A stretch of 64,000 bases of DNA from Leptolyngbya sp. FACHB-321 (GTDB lineage: Bacteria > Cyanobacteriota > Cyanobacteriia > Leptolyngbyales > Leptolyngbyaceae). Positions within the stretch are counted from its first letter, which is position 1. Every line of letters begins with the position of its first letter. Made by a program: the position numbers and the translations under genes. The notes below the pieces were generated by a model. The model ran no database searches. It had not been told where the DNA came from and saw only the letters and a program-made list of their open reading frames with translations. The stretch lies in contig NZ_JACJPI010000058.1 of assembly GCF_014695975.1 (NCBI RefSeq), positions 620,001 to 684,000 of the forward strand, read 5' to 3'. This document shows, in pieces, positions 1 to 64,000 of the stretch.

Positions 1-1934
1 ATTGGCAGTCTGACTCTAAAGGTTGCTCCTTGTTCTTCTCCCGGACTCTCTGCTTGAACGGTGCCCCCATGCAATTCAACCAGATAACGCACGATGGCTA
101 GCCCCAACCCTAACCCGCCAAAGCTGCGAGTCGTGGTGCTATCCGCCTGACGGAAGTACTCAAAGACATGGGGCAGGAAGTCGGAGGAAATGCCCTTGCC
201 TGTGTCGCTAACAGTGATCTGAGCGTAAGTTAGGGCATGGGAAGTCGGGCGTGAAGAGTGAGGCATTTCTCCCTGTCCTATGTCCTCTTCCCCGCTCCTT
301 ACTTCCTCTAACCGTACTTCGACTTGACCACCCTGTTTGGTAAATTTAACGGCATTGGTAAGTAGATTCCACACAACCTGTTGCAGCCGACTAGCGTCAC
401 CCAAGACCTGCCCAACGTTGGGTGCAAAGACGGTTTTAATCTGAATTGCCTTTGCCTCAGCCGCAAGCCGCACGGTTTCAAGGGCAGCTTTGATAGTAAA
501 CGTCAGACCGACTGAATCTGTATGCAAACTCAGCTTGCCCTGAAGGATACGCGAGACATCAAGCAGATCTTCAATGAGTTGCGCTTGTAATCTGGCATTC
601 CGTTCGATGGTCTCAAGCGCATACTGGGTTTTAACCGCGTCCTGCTGGCTCGTTTGCAGAATTCTTGCCCAGCCCAGAATCGGATTGAGGGGCGATCGCA
701 ATTCATGCGACAGCACTGCTAGGAACTCATCTTTGATCCGGTTAGCGGTCTCAGCTTGTTCACGAGCCTCTTGCTCACGTATCAGCAGTTGTTCGCGTTC
801 AGCGATTGCTTGCTTTTGCCTGGTCATATCACGTGAAACAACCAGGAGTTGTGTAACCTGTCCCAAGGCATCCTGAACCGGAGTCACTACGACATCCCAC
901 CACTTGAGTGTGCCCTTTGCTGTAGGGCAAAAGCCCTGAAACTGTCCGCTATTACCGGCTTTGGCAGCGGCGATCGCTCCTTTTGCCTTGTCCTTATCCT
1001 CGCCTTGCCAGAAACTAAACCACTCAACGCCTAGCAAGGACGTAGGATTATCAACCTCTAGCAGCTGTAGGGCACCCTTGTTTAAGTAAAGTATGCGTCC
1101 ATCTAACGTCAAAACTTTAATGCAGTCTTTACTACTTTCTAGAATGCGTTGCTTTAACGCTTCACTCTCTTGTAGAGCCGCTTCTGCTTGCTTACGAGCG
1201 GTAATGTCCGCCAGGATGAAAACGGCACCCGTAAAGGTGCCCTGTCCGTCCAACACTGGATCCATCGTTTTGGCAAACCACCGTCCTTTAGCCTGAAGTT
1301 CTAGAACTTGACGCTGGTGCGTTGCTTGTGCCTGCTGAAAGCAGGTGCCATCTCCCAGCCCTAACACCCCACGCATCAACTCATAATGAACGCGCCCCAG
1401 AATTTCATTGAAGGGTTTGCCAAAAAGTTGGCTCATTGCCTGATTACAGCGTATAACTTTGCCGTCTGGGTCTACCAGACAAACCCCATCGTTAATGGCA
1501 TCAAAGGTCGTTTGCCAATCTCGTGCTGAAGCTAGCGCTGTTTCCTCTGCTCGTCGAATGCGTAGCAGCGATCGCACCGTAGCAAGCAGTTCGATCGGTT
1601 CAACAGGCTGCACAAGATACGCATCAGCGCCGCTGTCTAAGCCCTCGGCTTTATCCTGGCTTTGAACAAAGCTAGCCGAGAGATGCAGCACTGGTAGAAA
1701 CTCAGAGTCGGGGTTGGACTTAATCTGACGACAGACTTCAAACCCGTTTAAGTCGGGTAGCTTCACATCCAAAATCACCAGGGCAGGCTGATGAGCAGCG
1801 ATCGCAGCTAAACCTGCGGCTCCAGTTGCTGCTTCCACAACGGTAAAGCCTCCGTTTCGCAAAATCCGTGCTACCACATAACGATTAGCTTCACTGTCAT
1901 CTACATGTAGGACTGTCAACTGCGGCTCAGCCAT
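1..1934 (-). CDS. Response regulator-PAS-PAS-histidine kinase, C-terminus beyond window
   Basis: Open frame read from the reverse strand, starting at the ATG at 1934 and running off the left edge, so about 644 residues are visible. Domains in order: receiver (residues 1-120, phospho-acceptor D56 in the LVILDVKLPD motif), PAS (about 145-260), second PAS (about 275-390), HisKA with the motif LSHELRSPLNPILGW, then HATPase_c with N-box (WNLLTNAVKF), G1 (DTGKGIS) and G2 (GGLGLGLAIVR). It should be a soluble sensor kinase that autophosphorylates on the H-box histidine and is itself modulated by its receiver. It starts 11 bases after the preceding kinase gene and is the last visible gene of the stressosome operon. 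An extra segment of about 25 residues splits the ATPase domain between EVRLEEV and AQITVSD. Family assignment is firm; the ligand is unknown. Confidence 0.93.
   Translation of the reverse strand, partial: MAEPQLTVLHVDDSEANRYVVARILRNGGFTVVEAATGAAGLAAIAAHQPALVILDVKLPDLNGFEVCRQIKSNPDSEFLPVLHLSASFVQSQDKAEGLDSGADAYLVQPVEPIELLATVRSLLRIRRAEETALASARDWQTTFDAINDGVCLVDPDGKVIRCNQAMSQLFGKPFNEILGRVHYELMRGVLGLGDGTCFQQAQATHQRQVLELQAKGRWFAKTMDPVLDGQGTFTGAVFILADITARKQAEAALQESEALKQRILESSKDCIKVLTLDGRILYLNKGALQLLEVDNPTSLLGVEWFSFWQGEDKDKAKGAIAAAKAGNSGQFQGFCPTAKGTLKWWDVVVTPVQDALGQVTQLLVVSRDMTRQKQAIAEREQLLIREQEAREQAETANRIKDEFLAVLSHELRSPLNPILGWARILQTSQQDAVKTQYALETIERNARLQAQLIEDLLDVSRILQGKLSLHTDSVGLTFTIKAALETVRLAAEAKAIQIKTVFAPNVGQVLGDASRLQQVVWNLLTNAVKFTKQGGQVEVRLEEVRSGEEDIGQGEMPHSSRPTSHALTYAQITVSDTGKGISSDFLPHVFEYFRQADSTTTRSFGGLGLGLAIVRYLVELHGGTVQAESPGEEQGATFRVRLP
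230..310. repeat. Purine/pyrimidine-rich repeat inserted in frame in kinase gene
   Basis: Reading the top strand, GGGCGTGAAGAGTGAGGCAT is followed by a C/T-rich run (CCTGTCCTATGTCCTCTTCC). This style matches the low-complexity intergenic tracts elsewhere in the window (16040-16200, 34905-35040, 37600-37778). Here it is translated in frame as a hydrophilic loop of about 25 residues inside the ATPase domain of the kinase. Boundaries are approximate. Confidence 0.5.
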
Positions 1935-1945
1935 AGCGCTTTCCC

Positions 1946-4078
1946 TCAAGGCTCCAAGACAAGCCCAGCTTTAACAAAGGCATCTCGAAGTTGAGCCAGT
2001 GTCGCTGCTTGAGCAGTCGTTTCTTTGGAGAGAATAGCAATACTTTGGGCAGTTAGACGGCTCTGCGCCTCTATATCCAGTTGTGTAGACGAGTAGATAA
2101 TGACAGGAATCGCTTGAGTGTTGGGATTGTGCTTGAGCCGATCGAGGACATCAAAGCCGCTAACTTCTGGCATCTCCAGGTCAAGCAGGATAGCGGTTGG
2201 CTGTGCAGTCTCTGCCAAGGCAAAGCCCTCTTGTCCATTTACAGCTTCTAAAATTTGTAATGGAGTCTCTGCCAACAATTGCTTCACCACATACCGATAG
2301 GCTGGGTCATCATCAACCAGCAAAAGCGTTTGAGCTTTTCCCTGACTAACTAGCCTATTCAGTTTGCTGAGCAAGGGCAATCGGTCTACAGGCTTAATTA
2401 AGAAGGCATCCGCTCCTAGTGCCAGCGCCTGCTGTTCGTTATCAATCACAGTAATCACTAAGATCGGGATGCTGCGAGTCGCTTCATCGCTTTTCAGTTC
2501 TCGCAGAAACGTCCAGCCATTCTGCCCGTCGAGCAGGATATCCAGAATGATCGCTGCTGGTCGCAGTTGCTGCAAGGCTTTCCGAGCGTCCGCCAGAGTG
2601 CGGGCTGCAATCAGTTGATATCTTGATTCTTGCAGGTGCTTCTCATAGATAAAGAGCGTTTCAGTATGGTCTTCAACCGCAAGAATCGGCAGGTGAGCTG
2701 CTTTCAACGGTGCGATCGGTTGCAACAGGGAGGGCAGTTCAGTGGCATGGGGGTAGACGATCGGCAGCGATACTGCAAAAGTGGAGCCTTGTCCCGGCTG
2801 GCTGTGCACTGAAAGACTGCCACCCAGTAGCTCTGCTAGCTTACGTGCTAAGGGTAAGCCTAGCCCAGTGCCTTTTACCTGCTTTTGCAACGGGGACTCA
2901 ATTTGGACAAAATCCTCAAAAATGCGTTCCTGATCTTCGGGTGTCAAGCCGATACCTGTATCCGACACCGAGAGGACGACCATATGCCCTGCGTGCGTGG
3001 CTGTCACTCGCACCTCTCCCTGCTCCGTAAATTTGAGCGCATTGGAGATAAAATTTCTGAGAATTTGAGCGACTTTGCTCTCGTCGTTGTAGAGCGTTGG
3101 CAATCCCTCTGGTTCCTCAAAGATGAGCGCCACAGAAGTACCCTCCACTAATAAGGGGCGCAACATCCCTCTTAAGGTGCCGAACAAATCGCTGACTTCA
3201 AACGCACTCGGACGCACCTCAATTTTGCCAGCCTCGACTTTAGCGAGATCCAGCAGATCGTTGACCAATTCTGACAAGCCACTGGCTGCTTTTTGCATGA
3301 AGGTGACTTGCTTTTCTTGCTCTGCCGTTAGATCGCCATCCATACGAGCCAGCAGCATACGAGAGAGCGACAGAATTGAGTTGAGCGGTGTGCGAAACTC
3401 GTGGCTCATGTTTGAGAGAAAGCGGGTTTTGAGTTCGTTTGCCTGCTGCAAGGAGCTTGCTTTCTCATCAAGTTCAGCATAAAGGGCAACGACACCGCGA
3501 TTGGTGTCTTCTAATTCTTGATTGAGCTGCGTTAGTTCGTCCTCTCGCTTCCGCAGGTCTGCCATTGCTTGCAGCAGTTCCTGGTTTTGCCGCTGGACTT
3601 CTTCATACGGATTCTGGGGCGATCGTGCTGTCACCGCTTCCTGAAGCTGCCGCAACTGTGAAGCAGTCAAGGTTGGTGCCCGTTTCGGCAACGGTTTACC
3701 TACTACTACCGTGGTTCCTTGTTCTGGCAGCGATTCAATCTCAAAGAAGTCCATCAGCCTACGAGTGCCAACAAGACCTACTCCCATGCCTGTTGATGAG
3801 GTGTAGCGTCCTTCTAAAACGTCGGCTAGATGAGGAATGCCCTTACCCTGATCTTGCACTCGCACTAGAAACGTTTGAGGCTCTCCCTCTACGTAATATT
3901 CAACCGTTCCGCCCTTCGCATACTGAAACGCATTACGGGCAAGCTCTGACACAGCGGTTGCCAAGCGCACCTGCTCTTGAGTCTCAAACCCCAACTGCTC
4001 AGCGAGTTCGCGGGTTCGCTGCCGTGCCTGCACTACATCTTGCTCGACATTCACTACAAGCTTGAAGAGGGTTGTCAT
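1946..4078 (-). CDS. Hybrid histidine kinase with N-terminal RsbT-like ATPase and two receivers
   Basis: 710 residues. Residues 1-130 form an anti-sigma-factor/RsbT-like ATPase (SELARNAFQYAKGG around N49, DQGKG at 76-80, GMGVGLVG at 97-104). A predicted coiled coil follows (150-215), then HisKA with H226 (MSHEFRTPLNS) and HATPase_c (N346, DTGIGL at 373, GTGLGLPLAR at 403). Two receivers come last, with D513 and D633 as phospho-acceptors and conserved lysines K562 and K685. No membrane segment is seen, so it is cytoplasmic. The ATG overlaps the stop of the upstream phosphatase gene by 4 bases (ATGA), which implies translational coupling. The fusion of a switch-type ATPase to a two-component kinase suggests it links stressosome state to phosphorelay output; that link is inferred. 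Confidence 0.95.
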   Translation of the reverse strand: MTTLFKLVVNVEQDVVQARQRTRELAEQLGFETQEQVRLATAVSELARNAFQYAKGGTVEYYVEGEPQTFLVRVQDQGKGIPHLADVLEGRYTSSTGMGVGLVGTRRLMDFFEIESLPEQGTTVVVGKPLPKRAPTLTASQLRQLQEAVTARSPQNPYEEVQRQNQELLQAMADLRKREDELTQLNQELEDTNRGVVALYAELDEKASSLQQANELKTRFLSNMSHEFRTPLNSILSLSRMLLARMDGDLTAEQEKQVTFMQKAASGLSELVNDLLDLAKVEAGKIEVRPSAFEVSDLFGTLRGMLRPLLVEGTSVALIFEEPEGLPTLYNDESKVAQILRNFISNALKFTEQGEVRVTATHAGHMVVLSVSDTGIGLTPEDQERIFEDFVQIESPLQKQVKGTGLGLPLARKLAELLGGSLSVHSQPGQGSTFAVSLPIVYPHATELPSLLQPIAPLKAAHLPILAVEDHTETLFIYEKHLQESRYQLIAARTLADARKALQQLRPAAIILDILLDGQNGWTFLRELKSDEATRSIPILVITVIDNEQQALALGADAFLIKPVDRLPLLSKLNRLVSQGKAQTLLLVDDDPAYRYVVKQLLAETPLQILEAVNGQEGFALAETAQPTAILLDLEMPEVSGFDVLDRLKHNPNTQAIPVIIYSSTQLDIEAQSRLTAQSIAILSKETTAQAATLAQLRDAFVKAGLVLEP

Positions 4079-5100
4079 ACGCCGTTTCCTTTGGCTACCA
4101 GCACCGTCACATCATCGCGATCGCGATGAAAGTCTCGGTACAGCACGCCTGCAATCAGACTGGGATGTTTGAGGCTTAAGCCTGGGTAGCGATCGAGCTT
4201 CCACTGAGTGCCTAAGCCGTCAGAATGCATAATCAAAAGTCCATTCGTAGACCAGGGATAGGTAAACTCTTGAATTTTGCGAACCTCATGCCCAACTGTA
4301 CCGTTGTGCGACATGAGATTGCGGTGTTCGGTGCCAGAGGCAATGCTAGCCGCGATGTTGCCTACACCAGCAAAGCGAACCGACTGCTGTTCAAAGTCAA
4401 TTTCGGCGATCGCCAGGGCAGCACCGCGAGTGCTTCGTAGGGCGGCGTGGGTGGCTTCGATGATGGCATGAGGCGATCGGTGATGATGCTCTTGAAAAGC
4501 TCTCAAAGCTGCTGCGGCAGCGCTGGCAGCAGCGGGTCCGTGCCCAAGTCCGTCTACCACAAGCAGCAAGCAACGATGAGTTGCTCCTTGACAGCTCCAG
4601 GTATCGCCCGAAACCGTCTCTCCTAGCTTCGGTAAGCACACACCACCGACTTCTAGAGTGTTTTCAGGTGGATGGTATTTTGAGTCTGACCAAAGATGCG
4701 CCAAAATTGCGGTTCCCTTTGCAGGCGGGGAGTAGATTTCAAAGAAGCTAGAGAGGCGATGAATGGCACCTAGCCCATTGCCTGCGGTGCCGCCAGTGGA
4801 GAAGCCATCTTTCAGGCAATCATCGACATCAAGCATCCCCCGTCCTTGATCTAGCGCTAGGATTTCAATGCCAAGAGTGGCATATTGATCGATCGCACGC
4901 AGTACCACCGCACCGCCATTACCATGCTGCACAAGATTGTTAGCAAGCTCGGTGACAACAATGCCCACCTTACCTCGCTCTCCTTCGTTAAAACCGAGGC
5001 GACTCGCTAACGCCAGCGCTACCCGTCGTGCTTCCCCTGCCTGGCTAGATTCAGTAATAGGAATGGCAATCGATTCTTTCATGCTTTGGTCATCACTCAT
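4075..5100 (-). CDS. RsbT-like ATPase fused to PP2C/SpoIIE-type phosphatase (RsbX-like)
   Basis: 341 residues in two domains. Residues 10-135 are a serine-kinase/anti-sigma ATPase (VVTELANNLVQHG with N54/N55, LDQGRGM at 83-89, GNGLGAIHR). Residues 150-338 are a PP2C/SpoIIE-type phosphatase with the metal-binding aspartates in SGDTW (D166), VDGLGHG (D183), SDGLG and RDDVTVLVA. In the Bacillus stressosome, RsbX is the phosphatase that resets phospho-RsbR/RsbS. Here the same activity seems to be carried with a second RsbT-type kinase domain, giving a kinase-phosphatase switch in one chain. It lies 95 bases downstream of rsbT and overlaps the next kinase gene. Partner proteins are inferred from position. 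Confidence 0.93.
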   Translation of the reverse strand: MSDDQSMKESIAIPITESSQAGEARRVALALASRLGFNEGERGKVGIVVTELANNLVQHGNGGAVVLRAIDQYATLGIEILALDQGRGMLDVDDCLKDGFSTGGTAGNGLGAIHRLSSFFEIYSPPAKGTAILAHLWSDSKYHPPENTLEVGGVCLPKLGETVSGDTWSCQGATHRCLLLVVDGLGHGPAAASAAAAALRAFQEHHHRSPHAIIEATHAALRSTRGAALAIAEIDFEQQSVRFAGVGNIAASIASGTEHRNLMSHNGTVGHEVRKIQEFTYPWSTNGLLIMHSDGLGTQWKLDRYPGLSLKHPSLIAGVLYRDFHRDRDDVTVLVAKGNGV

Positions 5101-5195
5101 TCCTCAGAAAACTCAAGGCTTCAAACTGCTCTTGTGATCATAAACCGAGTCTCTTCCTCTCTTCATCCCTCTGTCGCTGCATCTCCATCCCGCTT

Positions 5196-5594
5196 TCACT
5201 TCCAGCGTACGATCGTGATCCGCGTGCCCTCCCCCACAGTGGACTCGATCTCAAATTCGCTAGCGAGTCGTTTGGCACCGCTTAACCCCATCCCTAACCC
5301 TTTACCGGTCGTAAAGCCGTCCTTTAATGCCATCTCAATATCAGCAATACCCGGACCTTGATCTTCAAAGGTGAGCCTAAGCCCCTGCCGCCCTCCTGCC
5401 TGAAGCTTTTCCAGCATCATGGTGCCGCCACCGCCATAATCCAGGGTGTTGCGGGCTAACTCACTGGCGGCTGTCACAATTTTAGTTTGGTCTACTAAGC
5501 CAAAGCCGATCGCTACTGCAAAGTGGCGCACGGCTTGCCGCACTAAAACGACATCCCCAGACGACTGGATGCTTATTGTTTCAGGCTTCTCCAT
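5196..5594 (-). CDS. rsbT: RsbT-like switch protein serine kinase
   Basis: A 132-residue protein if translation begins at the ATG at 5594, which overlaps the end of rsbS by 14 bases. A longer frame to 5642 exists but would overlap rsbS much further. It is a single GHKL ATPase domain: SELARNTLDYGGGG (N49), EDQGPGI (D78), GKGLGMGLSGAKR (98-110). In the Bacillus system RsbT phosphorylates RsbR and RsbS and is held in the stressosome until stress releases it to activate downstream partners. The order rsbR-rsbS-rsbT is the standard one. Only the small RsbT domain is present, so this is the core kinase, distinct from the two larger proteins downstream that carry similar domains. Confidence 0.95.
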   Translation of the reverse strand: MEKPETISIQSSGDVVLVRQAVRHFAVAIGFGLVDQTKIVTAASELARNTLDYGGGGTMMLEKLQAGGRQGLRLTFEDQGPGIADIEMALKDGFTTGKGLGMGLSGAKRLASEFEIESTVGEGTRITIVRWK

Positions 5595-5994
5595 TGCCCT
5601 CTGCATCACTTGTAGTAGCAGTGACCTGATTGACGGTGTCACCGAGCGACGATCGCAAGAGTGTCATGCCCTTTTCTACGTTTAACGCAGTGCGAATGCC
5701 CGTCAGCGACAACCCCAGTTCTACCAGCGTAATGGCTACAGCAGGCTGCATACCGACGACAACCGTCTCGGAACCCAGCACCCGTGCCATTTTGGCGATG
5801 TTGCCTAAAATCCTGCCGATAAAAGAATCAACGATTTCTAACGCAGAAATATCAATCAAGACACCTTGAGCGTAAGTTTGAGTAATGCGGTTAGTCAGGT
5901 CATCCTGTAAGGTCATGGCAAGCTGATCATGCATATCGACCTGAATGGTGACAAGCAAGAAATGACCCATTTGCAGTATGGGAATGCGCTCCAT
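5581..5994 (-). CDS. rsbS: RsbS-like stressosome STAS scaffold protein
   Basis: 137 residues, a single STAS domain. The motif IDISALEIVDSFIGR contains S57, which aligns with the phosphorylated S59 of Bacillus RsbS. VVVGMQPAVAITLVELGL is the usual second conserved block. RsbS forms the core of the stressosome with RsbR and captures RsbT. The ATG at 5994 lies 16 bases after the rsbR stop and the 3' end overlaps rsbT. The last ~17 residues (from about DTVNQVTATT) look like an unstructured tail longer than in Bacillus. Confidence 0.94.
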   Translation of the reverse strand: MERIPILQMGHFLLVTIQVDMHDQLAMTLQDDLTNRITQTYAQGVLIDISALEIVDSFIGRILGNIAKMARVLGSETVVVGMQPAVAITLVELGLSLTGIRTALNVEKGMTLLRSSLGDTVNQVTATTSDAEGNGEA

Positions 5995-6010
5995 CCGTTT
6001 CTCCTCTCAC

Positions 6011-6862
6011 CTATTTGGGTTGCGAACGAGTGATGGTTGCTCCCACTCGCTTAAGCGCCATCAGCAGGGCATCGGCTAACGTTGCTTTCGTAATCACGCC
6101 CGTTAAATCGATACCGAGATACACGATCGTTTGGGCAATTTGCGGTCGAATGCCGCTGATAATACAGTCCGCTCCCATCAAACGAGCCGCTGTCACTGTC
6201 TTAAGAAGATGTTGAGCCGTCAGAGTATCGACCGTCGGCACACCAGTAATGTCAATAATGGCAACTTCTGACCCGGTTTCAACAATCTTCTGCAATAACG
6301 ACTCCATCACAACCTGAGTGCGGGCGCTATCCAGAGTGCCAATAATCGGCAGGGCCAAAATACCTTCCCACAGCTTGACCACTGGCGTAGACAGTTCCAT
6401 TAACTCTTCCTGCTGCCGCAGAATCACTTCCTCCCGCGCCTTCTGATACGCTTCTACCGTCAGCAGACCCAGCCGATCCAGTAAGGTTGTGGCTTGCCAG
6501 ATCGCGTCGCTGAGTTCAGCAGAATCCTTTAAATGCTGCTGTAGGCGGTTAAACAGCGGTTGTTTGAACGAAAAGACAAACGAAGCTGTTTCAGATGGCG
6601 TAAAGCCCTTGTGCGATCGCGATCGCGAAACGCTCGTCAGCATCTCTCGAACCTCTTGCCATTCTGGTGCCTTGAGATTAGCCAAATTACCCTGCTGAAC
6701 CGCAGTGCGAAGCAACCGAAGAAACTCACGACACTCTTCCTGTAGCTCCGCGTCTTTGATTAAACTCTTCCGAGCGTTAGTCGCTACTAACTCCTGATGC
6801 CACTCAGTCAGCAGATCTGTCTCATAGATTTCTAATAGCTCAGGTATCTTGCTTCCGCTCAT
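6011..6862 (-). CDS. rsbR: RsbR-like stressosome sensor (RsbRD-type N-domain plus STAS)
   Basis: 283 residues from the ATG at 6862, which has GGAG five bases upstream; a GTG nine bases further out (6871) is a weaker alternative. The N-terminal 1-145 are helical and resemble the RsbRD-type co-antagonist N-domain rather than a haem-globin. The C-terminal STAS domain (about 160-278) has ITGVPTVDTLTAQHL and SGIRPQIAQTIVYLGIDL, so both phosphorylatable threonines (T213, T245) of RsbR are present. It is the probable sensory subunit and the first gene of the operon. The signal sensed is unknown; no cofactor motif is visible in the N-domain. Confidence 0.93.
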   Translation of the reverse strand: MSGSKIPELLEIYETDLLTEWHQELVATNARKSLIKDAELQEECREFLRLLRTAVQQGNLANLKAPEWQEVREMLTSVSRSRSHKGFTPSETASFVFSFKQPLFNRLQQHLKDSAELSDAIWQATTLLDRLGLLTVEAYQKAREEVILRQQEELMELSTPVVKLWEGILALPIIGTLDSARTQVVMESLLQKIVETGSEVAIIDITGVPTVDTLTAQHLLKTVTAARLMGADCIISGIRPQIAQTIVYLGIDLTGVITKATLADALLMALKRVGATITRSQPK

Positions 6863-7478
6863 CGTCTCCACAGGGCAACCCCTTTTATTGGTGCAAAATT
6901 AGTGTATGACTATCTAGCCCACCCAGAAGGCTTAACTTTACCCTTAACTCTGCCAATCGTAGAGACAATGTGCCGTTTATTTCGGTGAAGGGTGACCTGC
7001 CCTTCTGCCAAAGGGAGCGGAAAGACCATGAGAGCATCAGGTTTCCAGCCTTTGAAACTCGGTCAAATTGCCTTTGTAGCAGCCCTTTTGAGCAACAAGC
7101 TGTCCAAAGTTTAGCCTAACATCACTAGTACACCTTTACAGGCGTTGTTCTGTACAACAGTTCCCCTTAGCTTTAACAGCGTTGCAGTGCAGCAGTTTCA
7201 GCAGTGTCGATTGTACTGACAATTAGCTCTCGAAGTAGTACAAAGTGAAGCAGTCTGAGGTCGATCGACCGGGGTGCAAGCTGTTTTTAGATAGAATATT
7301 TACATAGCTTTATGCTGGATACCGCTACCTCTGGCAACCATTCCTCACAGCAAAGCAATGCTAAAACATGACTAGCGCAATGAAGCTGGCGCTATAGCAG
7401 CAAGGTGGATGCTACTCGTGAAGTAGCGTTCAGCCTCATTAAGCACTGACAAGAAATGTAAGACCCTTGGGATGAGAC
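6863..7478. other. 616-base intergenic region upstream of stressosome operon
   Basis: A divergent spacer between rsbR (minus) and the DUF433 gene (plus). It must hold both promoters. I see no convincing sigma-70 boxes, riboswitch, tRNA or long open frame. A 28-codon frame at 7030-7116 preceded by GGAAAG is too short to support. Confidence 0.4.
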
Positions 7479-7718
7479 ATGGCAACGGCAAAAATTAGAA
7501 AAACACCTGGCATCTGTAACGGAGCCGCCTGTATTGGTCGGACGCAAATTCCCGTGTGGCAACTGATCGCCTTGCGCGCTCAGGGTTGCTCTGATGCAAA
7601 TTTACTGAGTGACTACCCACAGTTGACCCGAGACGATTTGAAAGCAGTCCACACCTACTATGCTCAGAACACTGAAGAAATTGATGCGGCGATCGCGGCT
7701 GAACACTCAGAGGGCTAG
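7479..7718 (+). CDS. DUF433 family protein (antitoxin-like)
   Basis: 79 residues. The pattern CIGRTQIPVWQLIALRAQG, followed by DANLLSDYPQLTRDDLKAVHTYYAQN and a charged EEIDAAI end, is the DUF433 fold, a small winged-helix type domain. DUF433 proteins are usually predicted antitoxins paired with a PIN-like (DUF5615) toxin. No such partner is seen on either side, so this copy is solitary. The ATG at 7479 is preceded by GGGATGAGAC, a weak ribosome site. The family is sure; an antitoxin role for this orphan is a guess. Confidence 0.85.
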   Translation: MATAKIRKTPGICNGAACIGRTQIPVWQLIALRAQGCSDANLLSDYPQLTRDDLKAVHTYYAQNTEEIDAAIAAEHSEG

Positions 7719-7765
7719 CGCCAAGCTAAGGTCTTAGGAGCTTTCTGAGAAAGAACGTACCGCTT

Positions 7766-7831
7766 GTAGGGGGCAGGTTTTGCAGAAGCTTTGCGAATCG
7801 CCAATCACGTTGATATCAAACCTGCCCCTAC
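7766..7831. repeat. Inverted repeat, GTAGGGGGCAGGTTT / AAACCTGCCCCTAC
   Basis: The left arm at 7766-7780 and right arm at 7818-7831 pair over 14 bases with a single bulged G. It lies 48 bases after the DUF433 stop. The downstream side reads CGGGTATTTTGTTTG, so it could act as a weak terminator. GTAGGGGCAGGTTT hairpins also recur as small interspersed elements in cyanobacteria. Which of the two it is cannot be told from one copy. Confidence 0.55.
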
Positions 7832-7857
7832 GGGTATTTTGTTTGCTAGAAATCTCC

Positions 7858-8100
7858 TTAGCTTTCGTCCTTAGCCTCAACCTGTGGGACAGCAGCATTG
7901 CGCGTGGACAGCCAGACCGTCATCGTACTCATTGCTGCCCCTGCCACAATCGCGATCGCGATCGCTATCTCACTCTGGGCACTGGTCGCGAGCAGCAGAT
8001 TGATGGCTAACATGCCTGTCGAGCAGCCCCAGATGATAGCCGTAGCAGGGACGCAACCACGACCAGGGCGGCTTGAGTCGGCTTGAGGGGAAGAGTGCAT
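7858..8100 (-). CDS. Small membrane protein with two hydrophobic segments
   Basis: About 80 residues from the ATG at 8100; a TTG at 8133 would add 11. Two hydrophobic stretches (AIIWGCSTGMLAINLLLA and IAIAIAIVAGAAMSTMTVWL) flank a short polar turn. The pattern IW-x4-GMLAINLLL ... GAAMSTMTVWL matches the protein at 8377-8712 (IW-x4-AMFLISLLL ... GAVTSTIVVL), so the two look like paralogues. The run of IAIAIAI is encoded by overlapping GCGATC repeats. No function can be given. It is short and without a good ribosome site, and the similarity is the main support. Confidence 0.5.
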   Translation of the reverse strand: MHSSPQADSSRPGRGCVPATAIIWGCSTGMLAINLLLATSAQSEIAIAIAIVAGAAMSTMTVWLSTRNAAVPQVEAKDES

Positions 8101-8376
8101 ACTGTGCTGTAAGCAGGGGTGAGATGGAACCAAAGCATTGTGAGAGCTACAAAGCCTCTTTGATCCTACAGGGGCATCATAACTTCAAGCCTAGGGAACT
8201 GTAGAAAGACAACCACTTGGTTCCTTCGCTCCAACTTATAGCTGTTGCCGAGAAGGACTCTGCCAATAGTTTGACGGTTGAGATGGCGATCGTTAACGCT
8301 CTTGGTCGCATCGGCAAAGAGTCGTTTTTTGCCCCATCAGCAATCGCATGACCAACGTGCTGTCACCCTAATCAAT

Positions 8377-8712
8377 TCAACGATGGTCGAGAGTTGTTTG
8401 CTCAAGTTGCTTTGGAGAATGCTCCCAATAACTAGCGTCACTTGTGGCGATCGCCTCTAAATTCTCAAGGCGGTGTTGAAGCGCCTCTAACGTTTCGGAG
8501 GGCAATGAAGCATCATGCTGGCGATCGCGCAACTTTCTCAAAACAACGATCGTGCTAGTGACCGCACCGAACACAATTGTTGCTGGCAAGAAGAGTACCG
8601 CTCGATCGTGTCCCTGTCCCTTAAGCAAGAGAGAAATTAAGAACATTGCCGTTGCATAAGCCCAAATTCTAGAAATAATGGTGACGCGAACGTCTCGTTG
8701 AGTTGAAGTCAC
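8377..8712 (-). CDS. Small two-helix membrane protein
   Basis: 111 residues. The start is a GTG at 8712 with a strong AGGAGG six bases upstream that overlaps the end of the DUF6220 gene, so the two are translationally coupled. Two hydrophobic segments lie at about residues 15-32 and 40-58 (IWAYATAMFLISLLL; LFLPATIVFGAVTSTIVVL). A charged, helical tail follows (LPSETLEALQHRLENLEAI). It is the last gene of the PfpI-DUF6220 operon and a paralogue of the 7858-8100 product. I do not recognise a family with known function. The tail suggests a cytoplasmic partner-binding coil. Confidence 0.75.
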   Translation of the reverse strand: MTSTQRDVRVTIISRIWAYATAMFLISLLLKGQGHDRAVLFLPATIVFGAVTSTIVVLRKLRDRQHDASLPSETLEALQHRLENLEAIATSDASYWEHSPKQLEQTTLDHR

Positions 8713-8721
8713 AAGTTCCTC

Positions 8722-9150
8722 CTAAGCATTAGTCACAACATCTGACTTGTTAAACACCTCACGCGATAGACGATGTACAAGACTTGAAGAAACATAGAAT
8801 AAGGTGAAGCCACTTAGAGGATGAAGCACCTCTAAGTGAAGCGGGGTCTTGAGATGAATGCTGCAAAACTGGAGTCCAAGCAGCACGGGTAGACTGGCGG
8901 CGAGCGATCGAATTTTGTCCGAGAATGGAGCAACCAACGACCCTGCCAGCAAGATTAGCGCCAGCCCACTGTACCCTCGCACAAGCCATACATGAATATG
9001 CCACCAAGTTGGATCAGTGAAGTAGGCAACACCAACCGTTAACACCTGAGCAATCAAGCAAACGTTAAAGAGGATGGAAATTGCGTAAAAGCTAAGTTTC
9101 ATCCAGCTTGTAGTAGCAATATCGCGATTTGTTTCCAAATTTGTAGTCAT
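8722..9150 (-). CDS. DUF6220-like four-helix membrane protein
   Basis: 142 residues with four hydrophobic helices: about 18-45 (FYAISILFNVCLIAQVLTVG), 58-76, 84-98 and 108-126. The sequence QVLTVGVAYFTDPTWWHIHVWL is typical of DUF6220, small integral membrane proteins of unknown role often found near stress or redox enzymes. It begins 10 bases after the PfpI-family gene ends and is coupled to the next gene. Histidines in WWHIHVW and near CSIHLKTPLH could bind haem or metal, but that is speculation. Confidence 0.75.
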   Translation of the reverse strand: MTTNLETNRDIATTSWMKLSFYAISILFNVCLIAQVLTVGVAYFTDPTWWHIHVWLVRGYSGLALILLAGSLVAPFSDKIRSLAASLPVLLGLQFCSIHLKTPLHLEVLHPLSGFTLFYVSSSLVHRLSREVFNKSDVVTNA

Positions 9151-9160
9151 ATCAGCTTAC

Positions 9161-9826
9161 TTATTTTGCTAGTTCTAAAGTTGATATTCCCTGCACAAAT
9201 AACATTGCCTTAGCAACCAACTCAGCCCCCGCTTTTTCGGGTGAACCGACATCAAAGGGTGGGGCTGGATTGTACTCCATTAATAGCTGAATAATTTTGG
9301 CAACCTCCTCGCCACACAGGATGTTAGCGATCGTCAAACCAAAATCGATTCCTGCTGTCACACCTCCACCCGTAATACGATTGCGATCAACGACTACGCG
9401 ATCGATGCTAACCTCAACACCCAGCTTTGCAAGTTGTTCTCGTGCTGTCCAGTGAGTTGCTGCTCGATAGCCTTGTAGCAGCCCAGCTTTCGCCAGAAAC
9501 TCTGACCCGCCACACACAGAGGTAATAAACTTTGCTGTGCTGCCTTGTTTTCGGAAAAAATCAAGTGTTTCTGGATCATCTACTACTGCCGCCTGCCCTA
9601 AACCGCCACCAACACAGATAGCATCCAAAGGTGGGCAATTTTCAAAGGTGGTATCCGGCAAAATCACCATGCCATCATCGGTTTTGATCGGGTCTAAAGT
9701 CTTCCAGAGGCGATAAATCTGAACACCAGGAAGCGCACTAAAAACTTGATGTGGTCCCACCATATCTAGTGCTGTCATACCGGGATAAAAGACCATACCA
9801 ATAATGTGCTTTTGTGAGCCAGTCAT
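9161..9826 (-). CDS. DJ-1/PfpI family protein, isonitrile-hydratase-like
   Basis: 221 residues from the ATG at 9826, chosen because GGAG lies eight bases upstream; a longer frame reaches 9844. It has the DJ-1/PfpI glutamine-amidotransferase-like fold, with the nucleophile elbow FITSVCGGSEFLAKAGLL (C105) and YRAATHWTAREQL downstream. An acidic residue follows FYPGMTALDMVGP, as in bacterial isonitrile (cyclohexylisocyanide) hydratases. Such enzymes hydrate isonitriles to N-formamides, but close relatives act on glyoxals or have no known substrate. It is the first gene of a three-gene minus-strand operon, divergent from a LuxR-type regulator 99 bases away that probably controls it. Confidence 0.88.
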   Translation of the reverse strand: MTGSQKHIIGMVFYPGMTALDMVGPHQVFSALPGVQIYRLWKTLDPIKTDDGMVILPDTTFENCPPLDAICVGGGLGQAAVVDDPETLDFFRKQGSTAKFITSVCGGSEFLAKAGLLQGYRAATHWTAREQLAKLGVEVSIDRVVVDRNRITGGGVTAGIDFGLTIANILCGEEVAKIIQLLMEYNPAPPFDVGSPEKAGAELVAKAMLFVQGISTLELAK

Positions 9827-9925
9827 AATCCATCTCCTTTGCAACGGCGCTTAAATCTGTTCTTATACTAGGAGTGGCAACTGACCGCGCCTAGTCCTCG
9901 ATCGAGTACTCTTTTTGGCACCACG

Positions 9926-10675
9926 ATGCTTTCATTGCAACTTTTATTTGAAAAAATCAATCAGCTAAAAGACGAACAAGATCTGCGAACAGACATTGCA
10001 CCTAAGCTTGGCGAGTATTTTGCAGCCACGCGATCGGCAATCTTCTTTTTCGACCAAATCGTAGCTGATAAAAGACTTCAAAAAGCCCTACAAGTTGCGT
10101 TATCGATCGAACATAATCCTGTTGCACGTTACTTAGCGGAGCGCCATACGCCTGTTCATGAAGGCTTAGTAACATCACCCAAAGCGTGGGCGCTGATTTG
10201 CCCTCGTCCCGATCATTGGCATGTGATGGCAGGACCGATCGTCAGCCACGGTCAATTAGTTGGTACAGTCGGCTGCACGCGCGAAAAATCAATGCCTGCC
10301 TTTGATACACAAAACCTGGCTGATTTAAGTGGAATTTGTTTGCACTTGTCTGTTTGGGCTGCTACAGTGCGTTCGCAAGCCGTTTATATTGACGAAGCTC
10401 GCCCAGACGAAGGGAAGTCACAACGCCAGACCTTGAGAAGCGATTCTCTTTCAGAAGGGCTATGCCAACGTTTAACGTCTCGTGAATTGCAAATTGCCGC
10501 ATTAGTTGGTTTGGGGCGAACAAATGCAGAAATTGGCAAGGAACTTTGGATCACTGAGAATTCTGTCAAACAAGCTTTGAAGCGAATGTTCCGTAAGCTT
10601 GAGGTTTCATCTCGTGCAGAAATGGTTGCACAACTTGGAGCAGGGATTACATTCGCGCCAAAAACTACAGTTTGA
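9926..10675 (+). CDS. GAF-like sensor with LuxR-type DNA-binding domain
   Basis: 249 residues. Residues 1-150 resemble a GAF-type ligand domain (an IAPKLGEYFAATRSAIFFF start and AGPIVSHGQLVGTVGCTRE near the end). Residues about 178-240 are a LuxR/GerE helix-turn-helix (LTSRELQIAALVGLGRTNAEIG, ITENSVKQALKRMFRKLEV). No receiver phosphorylation site is present, so it should respond to a bound ligand rather than phosphorylation. Divergent placement beside the PfpI-DUF6220 operon suggests it is that operon's regulator. Confidence 0.88.
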   Translation: MLSLQLLFEKINQLKDEQDLRTDIAPKLGEYFAATRSAIFFFDQIVADKRLQKALQVALSIEHNPVARYLAERHTPVHEGLVTSPKAWALICPRPDHWHVMAGPIVSHGQLVGTVGCTREKSMPAFDTQNLADLSGICLHLSVWAATVRSQAVYIDEARPDEGKSQRQTLRSDSLSEGLCQRLTSRELQIAALVGLGRTNAEIGKELWITENSVKQALKRMFRKLEVSSRAEMVAQLGAGITFAPKTTV

Positions 10676-10842
10676 ACTTTAGGAAGCTTAGGACACTAAC
10701 ATACTTGATGTACCCAGTTATCGCTTACCTACTCCTTCAGCAACGTAAGAGGTGTTAAACGCTGCATAAGCTCTGGTCTAGAACTGCATACCAAAGAATA
10801 GCGCGATCGATTGCTTCCCACATTTTGCTGTCAACTAATGAC

Positions 10843-10886
10843 AAACGGCTTACAGACTTTAGAACAATGTCGTCTGCAAGCCGTTT
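10843..10886. terminator. Bidirectional terminator hairpin between convergent genes
   Basis: The arms 10843-10857 (AAACGGCTTACAGAC) and 10872-10886 (GTCTGCAAGCCGTTT) pair over 15 positions with one A/C mismatch and a 14-base loop. AATTAAAT follows on the plus side. The hairpin sits between the 3' ends of the LuxR-type gene and dapL, where a shared terminator is expected. Confidence 0.7.
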
Positions 10887-10964
10887 AATTAAATACGTAC
10901 GATAAATGCTGCCACGGTTGTTTCAATTTGCAGCCCTTCCATTAGCAATGGATGCTTAACAGTT

Positions 10965-12200
10965 TTACTGCTTAAACGCAGTCGTAATTCGCTTCATTGC
11001 CTCTTCCACATTCTCACGACTGTTGAATGCTGAAAGGCGGAAGTAGCCTTCACCCGCCGCGCCGAAGCCCGAACCAGGCGTGCCTACTACATTGCAAGTG
11101 TGCAGCAGCTTGTCAAAAAAGTCCCAACTGGAAAGACCATTGGGCGTTTGCAGCCAAACATAGGGCGCATTTACGCCACCATAGACAGTGATTCCTGCCG
11201 CAGTCAGTTGTTCGCGGATAATGGCAGCGTTCTCCATATAGAAGTTGACCAGCGACTTGATTTGCGCCTGTCCTGCTTCTGTATAAACGGCTTCGGCTCC
11301 ACGTTGGACGATGTAGGATACACCGTTGAACTTGGTGGATTGACGACGGTTCCAGAGTTTCCACAGTTCCACATCCGAGCCATCGGCGGCTTTGGCAGTG
11401 AGTGCTTTGGGCACAACGGTCAACGCGCAACGAGTACCTGTGAAGCCTGCATTTTTGGAGAACGATCGAAATTCGATCGCGCATTCCCGTGCTCCTTCAA
11501 TTTCATAAATAGAGTGGGGAATCGTTGGGTCAGTGATGAAAGCTTCGTAGGCAGCATCAAAAAAGATGATGGAACCATGCGATCGCGCATAGTTCACCCA
11601 CGCTTGTAAATGCTCTTTGCTGGCAGTCGCGCCTGTCGGATTGTTGGGGAAACAAAGGTAAATGAGATCTACTTTCTGTGTCGGAATCTCAGCAGTGAAA
11701 TGGTTTGCGGCAGTAATTGGCAGATACACCAAACCACCGTATTCACCCTTCTCATTTGCCTCGCCCGTATGCCCTGCCATCACGTTCGTATCCACATACA
11801 CGGGATAAACGGGATCAGTCACAGCAATGCTGTTGTTGTTGCCGAAGATGTCGAGAATGTTGCCGCAGTCGCACTTGGAACCATCGGAGATAAAGATCTC
11901 GGCTGCGTCGATGTCACAGCCGCGTGACTGAAAATCGTGTGCTGCAATCTTTTCGCGTAACCAGGCATAGCCCTGCTCTGGACCGTAGCCTTTGAAGTTG
12001 GCACGATCGCCCATTTCTCCAACCGCCTGAATCATGGCAGTACGACAGGCTTCTGGCAGTGGTTCGGTGACATCGCCAATACCCAGTCGAATCACCTTCG
12101 CGTTTGGGTTCGCCTCTGCAAAGGCTGTCACCCGTCGCGCAATTTCGGGAAACAGATAGCCCGCTTTAAGTTTGAGATAGTTGTCGTTGATGGTTGCCAT
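10965..12200 (-). CDS. dapL: LL-diaminopimelate aminotransferase
   Basis: 411 residues from the ATG at 12200 ([20 protein letters not shown]), exactly the usual DapL length; an upstream in-frame start adds four residues. A PLP-dependent class I/II aminotransferase, it converts tetrahydrodipicolinate to LL-diaminopimelate in one step of lysine and peptidoglycan synthesis, the plant/cyanobacterial route. Visible signatures are [13 protein letters not shown] near the N-terminus, CFPNNPTGA, the PLP-lysine motif [15 protein letters not shown], and YVWLQTPNG. It is transcribed alone and convergent with the LuxR-type gene. Confidence 0.97.
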
Positions 12201-12394
12201 GTTCGATCGCAATGAACGCCTTAAAACAGTAAAGCAGAGTGGGGAGAGAGTTCAAGCAATTCAGACGCTTCTACGTAGTAAAACGGCTCTAGCCCAATCT
12301 GCTTCATCGGCTGGGAAAGAATGAACCCTGTACCTTCTGATACTCCTAAAGCGCTCTAGTCTTGTTAGCGTTAGCCAGTTGTAAGCAAGGTGTG

Positions 12395-13216
12395 ATGATG
12401 GGGGTGATGGTTGGCTCAGTAGAAACGCTCTGGCGGTATCCTGTGAAATCAATGCTGGGAGAGGAACTGGAGGCTTCAGAGATCACTGAGCAGGGGCTAT
12501 TGGGCGATCGCGCCTACGCACTGCTAGATGTGCAAAGCGGTAGGGTTGCCAGCGCTAAGAACCCCAAAAAGTGGGCGAAGCTGCTCGAATTTCAGGCAGC
12601 GTACACAACAACTCCCGTGCGAGAAGCAATTCCTCCAGTAAACGTATCCCTACCGGATGGTCGTTCTCTAATCAGTGAGGCGATCGAAACTAACAGCATT
12701 CTCTCTGGGCTGCTTGGTCGCGAGGTACGGCTACTCTCATCTGCACCAAAAACCGCTAGCCTAGACCAGTATTGGCCTAACGTGGAAGGAACAGCTTACC
12801 AGGAAACAATCACAGAACTAGTGCTGCCTCCTAATACGTTCTTTGATTCTTGCTTTGTTCATGCCCTAACGACGGCAACTTTGGCAAAACTTCAGGCACT
12901 TTACCCAGACGGACAGTTTGAGCCATGCCGCTTTCGACCTAACATTCTGATTAAACCTGTAGCGGATGAGGCAGCGTTTGTGGAAAATGCCTGGGTTGGT
13001 AGTGTACTGGCGATCGGCAATGAAGTACGTCTCAGCATCGATACCGCCTGTCCTCGCTGCGTTGTCACCACGCTGGCTCAATCCGGTTTACCAAACGATC
13101 TGCATATCCTACGCGCAACCGCTCAACACAACAACGTCATTGCCGGTATCCGTGCCTCAGTTTTGCAGAACGGCACCATCCGCCGCAACGATTCAATTTG
13201 GCTAGAATCACAATAA
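12395..13216 (+). CDS. MOSC domain protein
   Basis: 273 residues from the ATG at 12395 (AAGG six bases upstream); the frame is open to 12362. The N-terminal MOSC beta-barrel (VETLWRYPVKSMLGEEL) and GDRAYALLD lead into a MOSC domain with FRPNILIKP and the signature DTACPRCVVTTL containing the conserved cysteine. MOSC proteins, as in the C-terminus of Mo-cofactor sulfurase and mARC/YcbX, bind molybdenum cofactor and carry a persulfide or act as N-hydroxylated-base reductases. No redox partner domain is fused here. Substrate unknown. Confidence 0.9.
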   Translation: MMGVMVGSVETLWRYPVKSMLGEELEASEITEQGLLGDRAYALLDVQSGRVASAKNPKKWAKLLEFQAAYTTTPVREAIPPVNVSLPDGRSLISEAIETNSILSGLLGREVRLLSSAPKTASLDQYWPNVEGTAYQETITELVLPPNTFFDSCFVHALTTATLAKLQALYPDGQFEPCRFRPNILIKPVADEAAFVENAWVGSVLAIGNEVRLSIDTACPRCVVTTLAQSGLPNDLHILRATAQHNNVIAGIRASVLQNGTIRRNDSIWLESQ

Positions 13217-13262
13217 AAGTGCTGTTACACAGTCCAAACTTAAATACTTCCCACTATTTAAG

Positions 13263-13412
13263 TCCGATCGCAAAGACGACAAGCTTTTAGAATTGGCATT
13301 GAATGGTCAAGCACAGTAGATCATCACTGGTGACAGAGATTTGCTTGTACTGCATCCATTTCGTACTGTGGCGGTAATAACAGTCGATGAATTCTTGAGA
13401 CAGCATCTATAA
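13263..13412 (+). pseudogene. Remnant of a PIN-domain toxin gene
   Basis: Translation gives SDRKDDKLLELALNGQAQ, an in-frame TAG at 13317-13319, then IITGDRDLLVLHPF and TVAVITVDEFLRQHL before a TAA. This is the C-terminal third of a VapC-like PIN-family toxin (pattern DPKDnKfLeLA ... ITGDrDLL.l.PFr ... iltp.eFL). The N-terminal part and any antitoxin are absent. The end overlaps the convergent phasin-like gene by six bases. Confidence 0.8.
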
Positions 13413-13769
13413 GCCCCGATCGCGCTCTAAATCGTGAATGACTTTCTCGTAAATCCACATTAAGGAACGATCAGGATAGGTATCTTGTGCTTGTTCAACC
13501 AAGTGTGTTGCCAGCGTTTCATTACCGTTGAGCAACATTACCAGTCGGCGACGTAAGGGTGCAACCTGCCAATCAGTCACATCAGACGACTGCTGGGTTT
13601 GTGTCATCACCTGTTCGCCTCGTGCAATCAGTTCATCTACCGTTTGCTGCACTTCGACCTGTAGCGCTGAGACGCTCTCATCCAGATGCTCGATTTTCTC
13701 GATCGTATACGCTACTAACCCTGCCCCAAAATAAAGGGTTTTCTGAAACAAATCGTTCAAGCTATCCAT
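13407..13769 (-). CDS. Phasin-like coiled-coil protein
   Basis: About 120 residues from the ATG at 13769 (MDSLNDLFQKTLYFGAGLVA); eight more residues are possible upstream. The N-terminal amphipathic helix followed by heptads (EHLDESVSALQVEVQQTVDE) resembles phasins and polyhydroxyalkanoate-granule regulators such as PhaF/PhaI. The C-terminal 45 residues (LRRRLVMLLNGNETLATHLV, then an acidic/arginine end) are not phasin-like. No polyhydroxyalkanoate synthesis gene is nearby, so granule association is only suggested by pattern. Confidence 0.7.
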   Translation of the reverse strand: MDSLNDLFQKTLYFGAGLVAYTIEKIEHLDESVSALQVEVQQTVDELIARGEQVMTQTQQSSDVTDWQVAPLRRRLVMLLNGNETLATHLVEQAQDTYPDRSLMWIYEKVIHDLERDRGL

Positions 13770-13882
13770 AACTGCCGGTTCGCTGAATTGCAACCCTCTT
13801 ATTCTGCCTTCAACTCATAGCCGCGTCATCCCCTGTAGAGAGACAAAACAGCGCCTTTCGACAGGGGACAGGACGATCGACA

Positions 13883-15265
13883 CTATTTGCCAATCAAGCT
13901 AGACAGAAGTTGTTGCCAAAAGGGACGCACATCTGCCCGTATCTGCGGCAGCTTTTTACGAATGTCTTGAATGTTCCATCCAGTCAGACGCGCTAGATTT
14001 TGCGCCTGTTGTTCAAACTGCCGGGGAAGCGATCGACGATACTGATACGCTGCCTGACATTTCGGCTCGCCTGTAAAGGCATGACGTAACACATAGCGAC
14101 CCTGGAAAAGGTTGCGGTTGCCCGTTTCTTGAAAGACCAGATCCTCCGGGAATTTGTCGCGGGTGTAGCGAACGTGCAGGCGAGTAATGAAAACGCTGGA
14201 TGAGGGAAAGCGACCTGGACGGAATCCGCCTGATGACTGGGGCATTGCATCGCTATCTGGATTGTCAAGCCAAAAGACACCTGCCTGCTTTAGTTCAGCT
14301 TGCGACAACGGTTCTGCCGAACAGGGGTCACAGTTTGACATATCCCAGGCATATTCCATAAAGGCAACTTTGCGGTCTTCGCGATCGTATGCCGTCTGAA
14401 ACATTGCCCTGTAAAAATCGCTAAACTCATTTTTGACAAACACCGGAATCTCCGTTTCAGATGGCACTTTAACCGTGCGATAGTTGGTCACTTCTGTTTG
14501 CCCTTGTGGAGACAACACGTAGATTAATAAATCCTGCGCTGCATTCGCATTGATCATCCCCAACCGAATCGGCAACATAAAGCGTGGCGACTCGTAGGCA
14601 ATTTGGAGTGGACGCAGCGATTGATAGCCCGTTTTGTCGTACTCACTCAGATTGACCTTCGCTACAAAAAACTTCAGCTTTTGCCGAATGTACGGCTTTA
14701 GCAGTTGATTTGCGCCTCTCGGAATTTTGTAGCCGTTTTGGGTCAGCCAGGTTTGCAGTCCATCCGATTCCTTTGCGCTTAAAAGCAAAATGTCATACTC
14801 GCCCACGGTGTAGCGCGCTTCTACAGTGACCCCCAGTGAGTCTTGGCGTACTCTGTTCGACTCTTGAGCCGCACTTGGTGCTGCTGCAGCGCGAGGTGGC
14901 ATTGCCCGATCGTACATACCTTGCTCACACGGATCTTCGTCAAAGTACTCTACTAACCGTGGCGCGCTGAAGGCATCCAACCGCTCAATAATTTTGGGGT
15001 CAGCCACCTTGATCTGATCCTTCCGCAGCACCACAGGGACAGGCACGACGATCGCAAAATCTTTTACCTCGCCCTGATAGTCATTTGCCATCGTCAGCAC
15101 AGTACGCTTACCCGCACGCGCGATCGCCACCTGCGATGCCTGGTTATACAACTTAGTATCCGCTTTGGCTACATAAAAGCCGCAAAATGCCCATGCTTCA
15201 GGAGCCACTACCAGGCAAACAAGGCAGGTGAGAAACAAAGTAATGAGAATACGAAAGGGTTTCAT
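13883..15265 (-). CDS. DUF2330 secreted or membrane-anchored protein
   Basis: 460 residues from the ATG at 15265, chosen because it gives a normal signal peptide (MKPFRILITLFLTCLVCLVV then EAWAF-C). After the signal come CGFYVAKADTKLYNQASQVA and DFAIVVPVPVVLRKDQI, the characteristic DUF2330 start. A disordered proline/alanine patch lies at about 130-145. Function unknown; the family occurs in cyanobacteria and actinobacteria, often beside a membrane protein of the NqrB/RnfD type, as here, 118 bases away on the same strand. Confidence 0.88.
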   Translation of the reverse strand: MKPFRILITLFLTCLVCLVVAPEAWAFCGFYVAKADTKLYNQASQVAIARAGKRTVLTMANDYQGEVKDFAIVVPVPVVLRKDQIKVADPKIIERLDAFSAPRLVEYFDEDPCEQGMYDRAMPPRAAAAPSAAQESNRVRQDSLGVTVEARYTVGEYDILLLSAKESDGLQTWLTQNGYKIPRGANQLLKPYIRQKLKFFVAKVNLSEYDKTGYQSLRPLQIAYESPRFMLPIRLGMINANAAQDLLIYVLSPQGQTEVTNYRTVKVPSETEIPVFVKNEFSDFYRAMFQTAYDREDRKVAFMEYAWDMSNCDPCSAEPLSQAELKQAGVFWLDNPDSDAMPQSSGGFRPGRFPSSSVFITRLHVRYTRDKFPEDLVFQETGNRNLFQGRYVLRHAFTGEPKCQAAYQYRRSLPRQFEQQAQNLARLTGWNIQDIRKKLPQIRADVRPFWQQLLSSLIGK

Positions 15266-15383
15266 GATCGTAGTTTTGAGTTGTTGGAAAGGAGTCAAGA
15301 GAGTTTTGAGTTCTGCGTTCTAGCTTCTGTGTACGAAGCACTAGCTGATGGTTGATACTGATAGCTGCCCAGGTTTACAAGCT

Positions 15384-16352
15384 TTAAGTGACAAGTGCCG
15401 TCATTTCTCGCTCCTCTGCTTCCCTTGCTTCCCCTGCTCCATCGCTCCAGACAAAGCGATCGCCTGGAAAAACAGCATCAATCAGAATGCTTAACGGTGC
15501 CAATGCAAAGAGTGCCCAGAAGACAGCAGTGGAAAGGAACAGGTAATTGCGGAGAAAAAAGGTGAGAAGGGCGATCGCCACTGCCCAAAGTAACCGTCCG
15601 ATCCGAGCATTGGGAATCGTGCGCGGGTCAGTGATCATAAAAAGGGAAAACATTAGCAACGAGCCACTCATTAAGCGATGTGCCCACACATCCCACGTCC
15701 AGCCCAGCAAAACATTGCGTATTGCCTCAAGGACGGCATAGCTACCTAAAAACGCTACCGTCGTATCCCAGCGTCCGACTCGCCGGAGCACCAAACCACC
15801 ACAGCTCAAAAACAGTAGTGCATACCAACCTTCTTCACCCCACTGCCCTGGCGATACCCAGGCATCTGGTGTCAGCATGAGTGCTGCCACAATGCCAAAG
15901 TTGCCAGGATTAAAAATATGTTTGCCTTGCACCCGAATGAGAAACTTGCTGCCGATCGCCGCCACACATGCCAAAACCATCGTGCTGTAGTGATCAGCGC
16001 GCACGAGAATGCTCAGTCCCAGCGAGGTGACAAGCGCACTGGGGAGAGAGGAAAGGAAGGAGGGATGAAGGCTGAAGGCTAAAGGATAAAGGCTAAAAGC
16101 TTTGAATTTTCCCCACCCCCTACTTTCCCCTCCTTGCTCCACCTCCTGCCCTCCGCCTTCTGCCTCCTGCCTCCTGCCTTTTACCCCCTGACCACTGACC
16201 GCTACCATCACCCATTGCGTAAGCACACAGGTTGCGATCGCCACAGCAATCATGCCCGGCTGCAACGTCCAATCGCGTGTGCCCAGCCCAATCATCAAAA
16301 AGAGCGCCAGGAAAAGAATTTGATACGTGCGGGCATCATGCCATAACAACAT
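15384..16352 (-). CDS. NqrB/RnfD-like (UnbU-type) membrane protein
   Basis: 322 residues, mostly hydrophobic, with about eight to ten membrane helices. The block containing KHIFNPGNFGIVAALML and SGSLLMFSLFMITDPRTIPN is the signature of the NqrB/RnfD/UnbU superfamily, membrane subunits that carry flavin and act in ion-coupled or other electron transfer. The remaining Nqr/Rnf subunits are not in the window. The DUF2330 gene is its probable partner. A hydrophilic stretch of about 50 residues (GQGVKGRRQEAEGGG onward) interrupts the N-terminal helices and is encoded by an intergenic-type repeat. Confidence 0.85.
   Translation of the reverse strand: MLLWHDARTYQILFLALFLMIGLGTRDWTLQPGMIAVAIATCVLTQWVMVAVSGQGVKGRRQEAEGGGQEVEQGGESRGWGKFKAFSLYPLAFSLHPSFLSSLPSALVTSLGLSILVRADHYSTMVLACVAAIGSKFLIRVQGKHIFNPGNFGIVAALMLTPDAWVSPGQWGEEGWYALLFLSCGGLVLRRVGRWDTTVAFLGSYAVLEAIRNVLLGWTWDVWAHRLMSGSLLMFSLFMITDPRTIPNARIGRLLWAVAIALLTFFLRNYLFLSTAVFWALFALAPLSILIDAVFPGDRFVWSDGAGEAREAEEREMTALVT
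16040..16200. repeat. Purine/pyrimidine low-complexity repeat inside NqrB/RnfD-like gene
   Basis: The left part is purine-rich (GGAGGGATGAAGGCTGAAGG, GGATAAAGGCTAAAAGC). The right part is pyrimidine-rich (TGCCCTCCGCCTTCTGCC and TCCTGCC units). The two halves could pair as an imperfect hairpin. The same vocabulary occurs between genes at 34905-35040 and 37600-37778. Here no stop codon interrupts it and the gene reads through. Confidence 0.7.
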
Positions 16353-16764
16353 CGGCAGCCTTTGATAAAGAATGTTGGATGGCTGCTATTATGCCTTTAC
16401 TGAAATGAAAACCTCGAATCGTTACAAATTGAGTAACCACTAAACCTAACCAGCAAGCCCCACTACTGAACCAAAAGCGCCGACCAAACCTTACGCTCTG
16501 CACGCAATCTGTCAGAGCAGCCCTGTGTTAGCAACGTCAAGCCTTCTGTCTTGGGTAAACTGTTACGGCTCTCAAGGCAATGCCAACGGACTGTATAAGC
16601 CAACGAACCATAAAGAACCCCTTTCTGCCCCTGTTGCAAATGGCTCGGTTTACAAAAGCTTTAAGTAAATCATTAAGTAATTTATGAGGTAGAGGGTTTA
16701 AACTGTTTTTCTGCCACCCTCTTTGGGCATATTAGGCACAAGAAACCATTGAGACACTGAACTT
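16353..16764. other. 412-base divergent intergenic region
   Basis: Spacer between the NqrB/RnfD-like gene (minus) and the TPR gene (plus); it should contain both promoters. I see no RNA gene, repeat or coding frame in it. The TPR gene's start is preceded by GAGACACTGAACTT, without a clear Shine-Dalgarno sequence. Confidence 0.4.
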
Positions 16765-17592
16765 ATGAGCCATATTCAGGATGTAGAAGCCGCCTTCCTT
16801 TTCCAGAAAGGGCTATATCTGAATAAGCAGAAGGACTTTAGCGCGGCGGTTAGTAGCTACGATCGCACGTTGCAGCTTCAGCCCGATTATCCCGATGCCT
16901 GGTACAACCGTGGGAACGCCCTATATCATCTGGGACGCTATGAAGCGGCGATTGCTAGCTATGACCAAGCGCTTGAGTATGAACCAGGTTTTCCGGAAGC
17001 CTGGAATAACCGGGGTAGTGCCTTGGACGACTTACAACAGTACGAAGCCGCGATCACTAGCTACGACCAGGCAATTAAGTTCAGACCAAACTACTACTGG
17101 GCTTGGTACAACCGAGGTATTTCACTTCGTAACCTGGAGCGTTACGACGAAGCCGTACTCAGTTACGATCGTGCGATTGAGTTCAAGCCAGACTACTATT
17201 GGGCTTGGTACAATCGCGCACTCGCGCTACGCCGACTCGATCGCATCGACAAAGTAGTTGCTAGCTACGACAAGGCTCTGGAATTCAAACCCGATTTTGA
17301 AGAAGCCTGGACTAATCGCGGGAACGCTCTTTATCACCTGGGCTTTCTGGAAGCAGCCATTAAAAGCTATGACAGGGCTTTGACGCTCAAACCCAACAGC
17401 CCCTATTCTCTTTACAACAAAGCGTGCTGCTATGCTTTGCAAGGCGACTTCGATCTAGCGTTTGAAAACTTACAGCAGGCACTCGAACTAGACCCGAACG
17501 AGTATCGTGAAAGCGCTCGAACCAATTCCGATTTCGACCTTTTGCGCCAAGACGAACGGTTCTCGGCACTACTGAGTAAGCCAGTGTCGTAA
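16765..17592 (+). CDS. Tetratricopeptide repeat protein
   Basis: 275 residues made almost wholly of 34-residue TPR units. About seven are visible, each with the pattern AWYNRG-x-AL-x5-YEAAI-x-SYD-x-AL-x-x-P. The C-terminus (SDFDLLRQDERFSALL) is a capping motif common in cyanobacterial TPR proteins. There is no signal peptide, membrane segment or catalytic domain, so it is probably a soluble scaffold for protein-protein contacts. Adjacent repeats are very similar to each other (RPNYYWAWYNRG, KPDYYWAWYNRA), pointing to recent internal duplication. Partner unknown. Confidence 0.95.
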   Translation: MSHIQDVEAAFLFQKGLYLNKQKDFSAAVSSYDRTLQLQPDYPDAWYNRGNALYHLGRYEAAIASYDQALEYEPGFPEAWNNRGSALDDLQQYEAAITSYDQAIKFRPNYYWAWYNRGISLRNLERYDEAVLSYDRAIEFKPDYYWAWYNRALALRRLDRIDKVVASYDKALEFKPDFEEAWTNRGNALYHLGFLEAAIKSYDRALTLKPNSPYSLYNKACCYALQGDFDLAFENLQQALELDPNEYRESARTNSDFDLLRQDERFSALLSKPVS

Positions 17593-17619
17593 AAGGCTGT
17601 TACCTAGCCACCAGCCTTT
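17592..17619 (+). terminator. Hairpin after TPR gene
   Basis: AAAGGCTG (17592-17599) and CAGCCTTT (17612-17619) are perfect 8-base arms with a 12-base loop, beginning at the stop codon and followed by CTCTCTAC. The T-run is poor, so termination strength is uncertain. Confidence 0.45.
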
Positions 17620-17734
17620 CTCTCTACAGTAGCCTCGTTCTCTATCAAGGACTTTACAGTAGTAAGTTGCTTCTGTGATGCTTGAGCTGAGTGCGAGGCT
17701 AACCTATTGGCTTGATAAAAATTAGCAAAGTGGG

Positions 17735-17832
17735 CTATGGCAGTCGAAGAGAACGTTAGGACTGACACTAACCCTGAAACTTCCTTTGAGCAATAGCTTC
17801 TACTCATCTTTCATCCGCATCCTTTTGCTATA
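17735..17832 (+). repeat. 98-bp dispersed repeat, copy A
   Basis: Begins CTATGGCAGTCGAAGAGAAC and ends ATCCTTTTGCTATA. The reverse complement of 55117-55215 aligns along the whole length, with about five of six bases identical and near-identity over the first 30. In copy B the ends are CTATAGCA and TGCTATAG, an 8-base terminal inverted repeat, which gives it the form of a miniature non-coding mobile element. It lies in the spacer before topA. Confidence 0.75.
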
Positions 17833-17894
17833 CATACAGTTTCCTCTTCTTTAGATCGCCTGTACTATGAAGGCATTGAGCAAGAACTGAATGC

Positions 17895-20096
17895 ATGGCA
17901 AACCTGCTGCTGATTGAAAGTCCCGGTAAGTCAAAAAAATTAAGTCAGATTTTGGGCGCTGGTTGGATTGTGAGAGCCAGCATGGGTCATGTGCGGGAGC
18001 TGGCAAACGATGGTGAGGATGCCCTAGGGTTTGATCTATCCGGCGATCGCATTGAGTGTCGCTATGAACCCCGAGGCGCGAAAGGCAAAAAGGTACTGTC
18101 AGACCTGCGCCAAGCTGTGAAACAAGCGGATGCGGTCTACATTGCTACTGACCCCGATCGCGAAGGCGAAACCATCGGTTGGCACTTACAACAGGAATTG
18201 AAACTCAAAAACCCGCATCGAGTGGTCTACAGCGAAATTACGTCCCAGGCTGTGAAAGCCGCGATCGCCCATCCTCGAACGCTTGACCAGTCACTCATTG
18301 CCGCCGGACGAGCACGGGATTGTCTTGATAAGCTGGTGGGTTACAAGGGCAGCAAGCATATAGTGTGGCGACTTAACCTGGGTGCCAAGTCGATGGGACG
18401 GGTGCAAAGCGCCACGCTGCATCTACTCTGTGTGCGAGAAAAAGAAATTCAAGCATTCAAACCCCAGGATTACTGGAGCGTTTGGGTGGAGTATCAGGAA
18501 GGGTTTAAAGCGTTCTACCGTGCCAAACTGAATGCCAAGCCAGGTTCTAAGTCAGCAGCCAGCGAAGCGCCCGATGATGCTACAGAAGGGAAGGAAGCTC
18601 AGGAATCGGATCGAGTGACCAGTCAGGCGGAAGCTGATCGCTTAGTGGCGATCGCCCGTGCGAATCCTCATCAAGTCGTCACCGTTGAAGGTAAAGTCGC
18701 TCAGCAAGCACCACCACCACCGTTCATCACGTCATCTTTGCAACAGGCAGCAGGTGCCAAATTGCGTTTCAGTCCTGACAAAGCGATGAAAGTGGCGCAA
18801 GCACTCTACGAAGCGGGTCACATTACCTATATGCGAACGGACTCAGTATCCTTAGCAGAGCCATTTTGTGCTGCTGTGCGTCAATACCTGGAAGCGCATG
18901 ATCCAACAAATGTACCCAGTAAAACGACGCGGCATCGAGCGGTGAAAGGGGCACAGGAAGCGCATGAGGCGATTCGTCCCACAGATGTGAAGCGGGTGCC
19001 CGCGCAACTGCAAGCAAGTGCCGATGAGACGAAGCTGTATGAGTTGATCTGGAATCGAGCGGTTGCTTCCCAGTGTTGCTCTGCCCGTTTACGGAAAACG
19101 CGCGTTGTGACAAAATCCGGTGCAGTACAGTGGGAAGCGAACGGACAGGTCGTAGAGTTCCCTGGTTATACCCGCTACTGGAACAACCTGAGCGCCGATA
19201 GCCAATTGCCTGCATTGCAACAGGGACAACCGCTGACTCTAAAACAGGCAGCCGCAGACAAAAAACAAACTCAACCGCCGCCTCGCTACACGGAACCTAA
19301 GCTGGTGCAGTTGATGGAACGCAAGGGCATTGGACGACCCAGCACCTATGCACCTACCATCAAAACGTTGAAAGAACGGGAGTATGTACAGATTGAGAAA
19401 GGCAAACTTCAGCCCACTGCATTGGGAATGGGACTAGATGGAGCGTTAGAAAAACTACTACCAGAGTTGATTCAACCAGAGTTTACGGCACAGATGGAAG
19501 CTGCGTTAGATACGATCGCCCACGGAAAGCAGGACTGGCAGGGATATTTGACTGCTTGGCATCGCACCTATTTTGTGCCTGCTTTGGAGAAAGCGGGTCA
19601 ATTGCTGAAAACCAATAGCGCTCAGGTGGTGAATGTGAATGGAGCGCAAGGCTCTAAAGAAGGCACGACGCAATTGCCCAAGGCAAACCAGCTAAAACCA
19701 CAGGCAACGGTCACGAAAACTGCTTGTCCTAAGTGTGGCGAGGCAATGAGCAAGATTCCATCAAAATCGAAAAAGCTGAAGGCAAACCATTTTCTCAAGT
19801 GTGGTGGAGCAGGCTGTGGCACTGTGATGTTTTGGAATCCCGAGGGAAAACGATATGAAATGCCCTATGCTCAACGCATCCCTGACCCAGAAGCCTTTAC
19901 CGACGTTCCTTGTCCAGTCTGTGGGGCATTGTTGGAGCGCTACTGCTACACAAAAGAGGGGAAGGAGAAGATGATGTTGCGTTGTTCACTGCTGGAAAAT
20001 CGACGCGGAAAATGTAAAGAGGTTGCTTTCTTTAAAGGACATGATGGGTTTTGGTCGCCGAAGTTTGGCACGCTGAAGCTGGATTTGGTGAAGTAG
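17895..20096 (+). CDS. topA: Type IA DNA topoisomerase
   Basis: 733 residues. The Toprim domain comes first (LLIESPGKSKK with E8; ATDPDREGE with D86, D88, E90), then domains II-IV with the catalytic tyrosine Y312 in HITYMRTDSVSL. The C-terminal tail holds two cysteine-rich ribbons (CPKCG ... CGGAGCG near 612-645; CPVCG ... LRCS near 675-705). It relaxes negative supercoils in a single-strand passage reaction. The length and the two-ribbon tail fit a cyanobacterial type; the main topoisomerase I of these genomes is often longer, so this may be the second paralogue. The ATG is at 17895 (MANLLLIESPGKS); a nearby ATG at 17891 is out of frame. Confidence 0.95.
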   Translation: MANLLLIESPGKSKKLSQILGAGWIVRASMGHVRELANDGEDALGFDLSGDRIECRYEPRGAKGKKVLSDLRQAVKQADAVYIATDPDREGETIGWHLQQELKLKNPHRVVYSEITSQAVKAAIAHPRTLDQSLIAAGRARDCLDKLVGYKGSKHIVWRLNLGAKSMGRVQSATLHLLCVREKEIQAFKPQDYWSVWVEYQEGFKAFYRAKLNAKPGSKSAASEAPDDATEGKEAQESDRVTSQAEADRLVAIARANPHQVVTVEGKVAQQAPPPPFITSSLQQAAGAKLRFSPDKAMKVAQALYEAGHITYMRTDSVSLAEPFCAAVRQYLEAHDPTNVPSKTTRHRAVKGAQEAHEAIRPTDVKRVPAQLQASADETKLYELIWNRAVASQCCSARLRKTRVVTKSGAVQWEANGQVVEFPGYTRYWNNLSADSQLPALQQGQPLTLKQAAADKKQTQPPPRYTEPKLVQLMERKGIGRPSTYAPTIKTLKEREYVQIEKGKLQPTALGMGLDGALEKLLPELIQPEFTAQMEAALDTIAHGKQDWQGYLTAWHRTYFVPALEKAGQLLKTNSAQVVNVNGAQGSKEGTTQLPKANQLKPQATVTKTACPKCGEAMSKIPSKSKKLKANHFLKCGGAGCGTVMFWNPEGKRYEMPYAQRIPDPEAFTDVPCPVCGALLERYCYTKEGKEKMMLRCSLLENRRGKCKEVAFFKGHDGFWSPKFGTLKLDLVK

Positions 20097-20247
20097 GAGG
20101 GGGTAGGGTGAAGGGGTGAAAAGTCTGACTCATACAATCAGAAGTGGCTGTAATGTAGATTTTTATTAAAAACTTCCGAGTAACGCTATTGCCTGTTGTA
20201 GCGACTTGCTGTAAGTTCCGCAAGCATCCCATCAGGAGTCGTTATTT

Positions 20248-21387
20248 ATGCCCCCCTTTTCTAAATCAGTCACGATCAGCGTTGCCTGCTTATCGTTAGG
20301 TGTTACATCTGCCCTCTTGATTCACAGAACTCAGGCTCAAGTACCTCCTACTGGAACCTTTACAGCAACGCAAGCCTGCCCTGCAACGCAAGCCATCAAC
20401 GGTAAAAATCCTGGCAATATCAAGCTGACCGTCGGCGTTTTGTACGCTGTTGTTGGGTTTAACAACCCGCAGCGTCAGTTTGTTTTGCTGGAGGTGCCCC
20501 AGGCTACACCCGATCGACGCTGGGTAAAAGCGACCTGCGGCGATTTTCAAGCATCTGGAGAGGTGAACCCATCGCCTAAGCCATCGCCAACTTTGTCACC
20601 GACTCCCAGCCCAACGAGCCAACCCGGTTCATTGCTCCTGCCGTTCTTTGATACAGAAGATAATCCTGTTTCAGTCGATTTTCCAAGCGGTGCTCAGAAG
20701 GACATTTCGCCACCACCACCCCAGTTGGAGGAGTTCGATCGAAAGATTCTGGCGCTCTGCGGAGGCAAGTTTGATGCGCCCGTTAGCAATGTTAAGTTCC
20801 GTCAGTTGATGACGTTTTACCCGGATGTGGTGCGCGATCTCAAGCAGGTAACAGACGGAGAGCTAAAGCCTAAGCGTCGCTCCGACAGCCAGTTTTTAGA
20901 TGATTTAACTGCCATTTGGTTTGAGCAAAAGGGCTTTAAGCACATTTTCTGCGGTGAGCAGGACGGCAAGAGCATTGGCGGGCTACATTTTGTTGGTCGG
21001 TATCTGGAGTTTCAGCAGAACGGTGTCGCCGGACGCATTCTTCGTACTGGCAATGGTAGAAAGGCAACGCAAGAAGTAGTAGATGGTGAAATCTATACGT
21101 TTGGTGTGGCGATCGTGCAAAACGGTCGGGTGATTGCAGACAATCCCATCAAAGGCTATCCCTACACGCTCAATGCCCAAGAAATGCTGCTGGAAGCAAC
21201 ACGCGGGTTTAAGTTGTTTAAGTCTACCTCCAAAGAATCAAAGGGTTGTCTCCTGACGATCGCAATACCTGGCACCAAGCCACATCAAGCCGTATTTGTC
21301 AAAAAGGCAGGTGCGATCCGTACGTTTTATCCCGATGCTACGCCCGACACTAACCGCAATGGCTCGTGCGACCAACCCACCCGGTAA
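20248..21387 (+). CDS. Secreted EndoU-type endoribonuclease domain protein
   Basis: 379 residues with an AGGAG ribosome site. A signal peptide (about 1-30, ending THRTQA-type), a small cysteine-containing N-domain (35-100, two cysteines C44 and C97), a Pro/Ser/Thr-rich linker (107-127), then a C-terminal EndoU-like domain (about 160-375). The latter shows the XendoU pattern: WFEQKGFKHIFCGEQ (H232) and IGGLHFVGRYLEF (H247) as the candidate catalytic histidines, with lysines in RGFKLFKSTSK as candidates for the third residue. EndoU enzymes cut RNA after uridines and are common as exported toxins. No immunity gene is recognisable next to it. Confidence 0.75.
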   Translation: MPPFSKSVTISVACLSLGVTSALLIHRTQAQVPPTGTFTATQACPATQAINGKNPGNIKLTVGVLYAVVGFNNPQRQFVLLEVPQATPDRRWVKATCGDFQASGEVNPSPKPSPTLSPTPSPTSQPGSLLLPFFDTEDNPVSVDFPSGAQKDISPPPPQLEEFDRKILALCGGKFDAPVSNVKFRQLMTFYPDVVRDLKQVTDGELKPKRRSDSQFLDDLTAIWFEQKGFKHIFCGEQDGKSIGGLHFVGRYLEFQQNGVAGRILRTGNGRKATQEVVDGEIYTFGVAIVQNGRVIADNPIKGYPYTLNAQEMLLEATRGFKLFKSTSKESKGCLLTIAIPGTKPHQAVFVKKAGAIRTFYPDATPDTNRNGSCDQPTR

Positions 21388-21393
21388 CAAGCA

Positions 21394-23023
21394 ATGCGAA
21401 ACAAAAAAACGAATGGCGCGATCGCAGTGCGGGCGATCGCGCCATTTGTTGTCCTGCTAGGTTTTGATCTGGCAGAGTCGAGTTGTGCGGGTGTACTGGG
21501 GTTTGCGATCGAGCGTATTGACCGCACCGAAGACGAACGCTACTGGCTCAAAGGCTTTCGTACATTTGAAGAAACTGATCCCAGCTTGCCCCCCGGTAGC
21601 CTGGTTTCGTTGTTAGAACATCCCATACAGGCATTTTTATGGGGTGACTTCACTGCCAAACCAGCCCACGACTACACCTACCGCATTGTTGCACTGCGTG
21701 GCAAACCCAAAAAGTTGGAGCAAAGCGAGACGGTCGCAGTCAAAATTACGACTGAAGACGAGGCGACGGGCAATCATACCGTCTACTTCAATCGGAGTGT
21801 GGCGGGGGCGCAAGCCTATGCTCGCAAGTTCAAAAATCTACCGCCCGATCAGGTGCCTAAAGGTCGTGCCTGGGAGTGGTTGTTTCGTGGGTTAGTCGAA
21901 GCACTACTGACCTTTATTCAGCAAGCGAAGGGTAGCCAATACGAACTGCGGGCAGCGTTGTATGAGTTCCACTATCTGCCCGTACTCCAAGCCTTTGGTG
22001 CCGCACAAAAAACGGGAGCCACTGTCAAAATTATCTTTGATGCCAAGCCGAATGGGCAGAATTACCCCAAACAGGCAAACCCGGCAGCGATCGCCAACGC
22101 CAACATCGAAGCCCTCACCCTTCCTCGCCAAGCTAACCCCAGCTACATTGCCCACAACAAGTTCATTGTCTTGCTTAAAGACGGCAAACCCCTTCAAGTC
22201 TGGACAGGTTCTACCAACATCACCGATGGAGGCATTTCTGGGCACTCTAATGTCGGACTGTCGTGCGCGATCCCGCTGTTGCTGCCTGCTATCTCGACTA
22301 CTGGGAGGCGTTGAGCCAAGATCCGCTGCCAAGTTGCGTCCCTGGACTGAGCAGCAAACGCCTGTACCAAAGGACTTACCACTCAACGCAACAACGCCGA
22401 TCTTCAGCCCTCGTCGGTCGCTGGCAGCACTGGAATGGTACGTCGATCGCATGGAAGCAACGCATACGGCTGTTTTTCTCACTGCTGCCTTTGGCGTCAA
22501 TGATTTATTGGCAACAGTGCTGTCAGCAGACAAAGATTATCTGCGCTATGTCTTACTCGAAAAAGAAGGTGGCAACATTGAAACCCTGCGCCGTGATCCC
22601 GATACTCGCATTGCCGTTGGTGCGGTGAAAAAAGGCGATACATTTGATCGCTTTCTACAAGAAAAGACCACTAACCTCAACACCCACGTCCGCTACATCC
22701 GCACAAAATATATCCTGATCGATCCCCTCAGCGATGACCCGCTTGTGATTACAGGTTCCGCCAACTTTAGCGATGCCTTAACTAAAAACAATGACGAAAA
22801 TATGCTGGTGATTCGGGGCGATCGACGTGTTGCCGATATCTACCTGGGCGAATTCGTGCGGCTGTTCAACCATTACTACTCTCGCTATGTAACCACTATG
22901 CAAGCAATAGAGCAGCCAAAGGAAGCTAAAGCCATGTACCTCAAGCCTGATGATTCCTGGCTCACAGGCTATTACGAACCCGGTTCACCGAAACAAAAAG
23001 AACGTCTGTATTTCGTAAGTTGA
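21394..23023 (+). pseudogene. Phospholipase-D-type protein gene broken by two frameshifts
   Basis: Three frames join into one protein. The first (21394-22257) carries a fibronectin-like N-terminal part and the first HKD motif (IAHNKFIVL ... WTGSTNITDGG). After GHSNVG the match continues one base back (VVRDPAVAACYLDYWEALSQ, 22260-22325), then shifts again to AKLRPWTEQQTPVPKD and the second half, which ends ITGSANFSDALTKNNDENML. Both shifts fit single-base losses, near 22258 and 22328. The second catalytic motif reads IRTKYIL, with arginine where the HxK histidine is expected. The family uses two HKD motifs for phosphodiester cleavage. It is probably inactive, unless these are assembly errors. 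The start uses the first ATG after the EndoU gene, six bases on. Confidence 0.8.
21412..21446. repeat. Perfect 14-bp HIP1-containing inverted repeat
   Basis: AATGGCGCGATCGC (21412-21425) and GCGATCGCGCCATT (21433-21446) are perfect arms around the loop AGTGCGG. Each arm contains the HIP1 octamer. It lies 25 bases after the EndoU stop and within the first codons of the phospholipase-D-type frame, so an RNA hairpin here could attenuate or reduce translation of the second gene. Confidence 0.8.
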
Positions 23024-23127
23024 GATGGTCTAGAAAAGTAGAGACGTGCCATGGAACGCTTCTACAAAAGCAACTGGCTGCAAGTTTGCTACGCTGATAG
23101 GCATTGGCAGTAAAACAGGTGTTAGTC

Positions 23128-23820
23128 ATGGCTTCGGCTCAAGTGTTTTCAGCTCAAGACCCAGCGACCGCACTGCCAGATCCAGATGTGCTGCTTCCGC
23201 CTTGCGATTTATACAGTGATGAGCCACAGTTGGAAACCGACCTTCACTTTCAGCAAATCGTACTGTTTTTAGACTGCCTTAACTGGCTGTGGCGCGATCG
23301 CACTGATTTTTACGCCAGTGCTAACAGCACCATTTACTTTAGCGAGAAGCAACTCCGCAGCCGTGATTTTCGTGGACCCGATTTTTTTGTCGTTTTGGGC
23401 GTAGAACGCAGACCCCGCAAAAGCTGGGTTGTCTGGGCAGAAGATGGCAAAACACCCAACGTGATTATTGAAGTGCTGTCGGACAGCACCGCAACGATCG
23501 ATAGAGGCTTAAAGAAACAGCTTTACCAGGATGTGCTTAAAGTTTACGACTACTTCTGGTTTGATCCCGACAGCCTCGAATTTGCAGGCTTTGCTCTTGT
23601 GAACGGTCAATACCAGCCGCTTCAGCCTAATGCTCAGGGTCAGCTTTGGAGCCAGCAGCTACAGTTGTTTTTGGGTCTTTATGAGAATAAACTACGCTAC
23701 TTTACGCCTGAAGGTGAGCTAGTTCCTTCTCCTACTGAAGCTGCCTTAGTATTACAGCAACGTGCCGATCGCCTAGCTGCCAAACTGCGCGAACTCAATG
23801 TCGATCCAGAGAGTTTCTAA
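23128..23820 (+). CDS. Uma2 family (DUF820) nuclease-fold protein
   Basis: 230 residues from the ATG at 23128 (MASAQVFSAQDPATALPDPD); a TTG frame extends to 23104. The Uma2 core is visible: FRGPDFFVVLGVERRPRKSW, then TPNVIIEVLSDSTATIDRGLKK and a DPDSLEFAGF strand, a restriction-endonuclease-like fold with D and E metal-ligand candidates. Proteins of this family are very numerous in cyanobacteria, with no settled function. A short C-terminal coil (LQQRADRLAAKLRELN) is typical. It stands downstream of EndoU and the broken phospholipase-D-type gene, but its ordinary abundance argues against a specific link. Confidence 0.92.
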   Translation: MASAQVFSAQDPATALPDPDVLLPPCDLYSDEPQLETDLHFQQIVLFLDCLNWLWRDRTDFYASANSTIYFSEKQLRSRDFRGPDFFVVLGVERRPRKSWVVWAEDGKTPNVIIEVLSDSTATIDRGLKKQLYQDVLKVYDYFWFDPDSLEFAGFALVNGQYQPLQPNAQGQLWSQQLQLFLGLYENKLRYFTPEGELVPSPTEAALVLQQRADRLAAKLRELNVDPESF

Positions 23821-23884
23821 GGACATTGCGGTGGACATTGCGATCGCCTCTCGTCTTAGCCTTCATCCCTTATCCCTCTTCCCT

Positions 23885-24754
23885 ATGTCTGATCCCTACT
23901 CTCAAGCAAACCGTGAATGGTGGGCACAGCGCTGGATTGATGTGCTGGAGTCCTTCGGCTGGGTACGGCGCTTAGCACGGGCACGCACCTACGCTCGTGA
24001 AGGTAACGTCCTCAGCATCGACTTTAAGGGATCAAAAGTAGCTGCTAGAGTCCAGGGCACAGCACCCGATCCCTACAAGGTCTCTCTGTCACTCGATCCC
24101 TTTGAGGATGATCAATGGGGGTATGTCATTGAGTCGATGGCACAACGAGCAATTTTTTCTGCCAAATTGCTGGCAGGAGAAATGCCGCAAAACATTGAGG
24201 AAGTGTTTACAGCTAATGGGTTGAGCCTGTTTCCGTTCACCAAATTTGATATTCATAGCAAATGCTCCTGCCCCGATCCGGCTAACCCGTGTAAGCACAT
24301 TGGGGCTGTGTATTACTTACTGGGCGATCGCTTTAGCGAAGATCCGTTCGTCTTATTTCAGCTACGCGGTCGTAATAAAGAGCAAATTATTGAAGCATTA
24401 CGGCAAATTCGGAGTGCAGGCAGTACTGCTAATGGAATTGCAGAAACATCTGAAGACTCACCAGATAGCAGCATAGCAGAGCCAACAACGGCGCTGGGTG
24501 TACCCTTGGCGATGGAGCAGTTCTGGCATTACACAGAGCAGCTAGAGTCATCATTGGTTGTCATTGCGCCACCACCAACGAGCGAGACAGTGTTGGATGT
24601 GTTGGGTCCCATACCGTTCAAAGCGGAAGTGGCTTCAGAAGGTGCGATCGCACCATCAGAGGCACCAGCAGCAATGGACTATTTGAAAACTGTGTATCAG
24701 GCAGCAAGTCAGCAGGCAATTCTAGCAGCGATGGATACAGAAGGAACAGTGTAA
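23885..24754 (+). CDS. SWIM zinc-finger protein
   Basis: 289 residues from the ATG at 23885 (MSDPYSQANREWWAQRW); the frame is open further up, but that part is a C/T-rich spacer. The core has RRLARARTYAREGNVLSI, an RVQGTAPDPYKVSL strand and the SWIM motif CSCPDPANPCKH followed by GAVYYLLGDRFSEDPF. SWIM domains bind zinc and nucleic acid or protein. In cyanobacteria this protein is usually encoded beside a SNF2-type helicase, which is absent here. The C-terminal third is low-complexity (S, T, P, A rich). Confidence 0.88.
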   Translation: MSDPYSQANREWWAQRWIDVLESFGWVRRLARARTYAREGNVLSIDFKGSKVAARVQGTAPDPYKVSLSLDPFEDDQWGYVIESMAQRAIFSAKLLAGEMPQNIEEVFTANGLSLFPFTKFDIHSKCSCPDPANPCKHIGAVYYLLGDRFSEDPFVLFQLRGRNKEQIIEALRQIRSAGSTANGIAETSEDSPDSSIAEPTTALGVPLAMEQFWHYTEQLESSLVVIAPPPTSETVLDVLGPIPFKAEVASEGAIAPSEAPAAMDYLKTVYQAASQQAILAAMDTEGTV

Positions 24755-24757
24755 AGA

Positions 24758-25450
24758 TCAGGTACGAGTCAGTGTTGAATCTGTAGGAATGCAGAGCAAG
24801 TTATCTCCTTGCGTACTGATCATGCCGCGTTGGCGAAGTTTGCCCATTAGACGAGTGACAGTGACGCGGGTTGAGCCGATCGCGCTACCAATCTGAGCAT
24901 GAGTTAACGGAAATGGCAAGCAGTAACCTTGTTCGCTCGGTTCACCATATTCTTCAATTAACAAGGTCAGAAAACCAAGCAGGCGGTCGATTGTGCGACG
25001 CTGCCCCAATGTACTGAGCCAGAGGAGCTTACGTTGATGCTGATAGCGAAACGCATCCAGCACTTCACGACGAAAGTGGGGCCAGTTATCTAGATCATGC
25101 CAGTACATCCACAGCACTGATGTCTGGTCAACATGGGCATAGCTTTGCAGCGTAAACGGTGACTGAGCGACGATTTCAAAGGGTTGTCCTGCTCCAACAA
25201 AGCCCAAAAAAGCTTCTTCTGGACTAATCCGCGGCAGGCGTGAGGCATTGTTGCCGGTAGCATTCACCTGAGCGCTACCAACCAACCGTACTGCGCCCCG
25301 CTGCACTAAGTAGACAAGTCCGGGCCTAGTTGGCAGCTTCTCATCTTTGGCAAAGGTGCGAATGCGGTAATGCTCTTGAGACCAATCAATGATCCGTTGC
25401 CAGGTAAGAAACGGACGCGCTGCCTCAGAATTAGATGTTAGTGAGTACAT
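24758..25450 (-). CDS. Crp/Fnr-family transcriptional regulator
   Basis: 230 residues. Residues 30-130 are a cyclic-nucleotide-binding-like barrel with GLVYLVQRGAVRLVG and EEAFLGFVGAGQPFEI. The C-terminal winged helix (LPFPLTHAQIGSAIGSTRVTVTRLMGKLRQRGMIS) closely matches the NtcA recognition helix. The rest of the chain is not NtcA, and the cAMP-binding RxS signature is not apparent. DNA-binding specificity may resemble the NtcA/Crp dyad. It is convergent, three bases apart, with the SWIM gene. Which signal it reads is unknown. Confidence 0.9.
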   Translation of the reverse strand: MYSLTSNSEAARPFLTWQRIIDWSQEHYRIRTFAKDEKLPTRPGLVYLVQRGAVRLVGSAQVNATGNNASRLPRISPEEAFLGFVGAGQPFEIVAQSPFTLQSYAHVDQTSVLWMYWHDLDNWPHFRREVLDAFRYQHQRKLLWLSTLGQRRTIDRLLGFLTLLIEEYGEPSEQGYCLPFPLTHAQIGSAIGSTRVTVTRLMGKLRQRGMISTQGDNLLCIPTDSTLTRT

Positions 25451-25834
25451 AGGCTATGGAGGCTGTGGGACTTTCTAGGGGCAGTAGGAAAGATGTAAGA
25501 TTCATTCCTACGACCAGGACACTAGACTCTACGACTAAAGCCGAGTTCAGGGCATTGCAACAAAAAGGTATCATCAATCTACCTTCACGTTTCACTTACA
25601 AGTCTATGTCAACACAGTAGTTCTATTAGTTAAACTAATAGTGCTACATCCGATACAGATGGAAGGTAGCGATCGCGGATACTGCTCAGGATTCTTAAAC
25701 AAAACGTCTGCGGAATCTATCCCTACTGTGTTTGTCAAAGCATATTTGTCTCAGACCGGAAGCAGCGTAATAAATGACACGAAGTAACGGTTAAGCGAGA
25801 GACACTTAGCACAAGATTGCGTTAGCTTCTTGCT
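25451..25834. other. 384-base divergent intergenic region
   Basis: Upstream of both the Crp-family gene and the orphan ArgRS-like gene. Apart from the dyad at 25623-25641 and a run of AT-rich bases around 25610-25640, I see no RNA gene, repeat or coding frame. Confidence 0.4.
25623..25641. promoter_or_regulatory. Palindromic operator candidate
   Basis: CTATTAGTT-A-AACTAATAG is a perfect 9-base dyad with one central base. It sits about 180 bases upstream of the Crp-family gene start and 195 bases upstream of the ArgRS-like gene. Its symmetry and position suggest a protein-binding site. It does not match the NtcA consensus GTA-N8-TAC. Confidence 0.4.
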
Positions 25835-26740
25835 ATGTTATCACTGTTACGAATGAGACTGCGCCAGGCGGTCGCTCGATACCTTCGCGATCGCCAAAGT
25901 GATATGGCAACAACGATCGTGGATCGCGTCACAACAGAGCAGGAAGAGCGATCAAACCTTGATCAAATTCTACGAGCGATACCGTTTAAGCGTGCCAGCA
26001 AAGCAATACCGTTTATTTATGTCTGTGCGATCGCCCATCGTTTGGCTACTCCGTCTCAGCCCGCAGCACTGATTGCTGCCCAGCTAGTTGATGCGTTGTT
26101 GCAGCCGCTTCACATACCGGAGGAAGACTCTTTATCAGGCATTGTGGTGCAACCTACCGCTACAGGCTTGCTGCAATTTGAGCTAAGTGATCGAGCGATC
26201 GCGTCGTGGCTTGACCGTCTCCTTACTAAAGCGCTGCCCCAACAGCCATGTATGCCTTTTACTTCAGTAGAGCGGCAAATGTTGCTACCAACAACGGCAA
26301 TCTTTGAAGTGCAATATGCTCATGCCCGTTGTTGCTCACTCTTGCGGCTTGCTCACAGTGAGGGCTTAATCACGCTGGACAGGCTTGACGTAGCTCCACT
26401 CGCCTGGCGCGTTGTGAACCCACCGTCTGTACCTTGGTTGACCTCTACTGCCCAACTTTGCCTGAACCATCCTGTCGATCGTAGGCTGCTTGGCTATTTA
26501 GTGGAGGCACTGGATTGCTTGTCTAATGAATCGCCGCATCGTGTGCAGCAAAGCTTGCGATCAGCGCAGGCGATCGCGCAAGCCATGCAGGCATTCCATC
26601 GTGTGCATCCACTATGGCGTAAAACTGGAACAGAGCTAAACTTGGTGGTGTCACAGCTAGGCTTACTGCTGGCAACTCAACGCATTCTGTATGCACTCTT
26701 GGCAGACGGGCTAGGTCTTCCCCCTGTAGTGGAGCTTTAA
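25835..26740 (+). CDS. Orphan arginyl-tRNA-synthetase-like protein (DALR domain, no catalytic core)
   Basis: 301 residues. The C-terminal half shows the DALR anticodon-binding pattern of arginyl-tRNA synthetase (FEVQYAHARCCSLLRLA, near 161-177, and the end LLLATQRILYALLADGLGL). The N-terminal part (IAAQLVDALLQPLHIPEED, GLLQFELSDRAIASWLDRLL) resembles the ArgRS N-terminal additional domain. The Rossmann catalytic domain with HIGH and KMSKS is missing, and there is no room for it. It cannot charge tRNA; it may bind tRNA or a synthetase. Similar DALR-only proteins are annotated in other cyanobacteria without function. Monocistronic, with a terminator after it. Confidence 0.8.
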   Translation: MLSLLRMRLRQAVARYLRDRQSDMATTIVDRVTTEQEERSNLDQILRAIPFKRASKAIPFIYVCAIAHRLATPSQPAALIAAQLVDALLQPLHIPEEDSLSGIVVQPTATGLLQFELSDRAIASWLDRLLTKALPQQPCMPFTSVERQMLLPTTAIFEVQYAHARCCSLLRLAHSEGLITLDRLDVAPLAWRVVNPPSVPWLTSTAQLCLNHPVDRRLLGYLVEALDCLSNESPHRVQQSLRSAQAIAQAMQAFHRVHPLWRKTGTELNLVVSQLGLLLATQRILYALLADGLGLPPVVEL

Positions 26741-26873
26741 ACGCAGACTGGGTGCAGGTCATCAGAAATTTTTGATACTGAGCAAATTTGACATAGGTTT
26801 TTCTGATTACTTTTTTGATAGACAAACCTGTTGCAGTCAGCTATATTCTTGAGTGTGTGAGGAGCGAACCAGC

Positions 26874-26924
26874 AAGAGCACCGAGACGAAACACGGCAAG
26901 TCGTCGGTGCTCTTTCTGATTTTA
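26874..26924 (+). terminator. Rho-independent terminator
   Basis: AAGAGCACCGA (26874-26884) pairs perfectly with TCGGTGCTCTT (26904-26914), with an inner GAC/GTC pair, followed by TCTGATTTT. It is 134 bases after the stop of the ArgRS-like gene and in its direction. Confidence 0.75.
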
Positions 26925-27034
26925 AAGCTAGTTAGTTTTGAATGCGATCCTTAGCTATCAGCGTCCAACCACCAATATTTAGAGCTTGCATGATCGCCCC
27001 AGCAGCACATTGAAGGTTATTACCCGGCATTTCC

Positions 27035-27871
27035 TTAGAGTAGAAATTCCTCAATAGCCGCAGCAGAGCCATCCTTCTCAACATCAGGGGCAACCCAGTT
27101 CGCTAAGGCTTTTACGGCATCTGGCGCATTACCCATGGCGACGCCAATGCCAGCATATTCAATCATCTCCACATCATTGAAATTGTCGCCGATCGCCATC
27201 ACATTTTCTGCCTTCAGCCCTAAATACTCTTCTGCAAGGTAGCGAACCGCCGTACCTTTGCTGACCAACGGGTTAGTTGCTTCAAAGAACGTTGCTACAG
27301 ATTTTGTTAGATAGAGTTCGGCGGGTGTGTAGCGGCTTTGCAAACTGCCCAACAGAGTAGTAATTAAAGCTGTGTCGTCGCTTAGCGCCAAAACTTTTGT
27401 TGGCTCGGCTGTCAGTGCTGTGCGTAAATCACCAACAGGAATTGGCTGTACGCCAGATCGTTTGGCATACTCCTTTGTCTCTGAGGTAAGTTCGCGCACG
27501 TAGAGTTGGTCGTTGATGTAGAAATGTACTGAAAGCAACGATCGTAATTCTGGCTGCTCAAAGTAATCCAAAAGCTGTAGCACCAGTGACTTCGGCACTG
27601 TCCAGTGACGATGGATCGTTTGCGTTGCTGGCTCTTGAATCCATGCGCCTTGATATGCCATCAGCGGCAGAGTCGAACCAACTGCTTCATAGAAGCGTAG
27701 CGCCGCGCAATACATACGTCCTGTGGCGATCGCCACTTTGATCCCCTTTGCCTGTGCTGCCCGGATTGCTTGTATCACGGGCTGACGAATCTCGTTTTCA
27801 ACACCCGCGATCGTGCCATCAATATCCAGCACAAGAAGTTTGATGTCTGCGGGGAGCGATCGATTTTGCAT
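27035..27871 (-). CDS. Cof-type HAD-IIB phosphatase
   Basis: 278 residues. The HAD motifs are KLLVLDIDGTIAG (nucleophile D16, D18), AIATGRMY, a lysine in NPLVSKGTAVRYL, and GDNFNDVEMIEYAG. The large cap between (about 80-185) is type IIB, so the substrate is probably a small sugar phosphate, nucleotide or cofactor phosphate. No conserved partner. A short GA-rich tract lies just upstream of the start. Confidence 0.95.
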   Translation of the reverse strand: MQNRSLPADIKLLVLDIDGTIAGVENEIRQPVIQAIRAAQAKGIKVAIATGRMYCAALRFYEAVGSTLPLMAYQGAWIQEPATQTIHRHWTVPKSLVLQLLDYFEQPELRSLLSVHFYINDQLYVRELTSETKEYAKRSGVQPIPVGDLRTALTAEPTKVLALSDDTALITTLLGSLQSRYTPAELYLTKSVATFFEATNPLVSKGTAVRYLAEEYLGLKAENVMAIGDNFNDVEMIEYAGIGVAMGNAPDAVKALANWVAPDVEKDGSAAAIEEFLL

Positions 27872-28028
27872 GAAGGGGCGGGAGGGGTAAAGAGGTGAAG
27901 GAGTAAAAAGTTCTTTTAGCCTTCTGCCTCAGTTAGTAAGTTTTTCCAGCGTTAACCTGTTAGTTTTCGTTCATTACCAGATTAACCGCTGATAATGTGA
28001 AAGCAAATCTCATAGTAGCTTGTAAGCT

Positions 28029-28919
28029 ATGGCTGAGGCACAGGGTCGTCGTCGGGCAAGTCGTCAGGTTTTATTAGCGTCGCTTTGGCTGGCGCTACTG
28101 ATTTTAGTTGTAAAGGTGTGGATTGGTTGGGCAACGCAATCATTGAGCTTGCTGGCTGAATCGCTACAAACGTTGGTGAATGGGTTTAGCATTCTTCTGA
28201 GCACGATCGCGATCACGTCGCGCTATCCTGCCAGTCGAGAGGTTGGAGGGCACGGCAAGGTAGAGTCGGTGCTGGCGCTGTTGCTGGCTGCATTGATGGG
28301 GTTTGCCTGTCTGAGTTTGCTGGTGGTATCGGCGCAGCAATTGGAGGCGATCGCACAAGAAGCTAGCTGGTTGCCTGTGCGGGTAAACTCGCCGTTGCTT
28401 CAGCTTTTAGGCGTGGTTATAGCGACAAACTTTTGCCTTGCCTGTTTTCAGCGCTATGAAGCAGGGCTTTTGGAGAACAGCGCCCTACGTTTTAGCGCGG
28501 GTCATCTGTTTCAAGATACGTGGTTAATGCTGCCAGTGCTAGCTGGTTTAGTCGGTGTTGCGCGTGGCTATCTTTGGCTTGACCCAGTACTGGCAATGCT
28601 GCTGGTGCTGGCGGCAATCTGTAACTGTTGGCGCGTGTTTAATTGGCAGTTGCCATCGGTCATGCGGCAAATCGCGATCGCTCCCGAAGCTTTAGCCCAA
28701 ACCATCCATCAGGTAGAAGGGATCACGCACTGCTATGGTATCCAGTCTCGCGGCGTAGTGGGTCGTCAGGTCTTTGTAGAAATGCGGCTGATTCTGCACC
28801 CAGAGTGCCTAAGCATTGCTCGTAGCATTGCCGAACGGGTAGAGCGGGCGATTCGCGATCGCTATGGTCCCGTTAAGGTGGTGATTTATATTGATAGCGA
28901 TCGTCCAAAGAGTGATTAG
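28029..28919 (+). CDS. Cation diffusion facilitator family protein with altered TM2 metal site
   Basis: 296 residues with six predicted helices and a C-terminal cytoplasmic domain (GITHCYGIQSRGVVGRQVFV ... VKVVIYIDSD). It belongs to the CDF zinc/iron/manganese efflux family. The TM5 metal site is intact (SAGHLFQDTW, H159 and D163), and the loop histidine in GGHGKVES is kept. In TM2, however, the two ligands (H or D, and D, spaced by three) are Q47 and N51 (LLAESLQTLVNGFS). Transport of Zn2+ by the standard tetrahedral site is therefore doubtful. Confidence 0.88.
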   Translation: MAEAQGRRRASRQVLLASLWLALLILVVKVWIGWATQSLSLLAESLQTLVNGFSILLSTIAITSRYPASREVGGHGKVESVLALLLAALMGFACLSLLVVSAQQLEAIAQEASWLPVRVNSPLLQLLGVVIATNFCLACFQRYEAGLLENSALRFSAGHLFQDTWLMLPVLAGLVGVARGYLWLDPVLAMLLVLAAICNCWRVFNWQLPSVMRQIAIAPEALAQTIHQVEGITHCYGIQSRGVVGRQVFVEMRLILHPECLSIARSIAERVERAIRDRYGPVKVVIYIDSDRPKSD

Positions 28920-28964
28920 ACTCTGGCTCCTGACTGCTTCAGGTCATGAGGGCACCAGAGTTTT
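28920..28964 (+). terminator. Terminator after CDF gene
   Basis: ACTCTGG (28920-28926) pairs with CCAGAGT (28955-28961), with an inner TGAC/GTCA stem, and is followed by TTT. It begins one base after the CDF stop codon. Confidence 0.6.
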
Positions 28965-28994
28965 ACCTGCACTACTATGTCAAGGCTCATTTAT

Positions 28995-29023
28995 AAAAAC
29001 AGGCGGTGAAGTCCAAGCCGCCT
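28995..29023 (-). terminator. Terminator after comB
   Basis: On the minus strand AGGCGG and CCGCCT form a 6-base stem with an 11-base loop, followed by GTTTTTATAAA. It overlaps the comB stop codon. Confidence 0.6.
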
Positions 29024-29756
29024 ACTGCTTCACCAGCACGCCGAGTTCGCGTTGTATCGGCAGCACGTCTAACGTATCTTGCTGTGAGCAGTAGGTTAGG
29101 TCTTCGGTAATGCCCAGCTTTAGGAGCCGTTTACCGTGGGTTGAATGATGGAAGAGTCCCAGCAGATTGTCTTGCCATTGGCGGTAAAGGCTGACAGCCG
29201 CGATCGTCTCATCGTTCCCAGCAATCTGCTCAAGGGCAATACCAAGTTCGGCTTGCAGGCTATGGGCGATCGCGCCTGCACATACTGTATCTTCTAGCGA
29301 ATAGCTGCCTTCCCATCCAGACCCAACAATCCAGACAACATCGGGCTGCTGTTGAACGAGGTGCTGCACCACAGCACGACGGTTGATTAACGCGGCTGCC
29401 AGAACGGTAGGAGCTGCTTCAATACGTTGAAGTGCCCGTGTGCCGTTTGTGGTACTGATAAACAGACGACGACCACTCACTCGCTCTGGTGTACAGTCAA
29501 GGGGTGAATTGCCAAAGTCAAAGCCTTCTACTTGTGAGCCGCCCCGTTCGCCAGCACGAATCCGTTTGTCGGGTGCCCATGTCTCGCTGACAGCCAGCAA
29601 CTTGTCTAAATCGCTGAATGCCTGAACTGCCTCTGCGCCAGACCCCAACGCCGTTGCGATCGTGCTGGTAGCTCGCAAGACATCAACTGCGATAGCACAA
29701 TCGGCGATTGTTGCAGTCGGCGTTAACTCAGGCGTATGGAAAACAAACAGTTTCAT
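29022..29756 (-). CDS. comB: ComB-like 2-phosphosulfolactate phosphatase family protein
   Basis: 244 residues. The block [17 protein letters not shown] at the N-terminus, [19 protein letters not shown], and the motif [22 protein letters not shown] are the ComB family signatures. ComB hydrolyses 2-phosphosulfolactate in coenzyme M synthesis in methanogens. In cyanobacteria, without the rest of that pathway here, the true substrate is unknown. The gene is monocistronic with its own terminator. Confidence 0.9.
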
Positions 29757-30188
29757 GAGGGTTCCGTAAAGTGAAAAGGAATAACAGGTGAAAGAGGCGC
29801 AGCCAAGAAGAATAGAGTAATTCTTAATAAAGCTTTAGAAGTTTAGCCTTACTGATAATAAATGAAAGCTTAGACACTTACGTTTTTGGTTCTCATATTG
29901 GCAGTTCGGGACACAGGCAGTTCTGAGTTTTGTGCCTCTGGCATTGATGATCAAGCAAAGAGCAACCAATGCTACCCGTCTTTTTAGTCGTAGATGGTAC
30001 TTTCATTGCAACCGCCAAGTTTTTTGCAGCTCCAGCCATAAGCAAACGTCTTTGCACAGAGTGCTTGACCGTTGAGCGAATGCGCTGGCTCCTCTTGGCT
30101 GCTGTGTTCGCGTCTCTTTCCAGTTCATACCTTAAAATAAGCCAAATTTGTAAACAACCGTAATCAAACGGCTCGCTCCGGAGGAACT
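29757..30188. other. 432-base divergent intergenic region
   Basis: Between comB (minus) and the phosphoribulokinase-like gene (plus). AT-rich around 29820-29870. No RNA gene or repeat is seen. A 64-codon plus-strand frame at 29969 lacks ribosome-site and family support. The last 15 bases carry a strong GGAGGAACT ribosome site for the kinase. Confidence 0.4.
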
Positions 30189-31127
30189 ATGACAGATCGC
30201 CCCATTATTCTCGGCATCGTTGGCGATAGTGCTGCTGGTAAGACGACATTGACTAAAGGGATTGCTCAATTCCTCGGTCCTGAAAATGTGACCGTCATTT
30301 GTACGGATGATTATCACCGCTACGATCGCAAACAGCGTGCTGAACTTGGCATTACTGCCTTGCATCCAGACTGCAACTATCTGGATATCATGCAGCAGCA
30401 TCTATCTCAACTCCGCACCGGGCAACCAATTCTTAAACCGATTTACAACCACAAGACTGGAACGTTTGACCCACCAGAATACATTAAGCCCAATAAATTT
30501 GTGGTGGCAGAAGGCTTGCTAGGCTACTCAACGCGGGGTACTCGCGGAGCCTATGACGTCAAGGTTTACCTTGCCCCACCCGAAGACCTACGGATACAGT
30601 GGAAGATCAAGCGAGACACCCAAAAGCGGGGTTACTCTGAAGAGCAGGTGCGGGCAGAAATAGTCAAGCGCGAACCTGACTCCGAAGCGTATATTCGTCC
30701 CCAACGACAATGGGCAGATCTGGTGGTCAGCTTTTATCCCTCGACTGAGGTGATTGATGGTAGCAATGGGCACCTCAATGTCCGTCTGGTACTTAGACCC
30801 AACATCCCACACCCCGACTTAACTCAGGTCGTAAGCACCGATGCTGTTCACTCTGACTCTGCCATCCGGTTGGGACTTGATCGCGATATGGGCAAACCCG
30901 TTGATGTGCTAGAAATTGACGGTCACGCTACCAGTGATCAGGTAACGAAGCTGGAGCGCTTTATCTGTAGCGACATCCCAAACTTAATTGATGCCTGCAA
31001 TCGTGATATCCATTCTGAACTGGGTACAGTGACAGGCACTACAGGAGAAACACTACGAAGCTACCCTCTCGCCCTTACACAGCTACTAATTGCATACCAT
31101 ATGTTGAAAGCGACAAACGTTCATTAA
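30189..31127 (+). CDS. Phosphoribulokinase-family kinase lacking the redox P-loop cysteine
   Basis: 312 residues, ATG at 30189 after GGAGGAACT. The P-loop is GIVGDSAAGKTT; ICTDDYHRYDRKQR and PIYNHKTGTFDPPEY follow, with VVAEGLLGYS. This is the phosphoribulokinase/uridine-kinase fold. The Calvin-cycle enzyme of cyanobacteria has GDSGCGKST and is switched off by a disulfide from that cysteine; here the position is alanine (A16). The C-terminal half (TEVIDGSNGHLNVRLVLRP) also differs. It may be the second-type phosphoribulokinase seen in several cyanobacteria. The substrate is likely a pentose phosphate but is not proven by the sequence. Confidence 0.85.
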   Translation: MTDRPIILGIVGDSAAGKTTLTKGIAQFLGPENVTVICTDDYHRYDRKQRAELGITALHPDCNYLDIMQQHLSQLRTGQPILKPIYNHKTGTFDPPEYIKPNKFVVAEGLLGYSTRGTRGAYDVKVYLAPPEDLRIQWKIKRDTQKRGYSEEQVRAEIVKREPDSEAYIRPQRQWADLVVSFYPSTEVIDGSNGHLNVRLVLRPNIPHPDLTQVVSTDAVHSDSAIRLGLDRDMGKPVDVLEIDGHATSDQVTKLERFICSDIPNLIDACNRDIHSELGTVTGTTGETLRSYPLALTQLLIAYHMLKATNVH

Positions 31128-31258
31128 GCATAAAGTTTAGTCGCCAAAGCTACAAACATCTAGCCTTCTACAACATCCTCTAAGCCGCAGATTGTCTACT
31201 ACAGCATGGATTTAGGGGATAGGGATTTATACCTGCCCCCTCCTTTCACACAAGCGCT

Positions 31259-31792
31259 TTAGGCAGCATCACTATGTAGTTTCGGCAAGATGTTGGACGA
31301 TTCTCTACGGACGACGATTTGTGCAGGAACACCTACTGCCACCGAGTACGCTGGCACATCACGCAAGAGGACAGCATTAGCGCCAATTTTTGCATGATGG
31401 CCGATCGCTACTGGACGAATGATTTTAGCGCCAGCACCAAGATCCACGTGTCCACCGATCGTCACACCACTCACAATGGTTACTTGCTGAAGAATCAGAC
31501 AATTTGGACCAATCACTGCATCTGGATGAATCACAATCCCGTTTGGATGTGGGAGCAACAGTCCTCCTTGAATCTGACAATTTAGGGGAATATCTGCTGC
31601 TGTAACCACACTCCAGAACCGATGCTCTAGGACATGCCACTTTGTGCATAAGCGACCCACAATGCCGCCATGCTTCTGCCAATATTGGTAGCGACGAATT
31701 GACTTGAGGAGCTGTTGCCCTGGAGACCACCAGCGTAGGCATTGTTCACGGCTCCAATCTGGCTCTAATGCGGAAATATCTAAGAACATCAT
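31259..31792 (-). CDS. Serine acetyltransferase-like hexapeptide-repeat protein
   Basis: 177 residues. The C-terminal half is a left-handed beta-helix (GIVIHPDAVIGPNCLILQQV, IGGHVDLGAGAKIIRPVAIG, IGANAVLLRDVPAYSVAVG), with the histidine-containing PHPNGIVIHPDA motif used by serine and sugar O-acetyltransferases. The short N-domain (WWSPGQQLLKSIRRYQYWQK) is typical of members in cell-surface polysaccharide loci rather than CysE. No glycosyltransferase is near. Acetyl acceptor unknown. Confidence 0.88.
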   Translation of the reverse strand: MMFLDISALEPDWSREQCLRWWSPGQQLLKSIRRYQYWQKHGGIVGRLCTKWHVLEHRFWSVVTAADIPLNCQIQGGLLLPHPNGIVIHPDAVIGPNCLILQQVTIVSGVTIGGHVDLGAGAKIIRPVAIGHHAKIGANAVLLRDVPAYSVAVGVPAQIVVRRESSNILPKLHSDAA

Positions 31793-32124
31793 AAAGGTTG
31801 CAGGCGATCGATTCTTTCTCTAGCTTTACCCAGGTGAGAATAAGAAGGCACGCAAACCGGAGTCGCTTTCAACAAACGCTATGCTTTAGGGGTTTATATG
31901 AAAGGTTTGTATTTAAAAGACACCCTGTACGGATCAAATTGAGAGTTTGGTACAGCAAGTTCTAATGAAGTGAGTCATTGATTAATATGCATTGATGAAG
32001 GCATAGCCCTATTTAAGACCAAGCTGGAGGCGTTTACCCTGCTCCTGTAGCGTGGTCTCCTAAAGACATTTTTCGAGCGGTCATTGCAGATAGAGTTGTA
32101 TAACGAAGTGCTGACCTAATTGCT
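31793..32124. other. 332-base intergenic region
   Basis: Separates the acetyltransferase from livG, both on the minus strand. No coding frame, RNA or repeat is recognisable. It should hold the acetyltransferase promoter. Confidence 0.35.
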
Positions 32125-33000
32125 TTACTGCCCCAGGTAAGCTTCTAGCACTTGGGCGTTGGTTTGAATTTCGGTAGGAGTGCCAACGGCGAGATTACGT
32201 CCTTCAGCAAGTACCCAGACCCGATCGCACAGGGACATAATCACATCCATATTGTGTTCAATGATCAGGAAGGTCAGCCCGTCGCGGTTCCAGGTGAGGA
32301 TACGATCGCAAATTTGGTTGATCAGCGTTGGGTTCACGCCAGCGGCAGGTTCGTCTAACAAGATTAGTTTGGGTTGGCTCATCAGCGCTCGTCCCATTTC
32401 TAGCAGCTTGCGTTGACCACCCGACAACGATCCCGCGTATTCATGCGCCATATGTGCAAGACCGATCGAGTCCAAAATCGTCATTGCCTGTTCGCGCTGC
32501 TGGCGTGATTCGGCTGCAATTTGCTTTTGTTTAAACCAGGTGAACCAGAAATTCTCGCCCGTTTGGTGTTGAGCTGCCAGCAACATATTTTCTAGTACAG
32601 AGAGGCGTGATAGTACCCGTGCAACCTGAAAAGTGCGAATCATGCCGCGTTGGGCAATTTGATGTGACTGAAGGTGGTGAATCGGTTCGCCATCAAAGAG
32701 CACGCGCCCTTTGTCAGGATGAATGAAATTTGAGAGCAAATTGAAGAGGGTTGTTTTGCCAGCGCCGTTGGGACCGATCAGTCCAGTAATGCTGCCTTTG
32801 GACACTTCGATCGCAACCTGATCGACTGCCACCAGCCCACCAAAGCTTTTGATTAGCCCACTTGCTGCCAGAAGCGGCAGTTGCAGTTTAGCGGATTGCT
32901 CAATCGGTTCCACATCTGCCAAAATGTCTGCCAGGTCTTCACTGTCAGGATGACTCAAATGTTCTACAGGATCAATGGCATTGGGGTTTTTATCGACCAA
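32125..33000 (-). CDS. livG: Branched-chain/neutral amino acid ABC transporter ATPase
   Basis: 291 residues. The ABC motifs are GLIGPNGAGKTT (Walker A), SGGQRKLLEMGRAL (signature) and PKLILLDEPAAG (Walker B). The long insert after TFQVARVL and the end QVLEAYLGQ are typical of LivG (the NatA type in cyanobacteria). An acidic N-terminal extension of about 45 residues precedes the fold. The gene overlaps livM by 11 bases. It energises uptake of hydrophobic amino acids. LivF, LivH and a binding protein are not nearby; cyanobacteria commonly scatter these genes. Confidence 0.93.
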   Translation of the reverse strand: MVDKNPNAIDPVEHLSHPDSEDLADILADVEPIEQSAKLQLPLLAASGLIKSFGGLVAVDQVAIEVSKGSITGLIGPNGAGKTTLFNLLSNFIHPDKGRVLFDGEPIHHLQSHQIAQRGMIRTFQVARVLSRLSVLENMLLAAQHQTGENFWFTWFKQKQIAAESRQQREQAMTILDSIGLAHMAHEYAGSLSGGQRKLLEMGRALMSQPKLILLDEPAAGVNPTLINQICDRILTWNRDGLTFLIIEHNMDVIMSLCDRVWVLAEGRNLAVGTPTEIQTNAQVLEAYLGQ

Positions 33001-34225
33001 GTGACAGTTCCTCCTTTTTGCCTAAAATGCCTTGTGGTCGCGCCATCATGAGCCCAATGAGCAGCAAGCCAATGACCATAATTCGGAAGGCTCCGGCTCT
33101 GCCTTCATCAAGCTGGGATGGAATGGCGGGAATGATCGCGTGGAGTGCAGGGGCGATCGCAGGCAGCAGAAACCGCGTCACTGAGTTATATGCCCAAAAG
33201 ATAGCGGCTCCCAGCAGTGTGCCAGCATTGTTGCCAGCCCCACCCAGCACGACGATCGTCCATGCCTGAAAGGTAATGAGCGGGATAAAGCCATCGGGAT
33301 TAATGAAGTTCAACTGCCATGCGTAAAAGGCTCCAGCAATGCCCGCGATCGCGCCACCCAGCATCAGTGCTTGCAGTTTGTACCAAAACACATTCTTGCC
33401 CAATGCTTTCGCAACGTCCTCATCTTCACGAATGGCTTTAAGCACGCGACCCCAGGGCGATCGCACCAGCGCTTCTAGCCGCCAATATACTAGCGCTAGC
33501 ACACTTACCAGTACCAGCATCAGCCCTGCTTTGTAAGAATAGTTGTAGAGCGAAACGGCACCTGCCCAGTACAGTATCAAGCCCAGAAGCGCGGTAGAGA
33601 TGCCCAGCGTCAGTTTGCCGATGCGCCCTGGTTGTTTGCCATTGCGGGTGTCTTTTTGCCCCAGGCGATCAAGCCGTCGCCACGTCCAGTGCCACAGTTG
33701 CCAGCCAGCCAGCCCAAAAATGACCGTCCAGATACCAATCATGCCAAGCTTACTAATGAAAGTAGGTCTGGTCAGCGCTTCTAGTGGTAGGGGATAGCTA
33801 TAAACGCCGCGTGAGCCTTGCGTCAGCCATTCTTCGTTCAGCGCAATAAGGCGAATGACTTCAGACACACCGATCGTGACGATCGCCAGATAGTCTTCTC
33901 GCAGGCGCAGTGTAGACAGCCCAATCAGCAAACCCAGCAACGCTGACAGCCCTGCCCCAATCAGCACTGCCAAAAGAAGTGGTACGCCCTTCATGCTCAA
34001 CAACACAGTGGTATAAGCGCCAACGGTCATAAAAGCAATGTGACCAAAATTAATCAGCCCCGTAAAGCCCCACTGCAAATTTAAGCCCAGGCTAAACAGG
34101 GCAAAGGTAGCAGTGAAGATCATCAACGAGACAAGATAACTGGGCGTAAAGAACAGCAGAATGCCGCTGAAATCGAGCATGAGCCATGTTAGCAAAGGGC
34201 GATTGAATCGTATCCTACCAGGCAA
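32990..34225 (-). CDS. livM: Branched-chain/neutral amino acid ABC transporter permease
   Basis: Up to 411 residues from a TTG at 34225. An ATG at 34180 would begin the protein at MLDFSGILLFF, nearer the first helix; neither has a clear ribosome site. There are about nine helices with the LivM motif LGLNLQWGFTGLINFGHIAF, then RLREDYLAIVTIGVSEVIR and the cytoplasmic loop RSPWGRVLKAIREDEDVAKALG that contacts the ATPase. VVLGGAGNNAGTLLGA follows. A hydrophilic insert (about 190-210, GQKDTRNGKQPGR) is longer than usual. Forms the translocation path with a LivH partner encoded elsewhere. Confidence 0.92.
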   Translation of the reverse strand: MPGRIRFNRPLLTWLMLDFSGILLFFTPSYLVSLMIFTATFALFSLGLNLQWGFTGLINFGHIAFMTVGAYTTVLLSMKGVPLLLAVLIGAGLSALLGLLIGLSTLRLREDYLAIVTIGVSEVIRLIALNEEWLTQGSRGVYSYPLPLEALTRPTFISKLGMIGIWTVIFGLAGWQLWHWTWRRLDRLGQKDTRNGKQPGRIGKLTLGISTALLGLILYWAGAVSLYNYSYKAGLMLVLVSVLALVYWRLEALVRSPWGRVLKAIREDEDVAKALGKNVFWYKLQALMLGGAIAGIAGAFYAWQLNFINPDGFIPLITFQAWTIVVLGGAGNNAGTLLGAAIFWAYNSVTRFLLPAIAPALHAIIPAIPSQLDEGRAGAFRIMVIGLLLIGLMMARPQGILGKKEELSLGR

Positions 34226-34364
34226 GTAGAACCAGTAGCGATCGATTCTATACGGAGCTTAACTGGATTTAACCGCTATAGTGAACTGCGATTCTAGTCC
34301 GTTGTTTGGGCATTCTGAGCTTATACGATCGCTATCTAGTCTGAACTTATTGGTCAGGGTCATC

Positions 34365-34562
34365 ATGAGCCTTCTCAAAGATCGATTACATCGCCTTGTT
34401 GAGCAGTTAGCAGACGATGAACTGCTAGAGGTCTGGGCTGGGCTGTCTGAGTTCTACTGCGACTGTTATATGCTCAGGGCAACGCAAGCCTCGAAGGAAA
34501 CCCTGAAGCCAGGAGATACGCTCACTCGTGAAGAAGCGCTTCGTTTTCTATCACTGCTGTAA
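34365..34562 (+). CDS. Putative antitoxin of a RelE-type pair
   Basis: 65 residues from the ATG at 34365 (MSLLKDRLHRLVEQLADDEL); the frame is open further upstream without a better start. It is acidic and helical and ends in TREEALRFLSLL. It has no recognisable DNA-binding fold, but it ends 18 bases before a RelE-like gene on the same strand, the usual arrangement of a type II system with antitoxin first. The role rests on context. Confidence 0.65.
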   Translation: MSLLKDRLHRLVEQLADDELLEVWAGLSEFYCDCYMLRATQASKETLKPGDTLTREEALRFLSLL

Positions 34563-34580
34563 TGTGTTGCGATCGCCCTT

Positions 34581-34895
34581 ATGAACGTTAATCAAGTGCC
34601 TGCCCAACCAGCTTTATCCCAAAGAATGTCCAGCTTTAAAGGGTTAGAAATCCGCTATGAGCGATCGTTTCTGCTCGATCTAACAAGCCTGGAGACTGCT
34701 GCCCAGAAAAGAATGCAGCAGTTCGTATTCAAAGATTTCACCAGCATTCAACAAGTGCACTCGCTACCGGGTTTTCGTGCCCTTGGCAGCAGCAAAATTT
34801 TCTACCGCTTCACGCTCGACCACTACCTCGTCAGCCTCGAAATCACTGGGCAGGTTGTCAAATTCTTGCGGCTATTGCCAAAACCAGAGCTTTGA
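34581..34895 (+). CDS. RelE/ParE-family toxin
   Basis: 104 residues. After a short tail the core reads LEIRYERSFLLDLTSLETAA, ends of helices QRMQQFVFKDFTSIQQVHSL, then FRALGSSKIFYRFTLDHYLV and VVKFLRLLPKPEL: the RelE beta-sheet pattern with a basic/aromatic strand. RelE toxins cleave mRNA in the ribosome A site; ParE members poison gyrase instead, and the sequence alone does not separate them. The active-site lysines are not obvious. Pairs with the small gene 18 bases upstream. Confidence 0.78.
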   Translation: MNVNQVPAQPALSQRMSSFKGLEIRYERSFLLDLTSLETAAQKRMQQFVFKDFTSIQQVHSLPGFRALGSSKIFYRFTLDHYLVSLEITGQVVKFLRLLPKPEL

Positions 34896-34904
34896 GGAGA
34901 AAGG

Positions 34905-35040
34905 CAGGAGGCAGAAGGCAAAGGGCAGAAGGCTAAAAGGCTAAAAGGCTAACTGCTGACTGCTAGTAGCGAATCAACTCCAAACTCTCATCCCTTATCC
35001 TTTATCCTTCCTCTCTCCTCCCTCCCTTTCTTATTTCTTT
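34905..35040. repeat. Intergenic purine/pyrimidine tract
   Basis: GGCAGGAGGCAGAAGGC, tandem GGCTAAAA units, then CTGACTGCTAG and a C/T-rich half (CCCTTATCCTTTATCCTTCC). The same family of tract occurs at 16040-16200. It lies between the toxin gene and pgi. Confidence 0.65.
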
Positions 35041-35115
35041 CCAAAACCTCACGCTCCTAGCCCCACACCCCGATACACTGAACAGTGATGAACGTTAAGA
35101 GGCGTGAACCCCGCT

Positions 35116-36702
35116 ATGGATGCTGCTGCACTCTGGCAACGCTACCAAGACTGGCTCTATTATCACGAAGGTTTGGGACTGTATTTAGATATCAGCCGGA
35201 TGCGGTTTGACGATGCATTTGTGGCGACGATGCAGCCAAAATGCGAGCAGGCGTTTAAGGATATGGCGGCATTAGAAGGTGGCGCGATCGCCAACCCTGA
35301 TGAAAATCGCATGGTCGGTCATTACTGGCTACGCGACCCTGACCTGGCTCCCACGCCAGCGCTCAAGCAAGAAATTACCGAAGCGCTTGACCAACTGGAA
35401 GCCTTTGCCAACAAAGTTCATGCCGGTGAGATTCGTCCACCTCAGGCAGCTAAATTTACCGATATTCTCTCGATCGGCATTGGTGGATCAGCTCTGGGAC
35501 CCGAATTTGTTGCTGCTGCACTAGCACCCGAAGCGCCGCCACTGGCAATTCACTTTTTTGACAATACCGATCCGGCTGGCTTCGATCGCGTGTTTGAACG
35601 GCTGAGCGATCGTCTGAACAGTACGCTTGTCATTGTCATCACTAAATCAGGTGGCACTCCCGAAACTCGTAACGGCATGGTGGAAGCGAAGCAAGCCTTT
35701 GCTGACAAGGGCTTGGATTTTGCTAGACAAGCCGTTGCTATTACGATGCCCGGCAGCAAAATGGATGACTTGGCGCGATCGGAAGGGTGGTTGGCAACCT
35801 TCCCCATGTTTGACTGGGTAGGAGGACGCACATCAGAACTTTCTGCCGTTGGGTTGCTTGACGCGGCACTGCAAGGCATTGATATTCGCAGTATGCTGGC
35901 AGGCGCAAAAGAGATGGATGCTGCTACTCGTGTGCCCGACCTCAAAGCAAATCCGGCAGCATTGTTGGCGATCGCCTGGTACTTTGCAGGTAACGGCAAG
36001 GGCGAAAAAGATATGGTTGTGTTGCCTTACAAAGACAGCCTGTTGCTGTTTAGCCGCTACCTCCAGCAGTTGGTAATGGAATCGCTTGGCAAAGAAAAAG
36101 ATCTGGATGGCAAGACGGTATATCAGGGGATCGCCGTTTACGGTAATAAAGGCTCGACTGACCAACATGCTTACGTGCAGCAGTTACGTGAAGGCGTACC
36201 GAACTTCTTTCTAACCTTTATCGAAGTGCTGAAAGACCGCGAGAAACCGTCTGTAGAGGTGGAACCTGGTGTTACTGCCGGAGATTATCTCTCTGGACTA
36301 CTGCAAGGTACGCGGCAAGCGCTCTACGAAAATCAGCGCGATTCCATCACGGTTACCCTGCCTGACGTGTCTCCTCGATCGATCGGCGCCTTAATTGCGC
36401 TGTACGAAAGAGCCGTGGGCTTGTACGGCTTTCTTGTCAACATCAACGCGTACCACCAGCCAGGGGTAGAGGCGGGGAAGAAGGCAGCAGCAGCCATCCT
36501 GGAACTGCAAATGGAAGTGGTAGAAGCGCTAGAGCAGGAAGGTGCGCCACTGTCACTACCCGCCTTAGCAACAGTTCTCGGTGCTACTGACCAAACTGAG
36601 ACAATTTACAAGATTGTGCGCCACCTGGCTGCTAATCAACAGGGTGTTGTACTGGAAGGCAACCCAAATGATCTGTCGAGCTTAAAGGCAAGCTTAAGCT
36701 GA
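35116..36702 (+). CDS. pgi: Glucose-6-phosphate isomerase
   Basis: 528 residues from the ATG at 35116 ([19 protein letters not shown]), the usual cyanobacterial length; a GTG at 35104 would add four. It interconverts glucose-6-phosphate and fructose-6-phosphate, linking the Calvin cycle, glycogen and glycolysis. Motifs include [26 protein letters not shown], and [18 protein letters not shown] with the catalytic glutamate/histidine region. The chain is complete and unbroken. Confidence 0.97.
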
Positions 36703-36873
36703 AGCAGCTCTAACCGTGGCAGGATAGGCGATCGCAGGCAGGTGATTGTAAAATTCTTGTTCGCGATCGCTTATTTATGCCCCACAGATAAAGCTAAAAC
36801 CGATATATTTTAGTTTTATAGCGCTTTTCTAAAAATGTAATCAAGGTTTGGACACGCTAACAGCAGCTTTTGT

Positions 36874-37596
36874 ATGCCTCTCACAATCCTGGTTGCGGAT
36901 GATGACTTAGGGACGCGGCTATCGATCGGTGATTACCTGCAAACGATCGGATACCTGGTTGTTTCGGCTGAGAATGGTCAGGAAGCGCTCAAGCTGGTTG
37001 AGGAATACCAGCCGCACCTCGTTGTCACCGATATCACCATGCCACAGATGGACGGCTACGAGTTAGTCAGCCGTATCCGTCAGCGTCCGACTTCGCGACT
37101 TTTGCCCGTAGTGTTTCTAACAGCGCGTAATGACACGCAGGAGCGTATTCGCGGCTATCAGGCAGGCTGCGATGTCTACCTCTCCAAACCCTTTGAACTG
37201 CAAGAGTTAGGTGCAGTGGTGCGAAACTTGCTAGAGCGCCTGCAAATGATTGAGCGAGATTGGCGCTTTACTAGAGGCGATGCTGCACAAAGCCGTGAGA
37301 CTGAAGCCGCAAGCGAAGCACGCTTTTCGTCGTCGCTCAAGTCACATACTGATCGAGAAGAGGCAACACGTGTAGCAGCACTCTCGATCGCTGTTGCCGC
37401 ACTCAACCTGACACAGCGCGAACATGACGTGCTGAAAATCTTGTCAGATGGGCACTCAAATATGCAAATTGGCGAACATCTGCACTTGAGTCCGCGTACA
37501 GTCGAAAAATACGTCAGCAGCTTACTTCGCAAAACGGATACCAGCAATCGTGCTGAGCTTGTCCGCTTTGCGATGGATAACCGTTTGGTGGAGTAG
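36874..37596 (+). CDS. NarL/FixJ-type response regulator
   Basis: 240 residues. An N-terminal receiver (LVADDDLGTR; phospho-acceptor D53 in VVTDITMPQMDGYE; T83; K105 in LSKPFEL) is joined by a long linker (120-175) to a LuxR-type helix-turn-helix (LTQREHDVLKILSDGHSNMQIG, LSPRTVEKYVSSLLRKTD). No histidine kinase is adjacent. The linker is longer than in most NarL proteins. Targets unknown. Confidence 0.94.
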   Translation: MPLTILVADDDLGTRLSIGDYLQTIGYLVVSAENGQEALKLVEEYQPHLVVTDITMPQMDGYELVSRIRQRPTSRLLPVVFLTARNDTQERIRGYQAGCDVYLSKPFELQELGAVVRNLLERLQMIERDWRFTRGDAAQSRETEAASEARFSSSLKSHTDREEATRVAALSIAVAALNLTQREHDVLKILSDGHSNMQIGEHLHLSPRTVEKYVSSLLRKTDTSNRAELVRFAMDNRLVE

Positions 37597-37599
37597 TGC

Positions 37600-37778
37600 G
37601 AGCCGGAAGGGCGTAGGGGAAGCATAAAGAGCAGGGGCGGCAAGGGAAGCAGGGTGTAATTGAAAGGCTCTTCATGAGGGTAAAGCCTTACACAATTCAA
37701 ACGTCCTCTCTTGCTTCCTCTGCTCCTGTGCCTTCCTTCTCTCCTCCGCCTTCCTCCGCCTCGCCCTCGCCCTCGTCC
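37600..37778. repeat. Intergenic purine/pyrimidine tract
   Basis: A purine-rich left half (GGAAGGGCGTAGGGGAAGCA, GGGGCGGCAAGGGAAGCAGGG) and a pyrimidine-rich right half (CCTTCCTTCTCTCCTCCGCC, repeated CCTCGCCCT). Imperfectly self-complementary, between convergent genes. It belongs to the same style of element as 16040-16200. Confidence 0.6.
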
Positions 37779-39890
37779 TTACACTCCCAACGTTAAGGTC
37801 CAATTATTTAGCGTTCCTGTGTCGCCTTCTGCCGCATCGACAACGCGCAGTTGCCAACGCCCTTGAGCGGGTTGGTTGAGGAAACGTCTTAGTAAAGGGG
37901 TCGTTTGCAGCGTGTAGGTGCTTTGGAGGCGAGTGCTGCGTCCGAGGCTGCGGCTTTGCAGTAAAACGGTTTGATTGGCAGGTGAGATCAGGCTGATTTG
38001 TAAATCGCCTAGAAAGGTATGGTCGATCGCCACGCTAATTTGAATTGATCGCACGGTGCCAGTCTCTGCAATCTGAATTGTGCTGGTAAGTCCCTGAGGA
38101 TTGTTATCGGGAATAGCGACACTGGTAGTATTTTGCTGCTGGATTTGGCGAGAGGACGCGATCGCTGCCGCTGCCTGCCGCTGCACGGCTGCCTGTACTG
38201 CTTTGGCAGCATTTACTTTGCCATAGCCAAACCAGTCGCAGCGTCCGCTTGCCTCGTAGGTGCCCTTGCGGAAGCCAAACTGAGGATCGGGGTTAGGATC
38301 TACAATTTTGTCTGCTGTTTGTTGCAGTAACTGCCTGACCTCTGCGGCTGTTAAATCGGGGTTTGCTGACAGCACCAGCGCTGCCACTCCTGCTACCAAT
38401 GGACAAGCGCTAGAGGTGCCACCAAAATCGATCGCATTCTCATTGGCGGAATAACCTGTTGCACCGACGCGATCGGTCGTTACAATGCCCAATCCGGGCA
38501 ATGCCCCTCTAATCTGCGGTGGTGTGAAGACGTAACCCGTTTCTTGCAGCCCTACGCCAGGCGGTGCGTTGTTGCTAGGCGCACAGACAGACACTTCTGC
38601 ACCCCAGTTGCTATACGCAGCTTTCCGGTTGAGGCTCGTCGAAGCAGCAACCGTGATTACATCTGGATGCACGGTAAAGCCGCCTAGCCAGGACGTTGGA
38701 CCACTCAGCGCATTATTGGGCCAGCCACTTTCATCAACACTGCCATTGGTCGGACGGTTAGCGTTCCCGGCTGCGAAGACAATCACGCAACCTTTACCGT
38801 TGCGTCCAGTCGTGGCAGCCTGAGTTAGAGCAGCGCGTTGCCGCAGCGAGAGCGGAAAGTAGACGGATGCCGGACCCCAGCTACAGGAGATGACCGATGC
38901 GCCTTTGGTCACTGCCCAGCCGAACATCTCTTCGATCGTCTGATCATCCAAAAAGCCGGTGGTGCGAATGGGCATGAGCGCGCAGCCAGGCGCAACACCA
39001 ACGGAACCCACCCCATTTTCCTCAGCCGTGGCAACACCAGCACAAGCAGTACCGTGATTGTCGTCAGGATCACCGGGCAGCGGCAAAAAGTCATTTTCCT
39101 TAAAGTCGCGGGGAGCTACAATTTTGCCAATGCCCTGAAAGTCTGGATGTGATACATCTACCGCATCATCCATAATCGCGATCGTCACTGATCGAATGCC
39201 TCGCGTTAGATCCCAAGCTTGTTCAGCCGAAACGTGAGAATTGGGTGCCAGATCAGCGCCGCCATTGTGGTTGAGGTGCCACTGTTTAGCATAGATGGGG
39301 TCACGAGGACGATAGAGAGCTTGCGTTCGCACAACAATATTTGGTTCTGCCGTCAGCACCTCCGATCGCTGCATCAAGCGATTGGCAATTTTCAGGGGGT
39401 TTTCCTGTGCGCTAGCCGTCGTCTCAAACAAGAAGGTATTCGGCACACCCGCGATCGGTTTCACCTGCTGCAACCCGATCGCTGTAGTGATTTGCGCGAT
39501 CGCTTCTGCCGTTACGGAGGCAGCAAACTGAATCGTGATCTGATCGGTTAAATAAAGCCGCGAGCCTGGATCATCTTTTAACTGATAAACATGGCTGGCA
39601 TAGTTCACTACATCGGCATCACGCACCTGCTGCATCACCGCATCGCGCTGTGCCGGGTCTACTCGAATCTCTGTAAGTTTAACGGGGGCACGCTCGGGGC
39701 TAACATCGGCAGGCAACGGTTGGATGAGACCCGCGATCGCGGCTTTGTCTACTGCATTCACCGTAAAGCGATCGTTCACTTTTTCTAGCAACAGTTCTTC
39801 GCCACCACGCTGCAACACTTGGCTGAAGCTTGACTCGGGCATCCCTCCACCCTGATTTCCTGGCGAATTGACTGGCGTTTGGTCAGACAT
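37779..39890 (-). CDS. Subtilisin-family (S8) protease with C-terminal P-domain
   Basis: 703 residues. An N-terminal propeptide-like part (about 30-190) precedes an S8 catalytic domain with the triad D241 (IAIMDDAVDVSHPD), H279 (DNHGTACAG) and S493 (GGTSSACPLVAG), and oxyanion N376 (FAAGNANRP). The last ~115 residues (from about IPDNNPQGLTSTIQIA to GTLNNWTLTLGV) are a P/homo-B domain as in proprotein convertases. The chain starts MSDQTPVNSPGNQGGG with no signal peptide, so it is either cytoplasmic or exported by another route. Catalytically complete; similar to cyanobacterial calcium-dependent proteases. Confidence 0.94.
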   Translation of the reverse strand: MSDQTPVNSPGNQGGGMPESSFSQVLQRGGEELLLEKVNDRFTVNAVDKAAIAGLIQPLPADVSPERAPVKLTEIRVDPAQRDAVMQQVRDADVVNYASHVYQLKDDPGSRLYLTDQITIQFAASVTAEAIAQITTAIGLQQVKPIAGVPNTFLFETTASAQENPLKIANRLMQRSEVLTAEPNIVVRTQALYRPRDPIYAKQWHLNHNGGADLAPNSHVSAEQAWDLTRGIRSVTIAIMDDAVDVSHPDFQGIGKIVAPRDFKENDFLPLPGDPDDNHGTACAGVATAEENGVGSVGVAPGCALMPIRTTGFLDDQTIEEMFGWAVTKGASVISCSWGPASVYFPLSLRQRAALTQAATTGRNGKGCVIVFAAGNANRPTNGSVDESGWPNNALSGPTSWLGGFTVHPDVITVAASTSLNRKAAYSNWGAEVSVCAPSNNAPPGVGLQETGYVFTPPQIRGALPGLGIVTTDRVGATGYSANENAIDFGGTSSACPLVAGVAALVLSANPDLTAAEVRQLLQQTADKIVDPNPDPQFGFRKGTYEASGRCDWFGYGKVNAAKAVQAAVQRQAAAAIASSRQIQQQNTTSVAIPDNNPQGLTSTIQIAETGTVRSIQISVAIDHTFLGDLQISLISPANQTVLLQSRSLGRSTRLQSTYTLQTTPLLRRFLNQPAQGRWQLRVVDAAEGDTGTLNNWTLTLGV

Positions 39891-40112
39891 TAAAACACCT
39901 CATTGAAAAGCTGCAAGAGGGTATTGGCGATAGGGTGTAGCGACGCTGCACTACAGCCCACACTGCAATCCCTGCTTTGTTTAACATAGACAAAGCTCTA
40001 CGGATGACTCAAAAGACCACATAGGCGCAGAGTCACCCTGCAATGGTAATATACTCACAGTTTTGATACAGTTGTGTTTCTTCTGTTTCTGCAATTAGAT
40101 TTAGAGCTGCCC

Positions 40113-40727
40113 ATGGAATTCTTTGGAACTACTCGCTTTTTCCGCACTGCGGGAGTAATCTCCCTTTCTCTTTTGGCGGCTGCCGTGTTGCTAAAGCCTG
40201 CAAGCGGTTTCGCTCAAGCTTTGCCAGCGAGTCCCGACCGGGCGCAGCCGATCGACCCTAACGACCCAAGCATTCTGCGTCCGACGGATCAAGATGCAGG
40301 TCTGCTCAGTCAGCAGGGCGGAAAGCGCCTAATGGCTGATGCCGACAAAGCTGTTTCTGCTCAGAACTATCCCACTGCCATCAAAAAACTTCAGGATGCG
40401 CGTCAGGTTTTCAATCAGTTGTCTAACTTCTACCAGGAATTAGCAGGCAGTTTTTCTGGCATTGATAACCGCATTGCCGATACCCAGCGGCGTAAAGCGT
40501 TGGAGTCTGCCGAAATGCGTGATCAAGCCACCTATCAGCTTGCGCTAGTGCATCGGGCGCAAAATCAGCCAGAACTAGCAGTTCCCCTGCTGGTGCAAAT
40601 TATTCGCAGTCAACAGCCTACTCGCAGTCTGGGGCAAAAAGCTTACCAGCAACTCCTTGAGCTAGGTTTTGTAGATGCTCCGTTTCCTCGCCCTCGTGCT
40701 GATCAACCAAGTGCAGCACCACGTTAA
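40113..40727 (+). CDS. Exported protein of unknown function
   Basis: 204 residues from the ATG at 40113; a GTG at 40074 would add 13 residues with no benefit. Signal peptide (AGVISLSLLAAAVLLKPASG then FAQA), a short proline/aspartate linker (DPNDPSILRPTDQDAG), and a helical region (about 70-185) with TPR-like spacing (ADKAVSAQNYPTAIKKLQDA ... ALVHRAQNQPELAVPLLV). The C-terminus is proline-rich. I do not recognise a family; a periplasmic helical scaffold is the most that can be said. Confidence 0.8.
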   Translation: MEFFGTTRFFRTAGVISLSLLAAAVLLKPASGFAQALPASPDRAQPIDPNDPSILRPTDQDAGLLSQQGGKRLMADADKAVSAQNYPTAIKKLQDARQVFNQLSNFYQELAGSFSGIDNRIADTQRRKALESAEMRDQATYQLALVHRAQNQPELAVPLLVQIIRSQQPTRSLGQKAYQQLLELGFVDAPFPRPRADQPSAAPR

Positions 40728-40891
40728 TAGTAGATTGGTTCATAGAGCTTGATTGGCATTACCGTTGGTGGAATAGGGTGCCTGCGATCGCGTCTGTCTT
40801 CAACCTTATGCGTCATTAACCCAACGAGACTTAGCTTGGCACTGAACGTTAGACTAGAGTTACGCATATCAGTATTGGTTAAGGAGAGCAA

Positions 40892-41146
40892 ATGATTAGC
40901 CCCGATCAGGTTGAAACCATGATCAAAGCTGTACTACCCGATGCCCAAGTTCAGGTGTTGACGAGCGATGGTGAACATTACGAAGTGACAGTTGTGTCAT
41001 CGCAATTTGACGGTAAACGCCTGGTACAGCAGCATCAGTTGGTGAATAAGGCAGTCCAGCAGCATCTACTTAGCGGGGCAATTCACGCCATGGCGATCAA
41101 GACTTATACCCCTCATGATTGGGCGATCGCCAGCCAAGCGGTTTGA
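40892..41146 (+). CDS. bolA: BolA family protein
   Basis: 84 residues with an AAGGAG ribosome site. The fold is seen in MISPDQVETMIKAVLPDAQV, EHYEVTVVSSQFDGKRLVQQHQ with the conserved F-x-G-x4-Q-x-H, and a C-terminal histidine (HAMAIKTYTPHDW). BolA proteins bind [2Fe-2S] clusters jointly with monothiol glutaredoxins and act in iron and redox control. The grxD gene follows at 41212, so the two probably form a heterodimer. Confidence 0.94.
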   Translation: MISPDQVETMIKAVLPDAQVQVLTSDGEHYEVTVVSSQFDGKRLVQQHQLVNKAVQQHLLSGAIHAMAIKTYTPHDWAIASQAV

Positions 41147-41211
41147 ATTGTGTCACCGATCAGCTCTTTTTAAGCTTCAGTCCTCTTGCACACCTCACCC
41201 CTCCAAACCTT

Positions 41212-41535
41212 ATGACTCCCGAAACTCAAGCGCGGCTCGAAACGCTCATTAAGCAAAACAAAATCATGGTCTTCATGAAGGGCAATAAATTAATGCCCCA
41301 ATGCGGCTTTTCTAACAACGTTGTGCAAATTCTTAACACGCTTGGCGTACCTTTCGAGACAGTGGATGTGCTTGCTGATGATGAGATTCGTCAGGGTATT
41401 AAAGAATACTCCAGCTGGCCCACCATTCCTCAGGTCTATGTCGATGGTCAGTTTGTTGGTGGCTCTGACATTTTGATCGAACTTTATCAAAAAGGCGAAC
41501 TGCAAGAAATGGTTGAAGTCGCAATGGCTTCCTAG
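41212..41535 (+). CDS. grxD: Monothiol glutaredoxin (Grx4/GrxD type)
   Basis: 107 residues from the ATG at 41212, the normal length; a frame open to 41119 would overlap bolA and is discarded. The active site is MPQCGFSNNVVQIL (CGFS), with KGNKLMP before it and SSWPTIPQVYVDGQFVGGSD (cis-proline and glutathione-binding GG-D) after. CGFS glutaredoxins carry glutathione-ligated [2Fe-2S] clusters and deliver them. Downstream of bolA and closed by a strong terminator. Confidence 0.96.
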   Translation: MTPETQARLETLIKQNKIMVFMKGNKLMPQCGFSNNVVQILNTLGVPFETVDVLADDEIRQGIKEYSSWPTIPQVYVDGQFVGGSDILIELYQKGELQEMVEVAMAS

Positions 41536-41590
41536 AATTTTGTTGAGCAGCGTCTTGAAGCAACGCTAGAATTTTTTGTACAGCCTTTAA

Positions 41591-41618
41591 AGGTTGGGTT
41601 GATTGTTCAACCCAACCT
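41591..41618 (+). terminator. Terminator of bolA-grxD operon
   Basis: AGGTTGGGTTGA (41591-41602) and TCAACCCAACCT (41607-41618) are perfect 12-base arms with a TTGT loop, followed by CTTTGTG. It lies 55 bases after the grxD stop. Confidence 0.8.
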
Positions 41619-41719
41619 CTTTGTGTGCTGGACCTCAAGACCCAATGACTGAATAATGCCTGCTTTAGACATCGTCATGCATGCAGCCAACGCAAATAAT
41701 CCTCTTTGAACCAGATGAA

Positions 41720-42178
41720 ATGCAAGTTAGCGTAATCTCCGATACCCACGGGCTGTTGCGCCCTGAAGCGGTAGATGCCCTGGCAGGCTCTGAACTGATT
41801 CTCCATGCAGGCGATATTGGCAAGCCAGAGGTGCTGGATGGTTTAAGAGCCATTGCACCTGTGATTGCAGTACGGGGCAATAATGACAAAGGTTCATGGG
41901 CAGAGGCAATTTCTGAGCATGAAACTGTTGAAATCGCAGGCGTTTCACTCTACCTGTTGCACATCCTCAAAGACTTGACGATCGATCCACAACTTGCAGG
42001 AATCCAAGTGGTTATTAGCGGACATTCCCATAAACCGCTAGTCGAAGAACACAACGGTGTTCTCTTTCTTAATCCAGGTAGTGCAGGACCGCGAAGATTT
42101 AAGCTTCCCGTTACGCTAGCTCATCTGCATCTTAACGGCACAGAAATTCGGGCTCAAATTGTTGATCTGAACGTTTGA
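41720..42178 (+). CDS. YfcE-like metallophosphoesterase
   Basis: 152 residues from the ATG at 41720, where the fold begins (MQVSVISDTHGLLRPEA); the frame extends to 41681. Metal-binding motifs are SDTHG, LILHAGDIG, VRGNNDKG, and VISGHSHKP with NPGSAGPRR. These small calcineurin-like phosphodiesterases use two metal ions (often Mn). The physiological substrate is not known. Complete and intact. Confidence 0.93.
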   Translation: MQVSVISDTHGLLRPEAVDALAGSELILHAGDIGKPEVLDGLRAIAPVIAVRGNNDKGSWAEAISEHETVEIAGVSLYLLHILKDLTIDPQLAGIQVVISGHSHKPLVEEHNGVLFLNPGSAGPRRFKLPVTLAHLHLNGTEIRAQIVDLNV

Positions 42179-42280
42179 TTTGCCAATGTAACGTGACTTT
42201 TTGTTTGTCGTAACTAGCTGGGCATAGTTATTTGCAAGAGGCATTTCGACTGCGCTCAATGCTCTCAGTCTTATGTGTAA

Positions 42281-42338
42281 GCGGGTTGAGCGCAGTCGAA
42301 ACCCGGTCTCTCAGTAGTGCTTAATTTAGCCATTCTAC
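42281..42338 (+). repeat. 58-bp dispersed element, copy 1
   Basis: Begins GCGGGTTGAGCGCAGTCGAA and ends TTAATTTAGCCATTCTAC. It matches 62624-62681 at 55 of 58 positions. Here it is preceded by TTTCGACTGCGCTCAA (42244-42259), the inverted form of its TTGAGCGCAGTCGAAA, so this copy can form a 16-base stem. Confidence 0.8.
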
Positions 42339-42506
42339 ATAGTGTCGGCGTTTCAGCATTCGCACTGGGCGACAATTGCCCAAAGTTACTCCTTAATGCC
42401 CAGCATTTACCACAGGCGGAACTGCATTCCTTTAATAATCAGCAAGTTGCCAGAGTCGAATGCTTGCCGTCAACCGCTATAATCCAAACATTTCTGCGAG
42501 GGTATC

Positions 42507-42752
42507 ATGCAACAGTTCCTTGCGGCTGCGGCAGGTGGTGACATGACCTGGATGCCGCCGCCTAATGCATCACAAGACGAGCCGCTGATTTTATGGTTAA
42601 AGCCACGATCGTCCCTACGCTGGCAGCCCTACACTCAGTTTCCTTCGTTGATGCAACCGGATGCAGACGAAGACACACTGCGTTCTCAAGGGCTGGCAAC
42701 GATGCAGTTTTTGAAAGCACGGGGCTGGCTGATGGTCGCGCCACCACTGTAA
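42507..42752 (+). CDS. Small hypothetical protein
   Basis: 81 residues, ATG at 42507 preceded by GAGGGTATC; an inner ATG at 42543 (MTWMPPPNASQDEP) is also possible. It is tryptophan- and proline-rich (LILWLKPRSSLRWQPY) with an acidic patch (PDADEDTL). No family is recognised. Supported only by length, ribosome site and codon pattern in a spacer of 750 bases, so it could be chance. Confidence 0.4.
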   Translation: MQQFLAAAAGGDMTWMPPPNASQDEPLILWLKPRSSLRWQPYTQFPSLMQPDADEDTLRSQGLATMQFLKARGWLMVAPPL

Positions 42753-42993
42753 TTTCTTACGTGTGATTTCTTACGATCGTGACAGAACCTTTATCCCAGC
42801 ACATAGAGCTTATCGCCCTTTCGTCCAAGCGAGATTGTCTCTAGCCTGCGACTTATCTCCTGAATCTTGGTCTCTATGCCATCTTCAGTTTCCCCCAAAC
42901 TTCCCCCAATTTCTGCTCTTTTAGCTGAAATCAGCCCAAAGAACCTAGTTTGAGTGAGTCAAGTTGAAGGGCTGAAAAGTCGATAGGACGGGA

Positions 42994-43078
42994 CGGAGAG
43001 GGGGAGATTCGAACTCCCGTTGGGTTGCCCCAAACCTGATTTCGAGTCAGGCGCATTCGACCACTCTGCCACCTCTCC
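42994..43078 (-). tRNA. tRNA-Ser (anticodon CGA)
   Basis: On the minus strand the acceptor stem GGAGAGG pairs with CCTCTCC, D arm GCAGAGTGGTCGAATGC, anticodon stem CCTGA/TCAGG around the loop CTCGAAA (CGA at positions 34-36), a long class II variable arm (TTTGGGGCAACCCAA), and T-arm GGAGTTCGAATCTCC. The discriminator is G, as expected for tRNA-Ser. The 3' CCA is not encoded. Confidence 0.95.
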
Positions 43079-43143
43079 ATAAGGGGCTTAGTTTTTGGTT
43101 GTTGGTTAGTCAACAGCAAAAAACTAACGGCTAGTAATCTATT

Positions 43144-45390
43144 CTACAGGGCAGAGGGCGAGTTTTCTTGCGATTCTAAAGTTGTCTTAAAGCCATTGAT
43201 GGGTGTCCACTGAAGTGCTCCATCGCGTCCAAGCGCATAAACCTGAGTACCAAGCTGGCGGAGTTGAGCTTCAGTTTGGGGGTATAGCTGGGTAGTGGCG
43301 ATCGCCACTTGTGGTCGTAGTGCTGCCACGACGTCTGGCTGTAGCTGTTGACCAAACCACCAAAGCACCTGCGTCTTTGGCAAGCGACCAGATTGAAGGA
43401 GTGTCTGCTGCTGCTCTAGCGATAGGCTTCCCAACAGTGTCCAGGTTTGCTGCCGCAGTTGTAGTGAGGCAATTAGCGGCTCTGTACTCAATAGTTTGAA
43501 CTGGCTAGAGCCAATTTGCGCTGTCTGTCCTGCTGCCAGTAGAGTGGGTTTTACCGTCAGCGTAGTGTCCTGAATGAGGTTTTCCTTGACGGTGTACAAC
43601 TGCTTAATGGGTAGACGTTCTGCCACTTTGCCCCAGCCGCCTGGTCGTTTTGAAGGACGATCGGTGGCAATTGCCCACGTAAGCTCATTCACCCCTGCTT
43701 TTTGTAGAAATGGCAGCACAGCAAAACCAGCAGTAGATGCATCCCCACTATTGATAAGTGCCGCGCGTCCAGACTCTTGCAGCACCATCACAGGTTGTCC
43801 CGTAGTGGCTAACAGCGTCAGGCGAAACATTGCAGCACTTGCCTGCCATGCCGGAAACACCACCAGCCCGATCGCCAGTAGTAGCGCTACCCACCATCGC
43901 TTGCGCCACCAGGGTTGAAGCCAAGTCAGGGATAGCAAGCAGTAAAGTACGATCGCCGCCAACGCTGAAATGGTGCCTACTGCATAAGCATTGCCTGGCA
44001 ACTGGCTGAACCCATCGACAACAAGCATGAGTGCTTGGGCTGGATACTTCAACAGCCACGCCAACGCGCTACCGGCGGGTGACCAGATCAACGCTGCCAG
44101 AGCACTAATCATGCCGCCAATGCTGAGAATCGAGATCAGTGGCGTAGTGATTAAGTTGACAAGAATGCTGTAGGGCGACAACACACCAAAAGCAGCAAGT
44201 TGCAGCGGTAACGTCCATAGATAAGCGGCGATCGGAACGGCAAAGAGGGGCGCGATCGCGCTGGGCATCCAATCCAATCGTTTCGTCAGCGGTGGCACCG
44301 TTACCATCAGCCCCATCGTTGCCAAAAAACTGAGCTGAAAGCCGAGATTCCAGAGCCACAAGGGGTTGAACAGGAGTAAGAGAACGCCTGCCACCAATAG
44401 CGCTCCCAGCGGCTTCACTTTGCGTTCCATCACTAATGCCACTAACCCACCAAAGCCCATAACAGCGGCTCGTAGCACGGCAGGCTGTATGCCAGTGAGT
44501 CCGACGAAAACCAATAGAGCTGTTGTGCCTGCAACAAACTGCACCTTTGCCGAAAAGCGACGGGTTAACGCCAACACAACACCCAGAATCAATGAAGACT
44601 GGAAGCCGGATGCTGCTAGCGCATGAGCTAATCCTGCCTGAGTAAATTGATCTTTCAAGTCAAACGGAAGATCAACACCTCGGCTACCCAAGACCATCGC
44701 GCTGACCAAAGCTCCAGCAGGACTACCGAGCCAGAGCATTTGCGATCGCACCACCCGTTGCCGTATTTGCCACCAGCCCCAGCGCGATCGCTCTTCCAGC
44801 ACTTCAGCTTGCTTGCTCCGCATCCCTGCAAAGCAACCCTCTTGCCTGAGATAGGCTTGAAAGTCAAAGCCACCCGGATTCGTTGCAGGTTGGGGTAGAT
44901 AAAGGGCACCCGTCATTTGCACGCGCTGCCCTGGATGGAGTCCCGTTGCTTGAAGGAGTGGCACCGTTACATAGAGCTTGCCAGTGGGTGCTTTTTCCTC
45001 CACATATTGCACTTCACCACTGACCGAATTGACCTGCCGGACTTCCAGCCAGAATTGTGCCTTTTGACTACGGGTTAAGCGGGGCACACTATCGAGATCG
45101 CCAATCACTACCCATTCTTGCTTAGGCGCATTTGCAGTCGGAATCAAGCGGCTGATATCCGTTATGGCGGGCTGGGGGGTTCTAAACTGGCAATACAGGC
45201 TGGCAAAAAGTCCGAGCAATCCAGCTAGCAGCCAGACCCATGATTTGGGTGCCGATCGCCAGACACGCTTGATGCCGAACGATAGCCCAACACCCAGCAC
45301 CAGTAACCCGTAGCCGCCCCAGGGAAGCTTCGCTACTAGCAAACCCAGAATGTAGGCAAGACTCAACACTACTGCACCCGTTGCAGTCAT
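43144..45390 (-). CDS. comEC: ComEC/Rec2-family DNA uptake channel protein
   Basis: 748 residues from the ATG at 45390; a TTG at 45402 would add four. An N-terminal DUF4131-type region with an OB-like domain (LYVTVPLLQATGLHPGQRVQ) precedes the Competence membrane domain (about 200-490, LAHALAASGFQSSLILGVVL, LTGIQPAVLRAAVMG). A C-terminal beta-lactamase-like domain follows. ComEC forms the inner-membrane channel for single-stranded DNA in natural transformation. The C-domain has lost the metal motif: where HxHxDH is expected it reads ATDRPSKRPGGW. Transport could still work. Confidence 0.93.
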   Translation of the reverse strand: MTATGAVVLSLAYILGLLVAKLPWGGYGLLVLGVGLSFGIKRVWRSAPKSWVWLLAGLLGLFASLYCQFRTPQPAITDISRLIPTANAPKQEWVVIGDLDSVPRLTRSQKAQFWLEVRQVNSVSGEVQYVEEKAPTGKLYVTVPLLQATGLHPGQRVQMTGALYLPQPATNPGGFDFQAYLRQEGCFAGMRSKQAEVLEERSRWGWWQIRQRVVRSQMLWLGSPAGALVSAMVLGSRGVDLPFDLKDQFTQAGLAHALAASGFQSSLILGVVLALTRRFSAKVQFVAGTTALLVFVGLTGIQPAVLRAAVMGFGGLVALVMERKVKPLGALLVAGVLLLLFNPLWLWNLGFQLSFLATMGLMVTVPPLTKRLDWMPSAIAPLFAVPIAAYLWTLPLQLAAFGVLSPYSILVNLITTPLISILSIGGMISALAALIWSPAGSALAWLLKYPAQALMLVVDGFSQLPGNAYAVGTISALAAIVLYCLLSLTWLQPWWRKRWWVALLLAIGLVVFPAWQASAAMFRLTLLATTGQPVMVLQESGRAALINSGDASTAGFAVLPFLQKAGVNELTWAIATDRPSKRPGGWGKVAERLPIKQLYTVKENLIQDTTLTVKPTLLAAGQTAQIGSSQFKLLSTEPLIASLQLRQQTWTLLGSLSLEQQQTLLQSGRLPKTQVLWWFGQQLQPDVVAALRPQVAIATTQLYPQTEAQLRQLGTQVYALGRDGALQWTPINGFKTTLESQENSPSAL

Positions 45391-45535
45391 AACGCACCCC
45401 AAAGCCAGCGAGAAAAACTACGCTAAGAGTGCCCAATCTGTTACTGATGCCGGACATAACGGTAAAGCGATTAGAGTGAGGATAAGCTTTACAGGTTTCT
45501 CAGAAACGTCGCACGTTGGTTCAAAGGTCAAAGTA

Positions 45536-46567
45536 ATGCAGCGATCGATTTTAGGAGTTTTGTTGGCGCTCGCCTTATTCGTCATAACAAGCTGTAATCT
45601 GGCATCTTCTCCACCCCTTCCAAAACGCTCCCCCAACAGCCCAACTTCAACATCTAGCACCCCTCCTCAAGCGTCTCTTGCAAGCCAGCCACCTCAAGTC
45701 AATTCCACACGTTTGTTTGAGCATATCGAAGCGTTGAACTTTGAGCGTTTTGAAAGCAGCGATCGCGATCGTGCCCGTCGCTATCTGGTTCAAACGTTGG
45801 CAGACTTTGGCTGGAAACCACAACTGCAAGTCTTTGAGGGGGGTGTGAATGTCTTTGCTCAACGTCCTGGTATAACGGCTGACGCGGATGCGCTTTTGGT
45901 GAGCGCTCACTACGACACGGTACAAGGATCGCCCGGTGCAGATGACAACGGCAGCGCGATCGCTGCGACCTTAGAAGTGGCTCGTCTATTAGGTTCTCGT
46001 TCTACTGAGCGCCCTTTATGGCTTGCTTTTTTCGATCGTGAAGAGACTGGCTTGCTAGGCAGTCTCAATTTCACATCGCGTCCTGAAAATTTAGTGAACC
46101 TGGCTGGCGTAGTGAATCTAGAAATGATGGGCTATGCCTGTTACACGTCCGGATGCCAGAAATATCCTGAAGGCTTACCTGTGGTGAAATTGCTGGGCGA
46201 TCGTGGTGACTTTCTAGGCGTCATTGGCGATCAGGAGCATTTACCATTGCTAAATGCCTTCCAGATGTCTGCTTCGACTTCACCAACGCAGCCCAAACTG
46301 CCAGCTATTATCACAGTGCCGATTCCCCTCAAAGGTTTGCTGACTCCAGATGTATTGCGGAGTGACCATGCACCTTTTTGGGCAAGGAATATTGGCGCAG
46401 TGATGGTTGGCGATACGGCAAACTTCCGCAATCCCCACTACCATCAGCCTAGCGATACACCAGAAACACTCGATCGCGCGTTCCTTGCTGGAGCAACACA
46501 ACGAGTGGTAAATGCTGTCACAACGTTATTGGATAGCCGAGACGCTCTGACAACGACAGCGAACTGA
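45536..46567 (+). CDS. M28-family aminopeptidase lipoprotein
   Basis: 343 residues from the ATG at 45536. A lipoprotein signal (LALALFVITSC, lipobox ITSC) and a Ser/Pro/Thr-rich linker precede the M28 zinc-peptidase domain. The ligands and catalytic residues are VSAHYDTVQGSPGADDNGS (H, D), FFDREETGLLGS (E-E), VNLEMMGYAC and HYHQPSDTPE (H). It probably trims peptides at the outer face of the plasma membrane or in the periplasm. Divergent from comEC. Confidence 0.93.
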   Translation: MQRSILGVLLALALFVITSCNLASSPPLPKRSPNSPTSTSSTPPQASLASQPPQVNSTRLFEHIEALNFERFESSDRDRARRYLVQTLADFGWKPQLQVFEGGVNVFAQRPGITADADALLVSAHYDTVQGSPGADDNGSAIAATLEVARLLGSRSTERPLWLAFFDREETGLLGSLNFTSRPENLVNLAGVVNLEMMGYACYTSGCQKYPEGLPVVKLLGDRGDFLGVIGDQEHLPLLNAFQMSASTSPTQPKLPAIITVPIPLKGLLTPDVLRSDHAPFWARNIGAVMVGDTANFRNPHYHQPSDTPETLDRAFLAGATQRVVNAVTTLLDSRDALTTTAN

Positions 46568-46677
46568 TCTGGATCACGCTCTGATCGTAGAATTGTCACA
46601 TTGTACGACTCAGTTCAATCACCAGGCAGACCTCGGTACAACCGCATACTAAACAGTATCGAGTTGCCCCAAAAAAC

Positions 46678-46863
46678 ATGGAAGCCCAAGTGTTGTCTCC
46701 CTCCCTTCAAGATGTTGTGACCCGTATTCTGACCTCTCGCTGTATTACTCGCGTTGACCAACGGTTGCTGGTTTCATTAGCAAAGTTGAGCCGTGATGAA
46801 CAAGCCTTGCTGAATGAAGTCTTCGATCGTTTACGTCGAGGTCTTTTGCGAGTCGTTGATTAA
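46678..46863 (+). CDS. Small conserved cyanobacterial-type protein
   Basis: 61 residues (MEAQVLSPSLQDVVTRIL ... ITRVDQRLLVSLAKLSRDEQ ... FDRLRRGLLRVVD). It is a helical, charged protein without cysteines or membrane segments. Its stop codon abuts the ggt stop with no gap. I recall short proteins of this pattern in other cyanobacteria but no function. Confidence 0.68.
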   Translation: MEAQVLSPSLQDVVTRILTSRCITRVDQRLLVSLAKLSRDEQALLNEVFDRLRRGLLRVVD

Positions 46864-48585
46864 TTAGAAACCATACGCTGCTCCCTCGCCCCGTGGGTCC
46901 GCTGCCCCTTCAAGGGTCCCATCGGCAGAACGGATGATCGCCTGAGCATTGCCCCATGTGTTACCTTCTGCAATGGTATGCCCCCGCTGACGAAGATTGT
47001 CTAAAGTGAGGCGGTCAAGACCGTTGCGTTCAACCCGGAGCTGATCGGGTAACCACTGATGATGCAGGCGCGGAGCTGCGATCGCCCGTCTAGCATCCAT
47101 GTCATAGACCAACACATTTAGCACGACTTGCAGGACGGTGGTAATGATGGTGCTGCCACCAGGAGCGCCCACTACTAAGCGAAGTTGATCATTTTCAGTA
47201 ACGATCGTAGGTGTCATGCTAGACAGTGGTGTTTTGCCTGGGGCGATCGCATTAGCTTCACCGCCGACCAGACCAAAGGCATTCGGCACACCAGGAGCGA
47301 TCGCAAAATCATCCATTTCGTTGTTGAGAATGAGCCCTGTACCTGGCACTACAACGCCAGAGCCAAAGCCAAGGTTGACCGTGAAGGTGAGACTCACGGC
47401 ATTGCCTGTGCTATCCACCACACTAAGATGACTGGTGTCGTTAGATTCTTTGCCCAGCCGCTTGAGGGTTTCTGGGTTAGCTGCTTGTACCTGACTAGAC
47501 GGTTTAGCTTTTTGCGGATCGATATCCTGACGACGCTGTTTGGCATAGGCAGGGTTGATCAAGGCTTCAACGGGCACCTTTACAAAATCAGGGTCGCCTA
47601 GATGCACCGCACGATCGGCATAGGCAATCCGCATGGCTTCCACCAATAAATGCAGTGCATCAGGACTGTGCCACCCCATCGCCTTAAGATCGGTATCACC
47701 TAAAAGGTTAAGGATTTGCAGCAGATGCACACCACCCGAAGATGGCGGCGGCATTGAGCAAACACGCGCCGCTCGAAAGTTGCCGCAGACCGGATCGCGC
47801 CAAAGGGGGCGGTAGCGCTTCAAATCAGCTAGTGTGATTAAACCCTTATTCGTAGCCATGTCACGGGCGATTGTCTCTGCCAGTTTTCCTGTGTAAAAAT
47901 TTTGAGGATCAGCCGCTACTTGAGTCAGCGTTTGTGCTAAATCTGCTTGCACCAGACGATCGCCTGCTTGCAACGGCACACCATTCCGAGTAAAAATCTG
48001 GCGAGCAGCAGGATTTTGCTGAAGTGTTTTTTGCTGGGCGATCGCCGCTGCCAGGCGCCAACTTACTGGAAAGCCTTTCGCTGCCAATTGTGTAGCCGGA
48101 GCCACCACAGCCTTCCAGGGTAGCTTGCCATAGCGGCTCTGCACCTCATAAAGTCCGGCGATCGTACCTGGTACACCAACCGCTAGATAGCCATCGGTGC
48201 TTGCATTGGGGCGTACTTTCCCTTGAGCATCCAGATACAGCGTACGGGTGGCTGCCAGTGGTGCCCGTTCACGAAAATCGAGCGCCTTCACTTCGCCTGT
48301 AGAACCCAACCGCAGCAGCAAAAAACCGCCGCCACCTATACCAGCTGAGGCTGGCTCTACGACGGAAATCGCTAGAGTCGTTGCCACTGCTGCATCGATC
48401 GCATTTCCACCTTTTTGCAGCATAGTGAGACCCGCTTCACTTGCTAACGGGTGTGCAGAAACCACCATGCCCTTTTTGGCACGATCGGGATAGGGAAAGG
48501 CTTCTCCACTCTGACTGCCGACAAACAGCACCATCAGGCAAACCAGCGGCATTGCCAGTTGTCTAGGCTTAACCAATCGCTTCAT
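46864..48585 (-). CDS. ggt: Gamma-glutamyltransferase
   Basis: 573 residues with a signal peptide (MPLVCLMVLFVGSQSGEAF), so periplasmic. The proenzyme cleaves itself before the nucleophile T384 (ESNDTSHLSVVDSTGNAVS), giving a large and a small subunit. Other signatures are GIGGGGFLLLRL, SMPPPSSGGVHLLQIL, LNNEMDDFA and PLSSMTPTIV. It transfers or hydrolyses the gamma-glutamyl group of glutathione. Length and motifs are complete. Confidence 0.96.
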   Translation of the reverse strand: MKRLVKPRQLAMPLVCLMVLFVGSQSGEAFPYPDRAKKGMVVSAHPLASEAGLTMLQKGGNAIDAAVATTLAISVVEPASAGIGGGGFLLLRLGSTGEVKALDFRERAPLAATRTLYLDAQGKVRPNASTDGYLAVGVPGTIAGLYEVQSRYGKLPWKAVVAPATQLAAKGFPVSWRLAAAIAQQKTLQQNPAARQIFTRNGVPLQAGDRLVQADLAQTLTQVAADPQNFYTGKLAETIARDMATNKGLITLADLKRYRPLWRDPVCGNFRAARVCSMPPPSSGGVHLLQILNLLGDTDLKAMGWHSPDALHLLVEAMRIAYADRAVHLGDPDFVKVPVEALINPAYAKQRRQDIDPQKAKPSSQVQAANPETLKRLGKESNDTSHLSVVDSTGNAVSLTFTVNLGFGSGVVVPGTGLILNNEMDDFAIAPGVPNAFGLVGGEANAIAPGKTPLSSMTPTIVTENDQLRLVVGAPGGSTIITTVLQVVLNVLVYDMDARRAIAAPRLHHQWLPDQLRVERNGLDRLTLDNLRQRGHTIAEGNTWGNAQAIIRSADGTLEGAADPRGEGAAYGF

Positions 48586-48679
48586 TCCTCAGCCCTCTTT
48601 CATCCAGCATTGCTTCTTACACCCTACACTGTTCGGCTGACCGCTTACTGCAAAACCTCGCCCCTCTGCGACCCCAAAT

Positions 48680-48711
48680 AAAAAGACCCCTGACATTGCT
48701 GTCAAAGGGTC
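48680..48711 (-). terminator. Terminator of the 48783-49199 gene
   Basis: On the minus strand GACCC-TT-TGACA and TGTCA-G-GGGTC pair around GCAA, followed by TTTTTATTT. It is placed 70 bases past the stop of the membrane protein gene and before ggt. Confidence 0.75.
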
Positions 48712-48739
48712 ATTTCCGCACACAACCAAGGAGAAACAC

Positions 48740-48886
48740 ATGAACAACTTAAGGAGACGTACTGCACGCCTTTGCCCGATCGCTAACGCACCGAAACAAG
48801 CTCTCGATCAATATGAGACGGCAACGCTTCTTGAGGCACTGAAGTCAACGCGAGTTCTGGATGCTCAATCTGAGGGAACCGATTAA
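48740..48886 (+). CDS. Possible small ORF with strong ribosome site
   Basis: ATG at 48740 preceded by AAGGAGAAACAC, one of the best Shine-Dalgarno sequences in the window. It encodes 48 residues, basic at the start (MNNLRRRTARLCPIANAPK) and ending DAQSEGTD. It runs antisense over the last 104 bases of the 48783-49199 gene, and no plus-strand gene follows. No family. It could be a leader peptide of a lost gene or chance. Confidence 0.25.
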   Translation: MNNLRRRTARLCPIANAPKQALDQYETATLLEALKSTRVLDAQSEGTD

Positions 48887-49199
48887 GAAACTCAGCTTCA
48901 GTAGGTTCGATAGCGTGGGAACGGCGCACCTTAAAGGAAAGAGCGATCGCAAATAACCCCATGATGCCGCTCAAACCTACCACATCGACGTAATCAAGCG
49001 GTTGCCGATTCGAGGTCTCTGGCAGACTTGCGCTAGCAGAGCGGTCGCTAACATCTGGCTGGCGCAACATCTGGCTCAGACCCGCCTTGCCGTCAGCTAG
49101 CGGACACGCTTGAGTAGCGATGGAGGAACCAAAGAGAAGCGTAACTGCAACAATGGAAGCGGGCAGGATGACTGATAGAGGGGGGCGTAATCGAGTCAT
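48783..49199 (-). CDS. Small membrane protein of unknown function
   Basis: 138 residues. A signal anchor or signal peptide (VILPASIVAVTLLFGSSIAT), a polar section (QMLRQPDVSDRSASASLPET), a second hydrophobic helix (VDVVGLSGIMGLFAIALSF) and a cytoplasmic-type charged tail (KVRRSHAIEPTEAEFLNRF). No family is recognised. It is a single gene with a terminator. Confidence 0.65.
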   Translation of the reverse strand: MTRLRPPLSVILPASIVAVTLLFGSSIATQACPLADGKAGLSQMLRQPDVSDRSASASLPETSNRQPLDYVDVVGLSGIMGLFAIALSFKVRRSHAIEPTEAEFLNRFPQIEHPELALTSVPQEALPSHIDRELVSVR

Positions 49200-49424
49200 A
49201 GCCTTGTTCGAGTGAAGGTTGTGATGATTATGGGCGAGTCGCTGCTATGAAACAGGCTAATAGGATACAAAAGAGCAGAAGTCTTGCAAAAAACTGAGGG
49301 CTAAAAACCAAAGGTCGCCTAAAGATGCAGCGGCTTACCGTCCATGCAGGGACAGGGTTGATAAAAGTTTGTCGCTATTCAGAAGCGCTACTGATCGCGA
49401 TGCAAAACTGAAAGGGCAGCGGGC

Positions 49425-50186
49425 TCACTTGAGAAAGGACAAGGGGTAACTCTTATCGGCTGCGAAACCAAGAATACCTGGATCGCGGTGTTCGTAGAGT
49501 AGATTTCCCTGAGCATCAAACAGAAAGGTCGCGCCCCGTTGAGTGAGATAGGCAGCATCAGGAACATAGGTTTTCCAGTGGCTCAGCACTTCTGCCATGT
49601 TGCGTAGTCGTAGGGTTGCTAGTTCAAACGGACGTTGAAAACCTTTGCCACCTGCCCACTGAAAGAACTCACCCTTGATAGGTGGCAGCGGGGTTGCCTG
49701 GACAACTTCATCATCTGCAATGAGTTGCGGTGCACGGCGATCGCCCCGATACCCTCGCAACACTTCAGCCAGCGTGCCAGGGCTACCAATGCCAGCGCAC
49801 ATCAGCACCAGATTTAACCAGGCAGTCTGAGCCGTCGATAAAGCGGGCAGTTTTAAAGCAAGTCCGGGATACAGGTTTAAGCTTTGATGCAGTTCTGCCG
49901 TTGGATCGACAAATAAACGGTCAGAGGGGAACCCCGTATAGGCGCAAAATTGTTGTCCAGCCGCGCGATCGCCAATGCCAACGGCTCGGATGCTGATATC
50001 CTGGGCTTGGAGCCGTCCGCGTTCCCGTTGCAGCCACCAGGCATATTCGAGACTATCAAAATCTCCTAGCTGCGGCCAGATCAGCACCAACTGCCGAGCG
50101 GTTGCTTCGCACGGCTCCAAAATGGGTACGACAGCGCCATCACTCACTCGTTGACGCTTAATCTGGCTTAAAAGGTTGTAGGGCAT
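49425..50186 (-). CDS. Peroxiredoxin-like (AhpC/TSA-type) family protein
   Basis: 253 residues. A thioredoxin-like fold of the AhpC/TSA-2 (PRXL2-like) type: LVLIWPQLGDFDSLEYAWWL, RAVGIGDRAAGQQFCAYTGF, RLFVDPTAELHQSLNL, and the C-terminal GATFLFDAQGNLLYEHRDPG. The usual peroxidatic PxxTxxC motif is not present (LIWPQLGDFDS stands there), so peroxidase activity is doubtful; a cysteine lies in QQFCAY. Single gene. Confidence 0.85.
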   Translation of the reverse strand: MPYNLLSQIKRQRVSDGAVVPILEPCEATARQLVLIWPQLGDFDSLEYAWWLQRERGRLQAQDISIRAVGIGDRAAGQQFCAYTGFPSDRLFVDPTAELHQSLNLYPGLALKLPALSTAQTAWLNLVLMCAGIGSPGTLAEVLRGYRGDRRAPQLIADDEVVQATPLPPIKGEFFQWAGGKGFQRPFELATLRLRNMAEVLSHWKTYVPDAAYLTQRGATFLFDAQGNLLYEHRDPGILGFAADKSYPLSFLK

Positions 50187-50613
50187 TATAAGCGTGCAGG
50201 CGTTTGGGCAAAGAGCATACCTCGAAAAGTATAAGCGGCTAACCAGTTGATGACTACTGGGTAATGTCAGCAGGCTATTGTCCCTACCACTTCAGCCAGT
50301 ACTACTAATCCTCCTGCTCCAGGCTTGGGTCGATCGCCCTTTACGTCAATTTCTTGCTGCGGAATGCTCAAGTCATATCTGTAAATAAATGATCGTTCAT
50401 ACCTACGGATGATCACAGCGCGATCACAGCTAAAGCATAGCGAGTCTCTTTTTGCTTAGATTCGGAAAATAGAAGGGCGGTAGCTTTGCATAAAAGCATA
50501 GAGTTGATATATTTTTATCACCATAGAAAAGTTGGATAGCAGGGAAACTCAGCCGCAGTTTAGATTTGGTTTTTGGCGCGATCGTACATCAAAATTGAGA
50601 TACTTAAATTTCA
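50187..50613. other. 427-base AT-rich intergenic region
   Basis: No coding frame, RNA gene or repeat recognised. AT content rises from about 50390 onward and stays high through the next two genes. Confidence 0.35.
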
Positions 50614-51129
50614 ATGTTTAAAGTAAAGTTGCAATTTTCAAAGTTTCTAGCATTGTTGCTGGTCGTCTACTTTACCCTCTTCACGGTATATGTAGCAAAT
50701 TCTCAACAACTGCCTTTAAGTGAAAATCAACCTCCAATATCTGCTGGAGAGACCTCTAAGTATAAATTAGCAAGCGAGGTGCTGCCAGCAATAGGAATTG
50801 CAAGAAGATACGATATGCATTTTGACCATTTGATGGGCATTTTGATTGGTAGGGGTGACGATGTTGAGCTTTACGCAAGATTTAGGAAGATGTTTGCGAA
50901 AAAAATTGGGTGGAAACACTTCAAAGAAGCTTATGCAGCAAGACTACAAGCCGATTTTTCGGAAGATGAATTAAAGGAACTGTTAAGTTTGTCAAAGCAG
51001 CCTTTGATGAAAAAGTTGTTGCAGTCTGAAGTCAAAGCATACCTAGATACATCGAAACAAAGATTCAAAATGGGATTTGATTTGTGGAACAATTATAACA
51101 ACGGCAAGATAAGTTTGCCGTCAGACTAA
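50614..51129 (+). CDS. Exported helical protein, DUF2059-like
   Basis: 171 residues with a signal peptide (FLALLLVVYFTLFTVYVANS). The mature part is helical and charged, with FAKKIGWKHFKEAYAARL and DFSEDELKELLSLSKQPLMK, a pattern like DUF2059 periplasmic proteins. No catalytic motif. Codons are distinctly AT-rich compared with neighbours (for example AAAGTAAAGTTGCAATTTTC at the start), which may indicate transfer. Followed 150 bases later by another AT-rich gene. Confidence 0.72.
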   Translation: MFKVKLQFSKFLALLLVVYFTLFTVYVANSQQLPLSENQPPISAGETSKYKLASEVLPAIGIARRYDMHFDHLMGILIGRGDDVELYARFRKMFAKKIGWKHFKEAYAARLQADFSEDELKELLSLSKQPLMKKLLQSEVKAYLDTSKQRFKMGFDLWNNYNNGKISLPSD

Positions 51130-51281
51130 AATTACAGCTAAATCAGAAGGGACATAACAAATTGTTGGATCGGGCAATATTGAAGCGTTTCGCTATTGCT
51201 TTAGAGACACTTTGTTGATGCTCTCAGCCATTAGTCTGCATCTATTCATGCTTTAAGAAACGCAAATCCCTGTAAGTTTTT

Positions 51282-51797
51282 ATGCTATTTCCTGCATCTT
51301 CCTTCTATTTTGGAAACTACTCTCTCTATCTTGCCAATGCGGGGATTCCACTGTTTTCTCAGAGCGTATTCTATCAAATTCTCCTACTGATTCCGGTTGT
51401 TGCGATCGAAGCTTTTGTTTACAAGAAACTACTTAAAACTACTATTAAGAAAGCAATTTTAGTTGCTCTTGGTACAAATTTCTTGTCAACAATTGTTGGA
51501 GGGTTGCTTGTTTTATTACCTATTGGAGCATTTGTCGGCACTATAATTTTTGGATCAACTGTGCCAGTGCAACCGGGTTCTTTTCCGTTCCCGCCCTTAG
51601 AAATTATCGTTACGCTGATTCCGATGTTTTTATTTTCTGTTGTGCTGGAATCATTGATCGGTCGTTCTAGATTCAAGGCAGTTGAGCAAGGAAAAGTGAA
51701 GCAATCATTTTTGCTGGCTAATGCTTTTACTTACTTAATGCTTGAGGTCTTAGCTATTACCCAACTCATCAAAGGATATATTGAAGGGCGTGGCTAA
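51282..51797 (+). CDS. Four-helix membrane protein of unknown function
   Basis: 171 residues, mainly hydrophobic: helices around 25-45 (SVFYQILLLIPVVAIEAFVY), 55-85 (AILVALGTNFLSTIVGGLLV), 100-122 and 143-165. A cytoplasmic basic loop (GRSRFKAVEQGKVKQ) is present. I do not recognise the family. Its AT-rich base use matches the gene upstream, so the two may have arrived together. Confidence 0.72.
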   Translation: MLFPASSFYFGNYSLYLANAGIPLFSQSVFYQILLLIPVVAIEAFVYKKLLKTTIKKAILVALGTNFLSTIVGGLLVLLPIGAFVGTIIFGSTVPVQPGSFPFPPLEIIVTLIPMFLFSVVLESLIGRSRFKAVEQGKVKQSFLLANAFTYLMLEVLAITQLIKGYIEGRG

Positions 51798-52052
51798 GGT
51801 AACTACTGTGAAGTGAGAGCCGATCTATAAGGATTATTACGGCAAGCTAGCAATCCCGTTGCACACTATTCTGAAAGCTTACTAACCATAAGTGAACGGG
51901 ATATTAAGTGATTAAAGTAGCTTTAACTGCGATCGCTCACCTCAAGCATGGAACATCTCAAGCCACGGCGGGAGGCTTGGACTGAAGAAGAGCGATCGAT
52001 GTCCCCAATGACGTTGTGAAATCGTCTCCAATTAGACTATGGAGCATTAAGC

Positions 52053-53459
52053 TCAAACACTACAAGCCGTTGCATTAGATTCTTCATTAAAAGATTCTTC
52101 ATCGAAACTAATGAGCGCTATGTATTCTGGATTGGCTAACAGAGCTTTAGTGACTAGAAAAGCTGCGATCGTCCACGTTTGGTATTTTCTAGCTTCTTTG
52201 CCAATCAGTCTGCCATTCCTATCGTCGTAATATTCAGGCCATTGATCATCCAACAAGCGTTGTTCAGCAATTGCTAGGGCTCTGTGTGCGAGTTCTACCT
52301 TTCCAGTTTTCAAAGCTGCAGCGGTTAAAAGCCAGAGCAAAACGGGCCAGTTGCCACCATTGTGGTAAGACCAGGGAATATTCTTCGGGTCAGAGCCAGT
52401 AATGGTGCGCCAGTCTTGCCCCTCAACGGCTGGGAAGCAAATTTTCATCGGCATATAGCCCACTAACTCCTGCCAGCGCTGTTCCAGCAACGCCATGATT
52501 GCCTGAGCTTGTGATGCCGTTGCTAACGAAGCGATGATTGCCATCAAATTCCCCAGTCCAAAAAAGCGAAAATCAATTTGTCCCGGTCCCAGGTTTCCAG
52601 CCAAGTAGCCGCCTTTTCCCATAAGCCACTCAATTGACCAGGGTGGGATGGTGTCTGAGTAGACATTAAAGCGATTCACTGCCAGTGCACCGAATTCATC
52701 ACCCTTATAGCGGTAAATTTCATTCAGGCGTTTGAGGTCAAGCCAGTAATATTTCCGCACGTGATAGGTCAAGTGGCTTAAACGGGTCTCGATTGCTTGA
52801 AGGTAGGTGCTGCCAAAACCACTGGGTAGCAAAAGTTCTCGTGCTGCCCGCAGAGCCGCATAAAATAGCGCTTGAATTTCCAGTGGATAACCGTAGACTC
52901 CCATGCGTCGATCGATCATAAACGAGCCATCAGGCACTAAGAGCGTGGGGAACATATCAAAGCGAGCTTCCAAACAAAGCTGCAAAATCAAATGAATTCC
53001 ATGTTGGAAATCAGGTCTGTGAGCCAGCTTCAGATCGCCCGTCGCTTTGACGTAAGCTCGTAGCAGAATCAACCACCAGAAGCAGGAATCGATCGGAGCA
53101 ACTTGTGCGATCGCCTGCTCGCCAAAGTCAGCCGTTAGATATTCTTCGCCCTCTCGCTCAACAACTTTAAAGCTGGCAGGAAATAGCCCCTGCCCTGGTT
53201 GAAAGCATTCTAGCTGCGGTTCACGGCTTTGCAGCCTCAGCACCTCCATCAAAAAATTGCGTACAATCTCTGGCTTACCCTGCATCAGAAAAAATAAACC
53301 TGAGGAAACAAAATCTCGCACAAAGCATTGATCATAATTGAGTGCCGCTGCTTCAGGATCACGAGCAGCAACAGTGCCAACGGGCTGCCCCCGATAATAG
53401 AGGATTGCGTTTTCAAGGGCTGCGTAAGCCTCTTTCACCAAGGTATTTTCTGCCAGCAT
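52053..53459 (-). CDS. GH100 alkaline/neutral invertase
   Basis: 468 residues without a signal peptide, so cytosolic. The GH100 signatures are [35 protein letters not shown], the catalytic-acid segment [20 protein letters not shown], and [16 protein letters not shown]. It hydrolyses sucrose to glucose and fructose and is the cyanobacterial ancestor of plant neutral invertases (the InvA type). No sucrose-synthesis gene is adjacent. Full length. Confidence 0.95.
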
Positions 53460-54131
53460 ACAGCTACTCTTTAACTAATCAAATAACCAGCACTCCAGCT
53501 CTCATCCTTCATCTTTTACTACTGCTCCTGGTCGTTCCAAAGCAACCACTCAGCTATCAAGATCTTTTGTAGCTTCGTATTGATAGATGTTGCGATCGCC
53601 CCTGGTACCACGTTGTTAAGCTAATGCCCAGGGTATCTAATTCTACTGCCAGATTGCAGATAAACAACTTCATACCGCCCTTGCTAACAGTACACGAGAG
53701 GCAAGTTGGGAAAGGGAAGATCCTTATACACAGAGCTGATATTGATATCTTGCCAGGGCATTTAGTTTCCAACAAGTGTCCCTTACTGACTAACCAATTT
53801 GGCAGCACCAAAAATGGCATTAAACTTGCGGCACTAAATGACATCACTTCTTCCTCACAAAAACGACAAATCGCAAAATTATGGAACTCATTCATAGTTA
53901 TTGCAGTGAGCCTCTTTTTCAGGCGGTTTGTCAACTGATGCCTCTGTTCCATGGTTCCAACGCAATGTTTGAAGACGGTGGGCACTCCAACACGTTTGTC
54001 CGCTGCAACCAAGTAGTGCAACACGGTTACTGGATTACTACCCTTTAAGTACCGCAGTAATAGTTCTTTAGAGTGATGCAGAAATGAGAAATGTCATTCA
54101 ATCTGTTTAGTAAAGCGAAATGTAAACTTAT
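53460..54131. other. 672-base region with no supported gene
   Basis: Two overlapping frames compete: 155 codons on the minus strand (53557-54024) and 104 on the plus strand (53624-53938). The minus one has cysteine pairs (ICRFCEEE, LSCTVSKGG) and the plus one an FFRRFVN end. Neither shows a recognised family, a ribosome site, or codon use like its neighbours. It may be a decayed gene. The SDR promoter must lie at the right end. Confidence 0.4.
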
Positions 54132-54926
54132 ATGACAACAGCCTTGATTACCGGAGCGTCTGCTGGCATCGGTGCCGCCTTCGCCCAACAATTAGCAGCG
54201 CGTCAAACTGATCTTGTGCTGGTTGCTCGTTCCGAGGACAAGTTGCAAGAACTTGCTAATTCACTCAGTCAGCAACATCACATCCAAGTAGATATAATCG
54301 TGCAGGATTTGACCGCACCAGACGCTACAGAAAAAATCTTTCAGACTGTGCAGCACCTTGGACGCTCAATTGATTTGTTGGTGAATAATGCTGGCATTGG
54401 AGATTACGGTGATTTTGCCGAAAGCGATCGAGACTTCCAACTTAAAACGGTTCAGGTTAATATTGCGACGCTTGTGGATCTAACCCATCGCTTCTTACCT
54501 GGGATGCGACAGCGTCGAACTGGAGGGGTAATTAATCTTTCTTCGGTAGCAGGGTTTCAATCGATGCCCTATTTCTCGCTTTACGCGGCAACAAAAGCAT
54601 TTATCCTTAGCTTTAGCGAAGCTTTGTGGGCAGAGAATCGCAGCTATGGAGTGCATGTGCTAGCCGTTTGTCCAGGACCAGTTGGCGCTAAATTCCTTAA
54701 AGAAGCAGGCTTTCCGCCGTTCTTGGTTAATGTGGCTACAAAATTTGATACCTCGATCGAAACTGTTGCACAAGATGCCCTCAAAGCATTTGAAAAACGA
54801 GAGTCGATCGTGATTCCTGGCAATCTGATTAATCCCGTTCTTGCTACGCTGCCTCGGTTCTTTCCACGGGAGGGGGTTTCTAGCTTCTGGAAGCTAGTCC
54901 TGGGACATGAGGTTGGCAAACAATAA
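54132..54926 (+). CDS. Short-chain dehydrogenase/reductase
   Basis: 264 residues. The NAD(P)-binding TGxxxGIG is ITGASAGIGAAFAQQLA, followed by NNAGIGDYG, INLSSVAGFQSMPYFSLY and the catalytic pair Y-x3-K in YAATKAF, with S before it. This is a classical SDR of the type resembling fatty-acyl or steroid ketoreductases (the DltE/YqjQ-like group), cofactor probably NADP. Substrate unknown. Single gene. Confidence 0.94.
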   Translation: MTTALITGASAGIGAAFAQQLAARQTDLVLVARSEDKLQELANSLSQQHHIQVDIIVQDLTAPDATEKIFQTVQHLGRSIDLLVNNAGIGDYGDFAESDRDFQLKTVQVNIATLVDLTHRFLPGMRQRRTGGVINLSSVAGFQSMPYFSLYAATKAFILSFSEALWAENRSYGVHVLAVCPGPVGAKFLKEAGFPPFLVNVATKFDTSIETVAQDALKAFEKRESIVIPGNLINPVLATLPRFFPREGVSSFWKLVLGHEVGKQ

Positions 54927-55366
54927 TGCTCCCACTTTCGATCGTTCCATCAACTCAATTTCGCTAGAGCGATGGCATAACTTCCTAAGAGGCTATGAGC
55001 GCAACTTTTGATCATATTGGGTCACGGTTTGTACATCGTTCGCTATCGCACCAGTAGTGAAGCCTTTGTCCCATTACCTAGCGGAACCAAACCATAATGA
55101 GTTTCAGAGTGCAGCCTATAGCAAAAGGATGAAGGATAAGGGATGAATTGAAGCCCTTGCTTAAAGGATGTTTCAAGGTTGATGTCTGTCCTAACGTTCT
55201 CTTCGACTGCTATAGGTGATGGAATGTTCAACGGATAATTTGAAGGGTAGATGCTAGTCTCATTTTGGTGGGTAGCTACGGTGCAATTGCGCTGGATGCG
55301 GGTCATGGATTTCAACCGACGTGATTGCCTTTGGCAGCACAGAAGGTCAATCTAACGACCAATGCC
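54927..55366. other. 440-base intergenic region containing a dispersed repeat
   Basis: Holds repeat copy B (55117-55215). A 90-codon minus-strand frame across it is explained by the repeat and has no family. No other feature seen. Confidence 0.45.
55117..55215 (-). repeat. 98-bp dispersed repeat, copy B
   Basis: The reverse complement begins CTATAGCAGTCGAAGAGAAC and ends CCTTCATCCTTTTGCTATAG. The ends are 8-base inverted repeats (CTATAGCA / TGCTATAG). It matches copy A at 17735-17832 across its length. Between the arms is the C/T-rich CATCCCTTATCCTTCATCC run, also seen as part of other tracts (34990, 23860). Confidence 0.75.
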
Positions 55367-55642
55367 CTACTGCTGCTCTGCAACAATGTTAAAAGGTACT
55401 GAACTTTTGCTTAACTCCAGTTTTTGTTGCCGGGTGAGTTGCTTAATCTGATACTCCCTTTTGAGTGCGGCTGATTTTGTGGGAAAGTTCCAGGAGGCAA
55501 GCAGGACAACAGGTAAACGGCTGCGCGTGTAGCGAGCGCCCTTGCCAGTGTTATGCACTGCTACTCGTTGTTGCACGTCTTTGGCATACCCTGTGTAGAG
55601 CGTGCCATCAGCACATTGCACAAGATAAACAAAATGGCTCAT
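55367..55642 (-). CDS. GIY-YIG family nuclease-like protein (UPF0213)
   Basis: 91 residues from the ATG at 55642 (MSHFVYLVQCADGTLYTGYA); the frame extends to 55699. The GIY-YIG pattern is VYLVQC-x4-LYTGYA, then a conserved arginine (RVAVHNTGKGARYTRSR) and PVVLLASWNF, KREYQIKQL. This compact YhbQ-type family is common, usually without a known substrate. Full length. Confidence 0.92.
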   Translation of the reverse strand: MSHFVYLVQCADGTLYTGYAKDVQQRVAVHNTGKGARYTRSRLPVVLLASWNFPTKSAALKREYQIKQLTRQQKLELSKSSVPFNIVAEQQ

Positions 55643-55840
55643 AAGGTGTGCTAGCAATGCCTGTACGTTAAAGCTCACTTCAGAGCACGTTAGCTTCAAA
55701 TGATTCTGCTCCTACAGGCACTACACGTCAACAGCACGATCGGTTGTAGTGTCTCAGCTGCTCGTTTATGCTGCTTGAGTTACTTAAGCTAAAGCGTAGT
55801 TGGTCGCTTAAACTACTATAGAACGTGATGTCTGCGATCG

Positions 55841-56431
55841 ATGCCATTTTCCCTGTCTGCTAGTGATGTTGCTACCCAAGCCAAAATTATCGGTGGCTTG
55901 CTCACGCTTATGTGGGCGTTAGAGTTTGTTGACCAGGTGTTGTTGCGGCGACGTTTGGATCGTTTCGGCATTGCGCCCCGGACTCAGATTGGACTGTGGG
56001 GCATTTTGTTTGCGCCACTGCTGCATGGTACCTGGCAGCATTTGATGGCAAATACATTACCTTTCGCTGTACTTGGTTGGCTGACCTTACTGCGTGGAGT
56101 CACCGAATTCACGATCGCGACGGCTGTGATCTGGTTAGTCAGTGGTGTAGGTGTTTGGCTCTTTGCAACACCCCGCACCATGCACATTGGCGCTAGCAGC
56201 ATCATCTTTGGCTATTTCGGCTTTTTGCTCTCCCGGAGCTACTTTGAGCAAGAGCTTTTCTCTGCCGTTATTTCAGTCGTGGTTGCTTTGCTCTACGGTC
56301 CACTTATCTGGGGCATCCTGCCGTCACGAAGACGCGGCATTTCCTGGCAAGGGCATCTGTTTGGCTTTGTCGGTGGTATCCTCACAGCACGTTATTTGCC
56401 GGAGTTGCGGCAATGGTTTGCCATGTTCTAA
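55841..56431 (+). CDS. Rhomboid intramembrane serine protease
   Basis: 196 residues, six membrane helices. The rhomboid features are all present: HGTWQHLMANTLPF in the second helix, the catalytic serine in HIGASSIIFGYFGF (S119), and the catalytic histidine in WQGHLFGFVGG (H172). It cleaves membrane-embedded substrates. Short cytoplasmic N-terminus. Substrate unknown. Confidence 0.94.
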   Translation: MPFSLSASDVATQAKIIGGLLTLMWALEFVDQVLLRRRLDRFGIAPRTQIGLWGILFAPLLHGTWQHLMANTLPFAVLGWLTLLRGVTEFTIATAVIWLVSGVGVWLFATPRTMHIGASSIIFGYFGFLLSRSYFEQELFSAVISVVVALLYGPLIWGILPSRRRGISWQGHLFGFVGGILTARYLPELRQWFAMF

Positions 56432-57133
56432 CGTCAGCCATTGATCGCAGACAGCGCTGATGCAGTGATGGTGGCTGTGGGCAGGATGATCACTTCGAGC
56501 CCTGTGATGAAAAAGCGATCGCAAAACGATCATTACCAATCAAGACAACTCGAAGCACTGCTGTATGGGAATTTTAGCTGCGATCGTCGTTGATGTGAGA
56601 TGACAACGAGCAGCGTTGGCAATGTTCGCTAACGTTGTCGCTTGATCAGTAAGCGATTTGTCACAGCCTATGACATAGAAAGCCAGGCGCGATAGTCTAA
56701 CGCTTCTTCTTTAGAGTCAAAGACAGGTACTCTCAGAAACGGTAGGTGCGCAATCGTACAGGAACGAACCAGATAAAGCGATGCGCCCCATTGCAAATAC
56801 CAATAGCGTTTTTGCATAAAATCAACCGGATTGCCGAGGATGAAACGAAAGCCTGTCTTTAGCTTCAAACAAGACTACGTTATTTCAGTAAGCGGCTTGT
56901 TAAACCACTCATATGGGTGAAAACTGTCGTCTAGAGATGGAGAACTCCAAGTAAAACCTTTGCTTGAACGTTTTACTCGGAGCCACTACCGACTCAGATT
57001 ACGAGCTTCACTTTGGTCTGTTTAGTAGCCTCAGCATCGGTGAACTAGCATTTAAATTCGCTCCCTGGCTAATAAACGCAGCCCATTAAGTTACTGTGCA
57101 TTCAGGTTGCAGCTTTTGGAGTTTGGTACCACT
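56432..57133. other. 702-base region with one possible small gene
   Basis: Apart from the possible minus-strand gene 56668-56868, nothing coding or structured is recognised. The right part (56880-57133) lies beyond the 3' end of the WD40 ATPase gene. Confidence 0.35.
56668..56868 (-). CDS. Small hypothetical protein
   Basis: 66 residues (MKLKTGFRFILGNPVDFMQK ... YWYLQWGASLYLVRSCTIAH ... SKEEALDYRAWLSMS). Tryptophan/tyrosine-rich core with a charged end. It reads like a real small protein and I think similar ones exist in cyanobacteria, but I cannot name a family. Confidence 0.5.
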   Translation of the reverse strand: MKLKTGFRFILGNPVDFMQKRYWYLQWGASLYLVRSCTIAHLPFLRVPVFDSKEEALDYRAWLSMS

Positions 57134-60100
57134 CTACTTGTCAAAGCCACACAAGCGTCGATCGTCTGCATCAATATCCAGCACGATCGCCAGCCGCAAC
57201 CAGTCACAACCCCGTTTTAGCAGCCCATCCACATCGCTGACTTGCCAAACTCTAGGAATATTGTCGGCTTGCGAAACGACGACAATCTGTTTGCCATCTG
57301 CACTCAACGCCATTTTGTAGCCTTCGTACTCAGCAAGCTGATTGCCCTTGTTATCCCACACTCGGACTTTATTGTCTTGTCCTAGAGTTGCAATGCGATC
57401 GCCGCGATCGCTCATTTGAACTGGCTGATCCTTATCATTAAATGGAGAAGCAATTGTCCGAGACTCTAATTCAGCAATTTTTCCACGCTGCAAGTTCCAT
57501 AGGAAAACGCGATCGCCGACCGAAGCAAACAAATCCGCTTTTGTATTGAATATAGTGGAAAAGGAACTCTCGCTGTAGGGTCTTCCTTCCTCTGATTTGA
57601 GGGTTGTTTGAATGGGAGCTAATGGTTTTCCTTGAAGGTTCCACTGTTGTACGACGGTACTGCTTGGTAACTGTTGTACGACGGTACCGCTTCGTAAGGC
57701 AATTAAGCGTTGTTCATCACTGCTAAAGAAGATCTTTCCAGACTTTAAATCCTCGATTTTAGCAAGTTGCTGACCTTGTAATGACCACACAGTACTCCCA
57801 CTATCACTTGTTATCAAAACATAGTTACCACTGGGACTCAGACGGACTTGACTGTCATCTATATAGGGTTGACGAGAAATGTCAATATTGCTTTTGATGG
57901 TGGTAACTACCTTGCCTTGCAAATCCCAAACTCGAACAGTTTTCTTGCCTAACCATGAAGCATAGTATTGCTTTGGCGGTGTCAAATCTTGATTCCACCA
58001 CGATCCTTCAAGAAAGGCAACTTGTTGACCCTGTAAGTTCCAGACTCGCACTCCATACTTCTCCTGACCCGGGTTTACTGGATTCTTAGGCATTTTAAAG
58101 GTGAGAATACGATCGCCATCGGCAGTAAACTGCATGGCATATCCTGTTTTAAATCTCGGCAACTCACCAACTTTGATGCTTGCCAGTGCCTTGCCCTGAT
58201 TGTCCCAAACTCGAATCATCCCCTCAGCTTCAATGTAGGTCATACTGCGATCGCCCTTAGGACTCGCTTGCAAAACCTGAATTTCACCTCGATTCACTCC
58301 TAGTGTTGCACGATGAGGATTTTGCAAATACGTCATCTGAGACGTTGTTAAAATACGGGAGCCATCTGAACTGAACTGGAGTTCGCCACCAGAACCATCA
58401 AACGAATCTAAGCGATTGCCTTGGAGATCCCATACATATCCAGTTCCCCGACCAGATTCCCTTGCTGTAGTCGCACCAACAGTGGCAATTCGTTGATTAT
58501 CTGGGCTGAATTGTATGGCTGTAACTTCTCCTAAATAACCTTTGAAGGTTCGGATTAGCCGCCCTTGACGATTCCATAGTTGAATGGTGCCATCGCCTCC
58601 ACCCGTTGCAAGCAGTTTTCCGTTAGGGCTAAACCGCATTGCACCCGAGAAGCTCTGTTTGGTTTTGAATGTTGACAGTCGTTGCCCCTGTACATTCCAC
58701 AAGCTAATAGTGTTCTGACCTTCAAACTCTTTTTCACTGCTGGTAATTAACTTACCATCCGGACTAAATGTAGCATTCACGATTGAAGTATTAGGTTGCC
58801 TTGGAAAGGCAACTTGCTGCCGACCTTGTAGATCCCAGAGTCGCATCAACGGCTTACTTGGAGTCCTAATGTCTGTTCTAATGTCGTCTTCTAAGGTAAG
58901 AATACGATCGCTCTGAGGACTAAACTGTGCAGCTTTGACACCGAGCGAAAGTTGCTTGAATACGGCTAGCTGACGACCCTGAAGATTGTATAACCGTGCT
59001 GTTGCTGTGCCCCCAGCCATTGATGTATCTGCTTCGTTGCTCGAACTACTTCTATCAGCACACCTCTCGTGTAACTCAGTCTCCATAATAAATTGACTAT
59101 TTGGACTAAATTCGACGCTGTAGGGCACCCTTGGTCCTTTCAAAGTTGCCAGTTGCTGACCCTGAAGATTCCAGAGATAGATGTTACAACTGTTACTAAC
59201 TGTTGTTGCAACGAATTGCCCATTGGGGCTGAGCGTTGCTGATGTAACGGTGCCTGGATGTTTGAGAGCGGCGATTTGGTTCCCCTGCAAATCCCATACA
59301 GTAGCTATACTCCGGTCAGAGATATCAGAGGTAGTGAAGCGAATGCCTTGAGCCGTTAATTGGAATCTGTCACCTCCTGAAGTCGGTGCGTCTTTCTCCT
59401 GAACGTTATCAAGAATAGTTTGCAGGGCAACGATCGGGCTAGACGTGGGATACTTTTTGTCTGGTTCGCTGATTTGTTTTAATTGCCCCGTTGCTCTCAA
59501 GGCATTCCGTAGTGCTTCGTTCTGGTCAAGTTCAAACTGCTTTAAGACATTGCTGCTCGTGCTTTCTAGCTGAGTGATTGTTTTCGCCGTATTAATCGAT
59601 TTGTTTGACCATAGCCCGATCGCCCCAGCGGAGAGTACTGCAATGCCTAAAAGCCCTGCACCACCACGGATCATCCATTTGGCTTTGTGATTGGCTTGAG
59701 TAAGAATTTGATTCGCTTGTTTGGCATCCTGATTTTCAGCCGTTTGGCTTGCTCTAAGAAACTCAGAATCCTGATAGCTCAAATTGCGCCCAACTGACCA
59801 CTGCAACGCCTCTTCTAGAGCTTGTCCCCGTAACAAACGAGAGCTATCCGCTTTATTTGAAGTAATCCAGGCGTTCAGTGCTTCGGCATAAGGTCTTAAG
59901 TTGTTTAACATGGTTTCCACCCAGGTTTGATTGAATACAGCAGCGTAGATTGGGTTGTAAACTTTTAACGTTGCGTCTTGTTTGACGACTAATCCTGACA
60001 AACGTAATTCCTGTTGTTCTTTGCTGTCATCGATGGGAATCTCACCATGCAGCAAAATTTGTTGATACAAGCCCAGTAGACCACTGGCAAGTTTTTGGTC

Positions 60101-60982
60101 TCGTAAAAGTCGATCGCGGATGGTGCGTAAGTGTTCTGGCTCATCCTGTGATGTCCAGTTTTTGATAAAGTCATTCACACACTGCTGGGCAGATGAACTG
60201 GTTGACTCCGCGAGCGATCGACAGATTTTCTGAGTCAGGAAGGGCTGTCCTCCCGTCCAGTCCAAAATCTCTTGAAGCGCTACTTGTGGCTCGGTGACGC
60301 GTTCCGCCAAGCCTGCGGCTAACCCCTGCGCTTCTTCAAACCGAAAACCATTAAGGGTGATTGCTTGCCCAATGTTGAAGGGAGTCCGGGTTTTGTCTGT
60401 CATCAGGTCAGACGGGGATGCAACTCCAAACAAACAAAAGGTCAAATGCTGATACGCCGGATTGTCAACCCGGTAGTTATAACAAGCTCGGATGAGGGCA
60501 AAGAAATCGTTAACTGAAAAATTCAACCCTAAAATACTATCAATTTCATCAATAAAGATGACAATTGAACCTGACAGCTGTACTAACAGCACTTCTTCAA
60601 TAAAACGAATCAATAACTGGATTGAACTACGATCGCCCTCTTCCCCAAACCAGGCTTTTAAGTTGACTTTTCCAATTAAGTTCGCGCCCCGCCAAAGCTC
60701 TGAAATTACTTGCTCATACCATTGCTGCGGTGTGATGTGTTCGCTACCAATGCGGGTCATATCGATCGCAATGCAAGTAATTCCCTCGGCTTTCAGGCGA
60801 TGCATTGTTTGCACCCGCAAGCTCGATTTGCCCATTTGCCGACTGTTCAGCACATAGCAAAATTGTCTGGCTTTCAACGCTTCATAAAGATCCTGGTCTG
60901 CCTGACGAGTGACATAACTGGGCGCACCAACCCGTAAACTACCGCCAACCTGATATTCATACTCTGCTAGATGTACGTTCAT
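57134..60982 (-). CDS. STAND-like (AAA_35) ATPase with TM segment and WD40 repeats
   Basis: 1282 residues. A short N-terminus, then an AAA_35/STAND-like ATPase: Walker A SRQMGKSSLRV (47-57), Walker B IVIFIDEIDSIL (140-151), followed by helical and winged-helix parts to about 350. A membrane helix lies at about 437-458 (WMIRGGAGLLGIAVLSAGAI). About fourteen WD40 repeats occupy 540-1270, each with the phrase WDLQGxQxAxxK at the end of a blade, enough for two seven-bladed propellers. The protein is anchored with the propellers beyond the helix. It begins in ATGA overlap with its upstream partner. In conflict-system terms it resembles an NTP-dependent sensor/scaffold with ligand-binding repeats; no effector domain is seen. 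Confidence 0.93.
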   Translation of the reverse strand: MNVHLAEYEYQVGGSLRVGAPSYVTRQADQDLYEALKARQFCYVLNSRQMGKSSLRVQTMHRLKAEGITCIAIDMTRIGSEHITPQQWYEQVISELWRGANLIGKVNLKAWFGEEGDRSSIQLLIRFIEEVLLVQLSGSIVIFIDEIDSILGLNFSVNDFFALIRACYNYRVDNPAYQHLTFCLFGVASPSDLMTDKTRTPFNIGQAITLNGFRFEEAQGLAAGLAERVTEPQVALQEILDWTGGQPFLTQKICRSLAESTSSSAQQCVNDFIKNWTSQDEPEHLRTIRDRLLRDQKLASGLLGLYQQILLHGEIPIDDSKEQQELRLSGLVVKQDATLKVYNPIYAAVFNQTWVETMLNNLRPYAEALNAWITSNKADSSRLLRGQALEEALQWSVGRNLSYQDSEFLRASQTAENQDAKQANQILTQANHKAKWMIRGGAGLLGIAVLSAGAIGLWSNKSINTAKTITQLESTSSNVLKQFELDQNEALRNALRATGQLKQISEPDKKYPTSSPIVALQTILDNVQEKDAPTSGGDRFQLTAQGIRFTTSDISDRSIATVWDLQGNQIAALKHPGTVTSATLSPNGQFVATTVSNSCNIYLWNLQGQQLATLKGPRVPYSVEFSPNSQFIMETELHERCADRSSSSNEADTSMAGGTATARLYNLQGRQLAVFKQLSLGVKAAQFSPQSDRILTLEDDIRTDIRTPSKPLMRLWDLQGRQQVAFPRQPNTSIVNATFSPDGKLITSSEKEFEGQNTISLWNVQGQRLSTFKTKQSFSGAMRFSPNGKLLATGGGDGTIQLWNRQGRLIRTFKGYLGEVTAIQFSPDNQRIATVGATTARESGRGTGYVWDLQGNRLDSFDGSGGELQFSSDGSRILTTSQMTYLQNPHRATLGVNRGEIQVLQASPKGDRSMTYIEAEGMIRVWDNQGKALASIKVGELPRFKTGYAMQFTADGDRILTFKMPKNPVNPGQEKYGVRVWNLQGQQVAFLEGSWWNQDLTPPKQYYASWLGKKTVRVWDLQGKVVTTIKSNIDISRQPYIDDSQVRLSPSGNYVLITSDSGSTVWSLQGQQLAKIEDLKSGKIFFSSDEQRLIALRSGTVVQQLPSSTVVQQWNLQGKPLAPIQTTLKSEEGRPYSESSFSTIFNTKADLFASVGDRVFLWNLQRGKIAELESRTIASPFNDKDQPVQMSDRGDRIATLGQDNKVRVWDNKGNQLAEYEGYKMALSADGKQIVVVSQADNIPRVWQVSDVDGLLKRGCDWLRLAIVLDIDADDRRLCGFDK

Positions 60983-62280
60983 GAGCTGCGTCCACCAAAA
61001 TATTGTCGATATAATTCACAACTAACCCTGGCTTGATTAGCTTGTAACTGCACCAATCCCATACTTTCGAGTTTGTAAGCCTGTAACGGATCCAAAGCGG
61101 CAGATCCAGCTTGAATTACAGTTTGCAATGCGTTCATTAATTCTGGATAGGTTTGTAGAACTTGCCAGTGCCGCCGGAGATCACTGCTGTAAATGCCAGC
61201 CTGAGTTGGGGCAGTTTGCAGCAGTTCATCCAGAGTCAGTTCGCCAGTCTGCAAATGATAGAGAGCCAGTTGCAACAGATAAGGATGCCCACCAACTAAA
61301 GCAGTTAACTTGGTCGTTTTAGCCGTTGACCAGGACAGCCCATAGGCTTGTACTAATTGCTGCACTTGTTCAAGGGTGAATTCTGGCAAACGAATGGGCA
61401 ACCCAACATTAAACGGCGATTGATGGAGATTCAGCGGAATGTAGACTTCTGTCGCATGGACGACAACCAAACGTAGACGCTGCCAGATCTCCAGGTTGCT
61501 CGCCTCTTCGTGCCAGCTTCGTAAGAGGGCAAAAAAGCCGTGGGCGATCGCCGGAAATTCAAACAGCCAATCCACTTCATCCAACCCCAAGAGCAAGCCT
61601 TGCTCTAGTTGCTCCAATAAATATCCCTGCACATAGGTTGTACAGCTAACTAAGCTACCGAAACGATCGCGATCCCAGTACTCTTCGAGCTGAGGAGAGA
61701 TCCCTAATTTAAGGCTGAGATTCAGGCAAAACCATCGCAAAAAGCTGTCCAGATCTTGCAGGCAAGTTGGCTCTGCTTGCCGTAGGTCTAACCGCAACGA
61801 TCGATAACCCAGTTGAGTTCCTGTTGCCATAACCTGGTGCAGTAGAGACGTTTTGCCCATCCGTCGAGGGGCGCGAATGCGAAGAAGTGCACCCGGTTTT
61901 CTAATCTCTTTAGCACAGCGTTCTTCAATCGGCGATCGAGCAATGTAAAAGGAAGAATCGATCGCCATTGGGCTACCCGGAAATTCTAGATCAAGCAGTG
62001 GTTGTGATTGCCTACTTACAATTAGAGGCTTCATCATTTCAGGACGAAAGTGCAAAAATAAGTTTCGCAACTCATCGCGGTAGGAATAGTGTTCTCCCGC
62101 AGTGTTACTGAAACCAAACTCCTTGCAAATATTCGCTAAATGTCGCCGTACCGTTGAGGGTTCAACATAAAGTACCGCCGCGATCGCTTCATCACTCTCT
62201 TCTGCTAAAAAGTGCTGAATCACTTTGCGCTGGCGAGCCGTTAAGGATTCAAAAATAGCTGTGAACTCAGTTTCTTTCAT
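60979..62280 (-). CDS. HTH-AAA_35 ATPase (vWA-MoxR-associated type)
   Basis: 433 residues from the ATG at 62280 (MKETEFTAIFESLTARQRKV); the frame is open from TTG at 62418. The N-terminal 12-78 form a LuxR-like helix-turn-helix (LTARQRKVIQHFLAEESDEA, YVEPSTVRRHLANICKEFG) of the kind placed at the N-terminus of vWA-MoxR-associated (vMAP) proteins. The rest is an AAA_35 ATPase: Walker A RRMGKTSLLHQ (139-149), Walker B LLLGLDEVDWLF (229-240), LVGGHPYLLQLALYHL. It overlaps the WD40 ATPase by four bases. Role inferred: regulation or assembly of a STAND signalling pair, not shown. Confidence 0.9.
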   Translation of the reverse strand: MKETEFTAIFESLTARQRKVIQHFLAEESDEAIAAVLYVEPSTVRRHLANICKEFGFSNTAGEHYSYRDELRNLFLHFRPEMMKPLIVSRQSQPLLDLEFPGSPMAIDSSFYIARSPIEERCAKEIRKPGALLRIRAPRRMGKTSLLHQVMATGTQLGYRSLRLDLRQAEPTCLQDLDSFLRWFCLNLSLKLGISPQLEEYWDRDRFGSLVSCTTYVQGYLLEQLEQGLLLGLDEVDWLFEFPAIAHGFFALLRSWHEEASNLEIWQRLRLVVVHATEVYIPLNLHQSPFNVGLPIRLPEFTLEQVQQLVQAYGLSWSTAKTTKLTALVGGHPYLLQLALYHLQTGELTLDELLQTAPTQAGIYSSDLRRHWQVLQTYPELMNALQTVIQAGSAALDPLQAYKLESMGLVQLQANQARVSCELYRQYFGGRSS

Positions 62281-63042
62281 GACATTTATCCTAAGGCTGC
62301 CAATGGCTCGATCGAGATTTTGTGCAAGAGTACTCACAAATTTACAGCACGCTAGTAACGAACGAGATGGTGTTTCGTCATTGCCAAAATCACCCCTGAG
62401 CAATCCTGGCACGATCAAGCAATTCCAGGGACAGTCGGTTATACCCCAAGAATGTCAGGGTTAAGAAGCATAATTTCTCTGACCTTGATCTAAATAGCTT
62501 CTCTAACTTTCTTTAAAGGACGGCACTTTCTGTCGGCGATCATCTTGCTCAACGTCCAGTGGTGCTGTTGCTACGTCTTTGATCGAAACTTCGAGGCGAT
62601 GATGGCGATAAAACGCTATGTAGGCGGGTTGAGCGCAGTCGAAACCCGGTCTCCAAGTAGTGCTTAATTTAGCCCTTCTACTTAGCAGCAATTGCATGAC
62701 GACAAAGTAAACATTTAAACAATGTGATGAAGCAGGAGCAGCGGTAGACCAAGCGAATTGTGCCACCGATGATGGGCTTTAATTTCAATACGCTGAGAAG
62801 AACTTTAAATGGGATGGGGGCGGTTCCACGACGATCGCCTGCGATCGCCTACTCAGGTGAACCAGGAGATCACGCAACGTTTATAGTGCGTTCTGCCGCG
62901 CCGCCAATTTTCTTGCAGGTGGTTCTTAAAGCAGTGTTCGGTCTTGACGAGGGGCATAGTCAGGGTTTCGGCACCACTCCATCAGACCACTAACAAGGTA
63001 ACGGTTGATAGATTAGAGGTGGAAACCGACCCACCCCCTTGT
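62281..63042. other. 762-base divergent intergenic region
   Basis: Between the ATPase operon (minus) and the glutathionyl-hydroquinone reductase (plus). It contains the 58-bp element copy 2 (62624-62681). Short frames at 62503-62766 and 62760-62993 have no support. Upstream regulatory sites were not recognised. Confidence 0.4.
62624..62681 (+). repeat. 58-bp dispersed element, copy 2
   Basis: GCGGGTTGAGCGCAGTCGAA to TTAATTTAGCCCTTCTAC, 55 of 58 identical to 42281-42338. The flanking GTAG before it and TTCTAC at its end suggest a short terminal inverted repeat. The inverted half found at copy 1 (TTTCGACTGCGCTCAA) is missing here. Confidence 0.8.
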
Positions 63043-64000
63043 ATGACTGCACCAGCCAAACAAAAGACTGCCTTACCCTCAGCGCTCATCATTCGATTGG
63101 GTCGCTTCGTCTGGACGACACTCTGGCACTTGATGATGTCTCGCTTAGCACCACGTGATGCCTCAGGAGCCTATACTCGTCCAGCTAGTACCTTTAGAGG
63201 CAGCATCAGCAGTGAGCCTGGAGCGTCGTACCCACCCGCAGCACAGCGGTACCGTCTTTATGTTGGCTGGGGTTGTCCTTGGGCACATCGCACACTGGTG
63301 GTTCGCGCACTCAAGGGGTTGGAAGCTGCCATACCCATCACTATCGTTTCACCGTCGCCCGAAGCAGGCGGCTGGGTACTGGATGAACCGGAAGCAGACT
63401 GCTGGACTTTGGCTGATCTGTACCGCAAAGCTGCACCCGGTTACTCTGGGCGATCTACTGTGCCTGTGCTCTGGGATGACGAGACACAGACGATCGTCAA
63501 TAACGAAAGCGCTGACATCATTGTTATCCTTAATGCTGAGTTTAATGCCTTCGCTCAGCAGCCTGACCTCGACTTATATCCAGAGCAGCTCAAGGCAACT
63601 GTTGATCAGTGGAATGAGAAAATTTACCATGCCGTAAACAATGGGGTTTACCGTTGTGGCTTTGCACAAACGCAAGCGGCGTACGACACGGCTTGCAACG
63701 AGCTGTTTACCGAACTCGACGAAATTGACACGGTTTTGAAAACTCAGCAGTATTTATGTGGCAGCAGCTTGACCCTGGCAGATGTACGGCTTTTCACCAC
63801 GCTTTACCGCTTCGATTTGGTTTATTACGGACTCTTCAAGTGCAATCGCCGCCGTATTCAGGATTATCAGTACTTGGGAGCCTACCTGCAAGAGTTGTAC
63901 CAACTGCCCGGCGTTGCTAGTACGTGTGACCTGGAAACGGTGAAGCGAGACTATTACGGCAACTTATTTCCGCTTAATCCCGGTGCCATTATACCAAGCG
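63043..64000 (+). CDS. Glutathionyl-hydroquinone reductase, C-terminus beyond window
   Basis: ATG at 63043; 319 residues visible and still open at 64000. The thioredoxin-like N-domain has the catalytic motif GWGCPWAHRTLVVRAL (C78), then TVPVLWDDETQTIVNNESADI. The GST C-domain has YLCGSSLTLADVRLFTTLYRFD. This is the Xi-class glutathione transferase (YqjG/ECM4 family), which reduces glutathionyl-hydroquinones with glutathione. It is divergent from the ATPase operon. Confidence 0.93.
   Translation, partial: MTAPAKQKTALPSALIIRLGRFVWTTLWHLMMSRLAPRDASGAYTRPASTFRGSISSEPGASYPPAAQRYRLYVGWGCPWAHRTLVVRALKGLEAAIPITIVSPSPEAGGWVLDEPEADCWTLADLYRKAAPGYSGRSTVPVLWDDETQTIVNNESADIIVILNAEFNAFAQQPDLDLYPEQLKATVDQWNEKIYHAVNNGVYRCGFAQTQAAYDTACNELFTELDEIDTVLKTQQYLCGSSLTLADVRLFTTLYRFDLVYYGLFKCNRRRIQDYQYLGAYLQELYQLPGVASTCDLETVKRDYYGNLFPLNPGAIIPS

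Follow-up and report, generated by a model that had tools for sequence, protein, structure and literature searches.

How does the signal leave a stressosome that is encoded together with histidine kinases, and what do three RsbT-type ATPase domains do beside one RsbR/RsbS scaffold? These questions are raised by an operon on the minus strand of the stretch of DNA analysed here (the window, 64,000 nt; all coordinates are positions within it), in which the gene order is RsbR-RsbS-RsbT-TX-HKT-K2 (Table 1). Both TX, a phosphatase, and HKT, a hybrid histidine kinase (HK), begin with an RsbT-like domain, named Tx and Tk, respectively. The initial annotation had proposed that the three ATPases compete for the scaffold. 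We somewhat favour a reading in which the stressosome would be wired in cis, Tk docking HKT and Tx docking the phosphatase on RsbR/RsbS.

Operon layout and scaffold proteins

The order of the genes, their domains and the short gaps or overlaps claimed from the initial inspection were borne out by the open reading frames (ORFs) and a domain search of the window. The genes rsbR and rsbS are 16 nt apart, the likely rsbT start (ATG 5594) lies inside the 3' end of rsbS, rsbT and TX are spaced by 95 nt, TX and HKT overlap by 4 nt, and HKT and K2 are separated by 11 nt. Judged from the sequences, this rsbT start (132 residues) is more likely than GTG 5642 (148 residues) because many homologous ORFs encode 132-136 residues. 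The last gene had been described as that of a receiver-PAS-PAS kinase, in which the domains were right, but the window start truncates K2, which runs on for 469 bases outside the window (to L001:9532), and those bases encode a further, C-terminal REC domain. A scan for promoters and terminators returned 5 and 13 sites versus 6.8 and 9.0 in shuffled sequences, respectively, and among the NCBIfam matches listed for five of the proteins (for HKT, the best 25 of 156) no family scored above its cut-off. The operon encodes no DNA-binding regulator and contains no rsbU, rsbV, rsbW or sigB.

Table 1. Features of the stressosome operon in the window.
Feature	Coordinates (nt)	Strand	Residues	Description
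RsbR	6011..6871	-		GTG start, alternative ATG 6862; RsbRD_N sensor + STAS
RsbS	5581..5994	-		STAS; putative phospho-acceptor S57, codon 5824-5826
RsbT	5196..5594	-	132 aa from ATG	free-standing GHKL switch kinase (HATPase)
TX	4075..5100	-		HATPase_c_2 + SpoIIE/PP2C
Tx	about 4681-5100	-	1-140	RsbT-like GHKL domain of TX
PP2C of TX		-	148-341	RsbX-type PP2C
HKT	1946..4078	-	710 aa	HATPase_c_2 + helical linker + HisKA + HATPase_c + REC + REC
Tk	3680..4078	-	1-133	RsbT-like N-terminal domain of HKT
Linker of HKT	3431..3610	-	157-216	signalling-helix-like; ETNxG..ALYAEL motif
K2	1..1934	-		likely ATG 1934; REC-PAS-PAS-HisKA-HATPase_c-REC

A sensor-STAS protein, a STAS protein and a GHKL kinase encoded in this order constitute an RsbRST module, in which the putative phospho-acceptors are a serine in RsbS and a threonine in RsbR. 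The serine had been correctly predicted as S57 of RsbS, which is invariant (96/96 rows). For RsbR, T213 and T245 had been named; these are T216 and T248 in the GTG numbering used here. T216 (Thr in 93/94 rows, Ser in 1/94) is the equivalent of Bacillus T205. T248 is invariant (94/94), but it is S182 and not this residue that corresponds to Bacillus T171 (Ser in 92/94 rows, Thr in one and a gap in one). Two pairs of loci, L019/L050 and L021/L053, look, by length, like identical contigs, which leaves a few duplicates in all pooled rows (94, 87, 76, 96 and 87).

Distribution of the fused layout

The layout is not a property of this operon alone, but is widespread across many phyla. The order R-S-T-TX-HKT is kept in all nine genomes of the same class that encode RsbS, the window's own genome included, and the operon layout is therefore more than chance. 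A wider sample consisted of the 80 best RsbS matches and is biased by that choice. In these 80 RsbS-selected loci, X is fused to an RsbT-like domain wherever X is present (74/74), and the HK carries Tk in 67 of the 73 loci with an HK; two of the HK ORFs (L062, with a 37-residue match only, and L052) are cut by their contigs, and without both the count is 65/71. Judged by record titles, the fused layout was found in Cyanobacteriota, Acidobacteriota, Gemmatimonadota, Planctomycetota, Myxococcota, Nitrospirota, Pseudomonadota, Chloroflexota and Rokubacteria. Plasmid MP1 of Deinococcus radiodurans R1 also encodes R-S-T-TX-HKT-HK. An artefact or chance was rejected on the conservation of order and fusions, and a fusion by frameshift or misassembly on the occurrence of the same fusion in dozens of assemblies. 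Among 292 genomes of the phylum, the Tk profile matches 12, including all 11 with RsbS, and the matches above 170 bits fall in nine genomes, every one of them inside a stressosome module.

Some kinases lack the domain. The class HMMs find no Tk on the HKs of seven modules with a fused X (L068, L076, L083, L090, L103, L104 and L113), of which six retain the helix motif (Table 1), which implies that the linker helix can also be driven in the absence of Tk. The HK of L076 has an N-terminal domain recognised by no HMM, which was counted as lacking Tk and is perhaps a decayed copy. By phmmer, no Tk was found on the HK of L116, and an apparent Tk in L112 (Halobaculum) was not counted because Pfam shows that the match is the kinase's own HATPase.

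The fused phosphatase and kinase

The AlphaFold2 (AF2) model of TX (pLDDT 93.3, pTM 0.93) matches in fold 3zt9 (Z 28.8), RsbX 3w40 (Z 25.4) and SpoIIAB 1til (Z 18.1). D166, D183, D294, D329 and D330 are invariant in an alignment of 59 rows (58 of the 74 TX loci plus the window), as in PP2C phosphatases of the RsbX/SpoIIE type. With its fused N-terminal RsbT-like domain, TX differs from the RsbX proteins of the RSTX set in PMC9237108, which are described there as single-domain; it may work like RsbX, though with a distinct architecture.

HKT contains the HisKA, HATPase_c and REC domains of a hybrid histidine kinase, and its H226, the putative phospho-His, is invariant in 52 rows (of the 67 Tk loci, 64 passed the length rules, and 51 of these plus the window were aligned). 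Its Tk domain matches SpoIIAB 1th8 (Z 16.9) and RsbW 6m36 (Z 14.9), versus about Z 9 for histidine-kinase catalytic domains; together with the tree described below, this led us to reject the idea that either RsbT-like domain is the ordinary catalytic domain of an HK. By fold, docking Arg and N-box Glu, both are GHKL domains of the anti-sigma/RsbT type. A model of a piece of HKT (pLDDT 89.5, pTM 0.61) shows a single helix, 157-243, in which the linker continues into the His helix of HisKA; the AF2 models are of single chains and do not bear on docking. The register of this linker is conserved, since 71 of the 87 HK ORFs contain both the ETNxG..ALYAEL motif and SHE, and in these the two are 34 residues apart.

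Docking residues outlast the ATP site in Tk

In a quick tree, RsbT, Tx and Tk form separate paralogue clades, with Tk as the sister of RsbT. Tk is monophyletic (SH-aLRT 100), as is RsbT plus Tk (SH-aLRT 97), with Lysinibacillus RsbT within, and the Tx clade (SH-aLRT 95) comprises 29 of 30 rows, with the archaeal L112 falling outside. In the window, none of the three domains has lost the N-box Glu or Asn, the G1 Asp or the G2 glycines, and R19, E45, N49 and D76 of Tk are intact. The residues by which related kinases are reported to dock on STAS proteins are Arg23 and Glu49 in RsbW (PMC7340262, in excerpt) and Arg20 in SpoIIAB (PMC10345196, in excerpt). The docking Arg is present in 93/94 RsbT, 86/87 Tx and 76/76 Tk rows, and the docking Glu in every row of RsbT (94/94), Tx (87/87) and Tk (76/76). 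Being common to RsbW and SpoIIAB, these two residues indicate a STAS partner and not RsbR/RsbS specifically, and not all RsbW contacts are kept: column 44 (RsbW Asp42) is K/R here.

The ATP site has a different history. The Mg Asn and/or the G1 Asp are lost in 10/76 Tk rows, but in 0/94 RsbT and 0/87 Tx rows. Of the ten, L100 differs at the Asp only, L054 and L097 are partly decayed and seven are fully degenerate, full decay having arisen at least three separate times in an HK tree (likewise a quick tree, built without L064 because of its length). The seven fully degenerate copies retain R25, R29, R44, T47, E51, R54 and RLMD (alignment columns), although column 50 (RsbW Ser48) is Leu in four of them. 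Tk with a decayed ATP site includes a Paraburkholderia type. The 76 rows are those found by phmmer, so more strongly decayed Tk could be missed. A Tk that loses its ATP site and keeps its docking residues looks more like a tether than like a third working Ser/Thr kinase.

These data bear directly on the proposal of three active kinases, in which RsbT, Tx and Tk would all phosphorylate RsbS/RsbR and compete, their occupancy splitting the output between phosphatase and phosphorelay. The intact catalytic residues of all three window domains, and the retention of the Asn and Asp in all 87 Tx rows, agree with it. However, the module persists where Tk has decayed, fully in several lineages, which implies that the module can generally do without kinase activity of Tk, and Tx lacks several RsbT hallmarks (T47 is replaced by I/L and R29 is not kept), and we therefore consider this proposal unlikely. 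Of the initial idea, the part by which all three domains would address RsbR/RsbS is supported indirectly by the sister relation of Tk to RsbT, the conserved docking residues and, in the phylum sample, the confinement of strong Tk matches to stressosome loci; the competition of three ATPases has to be qualified, the copies being old, specialised paralogues.

Part of the conservation could have another cause. The RsbW dimer is also formed by alpha1 and beta1 (PMC7340262, in excerpt), and some conserved Tk residues may accordingly serve pairing with Tk or RsbT. Tk and Tx might then be partners of RsbT itself, and freed RsbT might pair with Tk via alpha1/beta1 and switch an HKT that is off the scaffold, an alternative consistent with Tk being the sister of RsbT and with alpha1 residues being among the most conserved of Tk, degenerate copies included. 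We regard it as improbable, since degenerate Tk copies also retain Arg and Glu at the positions where RsbW contacts its STAS partner, according to the same excerpt, and Tk-Tk pairing within the HK dimer would compete. A further possibility would be that neither Tk nor Tx has a stressosome-specific role, both being remnants or ordinary GHKL domains carried along in the operon: GHKL domains are common, some Tk are decayed and one HK clade has none. That position, linker register and docking residues are conserved across many phyla, and that strong Tk matches are restricted to the module in the phylum sample, makes this hardly credible.

Tk and RsbU_N

Activation of RsbU by RsbT reportedly works through the ordering of a coiled-coil linker (PMC12143880, in part). 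In the three modules with an unfused X, the HK begins with an RsbU_N domain (61.8, 55.9 and 16.4 bits, the last below the cut-off of 25.5), whereas RsbU_N was found in 0/52 Tk-HKs, window HKT included. The window's own genome has no RsbU_N match at E 0.01, and matches below the cut-off (19-22 bits) occur outside the module in six of the nine same-class genomes. We interpret Tk as a tether built into the kinase, which would replace RsbU_N, by a contrast drawn from three unfused loci.

A different route would be that released RsbT transiently phosphorylates the downstream kinase, as has been proposed for the Vibrio vulnificus sensor kinase (PMC9237108, in part), and that Tk may merely present the kinase to RsbT. 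RsbT is intact in all rows, and Tk-less kinases occur in otherwise similar modules. This route is nevertheless quite improbable, as it accounts neither for the presence of an RsbT paralogue on the kinase nor for the longer persistence there of docking residues than of ATP residues.

A model for wiring in cis

In the docking model that we favour, RsbR and RsbS would form the sensing scaffold and RsbT would be the switch kinase, as in known systems, and Tk would dock HKT on the STAS surface of RsbR/RsbS in the fashion of RsbT. Upon stress, phosphorylation of RsbS S57 and RsbR T216 by RsbT would shed the docked RsbT-type domains, and the freed or re-seated Tk pair would reset the helical linker into the HisKA dimer and thus switch HKT; docking may inhibit or activate the kinase. 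HKT would then hand phosphate on to the REC domains that it carries itself as well as to the N-terminal REC of K2, and a phosphorelay output is plausible. Through Tx, the RsbX phosphatase would be recruited to the STAS surface as well, where removal of the phosphates would reset the complex. Tk would thereby do in cis the job done elsewhere in trans by RsbT bound to RsbU_N. As a general proposition, to which we would give slightly less than even odds, this would be a second, widespread stressosome wiring, in which the scaffold holds output enzymes via fused RsbT paralogues instead of releasing RsbT to an RsbU_N receptor, the kinase copy having repeatedly turned into a pseudokinase tether.

In the excerpts of PMC9237108, the majority of downstream signalling proteins in the globin-coupled modules surveyed show no RsbU_N and no RsbT-VvD1 interaction was obtained. 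As to how the signal leaves such complexes, an RsbT paralogue within the kinase would be a direct, testable answer for a large bacterial group, natural Tk copies whose ATP site has decayed allow docking to be told apart from catalysis, and the second wiring, if true, would explain how stressosomes with RsbU_N-less kinases contact a phosphorelay.

Comparison with known systems

The fused-domain layout is a variant of the known stressosome/two-component kind. Among the literature matches listed, titles and abstract openings do not describe RsbT-like domains fused to kinases or RsbX, although an earlier description is possible, and the portions available of PMC5209427, PMC4976288, PMC10120452, PMC3999984 and PMC8115616 hold nothing bearing on such fusions.

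The operon shares RsbR, RsbS, RsbT, an RsbX-type phosphatase the phospho-serine site of RsbS and the T205 site of RsbR with the stressosome/SigB pathway of Bacillus subtilis. Unlike in B. subtilis, rsbU, rsbV, rsbW and sigB are absent, the RsbX carries an RsbT-like domain and the output is a histidine-kinase pair. The SpoIIAB/RsbW anti-sigma kinases share the GHKL fold with Tx and Tk, as well as the docking Arg and the N-box Glu, but their partners are sigma factors and single STAS proteins, whereas Tk groups with RsbT and both window domains form part of output enzymes. By fold, the nearest match of the PP2C part of TX is 3zt9, which has a Moorella thermoacetica stressosome title and which we take to be MtX; its chain of 193 residues is without a GHKL domain. 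The Moorella output MtG, in contrast to that of the window, is RsbU_N-GAF-GGDEF (PMC12143880, in part). The VvRsbRSTX-VvD1-VvD2 module of V. vulnificus, one of the four-gene rsbRSTX modules of Gram-negative bacteria that have a two-component output, resembles the window operon in that RSTX is closely trailed by two-component proteins with no sigma factor, but it has a single-domain RsbX and a globin-coupled RsbR, section 10 of PMC9237108 mentions no RsbT-like domain on its kinase, and some of its relatives carry RsbU_N on the downstream protein (PMC9237108, in part).

Gene content and predicted output of the operon

The initial annotation described RsbR-RsbS-RsbT followed by two RsbT-like fusions and a receiver-PAS-PAS kinase in tight spacing, and this layout is confirmed by gene positions and Pfam assignments (see table). 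TX carries an RsbT-like domain, Tx, on an RsbX-type phosphatase (X), and HKT carries another, Tk, on a hybrid histidine kinase (HK). Because the neighbour past K2 is convergent, the operon, part of a 6.7 Mb genome whose closest RsbS relatives and tree neighbours indicate a cyanobacterium, lacks a DNA-binding response regulator (six genes and this neighbour inspected). A domain scan of ten proteins encoded downstream of the module HK at other loci placed a REC domain first in all of them (seven REC-histidine kinases, two REC-only proteins and one archaeal REC-HalX protein). It is likely, as predicted from sequence, that HKT would pass phosphate to the REC domain of K2. RsbR T248, initially numbered T245, is invariant (94/94 rows) and is not the equivalent of T171.

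Features of the module in the window and at compared loci (window domains from Pfam)
Feature	Location	Strand	Description
Operon: rsbR, rsbS, rsbT, TX, HKT, K2	window 1-6871	minus	six genes, short gaps or overlaps; extends 469 bases beyond window start
RsbR	window 6011-6871	minus	RsbRD_N+STAS
RsbS		minus	STAS
RsbT		minus	HATPase
TX		minus	HATPase_c_2+SpoIIE
HKT		minus	HATPase_c_2+HisKA+HATPase_c+REC+REC
K2		minus	REC+PAS+PAS+HisKA+HATPase_c+REC
Deinococcus radiodurans R1 plasmid MP1 (NC_000958.1)	L109 3128-8932		R-S-T-TX-HKT-HK, as in the window
Halobaculum halophilum (archaeon) plasmid	L112 3789-8187		R-S-T-TX, then PAS kinase and REC-HalX regulator; RsbR with weak PAS match in place of RsbRD_N
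Second free-standing RsbT-like ORF	L024 5961-6368	minus	adjoins unfused X
Module HK, Phaeobacter plasmid	L115 6743-7897		HisKA_2/HWE kinase with Tk-like N-terminal domain (85 bits)

Distribution of the module

Of 292 phylum genomes, 11 encode RsbS. All nine same-class genomes with RsbS, our own counted, share the order R-S-T-TX-HKT. In five of them K2 comes next on the same strand; at L022 a K2-like gene is encoded on the opposite strand, and at L017, L019 and L021 HKT is missing its REC pair and the stretch read contains no K2. In the remaining three phylum loci (L023-L025) X is unfused. Scanning genome contigs with an RsbS alignment yielded at least 576 relatives, and among the best 80 kept, a sample biased toward RsbS proteins resembling that of the window, X is fused to an RsbT-like domain in 74/74 loci in which it is covered, and the HK bears such a domain in 67 of the 73 loci in which an HK is covered (the exceptions being L068, L076, L083, L090, L103 and L104). 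Gene order varies, e.g., HKT precedes rsbR at L061, and TX and HKT lie on the opposite strand at L048, L054 and L097. In public annotation, parts of the module appear as STAS domain-containing protein, anti-sigma regulatory factor or ATP-binding protein, and in one record as ATP-binding SpoIIE family protein phosphatase.

A Tk profile (E 1e-12; at most 14 candidates scored per genome) matches 12 of the 292 phylum genomes, namely all 11 with RsbS and a 73%-complete one in which the match lies in a 105-residue frame. TX and Tk also occur on plasmid records (D. radiodurans R1 MP1, Sphingomonas). Across plasmids, Tk has 103 matching records and RsbS 99, and among the matches listed the leading genera of the two sets are almost the same. 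The Phaeobacter HisKA_2/HWE kinase shows Tk-like domains on more than one kinase type, through either transfer of the domain between kinase families or replacement of the kinase.

Tk as a putative docking domain

An AF2 model of HKT 1-290 (52 rows; pLDDT 89.5, pTM 0.61) gives Tk a GHKL fold, whose top solved match is SpoIIAB (1th8, Z 16.9, rmsd 2.0, 124 aligned), with RsbW 6m36 at Z 14.9 (rmsd 1.5, 103 aligned) and histidine-kinase catalytic domains at Z near 9. The TX model (59 rows; pLDDT 93.3, pTM 0.93) matches 3zt9, a Moorella stressosome entry (Z 28.8), and RsbX 3w40 (Z 25.4), and its Tx part SpoIIAB 1til (Z 18.1, rmsd 1.9, 128 aligned).

According to excerpts of PMC7340262, the RsbV interface of RsbW comprises Arg23, Asp42, Lys44/Ser48, Glu49 and Tyr118, of which Glu49 contacts the target serine; in SpoIIAB, Glu46 is the base, Asn50 binds Mg and Arg20 lies near the partner site (PMC10345196, in excerpt). 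The Arg column is kept in 93/94 RsbT, 86/87 Tx and 76/76 Tk rows, and the Glu column is invariant across all three. Every RsbT (94/94) and Tx (87/87) row has both the Asn and the G1 Asp intact, whereas 10 of 76 Tk rows have lost at least one of the two. Degeneration is complete in seven of these ten (Archangium, three Paraburkholderia, Caballeronia, Massilia and Singulisphaera), which still retain columns R25, R29, R44, T47, E51, R54 and RLMD. Since ATP binding may thus be lost with the partner face kept, Tk looks like a docking module. Contrary to RsbW-like docking, however, column 44 is K/R against Asp42 of RsbW, and column 50 (RsbW Ser48) is Leu in four of the seven degenerate Tk. On a 49-row tree of the HK core, four changes to the degenerate state are required, at least three of them on well-supported branches. 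Six HKs without Tk group together in this tree (SH-aLRT 96), and L076 lies apart.

Linker and contrast with RsbU_N

In the HKT model a single helix (157-243) links the end of the Tk tail to the HisKA helix. The stretch preceding HisKA, which resembles a signalling helix, ranks with the best-conserved regions of HKT: L189, T192, N193, G195, L199 and E202 do not vary across 52 rows. Of 87 HK ORFs, 79 contain the pattern [ED]TNx[GA], and in 71 it lies 20-60 residues before SHE[FL]R, at a spacing of exactly 34 in every case; the other 16 lack such a motif pair, some owing to small motif variants. The motif is kept in the Tk-less kinases except L076, and the Halobaculum kinase has a variant of it.

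Excerpts of PMC12143880 report that RsbT activates RsbU by ordering its coiled-coil linker and, with excerpts of PMC9237108, that HKs bearing RsbU_N, an RsbT receptor domain, accompany stressosomes. The HKs of our three unfused-X modules carry RsbU_N at the N-terminus (61.8, 55.9 and 16.4 bits, the last below the 25.5 cut-off; at L025 the HK is upstream of rsbR), whereas none of 52 Tk-HKs does. Tk therefore seems to occupy the place held elsewhere by RsbU_N, a contrast drawn from few RsbU_N loci. Our own genome has no RsbU_N match at E 0.01, and sub-cut-off matches (19-22 bits) lie outside the module in six of the eight other same-class genomes.

Origin of the paralogues

In a 95-row tree, built by a quick method from few alignment columns and with the outgroup on long branches, RsbT, Tx and Tk separate with one label change each, and the triplication is thus, on this phylogenetic reading, old. 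Support (SH-aLRT) is 100 for Tk, 97 for RsbT plus Tk with one Lysinibacillus RsbT within, and 95 for 29 of 30 Tx rows, archaeal L112 falling outside; that for the whole groups is low (RsbT 78, Tx 73). The free ORF of L024, left unplaced beside Tx, possibly pictures the stage preceding Tx-X fusion. L065 (Archangium, Myxococcota) and L069 (a Chloroflexi MAG) fall within a Tx clade (SH-aLRT 98) whose other members are cyanobacterial, a position that suggests the module was transferred horizontally. The RsbT, Tx, Tk and HK domains of L067 (Nitrospira, Nitrospirota) and L079 (Nitrosospira, Pseudomonadota) are nearly identical (short branches), through either cross-phylum transfer or a mis-binned contig.

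Relation to known systems

We infer that Tk and Tx would hold the output enzymes on the RsbR/RsbS scaffold. Excerpts of PMC9237108 propose another link to output, in which RsbT transiently phosphorylates the sensor kinase; we consider this quite improbable here, slightly more so than either of the two main rival readings, namely three active kinases in competition or pairing of Tk with released RsbT, and favour tethering. No paper listed in our literature searches describes, in its title or opening abstract lines, RsbT-like domains on RsbX or on a kinase. Coupling of RSTX modules to two-component proteins was already known (PMC9237108; PMC10014275, both in excerpt). In all, the module is a variation on this stressosome/two-component coupling, with RsbT-like domains on both RsbX and the kinase.
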